From contig NW_012236516.1 in the NCBI RefSeq assembly GCF_000787575.1, forward strand, positions 2,126 to 66,125: DNA of 64,000 bases, given 5' to 3'. Source of the DNA: Acytostelium subglobosum LB1 (Eukaryota > Evosea > Eumycetozoa > Acytosteliales > Acytosteliaceae). The notes under the pieces are model-generated. The model was not told the origin of the DNA. It worked only from the letters and a program-made list of their open reading frames with translations, and ran no database searches. Numbering within the stretch: the first letter of the stretch is position 1; each line of letters starts with the position of its first letter. The position numbers were made by a program, and so were the translations under genes. Positions 1 to 64,000 of this stretch are shown here, one piece after another.

Positions 1-721
1 GCCGGTCAGTCACTTTAAAGACTACAGGTCTGCCAAGACATGTATCGCAAGATGGCCGCTTCAACATGTTGGACGCGCAGATCAGACAAGCCATCCAGCA
101 CGACAAAGGTAGACGTGACGTGATGCCATACAAGGTAGGCGACATTGTGCTTGTTAAGCGCAGCGCCTTCGACAGTTCCAAGCCTGTTGGCGACGCTGCA
201 GACATCGCCAAGCTTCAGTCAGCATACTGTGGCCCATTCAAGGTTGCAAGTATTTTGTCGAATATTGACCTCAAGATTGAGTTGTCAAACAAAAAGAAGC
301 AGCTCAGGACAGTCCATGTGGAGTCAGTCAAGCCTCTCCAGGCATCATTCGCTGGCACGGACATCACTACCGCGACAGCCATCNTCGACTCACGCAACAG
401 AGTCTACGGCCTTGGATCACGCCTCGAGTACTTGGTGCGATTCGATTTATCCTTGGGCGACGATGCCAACCGTTGGATCGATGCCAAGGTGATGCGGGCG
501 CAGCTCCCTGCATTGGTCGCCGCTTTCAAACGTATCTCCTCATCTAGTGGTCAATAGTCGAGGGGGGATATGTAACATGAGGAACTTCCAGAGTCGAATG
601 ATTCGTTTTCCAAAGTGTTTTGATGTCGCTTCGCGCACTCAATCACTTCATTCGTTCATTCATAGACAGTGGGTCTTCAATTACTAACTGTCATACTCTC
701 AAGGTATGTCCTCTTGTTACA
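1..721 (+). mobile_element. Ty3/Gypsy (chromovirus-like) retroelement, 3' end fossil
   Basis: An open frame at about 66-557 resembles the end of a Ty3/Gypsy Pol protein: an integrase C-terminal SH3-like region (YKVGDIVLVKR, then YCGPFKV) followed by a chromodomain-like stretch (LEYLVRFDLS). It is followed by a purine-rich tract (about 559-569) and a short LTR, which is the expected order. The rest of the element lies left of the window, so neither its length nor its state can be judged. The family resembles the chromovirus class that includes Skipper of Dictyostelium; this is inferred from layout and motif, not from a search. Confidence 0.72.
571..721 (+). repeat. Probable 3' LTR (151 bp)
   Basis: It begins TGTAACA directly after the purine-rich tract and ends TGTTACA, a perfect 7-bp inverted terminal repeat of the TG...CA type. 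It sits directly behind the integrase-like frame. The partner 5' LTR is outside the window, so the boundaries rest on the terminal repeat alone. Confidence 0.55.
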
Positions 722-1752
722 CCAATCAATCATCATTTTTATAAATAAATAAGTTTATATCATTCGTTCATTCATAGACAGTGGGTCTTCAATTACTAAC
801 TGTCATACTCTCAAGTGAACGTTCAATAATATTAAGAGTACATCTCTTTATATTAAACTTTTATATTCTTCAGACCATATTTTTGACTAAGGAACCACAC
901 TGCGGTCCAAGGTTGCATCTATCAAGTCTTAGGCCCTCCTCTGATCGGATGTACCACTTCTATCTGGACTCACCGACCAAGTTGTAGATAAAGTAGTTCA
1001 CCAAATGGTTCATTGCAGCTCCAAGACCACCGCCTACACTTCCTGGCTTGGCGGTGTTGAGTTCTCCACTAGTCCAGGTAGCCATGGGTGAGGTGGGCTG
1101 GGGTGTTGAGGAAACCATTGAACACATACCTTGTAGGCAATCGATATGAGCCCAATGTCCCAGAGGTTGAGGCCACCTTGATCCCAATGGAATCTGGCGC
1201 TGTCCAGTGCCATCGTGTTTCTCCCTCTTGAGGTTCTTCTCCCATACTCTCCCGATCAATCAAATGAGAGAAGACACTGGCAGCCCTCTGTGACAACTCC
1301 TACTCGTACCAACTCTACAATAAATTCTTCTTTGACTGCGGCAAAGTGGCGACCCAAGAAGCCATGCGCCCAGCCTTAGACTTGGTGAAGCAACGCTCCT
1401 TCATCAATGTCAGAGAATGTAACATCAAAGTTACAGACATCTCAACGAAGTCTCGTCGCCCCAACCTTCCATTCATCCACCTCATGGCTATCATTGTCAA
1501 CTACCTCTGACACCTCATCGCCAACCACCTCAATCCAAAAGTAATAATTTTGAAAAAACCATCAATTTGTTAAGATAGTTTATATTAACTAATTAATAGT
1601 TACAGATATATAATAATAATTAAAAGATAGACATGTTTACATACTTTATGAAAATACTAGTATTATTCATTAAAAATAAAATTATCATTGGTAAACAGTA
1701 TCTACAAGTTGAGCAAAAGTACATAAAAAAAAACTACCAAAATAAAAGTTAC
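722..1752. other. Spacer with unassigned coding-like patches
   Basis: Apart from the 58-bp repeat copy, no intact gene is visible. The segment about 960-1510 has higher G+C than true spacer and short stretches open on either strand that look like former coding sequence, but I recognise no family. It is AT-rich and featureless from about 1540 to 1752. Confidence 0.4.
758..815 (+). repeat. Second copy of an LTR-internal segment
   Basis: About 55 bp here (CATTCGTTCATTCATAGACA and onward) repeat positions about 650-703 of the LTR almost exactly; the flanks on both sides differ. It may be a piece of another LTR or a local duplication made at or after insertion. Confidence 0.7.
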
Positions 1753-1824
1753 GCCCAAAGGGGGGCTCGAACCCCCGACCACACGGTTAAGAGCCGTGCG
1801 CTCTACCGACTGAGCTATCCGGGC
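1753..1824 (-). tRNA. tRNA-Lys (CUU anticodon)
   Basis: The reverse complement starts GCCCGGATAGCTCAG and folds as a 72-nt cloverleaf. It has a 7-bp acceptor stem with two G.U pairs, a D arm AGCTCAGTCGGTAGAGC, an anticodon stem CACGG/CCGTG with loop CTCTTAA (anticodon CTT), and T arm GGGGGTTCGAGCCCCC with an intact B box. No intron and no encoded CCA. A T4 run follows the 3' end, as expected for a Pol III terminator. Confidence 0.96.
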
Positions 1825-1946
1825 AACTGTGATCAGAAATTTATTTTCAACGGTTTTATGGGTCCATATTGCCGATTTTCTTTTTAATTGAATTTCAAAA
1901 GAGCCTCTAAAACTATTTTAAAATTGATTTATAAATTCCAAATTGT

Positions 1947-4900
1947 TTATTCTTCGGATGTAGACCCATCCTCCTCTTCATCATCAACATCAACATCATC
2001 ATCGTCTTCATACTCCTCTCCAGTCTCATCTGTGGCATCTTCATCTTCCTCATCCTCATCACTACTGATATCCAAAGGCTTGGCGTCAAACTTTGACGAC
2101 AATGATGAGAATGTTGATGGTGTATCCTCTGGTATGACTGGTATCGCCTTTGGTGGCTTCACCTTGTTGGCATTCATACGGTTCCTCCTTAGTGTGCCAA
2201 AGTCTCCATCTCTGATCATGTTCAAAATGTCCTCCATCATTCCTTCACCCTCTGAGCCACAACTGCTGCCAGGGCTCAGCTGGACACTCTCCAGATATTG
2301 CTGGATCTTCTTGTCCTCGGCATTCTCCTTGGACATCTGTTGTTTAGTTGTCTTGCCATCCGTTGATTTCAGAGTACTGCTCACATCGTCACCATCATCA
2401 TCGTCAACAATCTTCTTCTTCTGGACCTCCTGGTTGGCCTTTCTATCATTCTTTCTCTTGGCCGCACGCTCACTCATGGCCTTCTCCCTCTCCAGGTCCT
2501 TCTTGGCCAATTGGTACGTATCACTGAACTTCTTAAAGATGGCACAGAACTCCTCGAGTGGTCTGGTCGTATCCTCTCCAAAGAACTTGGCAATCTTGCC
2601 GTACATCATCTCTGTCTCTCCGACCAGCTTCTCAGCATCAAGCAGCTCTGTCTTGGCAGACAACAAGAACTCGGAAAGTTTCAACCTGAATGGATCCTTA
2701 TCGTCCAGAGGTGAGGTGTTGTCAGTGCCATTGACCTCGAGCTCCAGCTTGGCCAAACCACTCTTGAGCAGTCTAATCTCTCCAGTGGACGTGGAGAATG
2801 ATAGAGTGGCAGCGGTGTACACATTGGGGATCTCTTCATAGAAAGAGAGGAGACTGGGTTTGATTGATTCGAGCAATTCAATCAGGTAATGTACCAGATT
2901 GTACTTCTCCCTGGTGTTGGACTTGGTGTCGGCCATCTTGTTGATACTGTCAATCTTGAAACCACTGGCATTGCCTCTGTTGGTGCCATGATTGATAAAG
3001 TTACCAACCGAGAGGATAAGCTCCAACACCTCGAATAGGTTCTCATTCTGCAGGTCGTTCATGGCCTGATTGAATGTGCGGACGTCAGGCTTGGCCTGGT
3101 AGAGCTTCTCGGGGAAGTTGAGCTTGAAGTGGATGGCATTGATTCTCTGTGCCAACTTGGGAATGGAGGCAATCTTGTCGATAAACTCCTCGGCCTTGCC
3201 ATACTTTTGGCGTTCCTCCTCGGGGCGGGCTGCCTGTGTCACCTTGAACGCATTGATGAGATCAATCTCCTCCTTGGTGGGCACGTACTTGACGAATTGA
3301 TTGATGGTCTCGAGGTCCAGCACCTTCTCATCCATGTTGAATATGGCATTGTAGATGTGATCGTGTGTGAATCCCTTGAAACGACTGAGCAAGATACCAA
3401 TGTTCTGGGCACGCTTCGAGTCGATCAGTGTCACACACGCCTTCTTGTTGACCTCCTTCTCCTTCTTCTCAAAGACTGCGGCGGCAAACAGTTGCTCGAT
3501 CTGCTCGTAGGGCAAATCGTCGTTGTACTTGCTGTAGTTGACCTTGGTCCAGAATGTGTTGGGGATGTTCCTGGTGCGGTACCTGGTCCACTGGTAGCTC
3601 TTCATCTTGACCGATGGAGCACGTGAGCAGCGCTCTGGTGTTGCAGGCGCCTTCATCATTCCGGGTGGTGGAGGAGGTGGAGGTACACCAGGTGGCAATG
3701 GTGGTGGTGGAGGGCCCGAGCTATCATCTGTAGCTGGATCGACTGGTGGAGCGTCGAGGGCCGACAAGAAGTTGCCGTCTCCTCCAATCTTTGGTTTCTC
3801 TTCGATGCCATCCTTGAGAGTCTTGATCGACGCCTTGGAGGAGCCCTCTGAAACGGCAGCGATCTTGATCAACTCGTCGTCCTTCTCTTCCTCCTCTGCC
3901 AACACCTCCATTCCTCGTCCCGAGCGGATAGCATCCTCTAGTCTCATCAACTTCTTGGCCAACTTGGTCAAGAGTATGTCCTTCTCGTGCAGTTGCTCGG
4001 CGGCCCTCTTCTTGTCCTTCTTAAGATCCTCTATCTCCTTTTGGATGAGCACAGCCTTCTCACCAGATACATGTGAGATGTCCATCGACTCTCCAAAGAA
4101 GCTGGACAAATCATCGTTCAACACTGATGAGCCACCATTGATCTTGGACAATATCTTCTCGACAAATAAACAGTTGGAGAGACTGGAATAGATTGATTGA
4201 GTTAGTACTTATCCACACCTCAATCTCACCAACAACTACCAAATAAAATACCTTTGTTCCTCGGTAGAGTCCTCATCAGATACAGTCTTTAACAACATCT
4301 TGAGGATGGAGACAAAGGGAGGGAAGAGCGGACCACCTGTGGTGCGGTCCTTGAGGTTACGGAACAAAGAGTCGGGGTTGTCATCACTGATGTCACCACG
4401 GGCATTCTCCATGTGCTCTTGCTCGTCCCAGCGGTCCTCATGCTCAAAGATGTCCACCTGGTTGGCCAGGTCCGGGTTGATCTTGATCTGGTCGGCCAGG
4501 TCCTGGATGGCCTTCACAATACCAATGCGCTTGAACTGTGAACGGATGTTGACACGGTCTTCAACATTGTCGGCTGTGCTGATCAATGTATTGATGAGGG
4601 CAAACGTCTCGAACTGCGCCTGTGGCGAGCTGGCATTGGTAAGACTCTGGACGAGATGGAGATATGGCTTGGTCTCACGTTTCACCTCTCGATAATTGTC
4701 CATGGCAGCCAGGACAAGTGTACGACCCTTTGGATGCAGGACACATAGAGCGGCCAGCATCTCCAATACCATTATCCTGGACTTTAGATGTGTCGTGTCC
4801 AGGATAAGTGCAATACTTGCAATACTAGTTGGATTCTTTATCACGGCTTCCAATCCAACTCTATTGTTCATTGTGAACTTTAAAGAATGCAGGCATTGTG

Positions 4901-5485
4901 CCATCTTACCCATGTCCTCTGGTGTCTTTCTGTTTAATTGATTGAGCGAGTCAACGTGTTAGTACGCCATGCCACCAATTCAATCAATCAATGATGATAT
5001 CTAGACTTACGTTGGCTTCATGTCAATATCATTGAGCACCTTGATAAGGGTCTCCACACCGTTGAGTGAACAGAACTCTCGGAACCATTTGATTGGCTGG
5101 TTGCCAAGACGTACACGGAGGGATGTGAGGAGCTCCATTGTTGGTGTGGCTTTGAGTCCATCGACAAAGTATTGTGGAGAGTGAAGTACAGGCTTTGCCT
5201 TTGAGTTTGGCTTCTTGCCTGTAAAGTCACTCTTTGATATCAACTTGCTCTTGTACGATGCAATATACTTTTGTTTCCTTTCAATATCATATTCCATCAT
5301 CTTCTTCCTGTCCTCCTCTTGGAAGCCCATCTCATCCTATAGTTTGACATTGTTAGTTAGACATTTAGACAATGTATCGTACCCAACTAGTAGTATATGT
5401 ATATACATACCAAGACAACTTGGAAGGCATTGTTGATGGCTACGACATCACTTCCTTTTGACTTTCTAGAGAATAGTCTAACCAT
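1947..5485 (-). CDS. Diaphanous-type formin (GBD/FH3-FH1-FH2-DAD)
   Basis: Nucleates and elongates unbranched actin filaments downstream of Rho-family GTPases. Four exons (5411-5485, 5011-5336, 4252-4929, 1947-4182) with GT/AG introns give about 1104 residues, the usual size of dictyostelid formins. Order: basic N-terminus (MVRLFSRKSKG), GBD/FH3 armadillo region (about 30-360), coiled coil (about 395-440), short FH1 with two proline runs (about 515-533), FH2 (about 550-935) with the conserved RAQNIGILLSRFK and GNASGFKI elements holding the key Ile and Lys, a DAD-like motif MMEDILNMIRDG followed by RRNR (about 1015-1035), and a strongly acidic tail. The layout implies autoinhibition by DAD-FH3 contact. 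It resembles ForG/ForH-size members, but I cannot assign the paralogue. Confidence 0.93.
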
Positions 5486-6043
5486 TGCTTGCTACTTCTT
5501 CTTCCTCTTCTTTGTTCTAGTCAAGTCTAGTCAATAGGATGACACAAGACAAATAACAACAACAACAACAACAACAAACTGAGAGAATGCATCGATAACA
5601 CAAACAATCAACATTGGTACTATCTACAACAGACAACATCAGTGTTGGTGGTAGTATGTATATGTATGTATGTGTTGTTGACATCTCTCACTCTCTCAAT
5701 CAATCAATCAATCAACCCGTGTTTGTTGTTGTAATCCCGTCATCTACTGCCGTTGATTTGATGATCAGAGGTAGTAGTATTGTAGATAGACAGACAAACT
5801 GAATGAATGAAGGAATGAGTGTGAATGAATGAAGTGGTGTCGTGGTGGGTTGAATGACAATCATGGTGTGTAGTGAACATGAATTGACAAAGTGATGGGA
5901 GTGGTGGTGAGTGATGGTAAAGGTCAAGTTCATACTGATGAGTGGGTTGTCTAATTGACATCCAACAATGTAATCATTCGGATAAGACCAGATATACACA
6001 TTAGATCTGTATATGTGGCGTGGCAATCACTCATAAAGTGGAA

Positions 6044-6116
<73 letters not shown>

Positions 6117-7137
6117 GTATTTTTTATAACTAGACACCAGGTCTGGATGGGCATCCAAAAAACACGAATTCCATGTCAAGACGAATGGCAATTGCATTGT
6201 CGATTAAGTGTAATTTAAAAGAAAATATTGATCAATAATCCTTGTTATTTGAGGATGGATGATTATCTGGTTAACAACAAGGTCATATTTGATGATGGCA
6301 TCCGATGGGCCACCAAGTCCATTAATATTGGGTACCCTAGTTTGGAAACTTCAAAGACAAGTTGGTAGACTACTCTGTCCATCTTTTATAAATATCACTC
6401 CATTAACTTATGAGTAATTCATGAGTACACTTGCCCATAATAGTTAATTTACAACTTTAAGATGTGACCCTTAGATTGATCAATCAAACTATTATGTATA
6501 TTGCCCGACAAGATTGCTCAATCCAAAGTTATGAGTTTGATGTTGTGATCAAATTATAGATATTTGTTTGTGAAACCCACACACGATCATAAATAATGAA
6601 TGACTGTGATGATATTATTGCTCAAAACCATCGGGTTTGAAGGGTATGGGCTTGGCAAGGAGACAAAAGCCACCTTTGTACCCTATTGTAAAATTGGACC
6701 ATTCACTGAACAAAACTAAACATTTTTGTAATTCACCGCCATCTCACCGTGGGCATGGCTGCCTCTTCATTCAGTGGTTATTGGGTCACCTTCATTCATG
6801 TTCATGAACACTTTAATATCTACATAAGTAATATGTTTGACACGCTTAGATCAACATCGATCAATCATCCTACCGAACGGCATTCTTGCACATGGAACCC
6901 ACCAGACCCGACCCTACCCTAACCTAACCCTACCCTACCCTGCCCATATTATAAAGACGTACATGTACATTGAACACTCTATACTTAATACGGATGTAAA
7001 GTTACAAGACTGTTCAATCAATCAATCATTAGTTCACTATATATACTCAATCAGTTAACTTATTTATATCTCTACAAACTATTAATGATTGATTGAATAC
7101 ATTGTATTATATAATATTTATTTATTTATTCAATAAG
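5486..7137. promoter_or_regulatory. Divergent intergenic region between formin and GH71 genes
   Basis: 1.65 kb separate two divergent start codons, so both promoters should lie here. Visible content: a (CAA)n run near 5560, ATCA/TGAA tetranucleotide runs, a long AAT repeat (6044-6117), a CCCTA-type cluster (6907-6945), and two short coding-like stretches (about 6255-6368 and 6620-6720). No RNA gene was recognised. Confidence 0.4.
6044..6117 (+). repeat. (AAT)n microsatellite, about 24 units
   Basis: An essentially uninterrupted trinucleotide run of about 73 bp in the formin/GH71 spacer. Both strands read open through it (poly-Ile in one frame), which is an artefact of the repeat. Confidence 0.95.
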
Positions 7138-8732
7138 ATGTTTATGATCAAAGCAATTTTATCGTTGGTCTTGCTGACCATCGCATTTACCTACTTGCCA
7201 ACTGCTGCCGCAGTCCAAATGAACCAAACTTCATGTTGGCCATTCAGTGATGCTGGCACCACAGCATTGAGAGGTCAAACAAAGAAGGTGTTTGCTCACT
7301 ACTTCTCTCAATTCCCCATCGCCATTGACAATGTCGATTCCTCCGTATGTTCACACCAACACAATCATTCAATTATCGATCACCCCGAGGCTGGAATAGT
7401 TCCAGCCTCACCCACCCCCACACTCTTACTAACACTCATCAATCAATCTAGAATGACTACTACACCAGGAACTTCTTGAACCCATTGGGAGAAAACAAGG
7501 CTCACTTCAACTGTGGTGGCTTCTTTAGACAGAGACCTTTGCCTCGTCCAGTTAGACCAGAGTCAAACTGGGCTGACTTGGATATGCGCCTAGAGGTCAC
7601 TCGCGCCATCGCATTGGGTTTGGATGGTTTCACTTATGACATGCTGAGCTTGACATCGACCAGTGTCTACTGGACCCGTTTGCTAGCCATTATGAAGGCC
7701 GCCATCTATGTTGACCCAGCCTTCAAGATTGTCCTGATGCCAGATATGAACGCTGGATGGGCCAGCTCCAACGCCTCCAACCTCATTCCAGCCATCGTCA
7801 CCCTGGTAAACTCTCCAGACAACGCTGCTCTCTATCGCGATGCCAGTGGCAACCTTGTGATCTCTGCCTACAGAGCCAACAACCAATCTCCAGCCTGGTG
7901 GGCCAACCTTGTGTCCACACTCAAAACTGGCTACAACATCAGCGTAGTCCTGTGGCCGGTGTTCCCATCGATCACATCATCACTCATCTCCAGCTATGGC
8001 GCCAGCAGTGTTGGTATGTCCAACTGGGACGGCAACTGTGTCAAGAATGCCGCCAGCTTCGTCAACGCCGCCAACAACTTGCACACCGCCGGCGAGAAGT
8101 ACATGTCGCCAGTGATGTCCCAGAACCATCGTCCAAAGGAGTTCCACTATTGGGAGGCTCGCAACTCTGAGGCCATGCGCGCTCACTTCATGGCCGCCAT
8201 CAACGGCAATGCAGAGTGGATCCAGATCATCACCTGGAATGACTACTCTGAGGGCACTGAGATCTCGCCATCGTCAGGCACCCAGTATTCCTACTACGAC
8301 GTTGCCGCCTACTACCTGCGCTGGTACAAGCTCGGAACACCCCCCGCCATCTACCGTGATGCCATCTACTACTTCCACCGCAACTCGCTCACCACCCAGA
8401 AGCCGGACATCCCCGCCCACCAGACCCAGAACTTCTCCCTTGTCCCCTGTGACCCAGCTGTTGATCGTGTCGAGGTCCTTGCCTTCCTCACAGCCCCCGC
8501 CAACATCACCATCACCCAGGGTGGAAACAAGGTCAACAAATATGTGCCCGCCGGTGTCCAGTCCGTCACTGCCAACCTGATCCCAGGCTCCACCCCAGTG
8601 TTCAAGGTTACCCGCAATGGTGCCACTATCATCAACTTGACCAGTACTATCACTGTTGCCACCACTATCCAGATCCAAGATCTCCTGTACCGTGGTGGAG
8701 GCAGTATCACCTGTACCAGACCCAATGTCTGA
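7138..8732 (+). CDS. Secreted GH71 glycoside hydrolase (alpha-1,3-glucanase-like)
   Basis: Predicted to cleave alpha-1,3-glucan in the endo mode. Exons 7138-7344 and 7452-8732 give about 495 residues. The ATG at 7138 starts a clear signal peptide (MFMIKAILSLVLLTIAF...), so the product should be secreted or vesicular. GH71 hallmarks: KVFAHYFSQFP near the N-terminus, ALGLDGFTYDML (about 122-133), the IVLMPDMN strand, and the ITWNDYSEGTEI segment that carries conserved acidic residues in this family. The C-terminal third (after about residue 390) looks like a beta-sandwich accessory domain. A second in-frame ATG two codons on would also keep the signal peptide. The gene converges on a GH5 gene only 121 bp away. 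Confidence 0.88.
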
Positions 8733-8853
8733 GGACAATGATGAGCCCAAGACAACTCCCATCCGCCATCCAATATATTCTCTAAGGCCATTGGTTTGGC
8801 GCTTTATTTTAGATAAACACCCCTCTTGGAATCATCCCATCCTAGGCTGTGCC

Positions 8854-10715
8854 CTAGGCCTCACTGTGTGATTGAGTGGCTGATGTGATGATGAACTGAC
8901 TGAGATCCTTGTCGTAGCGTACCTTGGTTGGGTGTGGACACAGCTTGTGGAGTAGGTCAAGCTTGTCTTGATTGATCGACACCCAATCGTCTTTGAGCAG
9001 ACCACCAGTGTCGCCAGAGTTGGGGTTGAGGCACCAGTAGAACGAGTCGGTACAGCCTCTGTTCTGTAGGTACTTGACAAAGGAAGTCATCCAGAGACGG
9101 TCCAGGTTCTCGGCGTACTTGCCACCCCACTCGCCAATGACTACAGCACGGCGCGTAGTCTGTGGAAGCATGCCAAAGTTTGCGTCCCAATGTGGCATCA
9201 TGTTGTCTGGGAATGAACTATGTCTAAAGTGATTATGATTGACTACACTCGGGCCATAGCAATGAGGAGAGTAGACAAACTTATCCTCGATTGGCAAATG
9301 GATTGTAGTCAATGGTTTGGTGTCTGATTGTCGACCCTCCGACTCGAAGCTCTCTCCCCAACAACATGGCAGAGATGATGATTGTTGTGATGGGACTCCC
9401 TGACCAAATATCAACCATCTATTGCCACCATTCGTTTGAATGAAAGATCCAATCCTGTTGATGGCCTTGTCCCAATCTGTCAATGGATTGCCAGAGTCCC
9501 AAGTGGCAGAGTATGGTTCATTCTTAAGGTCCACTCCCATTACATTCCATGTTCTTCCATACCTAAGTATAAGAATGTTCTGTTTATCAAAGGTAGTTAG
9601 TAACTATTTACTAATGAATGATTGGGTATGATCTTACCCAAGCCTTTAAGGTCTCTTGTTCAGTGTGGGCACTGTTGTACCAGAGACCATCGTGAAGACG
9701 ATCGTTTGGACCGAATGAGTGGAGGTCTAGAAGGATGAAGATACCTCTCTCACCAGCTGCCTCAATGATGATATCCAACACTGAGAGTGCTCTAAGACCA
9801 TGAAGGTCACTATTCATATGAGTTGTAATTGATATAGATGTAGGAATTGGATCCTTCAATATCATCTCCAAACAGAATGGTATCTAAATATTGTAATGGT
9901 CATTGATTGATTAGTATTGAGTATCAAATTGATTGAAACGGGTATAATCGTACTCTTATGGCATTAAAATGATTGGCTTGAAGGAAATCCAGGTATTGTT
10001 TGTAATCTCGAGACCATAGTCCATGGACGACTGATGTCTCGGTTTCACAGCCAAACCAATTGATACCTTTAAGTTTGAAGTTAACGTCATTGATCCATAA
10101 GCAACCATCTTTGGAAGTGAAGTTAACTTCTCTATAGTGATGATTGTTCATCTTGACCTTGATTAATGGTGGAGTTAATACACCAGAGTGGCTATTTCCA
10201 CCGCTTAACTTTGAAAGATGTATATTTCCAACCGAACTGGTTTGGACAAAGGTCTTTACAACAGCCTCTTGCTTCTGCTTGAGGTATCTCTCTCTTTGTA
10301 ATCTCTTGTAATCTGATAGTTGATCCTCGAATGGCGGGGACTCGGGTACCTTTTGAACGGGTTTTGAAAGGTTGACAGGTTTACCCAAGTTGATGATGTT
10401 GATGTTGGGACTGGCACCGTTGGCGATTGAATGTGAAGGTGGTAGAGTGTTGGGATGTGCTGGGATAGGTGGAGAAGTAGAGCTACTTGAGGGAGGAGAT
10501 ACAAAGTCTTGTTGTTGTAATGGAGGACTCTTTGCAATTGAGGGATTATGTTCGATTGGTACTTGTTGTTGTTGCTGTTGTTGTTGGAAACTTGTAGGAG
10601 AAGTTGGACGTTGACGATCAAAGTCTTTCTGTTGCTTTCTTCTTATCTTATTCATACGCCTCCTGTGGAGGTGATTATTTAACCTGGATAATAATTTTTT
10701 GAAAGGGTTCTTCAT
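8854..10715 (-). CDS. GH5 family endoglucanase-like protein with low-complexity N-terminus
   Basis: Predicted beta-1,4-glucanase (cellulase) fold. Three exons (9954-10715, 9638-9883, 8854-9579) with phase-0 introns give about 577 residues. The first 180 residues are basic, then Q/S/P-rich, with no signal peptide. The GH5 domain begins near LKGINWFGCET and continues NAIRIPFCLEM across the first splice, ILLDLHSFG, then GVDLKNEPYSATW with the acid/base Glu (about 357) and VVIGEWGGKY with the nucleophile Glu (about 486). Both catalytic Glu residues are present, so activity is likely. Dictyostelids make cellulose in stalk and spore walls, so wall remodelling or food digestion is plausible. An unseen 5' exon could add a signal sequence: TTTAG lies just before the ATG. 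Confidence 0.87.
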
Positions 10716-11341
10716 CAAACTAAATATTGGAATAATTATTATTTATAAATTGATTGATTGATATATATATATATTGAGTGAATGAAAGAATAAATGATGG
10801 GTATGAATGATTGTATTAATGATATGGGTGTATAATTACATGAAGTGGTGGTTGGTATGGAATGGACACAATGATCAACTTAGAATTACACTCACCCACC
10901 TTCATTAAACAACACCTACACTCCCCCCCAGCTATAATTCATTAGGTCTAGGGTATGGATTATTTGATTGATTGATTGAGCACTCCTCACCACCAATCAT
11001 TCGGTGTGTGTTAACCCTATCACACATACTATTTAAATACACTGAAAGAAATCAATCAATTATATATTTACACTTAACCAAGTTCTTCTCCTCCTAGATC
11101 ACTATCATTCATTCTACTTTATTATTTTACTAATACATTTAAGATAGTTTTTGATAGTTTTATGTCTTTGTATCTTATCAATCTTACAATCTTACAAAGA
11201 CTTTTGATTACCTGTGGAATGAAGACAAGCCATAGGTGTTGGAGAACAAGCAATGGAAGCCTGGGAATGCTTTTAAAGGGTAAAAGCGGACTTTGTAAAG
11301 TTGACAAAAAAAAAACAAAGTTTTAAACAGGAAAAGGTTTT
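10716..11341. other. AT-rich spacer upstream of the GH5 gene
   Basis: Should contain the GH5 promoter (transcribed leftward). It holds TGA/ATTG runs, a C-rich patch near 10924 and T/A-rich stretches. No gene or RNA was recognised apart from the tRNA that follows. Confidence 0.4.
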
Positions 11342-11413
11342 GGACTAGAAGGGTATCGATCCCTTTACCTCTCGCATGCTAAGCGAGCGCTCTACCATCT
11401 GAGCTACAAGCCC
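11342..11413 (-). tRNA. tRNA-Ala (AGC anticodon)
   Basis: The reverse complement GGGCTTGTAGCTCAG... folds as a 72-nt cloverleaf with the G3.U70 wobble pair that identifies alanine tRNA. The anticodon stem is CTCGC/GCGAG with loop TTAGCAT (anticodon AGC). The T arm is AAGGG-ATCGATA-CCCTT, with A rather than T at position 54; as I recall, plant tRNA-Ala genes share this. There is one T-T mismatch in the acceptor stem. No intron. A T4 tract follows within about 6 nt of the 3' end. Confidence 0.95.
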
Positions 11414-11546
11414 TGTTGTTGTTTTAAATCAATATCACGCTTTTGTGCGGGATTTTGCTGAATCAAAAAAAAAAACTGAACAAATATTAATCAATCCAGA
11501 TTAATTTTTGAACCAAAAATAGAATATATATCAAGATATGATTGAT

Positions 11547-12469
11547 TTATTTCTTCTTTGGCTTTGATGGAGCCTTCTCTTCCTCAAGGCCAAGCTCCTT
11601 CATCAATGCCTCAGCCTCCAACTCTTGCTTTGACTTCTTCTTTGGCTTGGATTGTGGCTTCTTTGACTTCTTGGAAGAGGAGTCGGACGATGCTGATGCT
11701 GGCTCTTGTGGATCCTGCTCCTTATCTTGGTTAACGTATAACACGTGATCAATCTCTGGTTTCTTCTTCTCCTCCCTATTATTATGTTTGTAATGTTAGT
11801 ATGGACCGTCCATCCATGGATTGATTGATTGATTGATCGATCCTTACATTGCAGAGGCAAGAGTTGGGAAACTCTTTATGGACTTGTTTGGTGCCAATAC
11901 TTGGACTGGTGTCACATGCGAATCAGTCTTCTCTGCCCATCTCATATTTGATGGAATATCTATATTCATTCAATGTGGAATGGTTAGTATGAGTGATGGT
12001 AGGTCTTTGGACATGCCACTACGTACGAACTGTGTCCAGCTTTGACTCTTTCAACTCGGTTATATTGGTGATTGGAGTAACATCCCTAATGTTTGATTGA
12101 TTGGATTGAGTCGAGTAAAGTTAGCCAATTGATCAACCAACTCAAATCTGATTGTCCATTGAATGATCGATTGATCAATTGTTGATCATACTTTTGCTTT
12201 GATTGTGACAGATCAACGACAGCCTTGACCTTGGTGCTGGTGACTGGTGATGTGATTGATGGTTCTGAAGATGGTGAATCAACTGTTGGTGTTGAATCGG
12301 TTGATGTATGAACTGATGTAGTCTTTGGACTGGCAGTGGCAGTGACCACTGGTGCAGCAGCGGCAGCAACTGGAGTTGGCTGAACCACAGCAGGCTTGAT
12401 AACTGTCTTTGACTTTGCCTTTTTATCCTTCTTGGCAAAGAAGCTATTCAACTCATCATTCTCAGACAT
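11547..12469 (-). CDS. CDV3-like protein
   Basis: Four exons (12192-12469, 12027-12085, 11848-11959, 11547-11775) join in frame to about 225 residues. The N-terminus MSENDELNSFFAKKDKKAK matches the start of CDV3 (carnitine deficiency-associated protein 3), whose hallmark is a short acidic head followed by FFAKRDKKKK. An Ala/Thr/Pro/Ser linker follows, then MRWAEKTDSHV and the IKSFPTLASAM patch, similar to the FPSLQ patch of CDV3. A Lys-rich tail SKPKKK ends the chain. The molecular function of the family is poorly known. The third intron is unusually short, yet all junctions keep the frame. It shares a 229-bp divergent promoter with the WD40 gene. Confidence 0.62.
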
Positions 12470-12698
12470 CTTATATATTGTGTTGTGTTGTGTTGTTGTA
12501 TGTATGTGTTCAATTTAATACTTTGAGTTGAGTTCAACATCCATCTTGATGTGGGTACTCGCGAGCAGGTGATGTTGGTCAGGTCTCTGGCGAGTCCACA
12601 CTTCAAAAATTGAAGAGTAAGAATGAAAAACTGTGAAGTTCGCTTCGTTCATTCATTCATCTGACACTCTATCTCTACTACTTGTACATAAGTAATAT
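12470..12698. promoter_or_regulatory. Bidirectional promoter region (CDV3-like / WD40 genes)
   Basis: 229 bp between two divergent ATGs, so both promoters must lie here. A GTGTTGTGTTGTTG run is near the left gene and a TTCGCTTCGTTCATTCATTC run in the middle. No specific factor site can be named. Confidence 0.5.
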
Positions 12699-14665
12699 AT
12701 GATGGCGGATAATAGTAATAATAGTAGTAATAATATAAGACAGACATCCAAAATCAAAGAAAGAGATAGTTTAAAGAATAATACTGTTGTAGAACAGTCT
12801 TATCCTAGATTCCAATTCAATGAAGCTATCATCTTGCCTTGGGTATCTATCTTATGAATGATTGAATGAATGAAGAATGAGCGATAACATGTAAACTTGG
12901 ATTGGAGTGAGATGGGAATGACACAAACACATACATGATTGATTGGATGAATGAATGAATGAATGAATGAATATACTGACATAACTTTCGCGTTTAGAAA
13001 TTGAACTTGCTGGCTGTGAGCCAGACTGCGAGATTAATCTTCATTGCAGAGTCACATGTATTGGCTGTATACTCTCTCGATAACCCTTCACATCAAATAG
13101 CATTCATAGGATTGGACAATAATGATGTATGTTTATATACATGCGTATTGTCGTACATCTCACTCATTCAATCACTCAATGAATCAAGTCGACAATCAAT
13201 CAAATTAGACTTGGATTGATTGATGGCGAAGAATGTTTGATCACAGTGGACGATGATGGATTCATTCGTCTGTTCTTTGTAAATGACTTGGACCGACAAC
13301 CATTGCGATACTTGTAAGCAATCAATCAATTCATTTATTCGCCAACCAGCCAGACCACTCACACTATCAATCGATCGACCGATCACCTCCAGTAACTCAT
13401 CATCGACATGGGGCATTGCCATGTGTCCGACCAAGCCATTGTTTGCAGTCAGTGCCAATAGTCATAATATAACCATTTGGGACATGTCACGAGGCGATCA
13501 ATGTCATTATTATAGACGGACATTGCAAGGACATCGACACAACATACCTTGCATTGACTTTAGTTCCTGTGGCAACTTCCTCGTATCGATATCCGTTGAC
13601 AATTGTATACGTATATGGGATGTCAACTCACAGCAGACCATCACAATGATGCACCTCTCGCAATGGGGTTGGGGATGTCGCTGGATGGAACTATTCCAGG
13701 ATGATCATACCCATACCACCACTCGAACAGACACGACAACATGGATTGGAATGACACATGAGCAAGAACAACAAGAAGTACAACAAGCTGCTGCAGAAGA
13801 ACAACAACAACCACAGCAACAACAACAACTGGTGGTACATAATGATAATGACATGGAGGAAGAGCAAGAGGTGGACGAGGATCCGAATGCTGATCTTGAT
13901 GATGACAATGTTGATGAAGATGATGCCGTGGAAGAAGAGGAGTTTGAAGACGAGGATGAAGAGATGGCATATATATTGGAACAACAAAGGATATTGATTG
14001 AAGAGGTCAAGGCGATGCAGAGTGAGGGCCAGGTCAGGTTCAAGTTGGTCAACGCCGCAGTCGCGCCAAAGGACAAGCCGCCAAGCCATTTGGTATTCAC
14101 AACATTCCAGAACCTATACTTTAGTGATGCAAAGTTGACCGAAGCCATCAACATCAACAATCCATCGCCGACGACCTTTCCCATCGCCCAGACGCAGCTG
14201 GAGCGTGTGGCCATGCTCGAGGTCATCCCCGAGCTGTCACTCTGCGTATGCGCAAGCCAAGGCCCAACCAGACAGGTGGCCATCTTCAAGGTGAAGAGCA
14301 TCGACAAGGGCAAGCTCTGGAAGAACTTTGACAACTTTTACAGACGCAAGGATGAAGCTGACTGCGAAGACAGCTTGTACGGCGTGGGCGACGCGTCCGA
14401 TCGACCACACTCTGAGCAGGCCAGGCTGATCCAGGACTCAAAGGAGCTGAAGCTTGGGTTCAGCATTGAGCAAGACATGATCGTGCTGCTGCCCGCCGGT
14501 GAACCATCGATCGTCGTAGGTATGACACTGTGCCGTAACCAAAGTCCAACATCGCCATCACTATTTAGTGTCTCACTCTACGTCCTGTATATTAATGGAG
14601 TGCTCTGTTGTTATAACATACGCAAGAGAGACTCACAACTAGATATCCTATCTTATCAACTGTAG
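12699..14665 (+). CDS. WD40-repeat protein with acidic/Gln insert (CRT10-like?)
   Basis: Exons 12699-12842, 12998-13126, 13189-13313 and 13393 onward join in frame. Two good WD blades are visible: STWGIAMCP...NITIWDM and HNIPCIDFSSCGNFLVSISVDNCIRIWDV, preceded by ITVDDDGFIRLFFV. A low-complexity block follows (QEQQ..., then Asp/Glu-rich, about 13760-13990), then a conserved C-terminal beta region. The overall plan resembles the fungal CRT10-type WD proteins, but this is a guess. The 3' end is uncertain: the frame stays open to 14665, but a splice from 14516 to 14666 would extend it, and a short coding-like stretch (14728-14790) lies further on in another frame. Start ATGATG at 12699 chosen as the first in frame. 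Confidence 0.75.
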
Positions 14666-14836
14666 GGTAGTAGGCACATAAACATGTTCATTAAGTGTAA
14701 TCAAGATCTTTGTTATGTCGTTGCCAGTCATATTTGCTTGATGGTAATGAAGATACTCTCATTCTTCTTCAGTTTATTCTACAAGGTAAGCGCATTCGTT
14801 GTTGTTCATTGTTGTTATCGCTGCGCGTGTGTCTAT

Positions 14837-14900
14837 CTATTGATCTGGTGAGAACAAGTCATCCTCATCAATATCGTCTTGGAATGCTGATTGTTTGATA

Positions 14901-14936
<36 letters not shown>

Positions 14937-15147
14937 TATCGATTGGTATTAGTTTGTTGTATCTTTGAGTCATTGCTCACTGTGCTACTACATTGATGTA
15001 CGTACAGTTGAAGAAGTCTTGATGTACAACTTGTTTGGTGGCATCATTCATTGGGTCCATTTGCATTGTGTCATCATCCAAGTCATCAAACAACTGATCA
15101 TCATAATCAGCAGCCTGGAATCTTCTATGATCAAAGTGTTGTGACAT
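14837..15147 (-). CDS. CSN9-like small acidic protein (COP9 signalosome subunit)
   Basis: A two-exon gene (15006-15147 and 14837-14886, phase-1 intron with GTACGT donor) encoding 63 residues: MSQHFDHRRF..., an acidic stretch FDDLDDDTMQMDP, then VVHQDFFN immediately before the splice, and SFQDDIDEDDLFSPDQ after it. This matches the pattern of CSN9 (MYEOV2/CSNAP), where a VHADFFN motif precedes an Asp-rich, Phe-containing tail that helps bind the signalosome. The 119-bp intron is mostly TTGA repeat. The acidic tail appears only after splicing, which supports the model. It converges on the WD40 gene and diverges from the PRCC gene. Confidence 0.78.
14901..14936 (+). repeat. (GATT)n tetranucleotide tract
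   Basis: Nine units of GATT within the intron of the CSN9-like gene. The same ATCA/TTGA tetranucleotide recurs in most introns and spacers of the window (for example about 30637-30670, 37728-37745, 55302-55318). Confidence 0.9.
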
Positions 15148-15327
15148 CTTTGTCTTTGTATATATCTCTATAATAATAATAATAAATTAATGAACAAATG
15201 ATTGATTGAGGGATGAAATCTAGACCCTTTTGAGGCACATTCTTCAATTCCAAGTCCAATCTCAACTTCACCAACACACACTAGTTTCATTCAACATTCA
15301 TTCATTTGAGTTAACTGACCAAACAAC
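15148..15327. promoter_or_regulatory. Bidirectional promoter region (CSN9-like / PRCC)
   Basis: 180 bp between divergent start codons. It contains an AATAATAATAAT tract and an AACTTCACCAACACAC stretch. No named site can be supported. Confidence 0.45.
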
Positions 15328-16613
15328 ATGATGTTTGACTACAAGTCTGATGATGAAGACGACGATGACAATGATAATGGTCCAGTCAATGTGCCAACAA
15401 CATCAACATCAACTATCAATACAACATTGAAGCGAAAGACACCTCCTGTCAACCCAAAGACACAGACACAGACATCAAAGAGTCATTCATTGTTCAAAGA
15501 TGATCAAGATATATATGGTGGAAGAGATAAGAAGAGACATACTCCAGATAACTCAACATCATCAGGTAGTTCTGCATTGTTCTCAATTCTACCTGCTCCA
15601 AAGTCAAGCTCATCATCGTCATCATCCTCAACCTCATCCTCTGCTGTGTTGACTTCGTTATCATCAACTTCAACAACATCGACAACTACATCGACATCAT
15701 CAAAGATACAACATGCACAACCGAAACAACAACCCAAACAAGAGAAGACAATGACCAAGACATTGAACCCATCGGAAGAGAAACTTTTGAATAACTCAAT
15801 GATACCGGCTTCGTTGAGGAGGAGTTTGATACAGAAGAAGGAAGAGGCAAAGAAGGCTCGAGGTGAAGAGTCCCCTAGACCTGGACAATCACACAATGCA
15901 TCCGCTACATCTACCACTCCCGCTAGCAAGAAACAATCCGACGAAGACGACGAGGATGATGATGTACCTCTATTCACATTCAATGAACCTTCGACGACTA
16001 ATGTTGTAGAGAATGGCAATGGCAATGATGAGGACGACGAGGACGAAGCATTACAACGAGAGATTGAAGCTCAGAATCAACTGATACAGGATCAACAAGA
16101 ACAAGGTCCACAAGGCCCAGAGGAAGGACAAGAATATGATGAGTACGAGAATGATGAGTATGCGGAGGAGCAAGGACAGGAGTGGACCGAGGAGCAACGT
16201 GTTGCCTATTGGCAACAATGGCAACAACAACAAGCTCAACAACAAGCATATATACAAGGCGATAATAGATATATTCAGAATGTAAGTTGGTTGATCACAT
16301 GATCGAACGATCGAATGATTGATTGTGAGCCTAACTCTGGACAACTTGTACCACCTTTTAGTATGATATACAGAACACGACTGGACTGATCGAGATCAAT
16401 CAGAGTAATTTGTTGGCACAGGATCAACAGAGGATACATAATCTGCGAGAGAAGCAGGGTAAGATGGGGTCGGGTCCACAAAAGGCCAGCGGCACACATC
16501 GCCAGAAGCATCAATGGACTTCAGTGTTGGCGGATTTCCACACCAAGAAACGACAGATTGAAGAGAGGAAGATAGATGATTCAATATCCAAACGAAATCA
16601 ACATAGATACTAA
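15328..16613 (+). CDS. PRCC homologue (nuclear, splicing/mitotic-checkpoint linked)
   Basis: Exons 15328-16281 and 16362-16613 give about 401 residues. N-terminal DYKSDDEDDDD acidic start; ALFSILPAPKSSSS matches the conserved LPAPK box of PRCC proteins; a long Ser/Thr and acid-rich middle; Gln-rich WQQWQQQQAQQQAY near the end of exon 1. The C-terminus (RQKHQWTSVLADFHTKKR... to HRY) carries the PRCC C-terminal signature: a basic patch, KHQ, a hydrophobic helix, then a positively charged end. Human PRCC binds MAD2L2 and associates with splicing factors; whether that holds here is inferred. It stops at Tyr where animal forms usually continue two residues (GF). Confidence 0.8.
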
Positions 16614-18567
16614 TTGATGGTGAAGGAACTATTCCCTTCCTCCGAAGTTCGCTCATAAAGTGGACATGAGCCCATGGGCTTGGACTTGGGCCAGACCCTC
16701 TCAATAGGATCAAAAGAGTAAGGACGAGGAAATACCCAATGTCATGCGTGGGCCACGATCATTACCAAATCATGATTGAGATGTGTGAGTGGCGAGCTCG
16801 AATAACGAATGATTCCTAAATCGATCGTTTGCATTATTGATTGCAAACATACTGCACAACAACAACACAAGGTGATACTCCAGCTCCAGTCCAATGCCCA
16901 TCAAATTCAATCGATTGATCAATTAGTAGCAAGGTTGTTGTTTGTTGTTGATTGATTCAAGAATAAAATAAATAATTATTATTTATTGTTGTTTGTTGTG
17001 TTGTGATTGATGAACCAAGAGTGTGTGAGTGTGTGAATGAGTGATGTGGACACAAAGACGAAACGAGTAAGACGAATGGATTGGGTGTCGACTGTGTTTG
17101 ATTGTTCGTTCATTGTAGACAAACACGTCAGAACACATATATATTCTTTACATTTATATATATATATACTATTCTTCGGAATAATATTATTAATATATAT
17201 ATATTCATTCATTCAATATCTTATTCAACAACAACAATAACAACTTGTTTAGCTTCAAGGTAAGAATCAACCCAACAATCATAGTCTAGACTATTATTCG
17301 TAGCATCTCATCTCAATCAAGACTCAGATCACATGATGTGTGATTGGTTCTACAAACAACGAATTGTTAGCCCAAGTCCACACTGATCGCTGATCAAAAA
17401 TCACGCCCATTATCATCAGACTTTGCAAAACATCGTCTTTTTTTGGTTCCAAAGACATCAACAACAACATCTACACAAACATTTATTATTATTTATTAAT
17501 TTGTTGTTGTGTTGTATTGACCTTAAATAGCACTTGATTAGTCATTGAGACGAGTTTGTTTGTTTCTTGTTGGAGATCGTCGTAGTCCCAAGTGTCAATC
17601 ATTCTTCATTCACTTATTCATTCACTTATTCATTTCATTCTTTATATTTATATTTATATACAACAAAGGTCTCGAGCAAAGCTGCAACAGGTCAGTCATT
17701 CATTCATTCATTTCCTTTCTCCTTGATTCATTGTCATCATCTTCTCCATCTTCATCTCCTCCTCACACATCTCTCTGTCATGACCGATTTGAACAACAAC
17801 AACTCCGATGTTTGCTCTACATCTTCAACTCTGGAGCATCGTCCATGCATCCTTTTCAAGATGTTGTGGGTGGGTCATAGTCAAACACACCCAACATCTC
17901 ATCTCTCTTCACACAGCATACACACCACATATGCCTCTCTCTAAAGTTCGCAACCATCCACAACCAATAAGACACACACACATAACACACATATTCTCCA
18001 ATCAATCAAATCGCACCACCACATCATGTGAGTGCTACATTTTAAATCAATTTCAAAGGGAGAGTGAGAGAGAGAGAAGAACAGAACAACAACAACAACA
18101 ACAAGAAGAAGATTAAGAAGTTGAGTTAAGGGACACCTGATCATTCAAACATCATTATCACACAACAACAACAACATTTGCAACATCTTAGCAATAGCAA
18201 CAACAACAACAAACTAGATTGATTGATCAGATCAACAACTTGTTTGTCTAGACTTTGCATGTAATCAATTCACACGTTCGTTTCTTTTTATTCTTCATTG
18301 TCTCATTGTCATTGTAACCTACACAGCAACATATACTAATACTCATACTTATAACATCAACAGACTCTGCGTCGATTAGCCTAGCAAGTTGATTATAATA
18401 TAGTCAACCAGTAGTGGTAGAAACTACACAACCCATATCACTTCAATCAATCAATCAAACAAGAGCATCAATCAATCAATCAATCAAACATACAGACCTA
18501 AACAACAACAACAAGTTACAACACCAAAAACAAACACACAAGGAAGAAGGAAGAATAAGGAAGAAGA
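16614..18567. other. Long spacer, mainly the 5' region of the Pumilio gene
   Basis: 1.95 kb without a supported gene. It is AT-rich, with (CAA)n runs (18085-18110, 18165-18215), TATATATA tracts near 17155 and 17195, and ATTCATTC runs. GTAAGA at 17260 and similar sites suggest 5'-leader introns for the Pumilio transcript. An open stretch starting ATGACCGATTTGAAC at about 17779 has no family match and mostly low-complexity content. Confidence 0.4.
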
Positions 18568-21421
18568 ATGATACATGAGGAAGACGATGAGGTGGTGAGC
18601 TTTAAGCCACCTGATCGTTCGACATCAGCTCCACCTATTCTATCGCTCAACAGCAATCAGTTGTTTGCATTTCGTCCAAGCGAGTTGTTCAACGATATTA
18701 GATGCGATGAGAACTACTTTGAGTTCTATCACAGTCATCAGAACAAGGACACTCTGCCTCCACCCCTAGAGTCTGCTCCATCCTTTTACAACTTCCCTGC
18801 CAACGATGATGATCAATTGTGGAACAATGGTTTCAATGAGGTATGTGATCACATGATCAATCAATCACATGATCACTCACTTACTCACTCATTCAATCGC
18901 ATCGATCCAATCAATCAAACAGGTATTCTTTAGACAGAATGTGATGGGTAACATTCAACAACAACAACAACAACAGAGACAACAACAACAGCAACAACAG
19001 TACTTCCATCAGCAACAACCTCATGTTCCACATCAACAGTACCAACAACAACATCATCACCTACAGCAGCAGCAACATCATCAACAGCAGCATCTTCATC
19101 AGCAGCAACACCACCAGCAGCATCACCCACAGCAGAGGCAACACCAGCAGCATCACCAACAGCAGCATCACCAGCAGCACCACCCACAGCAGCAGCATCA
19201 TCAGCAGCAACAGCAGCCAATGCACCCAAAGTTCATGAATCAGAAGCAGAACAGCATGGGCTCATTCAACAATGCGTTGGGCGGCCAAGCCCCCATTGGA
19301 ACGGTCAACTACGCTGCGTTTGGTGGCGGTGTCGGAGCTGGCAGCGCCAACAACAAGTTCTTTGAGCTCTCGCCCCCTGGTATGCCCCCTCGCCCCGCTG
19401 CTGGCGGTCCCCCTCCAGGCCTCCAGCTCAAGATGGGCCAGATGACTCTGAACGATCAGAGCGTCGGCAAGCAGCAGCAGCAGCAGGATGAGATCACGCC
19501 AGTCTCGTTTGATGTGGCTTACTCCACAATCAATCAGCTGTACAACGACACGGGCAGCAGCCAGCACACCAACGGCAACGTTGGCATGACCAAGAGCACC
19601 TCGAACTCAGCGCTCAACAAGGCATGGAAGGATAAGGCCTTTGAGCCACAGCCAATGCGCGGCGGACCAGGCGTGGTTGGCTCCAACCTCAACAAGGCGG
19701 TGGCACCACAGCAGGGTAGCCACATTCACGCCCCAACACCAGTGTCGTCGGGCAACAAGCTTATTGGCAGTGACATCGAGTCATCGTTTGACAGGTTCTA
19801 CGCCGACCCATCGTCTGCCGACACAGCCTCTGGCAAGAAGATGAACACGGTCGTTCCATCCCGTACGCCCACCCCACCCAACAGTAGCACCAGTGGCGAC
19901 AGTTCGTCGCCATCGCAGGTGTGCCGATACTACACCCAGGGCTACTGCAGCAGAGGATTCAAGTGCAACTTTGTCCACGACAGCGCCGAGAAGTCCGAGT
20001 ACCAGCGCCAGCAACAGATGTCTGAGAAGTCACCAGGTTCGTCTGCTCCAATGTCCAACCACCAGTCGCCCACCCCCGCGGCCCCAGTCCAAACCAGCAA
20101 GCAATCGAACAATGGCAGCGGCAACGGCAATGTTGCCAACAACAACGGCAATGCAAGCGCAAACAACAATGCTGGAGGTGGCAACACAAGGAACAAGAAC
20201 CAGAGAAAGAGTCTTCCAAATGCAGACACTGGCGCCCAGACCGAGAAGAAGCAGCCACAGCAGCAGCAACAACAGCAGCAGCAACCACAGCAGCAGCAGT
20301 CTTCCAACGCCAAGCAGGCAAACATGGGCATGAACAAGCAGCAGCAGTCCATCGTCAACAACCAGGCATCAAACACCGGAGCACAGGCCTCCGTTGACAT
20401 CAACGCCAAGATCGAGTTCATCGCCTCGAAGCAGTACAACTCAGTGGAGCAGCTCGCCGGCTTGATCTACCCGTTGTGTCGCGATCAGAATGGTTGCCGC
20501 TTCCTGCAGAAGAAGCTGGAGGAGGGCGACGAGCAGATGACCGAGATGATCTTCAAGGAGGTCTGCGAGTACATGCTCGAGTTGATGACCGACCCATTCG
20601 GTAACTACCTGTGCCAGAAGCTCTTGGAGCACTGCAACAATCGTCAGAGTCTCTCCATCATCGAGAAGGTCGGACCAGACATTGTGCGCATCTCTATGAA
20701 CATGCATGGCACGCGTGCCGTCCAGAAGATGATCGAGTTCCTTACATACCCAGAGCAGATTGCCCTGATCAAGAAGGCTTTGGCCAACCACGTCGTTCAG
20801 TTGATTCAAGACCTGAACGGAAACCACGTCATCCAGAAGTGCTTGAATAAGTTGCCGCCCGAAGACAACCAGTTCATTTACGACTCTGTCTCGACGACAC
20901 CAAACTGTATCTCGGTGGCCACGCATCGTCATGGATGTTGTGTGTTGCAGCGCTGCATCGACAACGCCTCGCCATCGCAGAAGAAGCAGTTGATCAACGA
21001 GATCATATCGAACGCACTGGTGCTGGTGCAGGATCCATTCGGCAACTACGTTGTCCAGTATGTGCTGGACCTCCAGATTCCAGGCTTGGCTACCGAAATG
21101 TCCAAGCGTTTCCTGGGTCACGTGCCCATCCTCGCCACCCAGAAGTTCTCCTCCAACGTCGTGGAGAAGTGTCTGAACGTTGCCGACCCCAGCACGCGAG
21201 GCCACCTAATTCAAGAGCTCATCGACTGCGATATCCTTGCCAACCTGCTGCAGGATCCATTTGCCAACTACGTCATTCAGACTTCGTTGAGCATCGCAGA
21301 GCCACATCAGCACACCAAGTTGGTCGAGGCCATTCGTCCTCACCTAGCCATGTTGAAGAACACTCCATATGGCAAGCGCATCCAGAACAAGATCATGAAG
21401 GAAGGCAGGGAGTACTTCTAA
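18568..21421 (+). CDS. Pumilio/PUF RNA-binding protein with CCCH zinc finger
   Basis: Represses or localises mRNAs by binding 3'-UTR elements. Exons 18568-18840 and 18923-21421 give about 923 residues. After an acidic N-terminus comes a Gln/His-rich tract (about 105-205), a CCCH finger of C-x7-C-x5-C-x3-H type (CRYYTQGYCSRGFKCNFVH, about 422-444), more Q/N-rich sequence, then eight PUF repeats (about 585-917). Base-contact residues by repeat: 1 C-R-Q, 2 N-Y-Q, 3 T-R-Q, 4 N-H-Q, 5 C-C-Q, 6 N-Y-Q, 7 S-N-E, 8 N-Y-Q. By the PUF code this reads 5'-UGUAUAUA. The chain ends just after the repeat 8' helix (KIMKEGREYF). An AATAAA follows at about 21589. Confidence 0.95.
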
Positions 21422-21844
21422 GTTCATCTATTTGTAAGTTGTCTCGAGACTATTGCATTTGACAACGTCATCATGGAGATGATACTAACATCCATGCCTT
21501 GCTCAATCAGGAATGAATCATTCAAGTGGTAAATATAATTAATTAATAATACAAATATATAATCATGTTGTTGTTGTACCAAGACTATAATAAAGCGATC
21601 AATCAGATCAATTCAAGTATACAAGTTATAAATAGTGTGTCTTTACCTCAATACTACTATACTACTACACAGTGTAGGAATGTTATGGTAAGAGACTCGT
21701 TCTTGTGATATGATGTGATGTGATGTTGACTGGACAGGTAGACTGTCTTCAGCAACAGACCCTTGATCGTAGGGTTGGAGTGATTGATGGATGGGTGANT
21801 TGGAGGCTGCTGGAAGTTGCCAACGACGGACAATTGAATGAATG
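21422..21844. other. 3' spacer between convergent Pumilio and HELZ2-like genes
   Basis: Contains AT-rich 3' UTR sequence with AATAAA (about 21589) for the Pumilio gene, and an unresolved base at 21799, which lies past the stop codon of the minus-strand gene and so does not affect its protein. No further gene is seen. Confidence 0.5.
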
Positions 21845-24800
21845 TCAGTTGTGGATACTTAAGCCTTGGAAGTTGGAGGTGATAGTTTGGTAGACGTTGA
21901 GTTTGAACAGGTTCTCTGTCTCTACCATCGTGAAGATTGGATTGGTCATGGAGCTCATGTTGGTCTGACTGTACACCTTTAGCTGTCTGATCTTGCTGGC
22001 AAAGGACTTCCATCTGTAGTTGTTCTCCAAACAATTGATGTTGCCAATAAAGATGAGTCCCTTGGTTGTTAGCAGGAGGTTTCGTAGCTAACATGGATTG
22101 ATGGATAGTCAGTGAGAGAACCATTTGGGATATTGGGAGATTGTGAATACATACGAAGTATTGCTCATTATCGAATGAGATGGGATCATCTGGGCTTGTC
22201 CTTACCAAGGAAACAATGGCACACTAGAGATGGAGATATTGTGATTGGTTAGTGGATGTTCAACATCGTGGAGGTGCATGGGCAACTTACATCAGTCCTA
22301 GTATAGGCTGCTTCAATGTGCGACATAACCTTGATATCAGTAAAGTTGTAGTTGCTGAGGTATCGGCGAATGAGCCATCTCTGTGCACAATAGGGTGATA
22401 TGACCGTGATGGTCGATGCATTGGCGTTATTGTTTCGTACCAGATTGTTGACAAGGTAGGAGATCTGATTGCAGTGACAAAGTGTTAGTGTCTAATCATT
22501 CATCTATGGACCTGGTGTCACTTACAAATGCTGCCTCTCTTTCGTTGATGTATTTGGAGCAGCGGTGCTCATCCTTTGAATCAAAGTCCTTGATATCTAA
22601 CTTCTCCTCAGAGTCACTGATATCAAAGAAGGATAGTAGTGGTTTGGTGTTCTTGATTGGACGAGTTAGTTTGGTGTCCAATGAAGTGGTATGTATCATA
22701 CAATACTTACAGCCACAATAGACTTCGGATCATAAGGTAGGTCGCCAAGGTCATTGAACACCATTGGAGTTGCATGCGTTGGGTAGATCTTGATGGTGGG
22801 TACATTCTTTAGTCTTCTGGCCAACGGTGTTGTGAATATGGTCGTGAGATCATGCTTCTTGATTGATACCTCAGAGTCTAAACATTGGTTGTTGTTAGAT
22901 TAATTGAATGAGTGATTGAGTTGTAAGAGAATACTTACCATGGATGTCTGTTATTGAGTCCCCAAGTAGGACTAGATGTCTGGCCTTGTTCAACTTGCAA
23001 ATGGTGGTAGGCTCAAGCTCTTGGTTGGCATTGTCCACGATCACCCAAGGTATGTTCAGGTCTGTGATACGCTTCTCCATTGATACATCTGACGTGCAAC
23101 ATATGACCTTTGCATCGTTCAGCACTGGTAGTTGAGGTGAGTTTTAGTGGACTTGGCCGCAATGGATGTTGTTTTGTGACTTACATATTCCTTCTCTGTC
23201 CCTGGAGTTGGAGGACACAGGATCCACCTTGACTTGGTAGTGCAGCGAGTATGGTTTGATATCTTCAGGTACAATGTACTCGGCAGATTCATCCAGTGGT
23301 GACTTGTAGACACGCAGTGCCTTGATGTTGGGGAACATTCTCATCAACTTCTTGAATGACCAGTCCACACTATGATCATTTGGACCAGACAGCAACACCT
23401 TTGGTACAATACCATTGTTGCTCTGTGGGTCACCAACTGCCACGCGACAAATGAGTGATGCTATGGTGGACTTACTGGAGAATGGAGGTAATTATAAGTG
23501 AGTGTGCCTGAGGGGAAGAGAAGTGATGTATAGTTACCCTGCTCCAGGTGGACCCTCAACGATCGTCAGGGGATAGTTGATGCATTGTTGTATGATCTTC
23601 TGTTGCTCTGGCGTGAGGTTGATTTTTAGGTTGTCGATGCCCAAGTTGTTGTGGTATTGGAATGGCTTCTGATCCAATATGATCTCCTTCAACTCTGTGT
23701 TCAGCTCAGTGAAGCTTTGAACACCATTGATGAGGTTGCGATTGAACTCATCTCTGAATATTATCTCCTATATGTATTCGTGTTAGTGAATGAGGGTTGA
23801 TAGTGAGCGAATGAATAAGTGAGCGACGTACCAATACAAAGACCTTCTGAGTGAGCTTGGCGGACCTAATGGAGAACTTGCAGAGAGTTCGGCCACACTT
23901 CTCTTCATAGTTGGCCTTGGTGATGAATGTGTGAAGGGCTTGGATGGTCTTGTCTTCATTGGTATAGCGTAGACAGAGGAAGTCACCACGACTGATCCTC
24001 TTGGCCAGAGGCGATTGGTTCAATGGTACGTTGAACGATCCAACATACTTCTTCTTCTTCTTGCTCCAAGATATTGTCACATTGAAGGCATACACTGAGT
24101 TTGACCTTACAATGCTCTTCTGTTAATGTTGTCATTGTGTGAGTTAGTGAGTTGGGTAAGCATTATGGATCGTGAGGTGAAGGACTTACATGAGTAGAGT
24201 TGATGTCAACTAAGGTACTCCAATGATTCATGTAGGTAGAGTCAGTGTCTATGGTCTTGGATGGCTCAAATGGATACTTGCTGAGCATGTATATCTCCTT
24301 GTTCTTTGGTTGAGTGGATTGGTGTTAGTGTTTTGTGATTGATGGTTGGAAGATGATGTTGGTCATACCGTCAAGTGCTCATGACACAATGGGACTGTGT
24401 TCTTCAGGCTGCAGAGTTGGTGGATGAAGAACTTGGGACGAAGATGATTGGCAAGTGATGATACTTGTACTTGGATGGGATCGTATACACTGAGCTTGAG
24501 GGTGACCAACTGCTTGGGATTGTCCATGTGTTGCATCGGATACAATGAGACGGCAGAGGACGACAACATTCCATCTTGTGAATGATACAGACTCTTCTTC
24601 ACTGGGCAGTCCACACAGTCGATCACTGTGCTACTTGGATCCCACATGACGAGTAGATGGCGATTGGTGCGGATCCAGGTGGATGTGCATCCATTGATGT
24701 AGCGCAGATCAATGTAGAGTGTCTTGCCAATATTCTCGATCCAAATGCCAATGATTGAACCCTCAAAGCTGACCATCACTCCATCCATTGTGATAGGCTT

Positions 24801-27763
24801 CTTGACNAATCTGATTAGATGTACAGATGTTGGCATACAGTCTCTCCACCCTGGTCTTCAATGACTGGCACATCTCCAGGTGATTGGTCAATTCGACAAG
24901 AGATTGGAACTTGTCAGGGAGGCTCACGGTCTTATGGTCTGACAACAGACTGTCGGGGTTGATTGTAGAGTTGATGGCGGCGACGAGCATCCTCTGGTTG
25001 TGTAGATCGGCGTAGTTCGTGAGCGGACTGGTGATATCCATGGAGAATGGATATTGGAGGTATTTGCCTTCCTTGGTCGAGTAGCTACTGACCCTGGTCT
25101 GCTTGTCCAGCTGGAGGATGTATTGCTGAGCCATTACATGGCCATCAAGGTCACCCAACAACTGAGCCATGGTGCATTGGTTGGTGTTCATCTTGATTGA
25201 ATGCTTCTCGTGGCTGCTCTTGAGATGCTCGGCGACCTTTGGTGGCAGATCTTGGATCGACTTGACATAGATCACATGATGGAGATTCTTGACGTTGCAT
25301 GCAATGTAGTTGGCAATCTGCTTGATCTGGTCGGTCAGGTCGTGGTAGATGGACGTCTCGCCAGTGAGTGGCGTGAGTGAGGAGTCTCGGTATTTGTTGT
25401 GGAACAACTTCATGTTGTTGTAGAGTCTCTTGATGTCTCCAATGAGGTCCCTGACACGATGTGCTTGCTGCTTGATCATCTTGGTGTGCTCAAGCGTATC
25501 ATTCTCGATGATACCTCTAACATCGTCATAGGTGAGGTTGCCCGACGAGCTGACCACTGATTGATATACATAGTTCTCGCTCGTCGGTTGATTGTTGTGC
25601 ATCTCCCACTCAATAGTGATGGCACAACAGTCCTTTCCAGGCTGCAGGCTCAATGTCTTGATGACATCAGCTGGAAGGATGTGTGATGTGTAGCTGCCCA
25701 TATCGATTTGGCTACCTCTAGCAGAGGCTTCATTATCGATGACAGACTTGGCCTTGATGTAGAATGATGCATCAGTCACATGGACGTAGTACTATGTGTG
25801 AATGTATGAGGGTGTTAGTAAACAATGGTAGTGGATTTGAGATTCAATCAAGAACTTACTTTGATGTTACCGTTTGACAACTGGCAACAGGAGAAGAGTG
25901 TTTGTATCTCGGGCTTGTGTGACACAGAGAAGGTCAACATATTACGTAGGTCCTTTCTCTGTTGGACATTGTTGATGTTCATCGCCTTCAAGCTGATTAA
26001 CTTGACCTCTGACTCGGTTTGATCGGAGAATGGAACGTTTAGCTTATTCTCAGACTTCAATATCTATGGGGTGATTGTTGGATGTCAGTTAGGTGTTGCC
26101 GTGGGCAGCAGAGGAAGATGACTGATTGATACATACTGATACACTCTGCGATAGCTCATCGATGCAGGCCACGGCATTGGTTACCTGGCACAATGGGAAT
26201 GGTTGGTTGGCTGGCCAACCCTGTACAGTGACTTCATAGTAGTCGCGCGTGCCCTTGGAGTTGGACATCGATCTCATGGATATGGTGGCAATAGCTCCAA
26301 TCAACCGGTGGTCAACTGGTGCCAGGTATGCAATATCACCAATGCTCTTCCTCAGGACACATGTGTAGGTCTGTCTATGGTTGGCACTGATGATGGATAC
26401 GACTCGTCCCTCCCTGGCGGCGTCCAGGTTCGCGTGTTGTTTGAGGTGTGAGTCCGAGGGTAGTCCATGAGTATGGATGTGCTCGACAGCCCGGTCCAGA
26501 TGCTCTTGAGCGACACGGAGGCCTTGGATGAGTCCAGGATCATCCACTGAGGAGAGGTCAACAGCGACTATATCTCCATCGAATGCACGGTTGCGGTTGA
26601 GCAGTCCAGTGATGACAACCCTCTCGTTGGGATTGTTCTGCGCGTCACTGGATGGTGAGACGCTGGCGGACAGGTCAAGATATGCGTTGAGATTGTTCTC
26701 CTTGTCAACCTTGAGAACTCCATATCTTATCGTGAGACTCTATAGTGTAATGTGTTTGAATTGGTATTGTTGTACAGTACTCATGAAAGAGTAGAACTTA
26801 CCTTCATTTGAAGGGTGTGACTGTCATAGTAGTCCGGATAGAGCAAGGAGTTTGGGGACAACTCATTGACACTGGACTGGAGGTTGGTGCTGAGAACCGA
26901 GGTGTTGAGGATACCATTGACAGTTGTGAGTGGAACAGAGCGATAGCCATTCTTTATATTGCCACTTCCATTCAGACCATTGGAGGCTCCGTTGCTGCAA
27001 CCGTTGGTGCCATTGACACTGCCATTGCCAACCCCGTTGCTGTTGTTGAACCTTGCTACCACTCTGAGGTCATCCTCTCCATGGGCAAAGGCACACCATC
27101 GTCCCTTCTTGCAGGTCTTGTTGTGTCCATCATGGTCATTACACGGCTTGGTCTTATATATGTATGGATGGTACATAACCTCGACATCGTTATGTGCATA
27201 TTTACACTTGGTAATTGGTCATTGTTAGTAAGTTAGTGATTATGGAGTTGATCCAGGAAGTATAGAACTTACATTTGGCTTGCCACACTTCTCTTGACAC
27301 GTGGTGTGAGAGTATACGATTGTTACTCCATCAGGACCATATGGACTTCTTCTCATCTCCTCATGTTTGTGATAGTAGAAACTGGAAAGGCAAGATATTA
27401 GTTAATCAATTCAAATTAATTAAACAACCTACCAGAGTAAGTTACAAGTAATACTTACCAATCTCTATCTTTGATACAGATCATCTTCTTTTGTACGGTT
27501 TGGCACTCAACAGTCTTATAGAGCTTCATATACCTTTGGTGATTATCATTCGAGCTTGAAGAACTAACAGGGGTGGAGCTCTTTACCGTTGGTACGGACG
27601 ATGATGATGTACGCATGTTGTTGTTGTTATGTCCAGACACTATTCCAGTGCCTCCGGGACTATTATTAATATTATTATTATTATTATTAATATTATTATT
27701 GTTGTTGTGACTATTATTGTTGTTACAACTGCCGTTGCTACTACTATTGTTATAAATCAACAT
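21845..27763 (-). CDS. HELZ2-like CCCH / RNB / UPF1-like helicase protein, active sites degenerate
   Basis: Sixteen exons, all with frame-keeping GT/AG introns (first 27459-27763, largest 24369-25791, last 21845-22087), give about 1644 residues. Order: Asn/Ser-rich head; Unkempt-type CCCH fingers (about 85-190; CKYAHNDVEVMYHP, CKKGRWCAFAHGEDDLR); a cold-shock-like region (RNRAFDGDIVAVDL) and an RNase II/RNB region (about 475-800; YYVHVTDASFYIKAKS, DNEASARG); then an SF1 UPF1-like helicase region (about 1150-1630). Walker A EGPPGAGKST is intact, but motif II reads VIVDNANQ (DEAx expected) and motif III GDSITD. The RNB Asp cluster expected between LTFSV and LSNGN is replaced by SHKPEIQTLFS. The layout matches animal HELZ2. 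An N at 24807 shifts the frame; without it the frame is continuous (NQIVKKP). It probably binds RNA without normal catalysis. Confidence 0.85.
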
Positions 27764-28907
27764 TACTATGATGATGTCAATTTAACATTGGACACAACAA
27801 CTTGGACTCACTACTACTACAACAACTACTACTTCATCCAGCCAAAGTCAGTAAGTGAGTTGTGTGAATGGTATGTGTATATGTCTCTCTATCTCTTTAA
27901 CTATTATCTCTATGTATGTACAACTACTAGTAAAGGATAATGACTGGAATGGATGGATTGAATGGATGGATTGGATGGATGGATTGAAGGGGGTGGTGGC
28001 AACTACCCATGAACAACATGCAACAGATGTGCGGGATGGATGGACAATTGCCAAGATAGGTGATAGATAGCTACCAGCTCACACTAACACACACCGTAGA
28101 GATTGGCCAGGATGCCTTGATCAGGCTATGATTATCCTTATACTTATACTACTACTACTTCTACTACTAGTAACTATTACCAAGATTGGTGTGTGTGTTA
28201 CTTGTTGACATGTATAAAGGTGGGGAGATGGAGAGGCAACGACAGAGAGATAGTTAGTGTTTGTTTGATTGTTTACAAGATGCTATGGGCCAATGTGAGC
28301 TTACAGGTAGGGTAGGGTCGTCTTTAGTCAGACACAACCAACAACCCGGGTTTACCATGAAATGCATCCTTCCTCCTCCTTGCATTCATAGTGTTAAAGG
28401 TGGTGGCACTAACCCCCTAATGATTGATTAGATGGCGCGAATGTGTAGGCCGCAGCATGGTCATTGGCCATCTGAGTTATCTAAAGTCGCTTTGCTGCCT
28501 TAACTTGCCAACGACGTGATGTGGTGAGTTAGTTCAGTTGTAGTGAAGAGAGTGAGTGTGTTGAGGTGTGGATGTGAGTGGGAGAGGGCTTGTCATCCTG
28601 TTTACTGTCGACGACGTACACCCGATTGAGGTTGTTTGGTTGGTTGGTTGATGGGTTGATGGGTGAGTTGATGAGTTGATTGGTCGATGTGGTTGAATGT
28701 GTAGTAGAAGTGGGATCTGAATATATATAAAAGGATACATTACTACTTTAGGAATGGACAACTAATTAGGTGATCATTACTCATTTCGAAGTTTGACCAT
28801 GTCAACTTGTTTGAATTATGGGTTTGTTGAGACAATGTCATTGTCCAATGTCCAATGGCTCAAAGTAATAATGTAATGTATACATGTACATGTATATAAT
28901 AATAACT
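27764..28907. other. Spacer upstream of the HELZ2-like gene
   Basis: Must contain the HELZ2-like promoter (leftward) and the 3' end of nothing else, since the PH gene on the right is also leftward. It holds GGATGGATTGAATGGATG runs (about 27945-27990), a GGTAGGGTAGGG stretch (about 28309) and GGTTGGTTGGTTGATGGG (about 28640). No gene was recognised. Confidence 0.4.
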
Positions 28908-30637
28908 TCATTGTTGTTTATTGTGATTGTTATTAGTTATTGTAGTCGATATTAGAGTGGTGGCACTACTGGTTGATGGAGTGCCAAGTGCTAGTTTTGT
29001 AATGACATCGTTGATGGCGACAATCCATTCCTCTTGTTCCTTCTTTGATGATGCCATTAATAAGTAGTCACGCACGATGTTCTTCTCATTCATGCCGGAT
29101 AGCAGTACGATTCCAAATGGCTTGCCACTGTGAGTCTCTACTCGTGCGCCTTTCAGCTTGATCACACCCTTGGGCGAGGTACCCGTGCGCTTCTTGTAGT
29201 AGGCCAGCGTGTCCACCTTGAGCCGGAACCATCTGGTCGTCCAATTGCGGCGGCCGCCTTCGCCACCACCCTTCTTCTTGAGTATGCCCTCCTTGACCAC
29301 ATTCTCATTCAACGAGACAACCTTCATGCTGAATGTAGTGACCGCCTCATTGGCCTCTTCGTTGCTACTGCTAATACTGCTGAGCATTCCATGGCTGCCT
29401 TGACTACCATGACCATGACCATGACCATGAATTGAGCCAGCAGATGTATTTGGAGAGTAGTTGCTATTACTATTGCTATTACTGTTATTGCTGGTACTGT
29501 TGTTACTGTTATGTCTATCGCGTGGAAGTATTGGACTGTGCTTGGATGAGGATGATGAGATGGAGTCTCGGTCCTTGGACGACTGTGAGTGATTGGATCC
29601 TGTGCTGCCACGTGCATGTCCCATCACTGGAGTAGTCATGGGTACATCTGGTAGCGATGACACATCAAACATATCAATGATCGATGACCTCAGCACCGAT
29701 CCACTTTGCTTGACAACCTCCACCTGTGCCGATAACAGTTTAGCTATCATCTCTTCGTTGTTTGATCTTGTGTTTGTGTTTGCGTTTGTTGCTTGGTCTG
29801 TCTCTGTCTCTGACGCTGGCTCTGGCTCGGCCACACCAATGGCCACAGTTGTAGTTGATTCTGTATGTACACTATCATGTTGTTTCTTCTGTTCAACAAC
29901 ATCTTCCTCCTCATTCTCCACCTCATTCTCCATGTCGCTCTCCACCTCGTTATTCTTATATACAATTGTCGCTGCTCCATCCTTCACCTCATGCTCTTCC
30001 ACATCTTGTTCTTGTGTTTGCTCGGCCAACTTCTCGTCGCCATTCGTGCTTGCCAACGCCAGTGGTGGTGCGTCCTCGACCTTTTCATTTGAGTCGACCG
30101 TTGCCGCCGTGGATGATCTGGCCTGACCAGACAGGTCAACCAGAATGTTCCTTATTGATGACAACTTCTGTTCGAAAGTGTCCACCTTACTTTGAAGTAG
30201 TAGATGTTGGACACTGCCAGGTGCAGTTGTATAAGCAGTGTGTTGTGAAGTGGAAGTGGAGGTTGAAGTTGACGCGCGTGGCAAACTGGATGTTGGTCGA
30301 GACGACGACGAATCGCTCGAAGGACCTCTCTTTGTAAGTGCCTCTTTAAGTTGTAGTACCTGTTCCTCAAACTTTGATATTGTCTGCTGGATGTCCTTGT
30401 GATCGACTGTGCCATGGACGGGTGGTGAAGCAGGTGGAGTGACATTTCCAGTATGTTGCTGACCTTGTTGTGCCTGTGATAGAGCTGAACTTGTTGTTTG
30501 TGGCTCTTGTACCTTCTGTATCTCTTGTAGACGTCTCTTCAACTCCAAATTCTCTCGCTCTATTGATGCCTGTTTCATCTTTTCTTGTTCAAGCCTCTGA
30601 TTCAACTCTTTGATTGTCGTTTCCAACTGGCTGTCTG

Positions 30638-30673
<36 letters not shown>

Positions 30674-30844
30674 GATTGAATGAGTGGTGGAATTATTCCA
30701 AGATGATTGATAGGAGGGAGAGGGTCTGTCAGCAAGTGATCAATCATTCGACTCCATTCCATTCGATCGACTCAACAACATACCAGTGCTTCTATGTAGT
30801 GACGCTCCATCCATTGACAATGTTAAGGTGGACGATGATGACAT
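28908..30844 (-). CDS. PH-domain protein with N-terminal coiled coil
   Basis: Exons 30784-30844 and 28908-30634 give about 595 residues. The first exon supplies MSSSSTLTLSMDGASLHRST, and the second opens TDSQLETTIKELNQRLEQE, a coiled coil (about 21-60). The middle is Ser/Thr/Pro- and acid-rich with Asn and His-Gly repeats (HGHGHGHGSQ). The C-terminal PH domain (about 467-570) starts VKEGILKKKGG, has RNWTTRWFRLKVDTLAYYK and the conserved Trp in EQEEWIVAINDV. The Lys/Arg set in the first loop suggests phosphoinositide binding at a membrane. I cannot assign an orthologue. An ATTG repeat fills the intron. Confidence 0.85.
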
Positions 30845-31800
30845 CGTTGGTCAAATGATTATTGTTGATTATTTTATATTTTTATGTTACTAATACTAAG
30901 TTAAAGAATGAATGATTGAATGAATCTAGGTTGTGGGTAGTTTGACTGATTGACTGATTGATGTATGATTGACTGAGAAGGCCCTTAAATGGCTTGCGTG
31001 GCACAATCTTAACCCAGATTGGGTTGTGTTTTTGTAGAGTGTTGTTGCTTTTGATTAGTTTGATGGGTCTCGAATCCAGCACTGAGTGTGGTGCTGTAGC
31101 TGGAGGGGGCGAAAAGAATTGCGACCTTTAGGAATCGATCAAATAATATCGAGTCAATCACACAATCACACGCACACACACAATACTTCTTCTTTCTCTA
31201 TAACTTTGAAGTTATATATCTATTTATCTATCTATCTATCTAATAGATTGAGTTTGTGTGTTAAGATGTTGAAGTCGTCTGATTATAATGAACACATCAA
31301 TCAATCAATCAAACATACAATCAGGCAGGTCATTGGAATGAATGAATATGTGGACAACAACAAGTTAACACAACACAATACTCAATCCTCATGGTCGGAT
31401 CTACAAGTGTTGTTAACACATATCTAGATTTGAAGATATAATCAATCAACCTAACATCTAAATCGTCCGATTTGATTGATTAATGTGAGTGTGTTAGGGT
31501 TGTGTGTGGTTGTGTTGGTCAGTGTGTTTGTTCCAATCAATCAAACAATCACTCATACATCACCCACAACCACATCACAATGACATCCACCCATCAGTAC
31601 ATCAATCCAACGGTTGGCGGGAAACGAAACATAACACACATCTTGTCCGCATGTTCCACATCGACCCACTAAAAAGAAGAAGATGTTGGTGGTCATGAGT
31701 GAGATTGAAAGTGGAGAATGGGTATTGTTTGATGACATCACTCACTCATTCAATCAACTTATATACTTATATACATATAGTTCAGTTAACTGATTGCATT
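30845..31800. other. Divergent spacer (PH-domain gene / SDHAF4)
   Basis: Contains GACTGATTGACTGATTG, ATCTATCTATCT (about 31225) and ATCA tracts. A stretch at about 30990-31125 is less AT-rich and open in more than one frame, with no family match. A 54-codon ATG frame at 31264 is largely tetranucleotide repeat. I see no supported gene. Confidence 0.4.
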
Positions 31801-32136
31801 ATGATGAATAGACTATCACATCTTACATATTCATACTCTCAACGTTCAACGATGACTTGTTGCTACAGCAATATGTTCAAGACGTCAAGACATCAACGAT
31901 ACTTCGGCAGTAACAACATCAACAACAACAATACATCAACATCAGATACAGATGAACAACCACTACCAGAGCTAAGTGAAGAGAAGAAGAGATTGATCGC
32001 AGAGATTGAAGCATTGGAGGCAGAGTTCAACAAGGAGTACATCAATCCAAAGACTGGCGAACGTGGTGGTCCAACCGGACCAGAACCAACAAGATACGGA
32101 GACTGGGAGAGGAAAGGAAGGCTCTCAGACTTCTAA
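31801..32136 (+). CDS. SDHAF4, succinate dehydrogenase assembly factor 4
   Basis: A chaperone that binds flavinylated SDH1 before complex II assembly in the mitochondrial matrix. The ATG at 31801 gives 111 residues with a basic, Ser/Tyr/His-rich, acid-free N-terminus ([15 protein letters not shown]...) typical of a transit peptide. The C-terminus carries the family signature [17 protein letters not shown] followed by [13 protein letters not shown] to the last residue, as in other members (formerly DUF1674). An acidic helix [17 protein letters not shown] lies in between. The reading frame continues upstream to 31699, but that part is low quality, so I chose the internal ATGATG. No intron. Confidence 0.92.
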
Positions 32137-32347
32137 CAACAACAACAATATCTAGATTAATATATATATACATGTACAATGAATGAAAGCTCGCACGAGC
32201 GGCTTAATAAATGAGACGGCGACGACTACTCTCTGAGTTAGTGTGTCGCGCTACTTGAAGAAACAGATAAAACTTGGAATTGGAGTTGGATTGTTTGATG
32301 AGCCAACCCATCCAGTCACTCATTTGATCAAACAGATAAAGATAGAG

Positions 32348-35050
32348 ATGGAGAGAGATATAGATCAACTGTTAAGACATGTATTGTTGATCAATGTTAT
32401 TACAAGAGATTATGTGTTTGGATGTATGAGTTGGATACATGGTAGGCTGGGACTGGTGGCCTGTCGTGGACGTGATATGGTCAGTATAGAGACATGTCTA
32501 GCATGTAAAGAAGACAAAAGGTTCAAACTATACTTTGAACAACTATATGCTAGAGGCAGTACAATAAGTGGCGGTGGTGGAGTTGGCTATGATATGTTAT
32601 GTACGGCACTCAAACAAATTGCCAACAATGACAATGACAATGACGAGGAACCAGAAGGCGTCATACACAATGACGTTACAAGATACTTGATCAAGACGAT
32701 CAAACGCACTCTTGCACAATGCCTCAAGACCAACAATCATCTAATGTTTGGATATATCATTGATCACTTGCGACTGCCATTGCTAAATACTGGCGACCCC
32801 AACACCAACACCAGTCCTCTGTCAGACTTGCACTTTAATGAATTCATCAAAGACCTGCATCTGGGCATTGAACACGACAAGATCTACTTGAGCCGTGCAT
32901 TCATTAACTTGATCATCGATGCGCCCTGGCCTGCACCAACCTCACTCGTCAAGCTAATGGCCATCTCTGCGCTGGGTCGACATGCAGACGTCAACCTGTT
33001 CAAAGAGATAGTGACACGAAACTGGCGACATCGTGCCGTTATACTCTATCACATGGGCATGCCCGCCTCGGTTGGAGAGCTGGAGAAGGACGATCACAAT
33101 CGACTCTTTGTTCAAATGGAGATTGGACATGGACAGGCAAGAGACGAGGACATCCTCCAGCTGGTTGACTTCTATCACACACTGACGGAAACACGTGAGC
33201 TTGAGGGCAAGTTCTATCTCAAGCTGCTGGGTCTGGCTTTGCTCAACAGGCGATGTAGTGTGGCCTTGCGACTCGTGGAGCTTGCCGATAAACAAACAGA
33301 GTTGGTCATCTATCACAAGTTATTGGCAGAGTATGCAGATGCCAGTGTGCTCGACGCACTCGACTATCAACTGCCAGAAATTTCAGTTGACCAGAAGTTC
33401 GTATTGGATGAGCTATTGGCAATGGCTGCACAAAATGGCAATATGGACTACCTTCAACATATCCATCCTCAACTTGTTGAGACCATCAGTGAGATGGACT
33501 TGTCCCAGCATCCCGATGAATGTCCATTCTCCATTGGTCGCGTAGACCTTTTAAAAAAGGCATTGGACAATGGACACTTTGAATGTGCTCGTTATCTCAT
33601 CGAATATTATGGTCCATTACGAATCAATGCCATGGGAACATACCAAGAATACACTCGATGGTCCATCCATGGACTACAGATGAATGATTCAACAGTGGAT
33701 ATGATCAGCTGGCTCCTGGAAACCAATGGTATGTATCATGATGCCTCCGCGTCAATCAAACATTCAAACACTAACCCGTTGGAATCACTCCGCTCCATTC
33801 AATCAATCAATCTCAAAGATCAATCAGAAGATGTTGTAACATTTAAAATCAACAAGTTGTTTAAGCAGGCGATAATGGCCAGAAGAATGGATGTACTCGT
33901 GCGGTTGGAACAGGCGGTCTCTGATCCACGCTTGGCGGTATCAATGCCACATTTACAGAATGATTATTGTTCAATGGTATCGATTCATAATACATTGAAT
34001 GATGCCATCAATCAACAATACTCTGAAGCCATTCAATTCCTTTTGATCAATCATTTCTCAACAACAACAACTGCAACAATGAAGAATGGAGAAGACAACC
34101 AACCAAGATCATTATTATTGGATATGGAAGATATATCAAAGTGCGACTTGGATACTCAACGCCTGGTATTCTCAACTCTCAAACCTGGCCAGATCAGAGT
34201 GATGTATCCCAAGGGTGGCACATACAAGTCAACTTTGGACACATTGCAAATGATGAATGAGTATGGACATTTTGAAGCAGTAGGGACATGGGTGTCACAG
34301 AGCAAGCTGGCCATGTTCAAGACGGCGGCCGTATTACCTGGCGGGTATGACATCATGACCGGGCTTTACGATACCCCTCACACGGCTCACCTCAGCCTCT
34401 TTGAGGAGGTGTGTCAGCGGTCTGGAGACGTCAGGGTGCTGCGGTACCTCATCGATCATGGCTATAAATATCATGTGTCAATGACAATCAACAAGGCGAT
34501 GAGTGGCATGAACAAGGAGGCCATTGATTTCCTGCTGAGCACAGACGATCACCTTCAACGCCACCCTGTGGCCAAAGCTGGATACTTCCTCTTTGATGAT
34601 GTAGTCTCCTATCTTGAGTCCTGCAGACGATATCATACACATGCCGAACGTTATTGCGACTTCTTCCCCTTTGTCTGGGAACGCATTGATCCAGACAACA
34701 AGCTCGACACTGAATCAATCAAACGAATGATGTCGGCAGTCAATATCAACCTGCCTTTGTACATGACGTTGTTAGACTTGGTCAGTGAGCTGCCGACAGC
34801 TTGGTCCAAATCATTCATCCCACCGCCCAAACTATCATGGATAGCTGGATATCAAATCCTGAACAAAGACACAGTCATCACCGTTGATGCCAACATACAG
34901 CCATTCAACAGGCATAGCCAGGTCTATCAGACGAAGTACAGTCCAATTGTCCAGCCATTAGCCAAGCACAACTACAAGTCCTACCAACGTCTACTAATTG
35001 CCAATGGACTAGTTGTGTCATCCATGCATTATAGAGTCAACACGGAATAA
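32348..35050 (+). CDS. Ankyrin-like repeat protein of a dictyostelid family
   Basis: About 900 residues, intronless. The first in-frame ATG is 32348 (MERDIDQLLRHVLL); the frame is open back to about 32243 without an ATG, so an upstream exon is possible. An N-terminal helical head (FGCMSWIHGRLGLVACRGRDM) resembles that of the large dictyostelid families with degenerate ankyrin repeats. Repeats recur about every 33-45 residues in the form GHFECARYLIEYYG, GDVRVLRYLIDHGYKY and MNKEAIDFLLSTDD, mostly weak. No catalytic domain is seen. The head looks F-box-like in hydrophobic spacing but this is not secure. Expected role is protein binding. Confidence 0.7.
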   Translation: MERDIDQLLRHVLLINVITRDYVFGCMSWIHGRLGLVACRGRDMVSIETCLACKEDKRFKLYFEQLYARGSTISGGGGVGYDMLCTALKQIANNDNDNDEEPEGVIHNDVTRYLIKTIKRTLAQCLKTNNHLMFGYIIDHLRLPLLNTGDPNTNTSPLSDLHFNEFIKDLHLGIEHDKIYLSRAFINLIIDAPWPAPTSLVKLMAISALGRHADVNLFKEIVTRNWRHRAVILYHMGMPASVGELEKDDHNRLFVQMEIGHGQARDEDILQLVDFYHTLTETRELEGKFYLKLLGLALLNRRCSVALRLVELADKQTELVIYHKLLAEYADASVLDALDYQLPEISVDQKFVLDELLAMAAQNGNMDYLQHIHPQLVETISEMDLSQHPDECPFSIGRVDLLKKALDNGHFECARYLIEYYGPLRINAMGTYQEYTRWSIHGLQMNDSTVDMISWLLETNGMYHDASASIKHSNTNPLESLRSIQSINLKDQSEDVVTFKINKLFKQAIMARRMDVLVRLEQAVSDPRLAVSMPHLQNDYCSMVSIHNTLNDAINQQYSEAIQFLLINHFSTTTTATMKNGEDNQPRSLLLDMEDISKCDLDTQRLVFSTLKPGQIRVMYPKGGTYKSTLDTLQMMNEYGHFEAVGTWVSQSKLAMFKTAAVLPGGYDIMTGLYDTPHTAHLSLFEEVCQRSGDVRVLRYLIDHGYKYHVSMTINKAMSGMNKEAIDFLLSTDDHLQRHPVAKAGYFLFDDVVSYLESCRRYHTHAERYCDFFPFVWERIDPDNKLDTESIKRMMSAVNINLPLYMTLLDLVSELPTAWSKSFIPPPKLSWIAGYQILNKDTVITVDANIQPFNRHSQVYQTKYSPIVQPLAKHNYKSYQRLLIANGLVVSSMHYRVNTE

Positions 35051-35197
35051 AAATGTGATCAAACACACACAACTTCATCATCATTATCTTTTCAAAAGCG
35101 ATTTTGATGGCCTCACAAGGCCCACCACAGGACCAATCAAACATTCATTCTTCCAATCATTCTTACACATCAATATATAACAACAAACAACATTAAG

Positions 35198-36349
35198 ATG
35201 ATGAATCAAAGGATACTCAGAAGTGTTGTTGGTACTGTGAACAGGACAGGTCAATCATCGACACCATTGATGATGGGTTTGATTCGTCCACATCAATCAT
35301 TTGGTGCACCAACCACCACTACAATCAGACTATACTGTTCAGTGGCTCCCACTGTACCACATGACCAGAAGATCATTGTTGTCACCTCTGGCAAGGGTGG
35401 CACGGGCAAGGTATGTCTCCCTATATCATGATCAAATGTGATCACTCAATCATACTCATACTCACACATCACATATCTAGACAACAAGCAGCAGTTCATT
35501 CTCATATGGTCTGGCAGAGAAAGGCTTCAAGACATGTGTTATTGACTTTGGTAAGGACTAGACTTGATCGACACCAGGGACTATCCCTCCCTACCCGACA
35601 CTCACACGAACAAACACGATCACACTCAACATCAACGATCAACAACAGATATTGGTCTTAGAAACTTGGACATTCACTTTGGAATGGAGCGTAGAGTAGT
35701 CTTTGACTTTATCAATGTGTTGAATGGCGATTGCACACTGAGACAGGCTTTGATCAAGGATAGGAAGAACCCCAACTTGTACTTGCTTGCCGCATCGCAG
35801 ACAAAGGACAAGACTGCACTCAAGATGGAGGCGGTCGAGAAGGTGTTGGACGAGCTGCGCGAGAGCTTCGACTACATTGTGTGCGACTCACCTGCTGGCA
35901 TTGAGAGTGGCGCCCACCACGCCATGTACTGGTCGGATCAGGCCATCATCTGCACCAACCCCGAGCTGTCATCTGTGCGCGACTCTGACAAGATGTTGGG
36001 CATCCTGGCAAGCAAGTCGAAGCGTGCGCTCGAGGGCAAGGACCCAATCAAGCTTAACCTGCTCATCACAAGATACTCGCCAGAGCGTGCTGAGAGTGGC
36101 GGCATGCTGTCCGTCAAAGATATACAGGAGAACCTTGGCATCAAGCTGATTGGCGTCGTGCCAGAGTCCCAAGATATCCTGACGTGCACCAACCTTGGTC
36201 GTCCCGTCATCACACTGGACAAGGCATCGGATCCCGCTGAGGCCTATCGCGATGTTGTCGAGAGATTCCTCGGTGATCCCAAACCATTCAGATTCATTGA
36301 GCCCAAGCCCACTGGTCTCTTCTCCAAAATGTCAAAGCTCTTTGGTTAA
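35198..36349 (+). CDS. minD: MinD, septum-site ATPase, mitochondrially targeted
   Basis: Exons 35198-35410, 35481-35550 and 35649-36349 give about 327 residues. Residues 1-50 are rich in Arg, Ser and Thr with no Asp or Glu (MMNQRILRSVVGTVNR...), a transit peptide that bacterial MinD lacks. The deviant Walker A motif SGKGGTGKTT spans the first intron; then VIDFDIGLRNLDIHFG, FDYIVCDSPAGIESGA (Walker B-like), and at the C-terminus GLFSKMSKLFG, the amphipathic membrane-targeting helix of MinD. In bacteria MinD with MinC and MinE positions the FtsZ ring; here the likely site is the mitochondrial inner membrane. Three introns-worth of eukaryotic structure (two introns) rules out bacterial contamination. 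No minC or minE is seen in the window. Confidence 0.95.
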
Positions 36350-36463
36350 AAGTAATCAAGATATCACCAACTGCTCTACTGCTTAACTCGAATATAAAGC
36401 TGTCAATGTATTACCAATGGTCCCCCTCCATCGTCTTGTTGTTGACATTGATTGATTGAGTGC

Positions 36464-37432
36464 TCAGGAATGTGTAGACTTGAGGTCCTGATAGAACTTC
36501 TTGTAGAGTTGAAGACTTGGATGTCTATGGATAAAGTCGTCAGTGGCAATATTTAGGAAATACATAGTTGCAAAGTCTGGATTCGTAATAGAGATGGCTA
36601 TGTTCTCCTTTGATTGATCACCATTGAAGTGTACGCCAACGAACTCTCCATATGACAAAGGAGATCCTATTGGTCCACCAGCAACTCCTCGAAGTTTAAA
36701 GACTCCTTTTAGATAGTCCCATATTGACTCTTGTCTGACCTTTGTAACATTTATCACTACCAGATGTTCGTTGATTTTTGGATTGCTCCTCAAATCCTGG
36801 TGAAGCACTACAAGGTCGTTCTCAGAGTAATTCAGGAGGTTGTCATCACTGAGCTTCTTGAAAGATACTGATTGAGGGTATCCAATCAGAAAATAATGAG
36901 GAGATTCAACTGGAGGGAAATGAGGAATAATATATTGGATCTCCTTTGGAACTTTGTTAACGAATTGGAGTATTATCAATGGGAAATCCAATTCCCATAT
37001 TGGCTGAGAAGGACAAAGTTCATAAGCATTTGGATTCTCTTGAATGTGATCAGTATCAACTTCTCCATCAGTAGCGTCTACTCCATAGTATATATAAATG
37101 TTGCTCAAAGAGTAACCTAAAGTACTTTTCTTATGGACATGTTTGGAAGTTATAACCATGTTCTCACTAACATTGAATCCAGTTCCATAACACCAGATTG
37201 GATCATAATCAATGTCTCCGCTATCATATCTCCAGAATATCCTTCCAACTGATTTGGAGCATGTCTCTATCTGTTCTTTTAGAGTTTGTTCGAGTACACT
37301 ACCAATGAGTTCATTTCTCGAGTTGACAGAGTGTATAGATACCTCTTGGTCTTCGAATTTCCAATGTATCCTCTTTGTCCTTTGTTTTTCTATTGTCTCA
37401 TCTACATAATACAAATCAGTGTAATCTTCCAT
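36464..37432 (-). CDS. Trypsin-fold peptidase-like protein, catalytic Ser replaced
   Basis: A single exon of 322 residues without signal peptide. Chymotrypsin-like pattern: GTGFNVSENMVITSKHV with the His at 98, an Asp in WELDFPLIILQ (about 149), and RGVAGGPIGSPLSYGEFVGVH where GxSGGP is expected. The nucleophile position 251 is Ala, so proteolysis by the normal mechanism is not expected. A cytosolic binding or decoy role is possible. HFPPVESPHYFLIGYP fits the strand before the S1 pocket. Base composition is more AT-rich than its neighbours, as is common for young dictyostelid families. Convergent with minD, 114 bp apart. Confidence 0.75.
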   Translation of the reverse strand: MEDYTDLYYVDETIEKQRTKRIHWKFEDQEVSIHSVNSRNELIGSVLEQTLKEQIETCSKSVGRIFWRYDSGDIDYDPIWCYGTGFNVSENMVITSKHVHKKSTLGYSLSNIYIYYGVDATDGEVDTDHIQENPNAYELCPSQPIWELDFPLIILQFVNKVPKEIQYIIPHFPPVESPHYFLIGYPQSVSFKKLSDDNLLNYSENDLVVLHQDLRSNPKINEHLVVINVTKVRQESIWDYLKGVFKLRGVAGGPIGSPLSYGEFVGVHFNGDQSKENIAISITNPDFATMYFLNIATDDFIHRHPSLQLYKKFYQDLKSTHS

Positions 37433-38116
37433 TCTTAATTATAACTACTTACATATATTTAGTTAATATTGAAATGAAGAGCTTGAGTAGTGAACAAGTA
37501 TTAGAAGTTGGACAGATGTCAATTTCTTGGTATGAATCTGTATGACCAAATATGGTTATGAACAAGGACAAAGAATATATACTAACACTAACTAATACCT
37601 TTATTGTCATTACTGTATGATTGTTGTCATTTAAATGTACAGTTAACTAATACTACTATTATTATAATACCTTGTTTGTTGATTGATTGAGATGGATGAG
37701 TTGAACGAATAAATACCGATTGACTAATTGATTGATTGATTGATTGTGATGGATGATTGAATGAAACTGACTGACTGTTAAGCATGGACCTGGAAGCCAG
37801 GGACCCTATACTCAATGGACAATAATAAAAGGGGAGTTGTGTATGTGGACTAATGTGGAGGAAGTTGAAGTAGTTGGATGTATGTGTGTATGAGGTGATG
37901 GTGATTGAAGAGGGATGGGATGGATGGGATAGGGAAAGCTGCGTTCTTCAGGCGGCTTCCTTCAATTCAATTCAATTCATTTCGACGGAGAGAGAGAGAG
38001 AAAGAGAGAGTGAGAGAGTCTAGACTGGGTTGTTGAGCGCGCGCCTCCAAGTTGTTTCGAAACGTGTCGTACAGGGGGGTTGATAAGAGGAAGGAGGAGA
38101 TGGATAGACTACATTC
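37433..38116. other. Spacer between trypsin-like gene and Rab1
   Basis: Holds the trypsin-like promoter (leftward) and the Rab1 3' UTR. ATTG repeats (37728-37745), an AGAGAGAG tract (37985-38015) and GAGATGGATGAG-type runs are present. No gene was recognised. Confidence 0.4.
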
Positions 38117-38990
38117 TTAAAGAATGAGACATTTCTTCTTCTTGACAACTGGTGTGCCAGAGCTAGGCTTGACAACGTTGTTGTTGTAGTTGTTTCCTCC
38201 TGTCGAGATGCCACCCTGCAGCTTCTTGATCTCGCTGGCCATAATCATAAAGGCCTCCTCGACGTTTGCGCTCGACTTGGCACTGGTCTCCAAAAAGGGG
38301 ATGCCGGCAGCGTCGGCGTATTCACGGGCGACGGCGGTCTCGACGACCTTCTTCTCGATCAAATCGCACTTGTTGCCGACCAACAAACGGGTGACGCTGT
38401 CACAGGCGTATCTCTGAATCTCCTGCATCCACTGCTTGACGTTGTTGAATGACACGTGGTCAGTGACATCATACACCACGATGATGCCGTGTGCACCTCT
38501 GTAGTATGATGATGTAATAGTTCTGAATCTCTCTTGACCAGCAGTATCCCACTAAGTTATGTTTGAATGATTGTGTTAGAGCATGTCGTTGTTGACCTTT
38601 GATGGACAGTCCAAGAATAACTTACGATTTGCAACTTGATGATCTTGCCATCCAAGTTGATGGTTCTGATCTTAAAGTCGACACCAATGGTTGAGATATA
38701 GCTCTCTGTGTAAGTGTCATCAGCGAATCTCAACAAGAGACAAGACTAAAGTAATATTAGAGATAATGAATGTTAGAATGATTATGGTCTTTCGTCGAAT
38801 ATATATATATATATTGGTCCTGTCGCAATTGTTTCGCAATGTCTTCATTCATTCAATCATACCTTTCCAACACCACTGTCACCAATAAGGAGGAGCTTGA
38901 AGAGGTAGTCGCTATACAAGTTGAAGTATGTTAGTAACGACTCAATGATGTGAGTTAACAATTATATAATACATACTATTCTGGGTTCAT
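38117..38990 (-). CDS. rab1: Rab1-family small GTPase
   Basis: Controls ER-to-Golgi vesicle traffic. Four exons (38977-38990, 38863-38911, 38626-38745, 38117-38551) give 205 residues. The first exon holds only MNPE plus part of Tyr. [20 protein letters not shown], the switch I stretch [41 protein letters not shown] and FLETSAK are nearly identical to animal Rab1. The C-terminus is NNN/Ser-rich and ends KKKKCLIL, a single-cysteine CxxL prenylation motif rather than the double cysteine usual for Rab1. An intron interrupts the P-loop (after GK). Confidence 0.94.
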
Positions 38991-40527
38991 TCTTTAATGT
39001 ATGTGTATTTCTGTTAAGTCGTAAAGATTGTATAAAGTATGTAAGAGTGAGTAATTATGTAAAGTGTGTTTATATATAGATGTTGACTATTACTACAATT
39101 ATAAAATGCGTTTGTATATGTGTGTATGTGTGTGTGAGAGAGAAGAGATAAATGAATGAATGTATGAATGAATGAAAGATAAAAGGGGATTGGTGGTGCC
39201 GATGTGTGTGTTGGATATTGTTGTCAAGTGAGTGAATGAGTGATGAGCTTTGGGTCTTTGGGAGGGAGTTGTTGGCTCTCTCACTGCTGAAAAGGTGTGG
39301 TTGTTGAAAAAATCATAAAAAAAAATAAGTGGATCAAAAAAAAAATTAACGAGGGAGAAGAGGGACCATCACTTTGATCACTGATCGCTCCACACTTCAT
39401 TCATTCAATGAATCGTCAAGTTGGTAGCATAGCATCTCTCTCACTCTCTATCGCGTGATTAAGACTTTAGCGCGAGTCATGGTCATGGTCTTGCAATAGG
39501 CGACAACAAAATATGGTGGACATTTAGTCCAACAACGATCAGTACTTACATCTTAAGATCTAATAGTTTGATTTGATTGATTGATTGGACAAACAGATAC
39601 AGAGATTTAATAATTAGTTGATTGATTGATTGATCAAAAGTACAATAACAACAATAAACTTGTAGGAGTCTATTGATTGTTAGTGGATACCACTTAAATA
39701 ATATACCGCCGATTCATCATCTCGATTCAAAGAGTTATTCGTTCACGAAAGATAATCAATGAACTAGTTGGGTTTGGTGCCATCAACAACAATGAAACAA
39801 ATTCATAGTTCTCCAGAACAACTATCTTATATCTCTCTTCTCACTCACCAATCACACCATCACTCATTTTTACCCTGGGCGATTAATTCAAAAAACAAGT
39901 TTCAAAGTTCCCAAAAATCACTTTGACGACGAAAGATTGATGGACCACTCACCTCCTTTCTTGATCAGAAACACTTGACAATAACGATTAATTAATAATA
40001 ACTTTAGTGATAGGTAGATACTATACAATAATAATATATATTTTAGATTAGAGAAGCGAACTCTTTGACATCTGTTGTGCCTGTAGAATTACATGAACAC
40101 GAATACAGATTATAAGCTCCCCCCTTTGATGGTTTCTATTCTCCGCTCTAAGGAGCTCAGTGTCGACGTAGTGATGGGTTCCAAGTGAGGGGTGCACCAC
40201 TCATTTTTCCTATTTTGGTCTAAAAGCTGCCAAGGCTGGAAGCGCAGAACCTCTTTCGTTTTCGCTTCCCAAAAACCATCAATATTAACTCAAGTCAGGT
40301 CAGTGACTGACACCAACGTCTGCCTGGCGGGAAGCTGCTCTATTTATTATCTGATTCCCGCATTATCGATAATGCAACGTCCACCCGCAGTCAGGCAGGT
40401 CACACGCGAATATCATCTTTCGACTAAAAGCCTGTCATATTATAATCATTTATCATTTATTCATTCACTACATATATATCATTATTATTAGTTAGCGTTA
40501 TTATTATTATTACATTGTAAAATATTT
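38991..40527. other. Divergent spacer (Rab1 / GT49)
   Basis: 1.54 kb with both promoters. Contains ATTGATTG runs near 39575 and 39620, A-rich stretches (39313-39350), GTGTGTGT near 39120, and a less AT-rich region (40130-40400) open in places but without any family match. No RNA gene was recognised. Confidence 0.4.
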
Positions 40528-42561
40528 ATGAATATTAAGATCAATATTACTGCGTTGGCAACATTGATTGCCTGCTTGGCAATGTTGGCAATTGTGATGG
40601 CCAAACCAGAACAACAAACACTCGAACAAAAGACCAATTTGGTTTATGATCACATTGAGAGATTGTTAAAGAAGGATCCAACATCTTATATTTATGAGGG
40701 TCCAAATGATCGTGTGCCAGTGGATTCGAGACCAAGACCAACTCACTCTCCATCAACCAGACCATCTGTCAGACCCTCAGTCACACCATCAATCACTCCA
40801 TCGATCACTCCGTCCATCACTCCGTCAATAACTCCATCAATCACTCCATCAATCAGACCATCGATAACCCCTTCAATCACTCCATCGATCACCCCGTCAA
40901 TCCGACCTTCGATTACTCCATCAATCACTCCATCAATCACTCCATCAATCAGACCATCGATCACCCCGTCCATAACTCCGTCGATCACTCCATCGATCAG
41001 ACCATCGATCACTCCATCAATCACTCCATCGATCACTCCATCAATTCGTCCTTCCATCAACCCATCGATCAATCCATCAATCAATCCATCAATCAATCCA
41101 TCAATCAATCCATCGATCAATCCATCGATCAACCCATCGATCAATCCATCGATCAATCCATCGATTAATCCATCGATCAACCCTTCAATCAATCCTTCAA
41201 TCAATCCTTCAATCAATCCATCAATCAATCCATCGATCAATCCATCGATTAATCCATCGATCAATCCATCGATCAATCCATCAATCAATCCTTCGATCAA
41301 TCCAAACAATACATCGAACAATCAAACTCGCCAACCAACTCCCAGACCAACAGTTAGACCAACTCTATCCAAGGTGTCCAACACCCATGCTTTGCCAGGC
41401 CAGTCCATGTTGAACAAGGGACGTCAACTCATTACCAGCCGTATCAAGATGGATTATGACTATGAGAAGGACATCGCCAGGAAGGAGAGATTGGTGCAGC
41501 CAAAGCAAGAGTTCATCGATGGCCACACCACAACATTCGCGACCCAGCCATTCTACCATGTTGCCACCGCCCTGTCCACCACCACTCCAATCGAGTACAA
41601 CATAACAATTATCACTCAAACCACAATTGATCGTTTGAACAAGGTTGCCCTGATGGTCGATCGTTGGCAGGCACCAGTCTCCGTCGCCATCTATGTCAAG
41701 GATGCCGAGCGTGAGATCCCATTGCTCCATGACATGCTGTCATCCTTCCCCTCGTTGCTCCAGTTTGCCGACATCCATTTGATGCATGCCAATAACACGA
41801 GATACCCCGTCAACAACCTGCGTAACCTTGCCATCATCAACGCTCGCACCGACTTCATCCTTATCATGGATGCTGACTTTGTCATCCCATCTGGTACCCA
41901 CGACTACCTCATCCCCTACGTCCAAGTCGCCCAAACAATGAAGGACAAGCTGGCCTTTGTCTTCCCATCCTTCTCCTCGTCGCTCGACCCAAGCCTCCTC
42001 CCCAACACTAAGGCTGAGCTCCTCGACCTAATCAAACAAGGTCACGTCAATCCTTCAAGTAAGTTATTTTGATCACTCGTTCACTCACTCAATCACTCAA
42101 TTACTCACTCCATCACACAATCAATCATGTTAGACTTAAATGTTTGCCCCAAGTGCCATGGTCCAACTGATTATGAGCAATGGTACAGTGCTGATATGGC
42201 GTACAAGGCGCAGTACAAATGGAATTATGAGCCATACTTGTTGTTTGATCGTACCCAAACTGAGTTGTTCGACGAGGTATTCAAGGGTTATGGCTTTGAC
42301 AAGAACTCTCATGTATTCACGATGGCCGTTATGGGATTCAAGTTCTTTGTCCAACCAGAGTCGTTCATCATCCACATCAACCACGAGCAGGCCAATTGGG
42401 AGAGCACGGCCGACCTCGACGTGCAACTTTGGGATGCCCTAGGTGCCGTCTGTGACCTGATTCCCGAGGTCAAGCTTCGCTACAACCTTGACAGCCACGC
42501 CAGAGCATTCGATGAGCCCCTCCAAGCAGAGTGTGTCTCGTACGACTGGTTCTCCGCATGA
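40528..42561 (+). CDS. GT49 family glycosyltransferase (LARGE/B4GAT1-like) with TPSI/NPSI stalk
   Basis: Exons 40528-42058 and 42134-42561 give about 652 residues. Residues 8-25 ([17 protein letters not shown] region) form a signal peptide or type II anchor, so the protein should enter the Golgi. A Pro/Ser/Ile tetrapeptide stalk follows (about 80-258). The catalytic region starts [15 protein letters not shown], continues with [24 protein letters not shown] and [12 protein letters not shown] with the metal-binding DxD, then PKCHGPTDY and the C-terminal [15 protein letters not shown]. This is the order seen in B4GAT1 and the LARGE second domain, which add glucuronic acid. The acceptor here is unknown. 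The stalk could be O-glycosylated on Ser and Thr. Confidence 0.88.
40765..41304 (+). repeat. Coding 12-bp minisatellite (TPSI/RPSI then NPSI units)
   Basis: About 45 tandem 12-bp units within the GT49 gene, of the form CCATCAATCACT in the first half and CCATCGATCAAT in the second. Third-position changes (CCA/CCT/CCG, TCA/TCG, ATC/ATA/ATT) vary while the protein motif stays fixed, pointing to purifying selection on the peptide. The reverse strand also stays open (GLIDG repeat) because of the repeat. Confidence 0.95.
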
Positions 42562-42646
42562 GGACATACCAAGTAGAATAAATATACCAATAGCCTTGGT
42601 CACCCACGCGACGCCTTGGCGACCACGACTATTGAACAAACTATAT

Positions 42647-44323
42647 TCATTGATGATGGCGATTCTTCTTGGCATGTAGTGCAAGGATATTGTCGCGGTG
42701 GATGAATCCATACTTTGAAAGATTGTTTTGTGGATGGTTGAAGAACATGTTGTCGCTGATCCTAAACAGATTGAGCTCATAATGAAATACGAATGTTCCG
42801 TATACTTGCTGGTGTACAGTGATGTTGACCAATGATTGATTGGCCAGTGTAGCAGCCACATACTCTGTCGAGGCCTCTCCCTCCAATATGAGTGATCGCA
42901 ATGCTGATGGCAATGTTCCTTGCTCTGGCAAGTGCGCCACACTATATAGACCAAGTAATGTCACTGATGATGGGATATCACCAACCTTTATCACGTGTTT
43001 GTAATCACGTAGGACCAGTGATTGGAGTGAACTGGGCAACAACGATGGAGTGAGCAACTGGCTGGGCGCACATCCCAAGTCAAGCTCATCGATGTCTTGA
43101 GGGAACTGTGTGATCGGACCTTGAATGGAGCATAGTAGTAATCGCAACGAGGGCATCTCCATTGGCAGCGCGATTGGATCGGTCAAGCTATCTTCCAAAA
43201 GTTGTAAACGCTCAAGGTTGGGAAAGGTCGTTGATGATAGTTGTCTGATAAACTCGGGATTGGCCTGTGTTGCTGTCATTACGTTGAGGTTGTCAAAGAC
43301 CATGTCATGCTTGAATGTTAGCGGGTTGTTTATCCATAGGTTGCGCACTGGTTGATGATCAAACTCTTGAGCAAACTGATTGCCAAAGGATAGGTGTGTG
43401 GCACTGGCTGGCAGCTCAGTTATCGGTTTGTTGAATCGTCCACCAAAGAGAATGAACTCGATCGATGGCGGAAACAAGTCTTTGGTAATCGTTTGATTGA
43501 AGCCACAATAAAGGTTGAGTACCTTTAGGCCCGCAGGCAATCGTCTAGTGACGAATGGTTGTTCCAACATATAATCATCAGAGTAGATTGTCAGATCGCG
43601 GAGTCCAGGTGGCAGACCGATAAACACGTGAACCAGATCGATTGATACCATTAAGGTCAATGATGTGAGTGACTTTGGATAACAGTACTCTAGTGGCGTG
43701 AATGAATTCAATGTGTTCAATGTTGAGAATGGTATGTTCTCCAAAGAATATGGCATCAATTGATTGTTTGCTTCATAAATAATATCAATTGATCTTGATA
43801 CCATCTCTTTCAGAAAGCTATCCATACCAAGCCAGAACTCCAAATCAAACGGATATCCTTCACAATCAAAGAATGTAATACTTCTTAGATTATTCATGTC
43901 CAGCAAATCCTGTTGCCAACATCCTATATTGATGGATTGATTGATTGATTGATATGAGTGTAAGTATGATTGAATGAATGAATGATCAAATGCGAAGATA
44001 TACATACTATTTGATTGATTGATGACGATGTAGTATTGTCGGTCAAAGTCTGACTTCTGACAGAGGTCTACATCAGAGTATACACATACATTTTGTAACT
44101 TTGTATTATTGATTTGTTGACTAATTATATTACAATAAGATTGTAAACATTGTTTACATCTATTAAAGTTATTAAATAAAGGTAAATCATTGTTGTTGAA
44201 TGTTAAATAATTGTATCGATGATCAAATAATCTCTTACAAGTCATTGATAACATCAACCTATCAACATCAGATTCAATATATGATACAATATTTTGTAAT
44301 AATATATATTGTAATGATTCCAT
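42647..44323 (-). CDS. F-box-like/FNIP-repeat protein (member A)
   Basis: Two exons (44008-44323, 42647-43923; phase-1 intron) give about 530 residues. Exon 1 is an F-box-like domain (LLQNIVSYIESDVDRLMLSMTCKRLFDH). Exon 2 carries LRR-like FNIP repeats of about 22 residues with cores such as CGFNQTITKDLFPPSIEFI and GGRFNKPITELPASATHL. By family knowledge, F-box/FNIP proteins are likely substrate adaptors of SCF ubiquitin ligases; that role is inferred. It is the most diverged full-length member here and lies outside the array, with CTR9 between. It converges on GT49 (85 bp) and diverges from CTR9 (207 bp). Confidence 0.88.
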   Translation of the reverse strand: MESLQYILLQNIVSYIESDVDRLMLSMTCKRLFDHRYNYLTFNNNDLPLFNNFNRCKQCLQSYCNIISQQINNTKLQNVCVYSDVDLCQKSDFDRQYYIVINQSNSMYIFAFDHSFIQSYLHSYQSINQSINIGCWQQDLLDMNNLRSITFFDCEGYPFDLEFWLGMDSFLKEMVSRSIDIIYEANNQLMPYSLENIPFSTLNTLNSFTPLEYCYPKSLTSLTLMVSIDLVHVFIGLPPGLRDLTIYSDDYMLEQPFVTRRLPAGLKVLNLYCGFNQTITKDLFPPSIEFILFGGRFNKPITELPASATHLSFGNQFAQEFDHQPVRNLWINNPLTFKHDMVFDNLNVMTATQANPEFIRQLSSTTFPNLERLQLLEDSLTDPIALPMEMPSLRLLLCSIQGPITQFPQDIDELDLGCAPSQLLTPSLLPSSLQSLVLRDYKHVIKVGDIPSSVTLLGLYSVAHLPEQGTLPSALRSLILEGEASTEYVAATLANQSLVNITVHQQVYGTFVFHYELNLFRISDNMFFNHPQNNLSKYGFIHRDNILALHAKKNRHHQ

Positions 44324-44530
44324 CTTTATCTTTATCTCTTATCTCTTTCTATTCTTGGACATGATTGAATTTGAAGCAAAGTGTTGCGAACTTCAAAGTT
44401 TTGGACTTTGTTGATTTTCAAAGAGCCCCCTTTGTTCAAGTTCATTCATTCTTTGATCGTGTTGGCATTCATTCATTCACTTATTATCTCTATATCTAGT
44501 TATATCTAGTTATATTTATATATTATATAG
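44324..44530. promoter_or_regulatory. Bidirectional promoter region (FNIP A / CTR9)
   Basis: 207 bp between divergent ATGs. On the left side, next to the FNIP start, is CTTTATCTTTATCTCTTATC, the leader motif of this gene family read on the plus strand. On the right side is a repeated TATCTAGTTATATCTAGTTATAT just before the CTR9 ATG. Confidence 0.5.
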
Positions 44531-47500
44531 ATGTCTTCAACAGGTACATCATCATCATCTTCATCAACATCAGTTGCAACAACAACAACTGTTGTAGATT
44601 ATATTAATATACCACTCAAACAGTCTGAAAAGTCTGTAAAGATATCAATCAATAATCTACCATCTGCACATCAAGTCGTTAGCATTCTAAAGAAAGAAAG
44701 ATCATCACTAAGTCTATGGTTAAAGATCGCTGTATGCATTCATTCACCCTCAATCAATCAACAATACACTGACTATCGTCGAACCAATCAATGAACATCA
44801 TAGGCCGAATATTATAAACAGGGTAGATTAGATGATTTCAAATCGATATTGACAGATTCATTGGATGTTGATGATGGTAGAGATTCAAAGCATGATAGTA
44901 GAGAATCAAAGCATGATAGGATTGCGATATTGAATGCCCTGTCTAGTTATTATACGCAGTTGGGTGCTGTCGAGAAGGTCAAGCAGAAGAGAGAGGACTT
45001 GTTCAGCAGGGCCGTCAGTCATCTGACACGTGCCGACAAGATCGATCATCTCGACCATCTCAACTGGGTGGGCAAGGCCATCCTTCTACTCTGCAAGGGT
45101 GATACAGATCACGCCTTTACCAACTTTAAGAATGTACTTGACCCATCCATCTCGGGTAACCCTCCCATCGTACCAGCTCTCCTTGGCAATGTATGTCTTT
45201 CATTCATTCAATCAATCATTCGCGAATGCATACTCATTCAGTCAATCACATTAGTCATGTATATTATTCAACAAGGGCAACTATGATAAGGCACTTGAGG
45301 ACTATCAGAGAGTGATACAGTTGAACCCTAACTGCCCACCAACTGTAAGACTGGGTCTGGGCAACTGTTACTTCCGTCTGGGCAGGATGGAGCGCGCAAA
45401 GCAGGCGTTTGAACGTGTGTTGGCGATGGACCCAGACAATGTCGAAGCCATGATCGGCCTGGCATTGGTATTGATGAATGGTGGCGACGTAGCACAGGGC
45501 ATGAGCCTCATAGCCAAGGCCTACCAGCTGGCACCGACCAACTCGCTGGTGCTCAATCACTTGGCCAACCATTACTTCCACAAGGGCGAATACCAAAAGG
45601 TGCACGCTCTGGCCGCCGCCGCGCTGACCAACACCGATGCCAACCAGATCAAGGCCGAGTCGTGCTATCTGATCGCCCGTGTGCACCACGCCAACGAGAA
45701 GTGGCCCGAGGCATTGCAGTACTACCATCAGGCCGTGCTCAACACACCAGACTTCTTCCTGGCCCAGTTTGGTTTGGGACAAACATACATCAAGAATGGA
45801 ATGGTGGAGAAGGCCATCTCCTGCTTCGAGTCAGTGCTGGAGAAGCAGCCCGACAGCTACGAGACACTGCAGATTCTTGGCAGTCTGTACAGACACTCCT
45901 CACAGGCCAAGAACATCGACAAGATCAAGGCTGTCCTCACCAAAGCCACCCAGATCAACCCAAACGACTACATCAACTGGTTCGAGCTCGCTCAGTTGCT
46001 TGAGAGGACCGATGCCCATGCCGCCTTGGATGGTAAGTGAGCGCACACCTTCAATCACTCAATCATTCATTCATTCATTCGTTCATACACTGACATCACA
46101 TCTGTAGCCTACAATAAGGGTATCGCGATTTTGAAGAAGGAAGGCATTGACATAAGTGCAGAGATTCATAATAATGTTGGAGTACTGTCGCACAAGGTTG
46201 GCCAGTACGAGGAGGCCGAGCGCATATACATGCAGGTGATTGAGGACTCTGGCGCAACGATCGAGGACTACAAAGCGATCAACATCACAACGACATACAA
46301 CTTGGCGCGACTCTACGAATCGATGAACAACTTCACGAGGGCACGCGAGTTGCACATTGGCATCCTGACTGAGCACCCAACTTATCTGGACTGCTACCTG
46401 CGTATGTCGGCTCTGTGTCGTGCAGAGGGCAATGACTTTGAGGCGAGTGAGTGGAGCAAGCAGGCTTTGCTCATCGATCCCAACAACGCGGAGGCATGGT
46501 CGATGTTTGGCTGTCTGCAGCTGTCCAAGGAGCAGTGGAGCTTCGCCCAGAACAAGTTTGAGCAGATCCTCGAGACCAACAAGCACGACCCATACGCCAG
46601 CTTGGCGCTGGGCAACCTGTACTTCCAGGCCAAGATTCACAATCCCGACAAGTTTGAGAAGTACCTGTCTCTGGCCGAGACCTACTACACCAAGACTCTC
46701 AAGAACAACCCGACCAACATCTACGCAGCCAATGGAATTGGAATGGTTGCCTTTGAGCGAGGCAACATCACACTAGCCACCGACATCTTTGTCCAACTCC
46801 GCGAGTCTGCTGTTGACGTACCATCAGTCTCACTCAACCTTGCACACATCTACATGCAGAAGCGACTCTTTGACTTTGCTATCAGACTGGTATGTTGTTT
46901 GTTGTTTGAATCATTCCGATCATTCACTTATTAACTCAATCAATCAATCACAATTAGTATGATGGATGTTTAAAGAAGAGTAATAATGCCAAAGAGATGG
47001 AGTTGATGTACTTATATCTCGCCAAGGCTTACTTTGAGGCACAGAGATATCCAGAGTGCAAACAAACATTGAAGAAGGCTCTGCACATCTCACCTGCCAA
47101 CATGGCGTTGCAGTACAATTTCGCGTTGGCCATTGAGAAGTGCTCTCAAACGGTCATCCAATCGACCAGGAAGACGCTGTACGAATACTCGACGGTCCAG
47201 AAGGAGCTGGATCACGCCAGACAGGTGTTCGAGAGGCTTGCCACTCTCAAGAACCCCAAGACGATGATCGACACCAAGAAGTGCATTGCCCATCTCTCCT
47301 CTGTTAAGGAGTTGCTAAAGACAGTGGGCGATGAGGTCCAGACTCTCGAGAAGAATGAGATCGCCACCGCCAAGAAGCGCGAGGAAGCGGCCGAGGAGTC
47401 GAGACGCCAGGCACGCGAGAAGGAACGAGTGGAGGCCGAGAGGAAGGCCACGGCCCTGGCGCGTCTGGAGGAGGAGGAGCGACAGGCTGCCGAGGGCAAG

Positions 47501-47854
47501 GCCAAGTTCGAGGAGTTGATGAGAGAGCGTGAGAGAGAGAAGGAGGGCGAAGAGAACGAAGAGGAATCTAGCCGAAGCAGCAGGAAGAAAAACAAGAAGC
47601 GTGATCACTCTGACGATGAAGACGAGCGATCGTCCTCCAAGCGCGAGCGCAAGAAGGACAGGAAGAAGAAGAAGTCCAAGAAGGACAAGAAGGACAGGTC
47701 AGAGCGATCGGAGCGAGAAGAGTCTGACGGCGAGATGTACCAGCAAGAGGATCAGTCCGAGAGCACCACTGGCGCAATGGATATTGACACTGCCAACGAA
47801 GTGACAAACAATCAAGAATACGAGGATCTGTTTGGAAGTGGAGAAGAGAACTGA
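44531..47854 (+). CDS. ctr9: CTR9, Paf1 complex TPR scaffold
   Basis: Component of the Paf1 complex, which travels with RNA polymerase II and promotes histone H2B ubiquitination. Five exons (44531-44731, 44804-45190, 45255-46032, 46108-46889, 46958-47854) give about 1014 residues. A Ser/Thr head is followed by IPLKQSEKSVKISINNLPSA (conserved CTR9 start) and many TPRs (about 65-770), for example GNYDKALEDYQRVIQLNP and ILFNKGNYDKAL across the second splice. The C-terminal third is a long coiled coil rich in Arg/Glu (KKREEAAEESRRQAREK) ending in a Lys/Arg/Asp/Ser tail and EDLFGSGEEN. The length matches other eukaryotic CTR9 proteins. It is a lone plus-strand gene between two FNIP genes. Confidence 0.95.
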
Positions 47855-47921
47855 ACGAATTGAACAGAACAATGAATGACATTATAACTCCTGGATATGT
47901 TCATGAGATCATTGGGGTTAT

Positions 47922-49549
47922 TTATTTGGTCTTGGCAAGGATGGTAGCAGCATCAATGAATCCATAGCTGGGTAACATTGCCGTGTGATTCAAGAATAGT
48001 GTATCGCTGATTCGTAGCAACTCAAAGGATGCTGTATAATTGTCGCGGTGTCGTCGCAGTTTGATTTCAAACAGTGATGTCATTGCCAGCAAAAGGTCGA
48101 GGTGCTCAAAGAGCTCTCCTCTCTTGAAACTGTTGATGCTTAGTGTGCGGACTGATGGAGGAATGACGGTCGGATGTAGACTGTAAAACATATCGATCAG
48201 AGACAATGATGTGAGTGATTGAGGGAGATCACCAATAGAGATTGGATGCTGATATGAGTGAAGATGAAGGAACTCAAGTGATGGCGGTAGTAGTACATCG
48301 ATTTTGTCGAACATGCCCGAGTAGCAGTGAGTGTTCAGATGTTTGAGACCTTTGGGCAGCGATGAGATTGGTCCATGTGCTTGAATGTCAAGTAGCCTCA
48401 GCGATGAGGGCATTGTCGAGAGGTCCAAAGAATCCCAATCATCAACTTCCAAGTCAAAGAGGATCAGAGAGTCGAGGTTTGGAAACATTGATTCAGTGAT
48501 CGATAGTATCGTGTTGAGATCTTGGCATAAGCACATTGACGTTATTGTAGGGAATGATTGTCCTGGGAAGAATGAAGCTTTGCCATAATGATAGAGAGAT
48601 TGAACTGGGAGGTAGTGCAGCGGTAGGTCGTAGTTGTGGCCAAGATACAACTCGGTTACACTTGGCGGCAGGTTGTCTATTGGTTGATTGAATGATCTGC
48701 CCATATCGATACAGGCCAACTTGGAGGGCAATGCGTCCTTTAAGATGGACTGTGGGTATCCAGATACAAGGTGGAGCTCTGTCAAGTTGGGAGGCAGCAT
48801 CCCAGGTGTGATTCGATGGTGCCAATTAGCATTAATGGTGAGTGTACCAAGTGACTCTGGCAGACCGGCCAGTGATGAGTCGAATTCGCCATTGATATCC
48901 AGTTTGGACAGAGTCCTTGGGAGTAGGCCACTCAGCACCTGTAGTTGACTTTCCTTTGTAAGTTTGATTGACAGTTTGACCAGAGGCAGATGTTGCATTG
49001 AGAATGTAGGTTCGTGTACCATATCGAGTGACATGAATACCGATCGATCATCCATTTCTCTTATAAAGTCTAGTGCACTCTCCCAGAACATCGCATCGAA
49101 AGGGTAATCCCTTCCTTCACCAAATGTTATCGAGGCAATGTTATTAACATTCCTTAACTCTTGCATCCAACCTCCATCTGATGTTCTATCTGTCATTCAT
49201 TCAACCAATCCAGTAAGTACGTGTGTGATTGATCAATCAATCAATCAATCATACCGATGATGTAGGCTCTGTCATAGAATGATGACTTTGGATTGCGATC
49301 ACCTTGAACTGATATACTATGTCGCTTAATGTTACAAACTTGATTGGTTATTATATCACGGTATGATCTTAGTAGTACCTTTTGGTCGGTGTACTTTTGA
49401 TAACGAGGTATTCTATCATTGTTGAACTGTAGATATCTATCTCTATTGTCAAACAATCTGCGACATAACAATGTTATAACAATACGATCAATATTACGTG
49501 GTAAGAATGATACTATATGTTGTAATAATGTATATTGTAATGACTCCAT
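47922..49549 (-). CDS. F-box-like/FNIP-repeat protein (member B, array gene 1)
   Basis: Exons 49255-49549 and 47922-49189 give 520 residues. It begins MESLQYTLLQHIVSFLPRN, sharing the MESLQY start with member A; the other array members start MLD/MLG/MFD. The join reads IIG|D across a phase-1 intron, followed by DRTSDGGWMQELRNVNN. Repeat cores include SFNQPIDNLPPSVTELYL. The C-terminal cap (LLRISDTLFLNH...YGFIDAATILAKTK) is the family's end module. Converges on CTR9 with only 67 bp between stop codons. Confidence 0.9.
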
Positions 49550-49765
49550 TCATCTACTTGTATCTATATATCTGTGATCGGATGAATGAAGAAAGGACCA
49601 CATCAAATCGAAAGATTGACTTGCCCTATTGGGAAGTTTTTGAAATTTATGGGTCGGAATGGTTCCACTCACTCATTCAATCAATCAATAAATGGGATTG
49701 TTGAATGAATGAATAATTTGTTAGACGATTGGAATAATTCCAAGGTTCAACGAAACCTTTGTTTA

Positions 49766-50245
49766 TTATAGATTGTCACTGATTATTCTTGTTCTATTCT
49801 TATGGATCAGTTCCATTATTATTGGGACTCCCATGAAACTACATGCACGTACTTTTTGTAGAATAGACAACTGATAGTTTAGGAATAGTGTATCATTGAT
49901 TCGGTACAACTCAAAGGACACATCCCAGATATGCAATGTTATCTCTGTCAATGTCTTGGTGTTCAACAATCTCACCAAGTTTACAGTTGAACTCTTCTTT
50001 ATCGAATTATTATAAATGATCCCATATCATCTGATTGAAGGTGGAAGTTGCTCATCAACAATGAATGGATGTGTCACATCCTCTAGCTTGAGGGATGTGA
50101 GTGATGATGGAAACATTGGTATCTCTTTAACAGTTTATGCTCTCCCATCGACGCTGGAACAAATACACTTTGGAACAGACTTCAATCAGCCACTCTGTTT
50201 GTATTATACTATATGTTGTAATAATGTTAACTGTAGTGTATCCAT
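49766..50245 (-). pseudogene. Scrambled FNIP gene relic
   Basis: Four family pieces lie out of normal context. First, a start module on the minus strand (50205-50245, MDTLQLTLLQHIV). Second, a plus-strand, hence inverted, FNIP core (about 50136-50195, ALPSTLEQIHFGTDFNQPL). Third, a minus-strand fragment FPSSLTSLKLEDV (about 50030-50110). Fourth, a minus-strand C-terminal cap (49766-49978, LTEITLHIWDVSFELYRIND). The rest of the gene is missing, and one internal piece is flipped. It occupies the slot where an array gene would be expected. Confidence 0.8.
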
Positions 50246-50325
50246 GATTGAAGATGAATGAATGTATCTCTACCCACAAATCACAAACGAATTGACAGGA
50301 GTCCGGAAATTGGCATTCCTCGAAT

Positions 50326-52008
50326 TTATGGGATAGCTAGTTGTACAACGTGCTTCTTGAACTTGGACACCTTGGACATGATGGTATCAATGTTGATGAA
50401 TCCATAATGAATAATATCATCGAAGCTCGATGTATCTAGATGATTGAGGAGTAGAGTGTCGGTGATACGGTACAGGCAAAGTTTGATTTCCTCATCATCG
50501 TCGTCGTCTTCTTGATAGAATTGAATCATAATCTCAATCAATGTCGTTGTTTCCAGTATCTGTTTCAAATGATCAATTGTTGTGTCGTCGGGTCGTTGAT
50601 TCAACTCCATACACATCGCTCTAAGTATGTGAAGTGGCAGTTGGTTGATGTGTGGCAGATGTCCAATAGCATTCATTGACAAGCTTGTGAGAGATGTCAG
50701 TTCACTAAGGTCCAGTTCATGTTGGTATTCAATCAATACAAGTGATTGAAGTGATTGTGGCAATGTTGTGATCTGGACCAGTGGGTTACTGTGATGGAGA
50801 TTGAGTTTAACGAGTCCGGTTGGGAATGCTGTGATTGGACGATTGGTAGTGACAATCAAGTCTGTCAAAGTGGACGGCAACATAGATAGGTCTATGGGTT
50901 CGTGTCCATCTTCCAATGGATTGCCAATGTATAATTGTTTGAGTTTGGGGAATCGGGACGATGTGATCAATGGCAGCTGCTCGTTCTCATGTACGGCCCA
51001 CATATGTAGCTTGGTGAGGTCGCTGAATACTTCGCCAGGTGTGAACGCTAGGTCCTCACGATGGAAGAGTGCAACCAGTTGTTTGGTTCCAATTGGATGA
51101 TCATTTCTTGAGGATAGATGTAGTTTGATTACACTGGCAGGTAGGTTGTGGAGTGGTTGATTAAAGTCTGTTCCAAAGCTAACAAACTTCAAAGTGGAAG
51201 GGAGAGAGTTGGCTGCAATTTGTTGATTGAATGAATCGGCAAAGATCATTCTCTTTAAGTTTGGAGGGAGGATGCCGGGTGCAATGGGTCTGTTCCAACT
51301 AGTAGAGTCATCATCGATACGCAGACTTGTCAGACTGTCGGGTAGGCCGATGAGTGATGTATCGGTATGTCCCTCCAAGAACAATGATGTCAGTGTCCTT
51401 GGAAGCAGTCTGAAATCATTAATCATTGATGATGGGTTGTCTTGTCGTGATACAATGTCCATGCGGGTGATCGGCACATCCCTCAACGAGTATGATATCT
51501 AGTGTACAATGTACAGTTTCAACTCCACTGATCGATCATACATCTCTCTCAAAAAGTCTCTATTCCTTTCCCAGATTGATTCATCAAACCCAGATCCATG
51601 ATCATGTTTGTCTTGGAACTGTATAACCTTGATGTTGGTCCACTTGTCTGTCGTGAGGTCTATGTATGTTCATTAGTACGTACGATCATGATCGAAAGAT
51701 AGAGTGACCGAACATCAAATACCTTCATCTTTGAGAGCAATGATACTTGTATTGGGATTGATGATTAATGTTTGCATCTCTTTGATGTTATAATGTTTAT
51801 GAATGATATTGTAATATGATCGTAAGTTGATCTTATCTTTGATGTCATTCCATTCATCATAGATTGGTCTATTATTACATAAACTAATGTATTGATGTCT
51901 ATTCTCAAACAGACGTCTACACAACAATGTAACAACCAGTCTATCAACATCACGTGGAAGATAAGACACTATATGTTGTAACAATGTGAATTGAAGTCTA
52001 TCCAACAT
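50326..52008 (-). CDS. F-box-like/FNIP-repeat protein with in-frame TAG (member C)
   Basis: Exons 51723-52008 and 50326-51659 follow the family model (MLDRLQFTLLQHIVSYLPRD; exon 2 DLTTDKWTNIKVIQFQD). In exon 2 the codon at 51499-51501 is TAG, between VELKLYIVH and ISYSLRDVP, where relatives have an unbroken frame. The rest of the frame is open to 50326 (about 390 more codons) with good repeats (DFNQPLHNLPASVIKLHL), so it is a recent pseudogene, a strain allele or a read error. An Asp/Glu insert QEDDDDDEEIKL near the end is unique in the array. Confidence 0.78.
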
Positions 52009-52035
52009 CTCTATCTCTATCTGTATCTCTATCTG
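52009..52035 (-). promoter_or_regulatory. GATAGA-repeat leader before FNIP member C
   Basis: Read on the minus strand, CAGATAGAGATACAGATAG and further GATAGAG units run directly up to the start codon. The same motif sits before members D, E, F, G and in looser form H, A and B. Confidence 0.6.
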
Positions 52036-52082
52036 TATGAACCTAAAAATGATCATGTTGAATCTCGAGATACCCTCGCACA

Positions 52083-52100
52083 CATACCCTCGAGGGTATG
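52083..52100. repeat. Perfect 18-bp palindrome CATACCCTCGAGGGTATG
   Basis: Centred on CTCGAG, 8 bp past the stop codon of member D and about 75 bp before the ATG of member C. Half copies (ATACCCTCGC) lie just left of it at about 52070 and again in the next spacer (53860-53880). It could form a hairpin in the 3' UTR of member D or bind a dimeric factor upstream of member C. Confidence 0.9.
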
Positions 52101-52107
52101 TTATTGG

Positions 52108-53769
52108 TCAATCTTTGTATATTGATTTAATGGTGCCAATGCTGATCAATCCATGAGTCTGTACATTTTGGAAGATGGAACTGCCTGAATGAGAGAGGAA
52201 GAGTGTATCGGTAATTCGGCATAGCTTTAGGATGATTTGCCGTGCTTTTGGACAAAGATTGAATCTTATATCCTTCAAGTATGTTGTCGAAAGTATATGT
52301 TGAATTCGTTCGGCAGTGTTGTTGCTGTTGGCTTTGGAGAAAATATCTATACTAATGGATCTGAGCGACTGTGGAAGTTGGCTGGCAAGTGGCAATTGAT
52401 GAGGCATGACCAATGAGAGTGATGTAAGAGTGGATGGGAGTTGTCCAGCCTCCAAATCATGTTCATATCCTATCATTGTGAGCGATTGAAGTGAATGAGG
52501 CAACAACATGTTGTTGATGATTCGGAACTGTTTATGACAATATATTCTTAGAGTCTCGAGACCTTGAGGGAATGACTTGATTTGACCTTGGGCATGTAGT
52601 GTCATATCTCTCAATGAGGATGACATTGGTGAGAGATCAAGAGCCTCATTTCCACGCCAAATCTCAGATCCCGCCATAAGATTGATTGTTGTGAGGTTTG
52701 GGAATGAGATCGAGTTGATCTTTGGCCACGAATTATGTTTGGAGTCAGTTGAAAGGTTGGTGAGAGAGTCGAATACCATTCCAGGTGTGAATGATGTAGG
52801 TCCATTATGGAATAGATGGACTAACTGTTTGTGACAAATCATATATCCTCTCCTTGTGCCAAGATATAAATCGGTGACACTCGTTGGAAGGTTGGATAGG
52901 GGCTGATCAAAGTTTGGACCAAACTTAATACACTCCAATGTTGAATGGAATGTGTCCTTGGCGCCATCATCAGCAATATGATAGTTTGATGATGTTCTTA
53001 GATCTAGCGTCTTTAGTCGTGGCGGTAGTGCACCAATCTGAATAGGTTGGTTCTGACCATTGAATGGATATGATATGACCAGAATCGTCAGACTGATGGG
53101 CAAGCCAACTAATGATAAATTGTCACCATGTCCTGACATTGTCAACTTTGAAAGTGTCCTTGGAAGTAGGCTGAAGTCAGGGCGATGGCCCTCATAGTGG
53201 ACCTCCATACTTGTAAATGGCATATTGTACAATGAGAATGTAGGAGGATGAAGCAAGTGGAGATTGATTACAACTGATCGATCAAACATCTCTTTGATAA
53301 AGTCTTTGTTCCTGTCCCAGTATATTGCATCGAACTCATCAACATGATAACACTCTTGAGTGAATGATATCTCTTTGACCTTATACTTGTTGTCATTGAT
53401 CACACTCTTTAAATCACCTGTCATGTCTTTGTATCATTCAATCAGAGTTAGTTATTGTATTAATAGATGGGTTGCTTGATCATACATACCGACATCACTT
53501 TGATCTTTGTTGTCAGACACATTGATTGTTTGAATGTTATATTGATTGTATTGTTTGATTATTATATCATTGTATGATAGCATAGAAATATGAGATGATA
53601 GTATATCAATATGTTGTGATACGTTGTCATCACGGTCATTGAATAGTAGATATAGATGTCTATATTCAAACAGACGTCTACACAACAATGTAACAATCAA
53701 TCGATCAACATCGCGTGGCAAGTACGACACTATATGTTGTAACAATGTGAATTGAAGTCTATCCAACAT
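52108..53769 (-). CDS. F-box-like/FNIP-repeat protein (member D)
   Basis: Exons 53490-53769 and 52108-53426 give 532 residues. F-box-like exon MLDRLQFTLLQHIVSYLPRD with LLCRRLFEYRHLYLLF. Exon 2 opens DMTGDLKSVINDN and has the ISFTQ...WDRNKDFIKEMFDRSV module seen in all members before the repeats. Repeats include NFDQPLSNLPTSVTDLYLG, a variant with Asp in FNQ. The C-terminal cap is LCRITDTLFLSHSG. It is followed 8 bp downstream by the 18-bp palindrome. Confidence 0.92.
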
Positions 53770-53901
53770 CTATCTCTATCTTGTATATGAATGTTTGTTT
53801 ATATGTTTGGGCGAATTGATCAATGGTTTCAAAATCAGTCGCAGACTTATCCTCGCACTTACCCTCGCAGACATACCCTCACACAACTTTGAGGTAATTT
53901 A

Positions 53902-55645
53902 TTAACATAGATAACCTTTGGTCTTCGATCGATATGACTTTATCATTGATAGGATGGTATCAATGTTGATGAATCCATGGTTATGGACATAATTGAGTAT
54001 GTGAGTGCCAGTGTGAGCGATGAAGAGCTTGTCGGTGATTCGGTATAGGTGGCGGTGGAATAGGATTCTTCCATCTGTTCCTATAGACGAATATCTTTTA
54101 AACTTGAACTCCATTTGATTCAATGATGTTATCGATAGTATCGATTCCATTCGTTCAACAAAGTTGTTAATGTCGCTGAACAAATCGATGAACACATTGA
54201 TACTCAATGAATGGAGTGATGTTGGAAGATTGATTGGTAGTAACTGTTTGGCAAAGTTTTGCATGCTGATTGAGAGTGATGTCAATGTTGATGGTAGGTA
54301 TTGGCCATCCAACTCGTATTGATAGTTGGTCAATTTAAGTGATTGAAGTGATTGAGGCAATAGCCGGATGTTATTGCTTCGGAACTTTATGGTGCAGTTC
54401 ACCTCTAGAGTCTCGAGGCCTTGCGGGAATGATCTGATTTGTTCTTTGGCATAGATTACCATGTGTTTCAATGATGATGACATTGGTGAGAGGTCAAGGG
54501 GCGGGCCAAGCTTGACCCGCACAGACCCATGTCCACCAGGATTGATCGTTCTGAGGTTGGGGAAGTTGGACGATGTGAACTTATCTGTCGATAGCTTATT
54601 GGAGTTTGATCTTATACTTGTAAGTGAGGGGAAGACCATTTCACGTTTGAATGATAAGTGTCCTGAGTAATGTAGATCAACAACATGTTCGTTGTCCATG
54701 AAATATTCCTTATTTTGTCCAAGATGTAGCTTGGTGACACTTGCTGGTAAGATAGAGAGGGGATGACTAAAGTATGGACCAATATTAAGACACTCCAATT
54801 TTGAAGGGAATGAGCCATCGTAAGAGAATGGATACTCTGAACATTTAGAAACGTCAAGGATCTTCAGACGTGGTGGCAGAGTCCCAGGATCAATCGGTTT
54901 GATCTGTCTTGTCAATAATAGGCTGAGAGATGTCAAGCTGTCTGGCAGACCAACGAGTGATGTATTGACATCTTGTCCTAACATTGACAATATTGTAAGT
55001 GTCCTTGGAAGGAGATTAAAGTCCTTGTAGTTGCCAAAGTTAACGCCATCCATTCTTGTCAGTCGGATATCGTGCATTGAGTACCAAAGTATATCCGAAC
55101 TATTCAAGCTTAGATTGTTCTGAACTGATCGATCAGACATCTCATTGATGAATTCTTTGTTCTTTTCCCAGAATGATGCATCAAACCTATGATCACCTTC
55201 AACGAATGATATCTCCTTTGTATTGTTGTTGACTTTGATCAGTCTCTTCAACTCTATCCATTTGTCCGAGGTTATGTCTTTAGAGGTGAGTGAATGTGTG
55301 ATTGATTGATTGATTGATTAAGTTAGCTACATATGTTGTGTGACATGCATATAATATACTTCACATACCGATGTCACCTTGATCACTATCTTTTGATTCT
55401 AGACTGATAGTATATGTCTTGTTGTCGTTGTAATGATTGATGATTAGGTCGTTGTATGATCGCATGTTGATGCGTGTAAGTGTCTTCCTCCATAATGTGC
55501 CCAGAGGTTGGTAATGGAAGCGTAGATACCTATGTCTATTCTCAAACAGACGTTTACACAACAATGTAACAATCAATCTATCAACATCACGTGGCAAGTA
55601 CGACACTATATGTTGTAACAATGTGTATTGAAGTCTATCAAACAT
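53902..55645 (-). CDS. F-box-like/FNIP-repeat protein (member E)
   Basis: Exons 55369-55645 and 53902-55277 give 550 residues, nearly the longest in the array. Starts MFDRLQYTLLQHIVSYLPRD; the exon junction adds DITSDKWIELKRLIK. Repeat cores have drifted furthest from FNQP, for example YFSHPLSILPASVTKLHLG, while the LPRTLTILSMLG and LPDSLTSLSL strands are kept. The cap reads LYRITDKLFIAHTG. The spacer to member D (132 bp) holds TACCCTCGCA motifs. Confidence 0.92.
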
Positions 55646-55678
55646 CTCTATCTCTATCTCTATCTTTATCTCTATCTG
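55646..55678 (-). promoter_or_regulatory. GATAGA-repeat leader before FNIP member E
   Basis: Five near-perfect GATAGA/GATAAA hexamers (CTATCT on the plus strand) end at the start codon. Confidence 0.6.
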
Positions 55679-55731
55679 TTTATATTTATTTGTTTGAATA
55701 AATGAATGAATGAATGAATGAATGAGTGCGC

Positions 55732-57367
55732 TCATTTGGTCAAAAAGTGCATGATGGTATTACTGTTGATGAATCCAAATTCATTGATCTCAAAGAGTAT
55801 GGAGCTACCTGAATGCTTGAGGAAGATGTTGTCTGTGATTCGATATAGATGAAGGTTGAATCTCGTGGAGGCCACTAGCTCGATGCTCTCCAAAGATGTT
55901 GTCGCCAATATCGATTCAAAACGGCCAATGGTAATAATGTCATACTCTTTACCGAGTCCGATGGATAATGATTTGAGTGAGAGTAGTGGTAGTTGGTCCT
56001 TGAGTGGCAGCTGTTGATGCTCGAACATTGAAAGCGATGTTAATGTTGGTGGGAAGTGACCGGCTTCCAACTCGTATTGGTATTCCAAGATTGTTAGTGA
56101 TAGAAGGGATCGAGGCAACTGGTTGTTGTTATGGTTGGTCAATCTGAACAATGAGCTGCTAAAGACCTGTAGTCTCTCAAGACCCTGAGGGAAGGATGAT
56201 ATTGGTCCCTTGGCAGAAATGAACATGATTCTCAATGATGATGCCATTGTTGAGAGGTCCAAGGGCTCACTCCATTCCGACTTTGTGTAAACATAGATTG
56301 TTGAGAGATTGGGGAATGTTGACGACGTGATCAGTGGCCACTGATCATGTTTGGAATGTGTATTAAGGTATGTAAGTGCGGGGAAGATCACTCCAGGGGT
56401 GAACGATGCCGGTCCCATGTGATCTAGGTACTCCAAATGATTGTTGCCGATCGGATGTTTATACTTTGCACATAGATGCAGTTTGGTAACACTCCTTGGT
56501 AGGTTGGTGAGTGGCTGATTGAATGATCCACCAAAGTTGACAATCTCCAGGGTTGCAGGCAATGAACCGACTTCGATCGGATAGTTGTAAGTACTTCCGA
56601 GATCAAGAGTCTTGAGTCGTGATGGCAATGACCCGGGTGCAATCGGGTGACTCCATCCAGCAAACAAGAATTTGAGAGATGTCAGACCGTCGGGCAATCC
56701 AACCAGTGATGTCACAAGGTTTCTATGTCTTATGGCAATGGATAAGTTGTTTAGACTTTTTGGAAGGTAGTCGAATTGGATGACAGCCCTGTCTATTAAC
56801 AAGGTCATACTGGTCAGAGGCACATTGCGTATCGGTATAGTAATGCTATGAGAGACTGTGTACTTCATTTCAACTGATCGTGCAGACATCTCATCAAAGA
56901 AGTCCTTGTTCTTGATCCAGAATGCTTCATCGAATCCTCTATTATCTTGCTCGATGAATGATATCTCTTTGACGTTGTTGTTGTTTAAAATGTCCTGCAT
57001 CCACTTGTCATTGGCTACGTCTTGTCGTAATAATTCAATCAATCAATCAATGATAGGATATTAGTCCTTGTCAATCATCCATGTACTGACCATTCATACC
57101 TGATCCAATTAGTTGTGTTACACGGTTCGTCGTCACACGTTGATGATGTTCGTTTATGATATTTCTGTATGAATGAATATTGATTAAAGATTCATTGTAA
57201 CTCCACTTGTTGTTGTTGTTGGGTGGAGGTATGTCGATAAAGTGTAGATACAGATGTCTATATTCAAATAGACGTCTACACAATAATGTAACAATAAGTC
57301 GATCAACATCACGAGGTAAGTACGACACAATATGTTGCAACAATCTAAACTGAAGTGTTCCCAACAT
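55732..57367 (-). CDS. F-box-like/FNIP-repeat protein (member F)
   Basis: Exons 57100-57367 and 55732-57020 give 518 residues. It starts MLGTLQFRLLQHIVSYLPRD; a Pro/Asn insert IPPPNNNNKWSY follows the F-box-like region. Repeats are close to consensus: GGSFNQPLTNLPRSVTKLHL, followed by the KYKHPIGNNHLEYLDH link to the second repeat block. The cap is LYRITDNIFLKHSG, and the last residues are IMHFLTK. The intergenic distance to member E is only 86 bp, so promoter and 3' end are packed together. Confidence 0.92.
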
Positions 57368-57482
57368 TGACTTTATCTCTATCTCTATCTGCGTTTATGT
57401 ATATGTAGGATAACATGAATGAATAGGTGAATGAAATAAAGATGAAGAGGCACATGACTCCTCCCACACGCGACCAAGCACA

Positions 57483-59250
57483 TCACCTTTTGGTCTTTGA
57501 TTTGTGGGCCAACACAAGTTGAGCCACATGTCGCTTGAACATGGTGATGATGGTGTCAATCTCAATGAGTCCAAAGGAATTGACATGACTGAGTATCGGA
57601 CCATTTAAATTCTTGAGGAATAGTGTGTCAGTGATTCGCCTGAGCTGATGGAAGAGCATAATTGAGACCAACGATGTCTTTTCCAATATCTTCTCAAATC
57701 GATCAACTGAGGTACTGGTGCTGGCGACACTGTGCTCAAGATCTCTATTCATTTGGATACTCAACGTTCTGAGTAACGGTGGAAGTTGGCTTATGAGTGG
57801 TAGTTGTTTGACCCCTGTCACAGAGAGCGATGTCAGTGTTGATGGGAATTGTTGTAAGTCCCACTCGAACGGGTAATCAATCAATGAAAGTGATTGGAGT
57901 GATTGAGGCCACATTGTGTTGTTGTTGATTCGGAATTTTGGACAGGAGCCGTCCACAACCAGACTCTCCAGTCCTTGAGGAAATGATGATATTGGTCCAA
58001 TCGGTTCTATTATCATCGTTCTCAATGATAATGCCATTGTCGAGAGGTCCACAGGCTCATGCCAACTGGTTGACATTGATTTGAGATTGATTGTTCTGAG
58101 GCTTGGGAATGTAGATGCAGTGATCTCTGACCAATCATCGTGGAAAATGTCAAGGTTCGTGAGCGAGTGGAAGACAACACCAGGTGTGAATGATGTGTCT
58201 CCTATATTCTGTAAAGACACCAACTGTTTGTTACCAATAGGATAACAATCATCCCTTGTAAACATCCCTATCTTGGTTACACTGGCCGGGAGGTTGATGA
58301 GTGACTGATCAAATTCCGAACTAAAGCTAACACTCACCAAGGTCGATGGGAATGTGTTGACTTGGATGGGTTGTTCATAATCGAATGCCCCGCCCAAGTG
58401 TATCTTCCGCAGTCGAGGAGGGAGTGTCCCAGGTGCAATCACTTTTGCCGGACGAGACCTAGATCCCATATATAGCTCTGTCAGACTGTCGGGCAGATCA
58501 GCAAACGATCCATTGAGGTCGCCAATCATACATAGTCTGGTGACTGTCCTTGGGATGTGGCTGAAGTCTATTCTGTCGATGACCCAGGCCATGTTTGTAT
58601 CTTTCTTCATTTCAATATCTATATTCATGCTGGTCAGAGGCACATTGCGCATTGCCAATGTACAGTTGTACTTTGTGATTAGATGCATTTGGACTGATCG
58701 ATCATACATCTCGTTCAAGAAGTCTTTGTTCGTGACCCTGAATGATTCATCATAACGTCGATCAATCTCGACGAATGTTATCTCCTTGATGTTGATCGTC
58801 ACACTAAATATCTCCTCTGTCCATCTGTATGATGTGATGTCTTTGTCATTCATTCATTCAATCATTCAATCATTAGTAATAGAGTGAGTGAATGTATGTT
58901 AGTTTACACGATAAGTGTACCTGTGAACATGAGTCATAATACATACCGACTTCACTCCTATTAAGATTCGGTGAGATACAAACTGATGACTTTTGAATGC
59001 TATCATATTGTTGATGTATTATATCATAGTATGATCGCAAACTGATGTCTGTCCCGTTGTTATACTTCCACCTCCCCAATGTAATCTTATGGAACTTGTT
59101 GATTTGAAGAGGTATGTTATTGAATCGTAGATATTGATGTCTACACTCAAACAATCGTCTACACACCAACGTCACAATCAAACGATCAACATCAAATGGC
59201 AAGTAATAAACTATATGTCGTAACAATGTTAAATGAATAGTATCCAACAT
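57483..59250 (-). CDS. F-box-like/FNIP-repeat protein (member G)
   Basis: Exons 58947-59250 and 57483-58840 give 553 residues. It starts MLDTIHLTLLRHIVYYLPFD, slightly diverged from its neighbours. Exon 2 begins DITSYRWTEEIFSV and includes a longer Lys/Asp stretch (NIDIEMKKDTNMAWVIDRID) before LPRTVTRLCM-type strands. The cap (LRRITDTLFLKNLN) ends with HKSKTKR. A matching 3' end copy survives as a scar at about 61100-61180. An upstream in-frame GTG exists but the ATG at 59250 matches the family. Confidence 0.92.
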
Positions 59251-59284
59251 CACCTATCTCTATCTCTATCTCTATCTCTATCTG
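59251..59284 (-). promoter_or_regulatory. GATAGA-repeat leader before FNIP member G
   Basis: Five GATAGA hexamers in a row (plus strand CTATCTCTATCT...) adjoin the start codon. This is the longest copy of the leader motif in the array. Confidence 0.6.
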
Positions 59285-59371
59285 TATGTATTGTTTGAAT
59301 GAATAACATGAAGTCAAAGGAGGAATGAAGAAAATATGAGTTTGACACTCACGATGAATGTTCATTTTAAT

Positions 59372-61037
59372 TTATGGGTTGGCGATTAGATGAACCTTGA
59401 TCATGGACATGATTGTGTCAGCGGAGATGAATCCATAGTCATTGGGAGCCTCGAGTATGGTATTGCCAGGTTGAGTGATGAAGAGTGTATGGGTGATTCG
59501 GTGCAGATGATGATTGAATGCGCCTCTGGGGTGTTCAAAGAACAGACTGATCTCAACCAATGATGTTGCCGCCAGTATCTCCTCTAAACGATCAATGGTA
59601 CTGTTGTCAAGTGTGTCCATTTCCATTTGGAGACACAACGATCTGAGCGAAGGAGGCAGTTGGTAAAGGTGTGGCACTTGCATAACCATTGTGATTGTGA
59701 GTGATGTCAATGTTGAAGGGAAGCGTCCAGCATCCATCAAATCAGTTTGACAGTCTCGCATTGCGAGTGAATGAAGTGATGGCGGCAACTGGATGCTGTT
59801 GGTGATTGGGAACATTGAGCCAACGACATATAGCTTCTTGAGGCCTTGCGGAATGGCAGAGACTGGGCCATTTGGATCAATGGTCAGAGCTTCCAATGAG
59901 GCCGGCAATGATGAGAAGTCAATTGGATCAGTCCATTGTTCAGGCACGGAAAGATTGAGTTTGATGAGGCTTGGGAATGCAGAGGACGTGATCGTATCCC
60001 AATAACAACGACTATTTTGAACTTTTAGATGTGTGAGGGCATTGAAGATCACTCCAGATGTGAACTTGGCATTTCCTTTGTGATGGAATGATACCAAGTG
60101 TTTGTTTCCGATTGGATACCTATACCGATCACCAAGACTTAACTTGGTGACACTGGTTGGAAGGTTGTCGAGAGGCTGATTAAAGTATTTACCAAACTGT
60201 ACACATTCGAGTGTTGGTGGAAATGTGTTTGCGGCGATCGGTTGATCGAATGCATTGCTAACGACCAGCTTCTTCAATCGAGGTGGCAGGGTCCCAGGCT
60301 TGATCATCATATTCCATCCAGCACAGCCTATGACCAGACATGTCAGACTGTCCGGAAGCCCATTGAGCGATTCGTAAATGCCTCGTCTTAGGACCAATTT
60401 GGTCAGTGTCCTTGGAAGTATGCTAAACTCTGATAAGCCTGAACCAATCTCCATCTTGGTCAATGGAACATTATACATTGAGTATGAAACAAACTTTGAA
60501 GCGGAGAAGTACATTGACACTGAACGAGCATACATCTCATTCATAAAGTCCTTGATATTCTCCCAGAACACTGCATCATCAAACAAATGTTCATAAGCCT
60601 CTATGATCGATATCTTCTTGAGGTTGTTGTACTCATTGTTCATCATCATGATTGATATTAGATTATCTGCCCATCTATCTTTTGTCAAGTCTATGTGTGC
60701 ATGGCATGGCAATTTAGTGTCTGATTGATATTGATAGGCAACATGACATGTACTTACCGACATCACTAAGAGGATGATTAGGTGTTATCAACATTGTCTG
60801 TTTCTTAATATAATTATATTGTTTATATAATATATTATAATATGATAGCATGTTGATGTTGGTTTCATTGTACTTCCACTTTGTGTATCTTGATATACTA
60901 TCATCATTGAATAATAGATATAGATGTCTATATTCAAACAGACGTTTACATAACAATGTAACAATCAATCGATCAACATCACGTGGTAAGTACTTAACTA
61001 CATGTTGTAACAATGTGAATTGAAGCGTATCCAACAT
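59372..61037 (-). CDS. F-box-like/FNIP-repeat protein (member H, last array gene)
   Basis: Exons 60758-61037 and 59372-60690 give 532 residues. Starts MLDTLQFTLLQHVVKYLPRD; the donor is GTAAGTA where most members have GTATGT. Exon 2 adds DLTKDRWADNLISIMMMNNEY, the longest form of this link. Repeats: KYFNQPLDNLPTSVTKLSLG. The cap is LHRITHTLFITQPG...YGFISADTIMSMIK. It is the 5'-most gene of the head-to-tail array; a family 3'-end scar lies upstream of it. Confidence 0.92.
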
Positions 61038-61482
61038 CTCATCATCTATCTGTTTATGTATGTATATGTATATGTATGTTCATTTTGAATGAATGGTCAA
61101 GAGGCACATGACTTCGCTTCCCCAACCCATTCGCATCCAGACCACGCCATCTTTTGATCTTTGATTTATGGGACAAGTTCCAATGTCCATCATGGACATG
61201 AGATATTAGCCCCGTTTGGAACTAACAAGGTAGCAAATACCCAAGCAAGCCTTGCCATCATTATTTATATGTTATATTACAGCTTTGTCGAACGAAAAGT
61301 AGACCCGATCAATGCCAATTTATAAATTTGATGGGACCAGATATTTATTTTGGCCCTCGGTCGCCTCTACACCCATCAAACATGATGTAGTGTGATGATC
61401 ATCAGTGTCAATCATTCATACATACAATTATACAATCATACAATCATACATACATACATATATTTAAATTACAAATACAACA
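61038..61482. other. Divergent spacer (FNIP H / DsrE-like gene)
   Basis: Contains the FNIP 3'-end scar (61100-61180), then AT-rich sequence with ATACATACAATTATACAATCATACAATCATACATAC (about 61420-61460) just ahead of the DsrE-like start. No other gene was seen. Confidence 0.4.
61100..61180 (-). pseudogene. Scar of an FNIP gene 3' end
   Basis: GAGGCACATGAC (61101-61112) and CTTTTGATCTTTGATTTATGG (about 61151-61171) match the order and wording of the downstream region and last codons of member G (57449-57510: GAGGCACATGAC, then CTTTTGGTCTTTGATTTGTGG). Nothing else of the gene remains, so another array copy was probably lost here by deletion. Confidence 0.6.
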
Positions 61483-61878
61483 ATGAGAAGTTTATCCGTA
61501 CTATTCTGCTTGGTTCTGCTGATCGGATCTGTGATGTCACAGGATCTGTTGGTCCACGTCGATGACCCAACTGAAGCCGACGAGGCAGCAGCCAACATCA
61601 TCAACTATTTCATCCAAGCACCAAATGCTAATGTAGCTGCCGTCTTTAATGGCGTCGGTCCAATCATCTTCTCCACACCAGGCAACTCTTTGCTCAAGGA
61701 GTACGAGGAGATCTACCGTCAGTACCCCAACCAATTCCAGGTGCTTCTTTGCAACAACTCGATCCACGGCCTCAACATCCCCGCCTCAGCCTTCCCATCC
61801 TTCACCACCATTGTTCCAGCTGCCGTCGCATCGATTGCTGAGCTCCAACAGAAGGGATACGGCTACATCAAGCCATAA
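61483..61878 (+). CDS. Secreted DsrE/F-like protein
   Basis: An intronless frame of 131 residues with a signal peptide (MRSLSVLFCLVLLIGSVMS, cleavage near residue 19-20). The mature part follows the bacterial DsrE-fold pattern: VHVDDPTEADEAAANIINYF, NVAAVFNGVGPIIF, a helix, VLLCNNSIHG with one Cys (90), and a C-terminal VPAAVASIAELQQKGYGYIKP. DsrE-like proteins carry sulfur on a conserved Cys in sulfur relay systems, but many members have no known role, and a secreted form suggests something else. The family is mostly bacterial, so an old transfer is possible. Confidence 0.78.
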   Translation: MRSLSVLFCLVLLIGSVMSQDLLVHVDDPTEADEAAANIINYFIQAPNANVAAVFNGVGPIIFSTPGNSLLKEYEEIYRQYPNQFQVLLCNNSIHGLNIPASAFPSFTTIVPAAVASIAELQQKGYGYIKP

Positions 61879-62433
61879 GCTCGCTCTCTCTCTACACCAG
61901 GGCCTAGCACCTATTCATCAAACAGGTATATGGACCCGATTGTTGGCACCAAACAACTTTGGTGTTTATAATAAATGTCACTCACTATTCCTGTGAATCT
62001 GGAATCAGACCTTGGTACTGTGTCCTGGAATGGGTCCTTGTGATTGATTGATCACTTGGCCAACCTCCTCATTCTTCAATTCTGTATTCATCGCGGTGTA
62101 TCCTGCCGGTTCTCATTCATCCATATATATATACATAATAATAATACTTATTTGTATTACGTCGAAACTAAAGATTGATCAGTTATCTCAAAAGACAGAT
62201 GTCGACTTCACACTCACCCACCCAATGACATTGCTCAAATAAAGGATGGCCTGGAAGTTGGGTCATCACTCACATGATATTTTCAAAGAATGTGTGGGAT
62301 TTATGATCAACCAATCAATCAATCAAACAATCAAAGACTACATGATCATATAATAATAACTACCAACACAGCTCAACCAAATCATTACATTACAATAAAA
62401 TTATAACAACAACAACAGATAAACAGATAAAAA
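61879..62433. other. Spacer between DsrE-like and ADF-H genes
   Basis: Both neighbours read rightward, so it holds one 3' UTR and one promoter. Contains CTCTCTCTCT at about 61884, AATAAA at about 61969, TATATATATACATAATAATAATA (about 62125-62147) and a run of ATCA units at 62310-62330. No gene was seen. Confidence 0.4.
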
Positions 62434-62902
62434 ATGGCCTTGTACTTGATGACCACTGAAGCTACCAACGCTATCACTGCCTTGGATAAGAAGCAACTCA
62501 ACATGGTGATCATGTCTGTGAACGAGAAGAGCGCTGGAATTGAGTTGCTCAAGACAGAGAAGAAGGCATCACTTGATGAGCTGCTCGCCGAGCTGCCAGA
62601 GAACGAGTGCAGATTCATCATTTACAGCTGGGAGCACATGAGAAAGGATGTCAAGACCGTCAAGGACTTCTTCTTCAGATGGTATGTTGTCACTCACATG
62701 TTGCAACACTCTTTGGCCACAGACTAACTCGCCTTCCTCATCATGATTCAGGACTCCAAATGGAGCACCAGAGCAACAGAAGCTTAGATATAAGGAGGCC
62801 GAGAGCTCCCTGCAGTACAAGCTCAGCAGCAAGTTCAACCGTGTTGCCAGAAGCAAGGCTGACTTCTCCGACGAGGAGTTGAGAAAGATCGGTGCCTGGT
62901 AA
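62434..62902 (+). CDS. ADF-H domain protein (GMF/cofilin-related)
   Basis: Exons 62434-62681 and 62752-62902 give 132 residues, the size of a single ADF-homology domain. LPENECRFIIYSWEHMR matches the central strand of ADF/cofilin and GMF proteins (LPExxxRFxxY), then FFFRWTPNGAPEQQKLRYKE corresponds to the long actin- or Arp-binding helix region (SPxxxxPEQQ in GMF), and a C-terminal helix SKADFSDEELRKIGAW ends it. Features are shared between GMF (Arp2/3 debranching) and cofilin/coactosin (actin binding), so the exact group is unclear. It acts in the actin cytoskeleton, as does the formin at the left end. Confidence 0.75.
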
Positions 62903-63232
62903 TCTCTCTCTGTGGTGGTGGTATCAACTCTGTTGTGTGTCGGACGGATGGTGTTGTTGAGATTGGTCCAACAACAGTTGCCTGGCAATGACACTATCAT
63001 GGTGTTGAACGATACACAACATTATTTATTAATCATTCAATCAATAAATCAATACCAAAACTTGTAATCTTCGGTGGAGAGCGTCATTGATTGTCAATGT
63101 GGATGGATTGTTTGGCTATCCAGGGATAGCGTAGCATCGATGATCTTCATCCTCCACATGGCTGACAGTTGGACAGTTCGTGAGAACAAGTTATGAACAC
63201 GACCATGGCCATTCTAGCGATTAAGGGGATGA
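62903..63232. other. 3' spacer between convergent ADF-H and FNIP genes
   Basis: 330 bp between two stop codons with AT-rich 3' UTR sequence (ATTAATCATTCAATCAATAAATC, about 63030-63050). No other feature was seen. Confidence 0.45.
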
Positions 63233-64000
63233 TTATCCACTCAATGGTTTGGGATTCTTGATCAAAGACATTATTGAATGGATATCAATGAAGCCACATG
63301 ATGTATGTCGAGGATGTTGGTCGGTAACAAGGTTGAAGAAGAGATAGTCATTGATGCGACGGAATTGGTGTTTTTGAAAGTTCATCACTAAACCTAAATC
63401 AATCAATGATGTGCACGTTGACAGTACATTCATCATCCAATCATGATCAATGTCATTGTATCTCAAGTGATTGTAAAGACTTAGAGATCTGAGTGAGGCC
63501 ATTGGTAGCTGACCGAGTTGCTTTGGCCAATGTTCAAAATTTGTCATTGTTAGCGATGTGAGTGATGATGGGAACTGATCAGACTCGAATGTATGCTGAT
63601 AGTTTCTTATAGTGAGTGATACAAGTGCTGGTGGTAACTTGGTCCTATCCAAACTGAACGACGCACATGTATCGTTCAAACATAGAGTGTGAAGTGATTG
63701 AGGGAATTCTGAGATTGGTCCAACTGCATCCATCTCCAGGTCTCGCAGACTGGATGGGAGTGACGAGAGGTCCAATGCAGGACTGTTCCAGTCATCCGCG
63801 TCCCAAGCAGCTAGAACAAGTGATCTTAGATTGGGGAATGTGGATGTGATGGACCGCCACTTCCTGAATGTTGTACTTAGGCGTGTGAGTGCGTGGAACA
63901 CCAGTCCAGGAGTGAACGGTGATTGACTGTCATGCTTCAGACAAGTCCAATGTGCTGCGCCAACATTGTGTTTGTATCTCTCATTCATCACACCAACATT
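63233..64000 (-). CDS. FNIP-repeat protein, C-terminal part (member I, cut by window edge)
   Basis: The frame is open from the right edge to a stop at 63233, at least 250 codons. It contains the later FNIP strands (FTPGLVFHALTRLSTTF, SLPSSLRDLEMDAVGPISEFPQSL, FPSSLTSLTMTNFEHWP) and the family cap (FRRINDYLFFNL...GFIDIHSIMSLIK). The F-box-like exon and most repeats lie beyond 64000. It is in the same orientation as the array but separated from it by two plus-strand genes. Confidence 0.88.
   Translation of the reverse strand, partial: NVGVMNERYKHNVGAAHWTCLKHDSQSPFTPGLVFHALTRLSTTFRKWRSITSTFPNLRSLVLAAWDADDWNSPALDLSSLPSSLRDLEMDAVGPISEFPQSLHTLCLNDTCASFSLDRTKLPPALVSLTIRNYQHTFESDQFPSSLTSLTMTNFEHWPKQLGQLPMASLRSLSLYNHLRYNDIDHDWMMNVLSTCTSLIDLGLVMNFQKHQFRRINDYLFFNLVTDQHPRHTSCGFIDIHSIMSLIKNPKPLSG

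Follow-up and report, generated by a model that had tools for sequence, protein, structure and literature searches.

The MinD locus

The window analysed here is a stretch of 64,000 nucleotides from the genome of Acytostelium subglobosum LB1 (contig NW_012236516.1), and a gene for MinD lies on its forward strand at positions 35198 to 36349. Read from the first ATG, upstream of which there is an in-frame stop at 35105, the spliced product has 327 amino acids. The first-pass annotation had described a complete MinD in three exons, and the frame does splice with two GT-AG introns; its last 303 residues are those of the NCBI prediction SAMD00019534_080310 (P0001, A. subglobosum LB1), which starts 24 residues further downstream. 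This is a genuine gene and not a chance reading frame, and the longer N-terminal start is proposed as an improvement on the NCBI model. The features are as follows.

35198..36349, plus strand: whole MinD gene, three exons (splice model, 327 codons and a stop)
35198..35410, plus strand: exon 1, with the predicted presequence and the first part of Walker A, last residues GTGK (splice model)
35198..35359, plus strand: predicted mitochondrial presequence, residues 1-54 (from charge, moment and N-terminal extensions in relatives)
35411..35480, plus strand: intron 1, 70 bases, GT-AG, phase 0 (splice model)
35481..35550, plus strand: exon 2, Walker A completed (TT), through VIDF (splice model)
35551..35648, plus strand: intron 2, 98 bases, GT-AG, phase 1 (splice model)
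35649..36349, plus strand: exon 3, with the switch region, the CDSPAG Walker B-like motif, the C-terminal helix and the stop (splice model)
36314..36346, plus strand: C-terminal amphipathic, predicted membrane-targeting helix GLFSKMSKLFG (aligned to the tails of bacterial MinDs; moment 0.63, with p 0.02 against shuffles)

Walker A is interrupted by intron 1, between GTGK and TT. The exon 3 frame alone scores 267.2 bits against the MinD model TIGR01968, above its cut-off. The neighbouring open frame at 32237-35050 (plus strand, 937 residues) gives sub-threshold ankyrin-repeat matches only, and that at 36464-37438 (minus strand) has no Pfam match at E 0.01.

Family identity of the protein

The spliced protein scores 324.5 bits against TIGR01968 (minD_bact), for which the curated cut-off is 212.9, and 369.4 bits against the narrower PRK10818, under the cut-off of 508. 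Its motifs are the deviant Walker A SGKGGTGKTT with the signature lysine, the switch region DFDIGLRNLD, and CDSPAG. The deviant Walker A and the Walker B-like region noted in the first reading are therefore present, and they align with those of 15 other MinDs. Across the 16 aligned proteins CDSPAG is invariant, DFDIGLRNLD varies only between I and V, and Walker A varies at a single position, which is T in A. subglobosum and Heterostelium album and V in the others. The top matches among PDB sequences, over the ATPase core, were 6riq_C (353 bits, a 'Site-determining protein') and 3q9l (339 bits, septum site-determining protein MinD, which we take to be that of Escherichia coli). Both have an ATPase core like that of the A. 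subglobosum protein but belong to the bacterial cytosol, and they have no presequence, since the matches begin at chain residue 3. Judged by its profile scores and motifs, the protein is a bacterial-type MinD.

The chance that an ordinary Fe-S carrier ATPase of the Mrp/NBP35/NUBPL type has been misread as MinD is negligible: such proteins share the P-loop superfamily, and the Pfam ParA model (NUBPL iron-transfer P-loop NTPase) gives MinD 58.1 bits, over its cut-off of 27.1, but MinD reaches just 50 bits against MrpORP and 25 against ApbC. The genome's three other frames that match minD, in contrast, score 31-39 bits against minD_bact, 177-323 against MrpORP and 168-216 against ApbC. In the careful tree described below these three Mrp-type frames split off at a 100/100 branch, their branches being very long. 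The scores together with this separation rule out an Mrp/NBP35 identity, the outcome that would have told against the first-pass annotation.

Predicted presequence and C-terminal helix

An N-terminal presequence had also been proposed, and from the 327-residue start the protein does open in a basic, acid-free and presequence-like manner. Residues 1-54 contain five K/R and no D/E, and the 11-residue stretch RILRSVVGTVN is amphipathic (shuffle p 0.03). If the NCBI start (residue 25) is used, the predicted presequence has about 30 residues with two K/R and no D/E, and a moment within that of shuffles (p 0.24). An N-terminal extension was present in the alignment in 12 other rows taken as eukaryotic and in none of the three taken as bacterial. 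The charge count, which left out P0008, the twelfth of these rows, gave extensions of 27-59 residues, with basic residues in excess of acidic in 11 out of 11. The sequences RLYC-SV in MinD and RQF-ST in MinC resemble sites of the processing peptidase.

The C-terminal stretch GLFSKMSKLFG, read in the first pass as an amphipathic helix, lies above shuffles as listed. The corresponding p values were 0.03 for H. album, 0.04 for D. purpureum and 0.055, ie weaker, for P. violaceum. This is a weak measure, because by it Pseudomonas, Thecamonas and Stygiella have MinD tails that do not rise above shuffles (p 0.47-0.54).

Phylogeny of MinD

A quick tree was made from 94 rows, comprising 15 taken as eukaryotes, 16 gamma- or betaproteobacterial loci, five alphaproteobacterial plasmid loci and 58 other Pseudomonadota. 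The eukaryote rows included dictyostelids, Vannella (Amoebozoa), Paraphysomonas and a diatom (ochrophytes), Thecamonas, Stygiella and Malawimonas, among others; P0003, P0007, P0018, P0073 and the metagenome protein P0008 were also taken as eukaryotic. A branch with SH-aLRT 100 sets all 15 sampled eukaryotic MinDs apart from the other rows. Within the dictyostelids A. subglobosum adjoins H. album, the two being 95% identical over 267 columns, and P0011, which is the diatom Pseudictyota dubia by its taxid, groups with the eukaryotes. The careful tree, for which the three Mrp-type frames served as outgroup, had 29 rows and left out P0011. It again placed the eukaryotic MinDs on one side of a branch, with support of 100/100; the rooted drawing shows 80/100 at the fork.

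Two of the relatives are of unusual construction. In P0003, a EukProt model, a DUF1674 (PF07896) segment, MinD and a fragment of tRNA pseudouridine synthase are joined, and this is probably a merged gene prediction. In the MinD-like protein P0004, from a metagenome, the second half of MinD occurs twice, through a tandem duplication or an assembly fault.

The first-pass annotation had suggested a tree that would show alphaproteobacterial or plastid affinity. The MinD trees covered eukaryotes and Pseudomonadota, and no cyanobacterial or land-plant name was recognised among the named rows of the best 120 of 7999 MinD matches. The protein groups with eukaryotic MinDs; the alphaproteobacterial grouping is absent from the best tree, ie in the free quick tree the eukaryotic MinDs are not with the sampled Alphaproteobacteria. 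When 14 eukaryotes were constrained to group with 23 alpha-side rows, the cost was 4.27 log units, and this grouping was not rejected (p-AU 0.362). The alpha side of this test consisted of four MinDs from plasmids of named species, together with 19 genomic MinDs which group with them and were chosen after sight of the quick tree; a Roseomonas row and P0011 were left out as long or odd. MinD was matched at E 1e-60 or better in 66 of 200 sampled Pseudomonadota genomes. The A. subglobosum MinD is probably a remnant of the bacterial ancestor of mitochondria.

That the dictyostelids recently acquired a gamma- or betaproteobacterial minD is very improbable. Among the best 120 of 7999 MinD matches the bacterial rows with a name, few in number, are indeed Gammaproteobacteria, and the names that could be placed among the 80 genome-scan loci kept are gamma- or betaproteobacterial. 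Against this, 14 other eukaryotic MinDs, drawn from several supergroups, share with this MinD one side of a branch of length 0.41, with the full support given above; two introns split the gene, and its product opens in a presequence-like manner; and MinC and MinE, each with dictyostelid relatives, are found on other contigs. Bacterial contamination, like recent transfer, is an unlikely source of the gene in view of its introns, its eukaryotic grouping and the 698 kb length of its contig.

Partner genes

The first-pass annotation had proposed a search of the genome for MinC, MinE and FtsZ, and matches to all three were found. MinC and MinE are on contigs other than that of MinD. MinC was matched at a single place (128.8 bits in the profile search, cut-off 95.25). 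Its spliced model of 345 amino acids scores 157.2 bits against the same cut-off, with 35.4 bits for MinC_N (cut-off 27.3) and 99.8 bits for MinC_C (cut-off 33.2). The N-terminus reads MLRHCIKRLEG...TTRQFSTAKS, its first 45 residues containing six K/R and two D/E (p 0.007), and the protein has a long low-complexity linker. The NCBI model at this locus (C46:405000-408500), P0121, consists of only the last 211 residues, and the annotation therefore has neither the presequence-like start nor most of MinC_N. We propose an improved gene model in which this absent first part is added.

MinE was likewise found at a single place. As a single exon it scored 25.9 bits, under the cut-off of 49.3. When spliced it is a protein of 116 amino acids, identical to NCBI's P0241, which scores 57.2 bits against Pfam MinE (cut-off 25) and 48.9 against NCBIfam minE, 0.4 under that cut-off of 49.3.

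C56, about 796707-797133: MinE gene; the protein opens with an amphipathic basic helix, followed by the TANIAKER segment

Its N-terminal letters are MSLSSFRQIISKVFNHTSQQQVTANIAKER, and there is no separate presequence ahead of the helix. The helix stretch SFRQIISKVFN lies above shuffles (p 0.009). H. album MinE has a similar start, in which the helix is not clearly above shuffles (p 0.08). The RSGQQ of MinC and the TANIAKER of MinE, which have roles in MinD binding, are both kept.

FtsZ gave six matches in the genome, a pair on contig C51 (229.8 and 129.2 bits), a pair on C54 (160.2 and 153.2 bits) and two others of 25-26 bits elsewhere. None reaches the TIGR00065 cut-off of 295.2, the best being 229.8. 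The C51 and C54 pairs look like two FtsZ genes divided by introns. The second match at C54:1580800-1583300 contains an internal TAG, so that this pair may be either damaged or wrongly joined across an unmodelled intron. MinC, MinD, MinE and FtsZ are thus all matched in one nuclear genome, FtsZ as exon pieces under the whole-protein cut-off.

Distribution in the dictyostelids

The named dictyostelids were the same four, A. subglobosum, H. album, D. purpureum and P. violaceum, among the best 120 of 7999 matches for MinD and the best 120 of 572 for MinC. For MinE, three of four candidate proteins were matched, from A. subglobosum, H. album and one further relative. D. purpureum does not appear by name among these three, which, the word filter being strict, is no proof of absence.

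The name of D. discoideum was not found in the best 120 of 7999 MinD matches, the best 120 of 572 MinC matches or the three MinE matches. Absence of its MinD is likely because an orthologue as near as that of D. purpureum would rank in the list. The statement in the first-pass annotation that D. discoideum has no Min proteins is consistent with the named rows of the MinD and MinC matches listed, and on the basis of those matches D. discoideum likely has none.

Comparison with known systems

The 2015 PNAS study of Leger et al. reportedly described mitochondrial Min/FtsZ in jakobids, heteroloboseans, a malawimonad, stramenopiles, amoebozoans, a breviate and an apusomonad. D. purpureum proteins are said to have been localised in that work via expression in yeast. 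D. purpureum MinD (P0005) is 76% identical over 88% of the A. subglobosum query and has a similar N-terminal extension, core and C-terminal helix; its Walker A is GKGGVGKTT, compared to GKGGTGKTT in A. subglobosum. Stygiella incarcerata MinD groups with that of A. subglobosum and is 65% identical to it. Stygiella and Andalucia godoyi are jakobids, a lineage distant from A. subglobosum. In a passage citing Leger et al. 2015, A. godoyi is given MinC, MinD, MinE and two FtsZ, ie a set in one protist like that found here (PMC7050145).

The occurrence of Min in mitochondria of scattered eukaryotes, as stated in the first-pass annotation, agrees with passages on scattered protists in PMC7314023 and PMC7050145. 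The same passages remove the novelty which it implied, as mitochondrial Min/FtsZ was already published for such protists, D. purpureum included. According to PMC7314023, which cites Leger et al. 2015, D. purpureum has kept an FtsZ-dependent mitochondrial system, and PMC8134430 describes the Min/FtsZ apparatus as ancestral and kept in subsets of protists. A protein of Malawimonas already carries the database name 'Mitochondrial MinD'. No paper on Acytostelium MinD or FtsZ, or on 'mitochondrial MinD' or 'mitochondrial Min', was found in the open-licence literature. In D. discoideum, FszA and FszB, which are dictyostelid FtsZ and not Min proteins, are believed to take part in mitochondrial dynamics (PMC7016976), according to a paper whose main text nowhere mentions MinD, MinC or 'Min proteins'. 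The A. subglobosum MinD is an ordinary member of an already known mitochondrial Min system.

Proposed function

Very probably this is a nuclear gene for a mitochondrial MinD, the orthologue of that of D. purpureum, which acts within a complete MinC/MinD/MinE/FtsZ set in placing the FtsZ ring. From its N-terminus the protein is predicted to be mitochondrial, and the presequence would direct its import into the matrix. By analogy with the bacterial Min system we infer that MinD would dimerise on ATP, and its C-terminal helix would insert into the inner membrane from the matrix side. Membrane-bound MinD would recruit MinC, which would prevent FtsZ polymerisation there, and MinE would stimulate hydrolysis and so release MinD, which may thus cycle on the membrane, as the first-pass annotation had supposed. 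The FtsZ ring would consequently form at the chosen site. The same analogy underlies the suggested import, ATPase cycle, contacts with MinC and MinE, and division-site placement in A. subglobosum.

MinD might instead have been retained with a changed role, such as patterning of mitochondrial membranes or nucleoids without placement of FtsZ. Overexpression of FszB-GFP lowers mitochondrial dynamics in D. discoideum, so that dictyostelid FtsZ need not be a plain division ring (PMC7016976), and the long low-complexity linker of the A. subglobosum MinC also speaks for a changed role. We consider this improbable, as the matches to MinC, MinE and FtsZ in the one genome are what selection on the whole pathway would be expected to leave.

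Placement of the FtsZ ring thus remains the preferred role. A bolder extension of it, which we offer tentatively and would not ourselves bet on, is that MinCDE may form a working, self-organised pattern on the inner membrane, that MinE may lack its own presequence and use its N-terminal membrane-binding helix (MSLSSFRQIISKVFN) as the import signal too, and that the dictyostelids, through patchy retention of the system, may provide a natural series of losses of a mitochondrial Min oscillator.

The interest of the locus lies in the complete Min/FtsZ set of a dictyostelid and in the N-terminus of its MinE, rather than in the existence of MinD. The dictyostelids include D. discoideum, a laboratory model, and A. 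subglobosum adds to the group a complete nuclear-encoded Min/FtsZ set. It names the genes with which to ask whether Min patterns form inside mitochondria.
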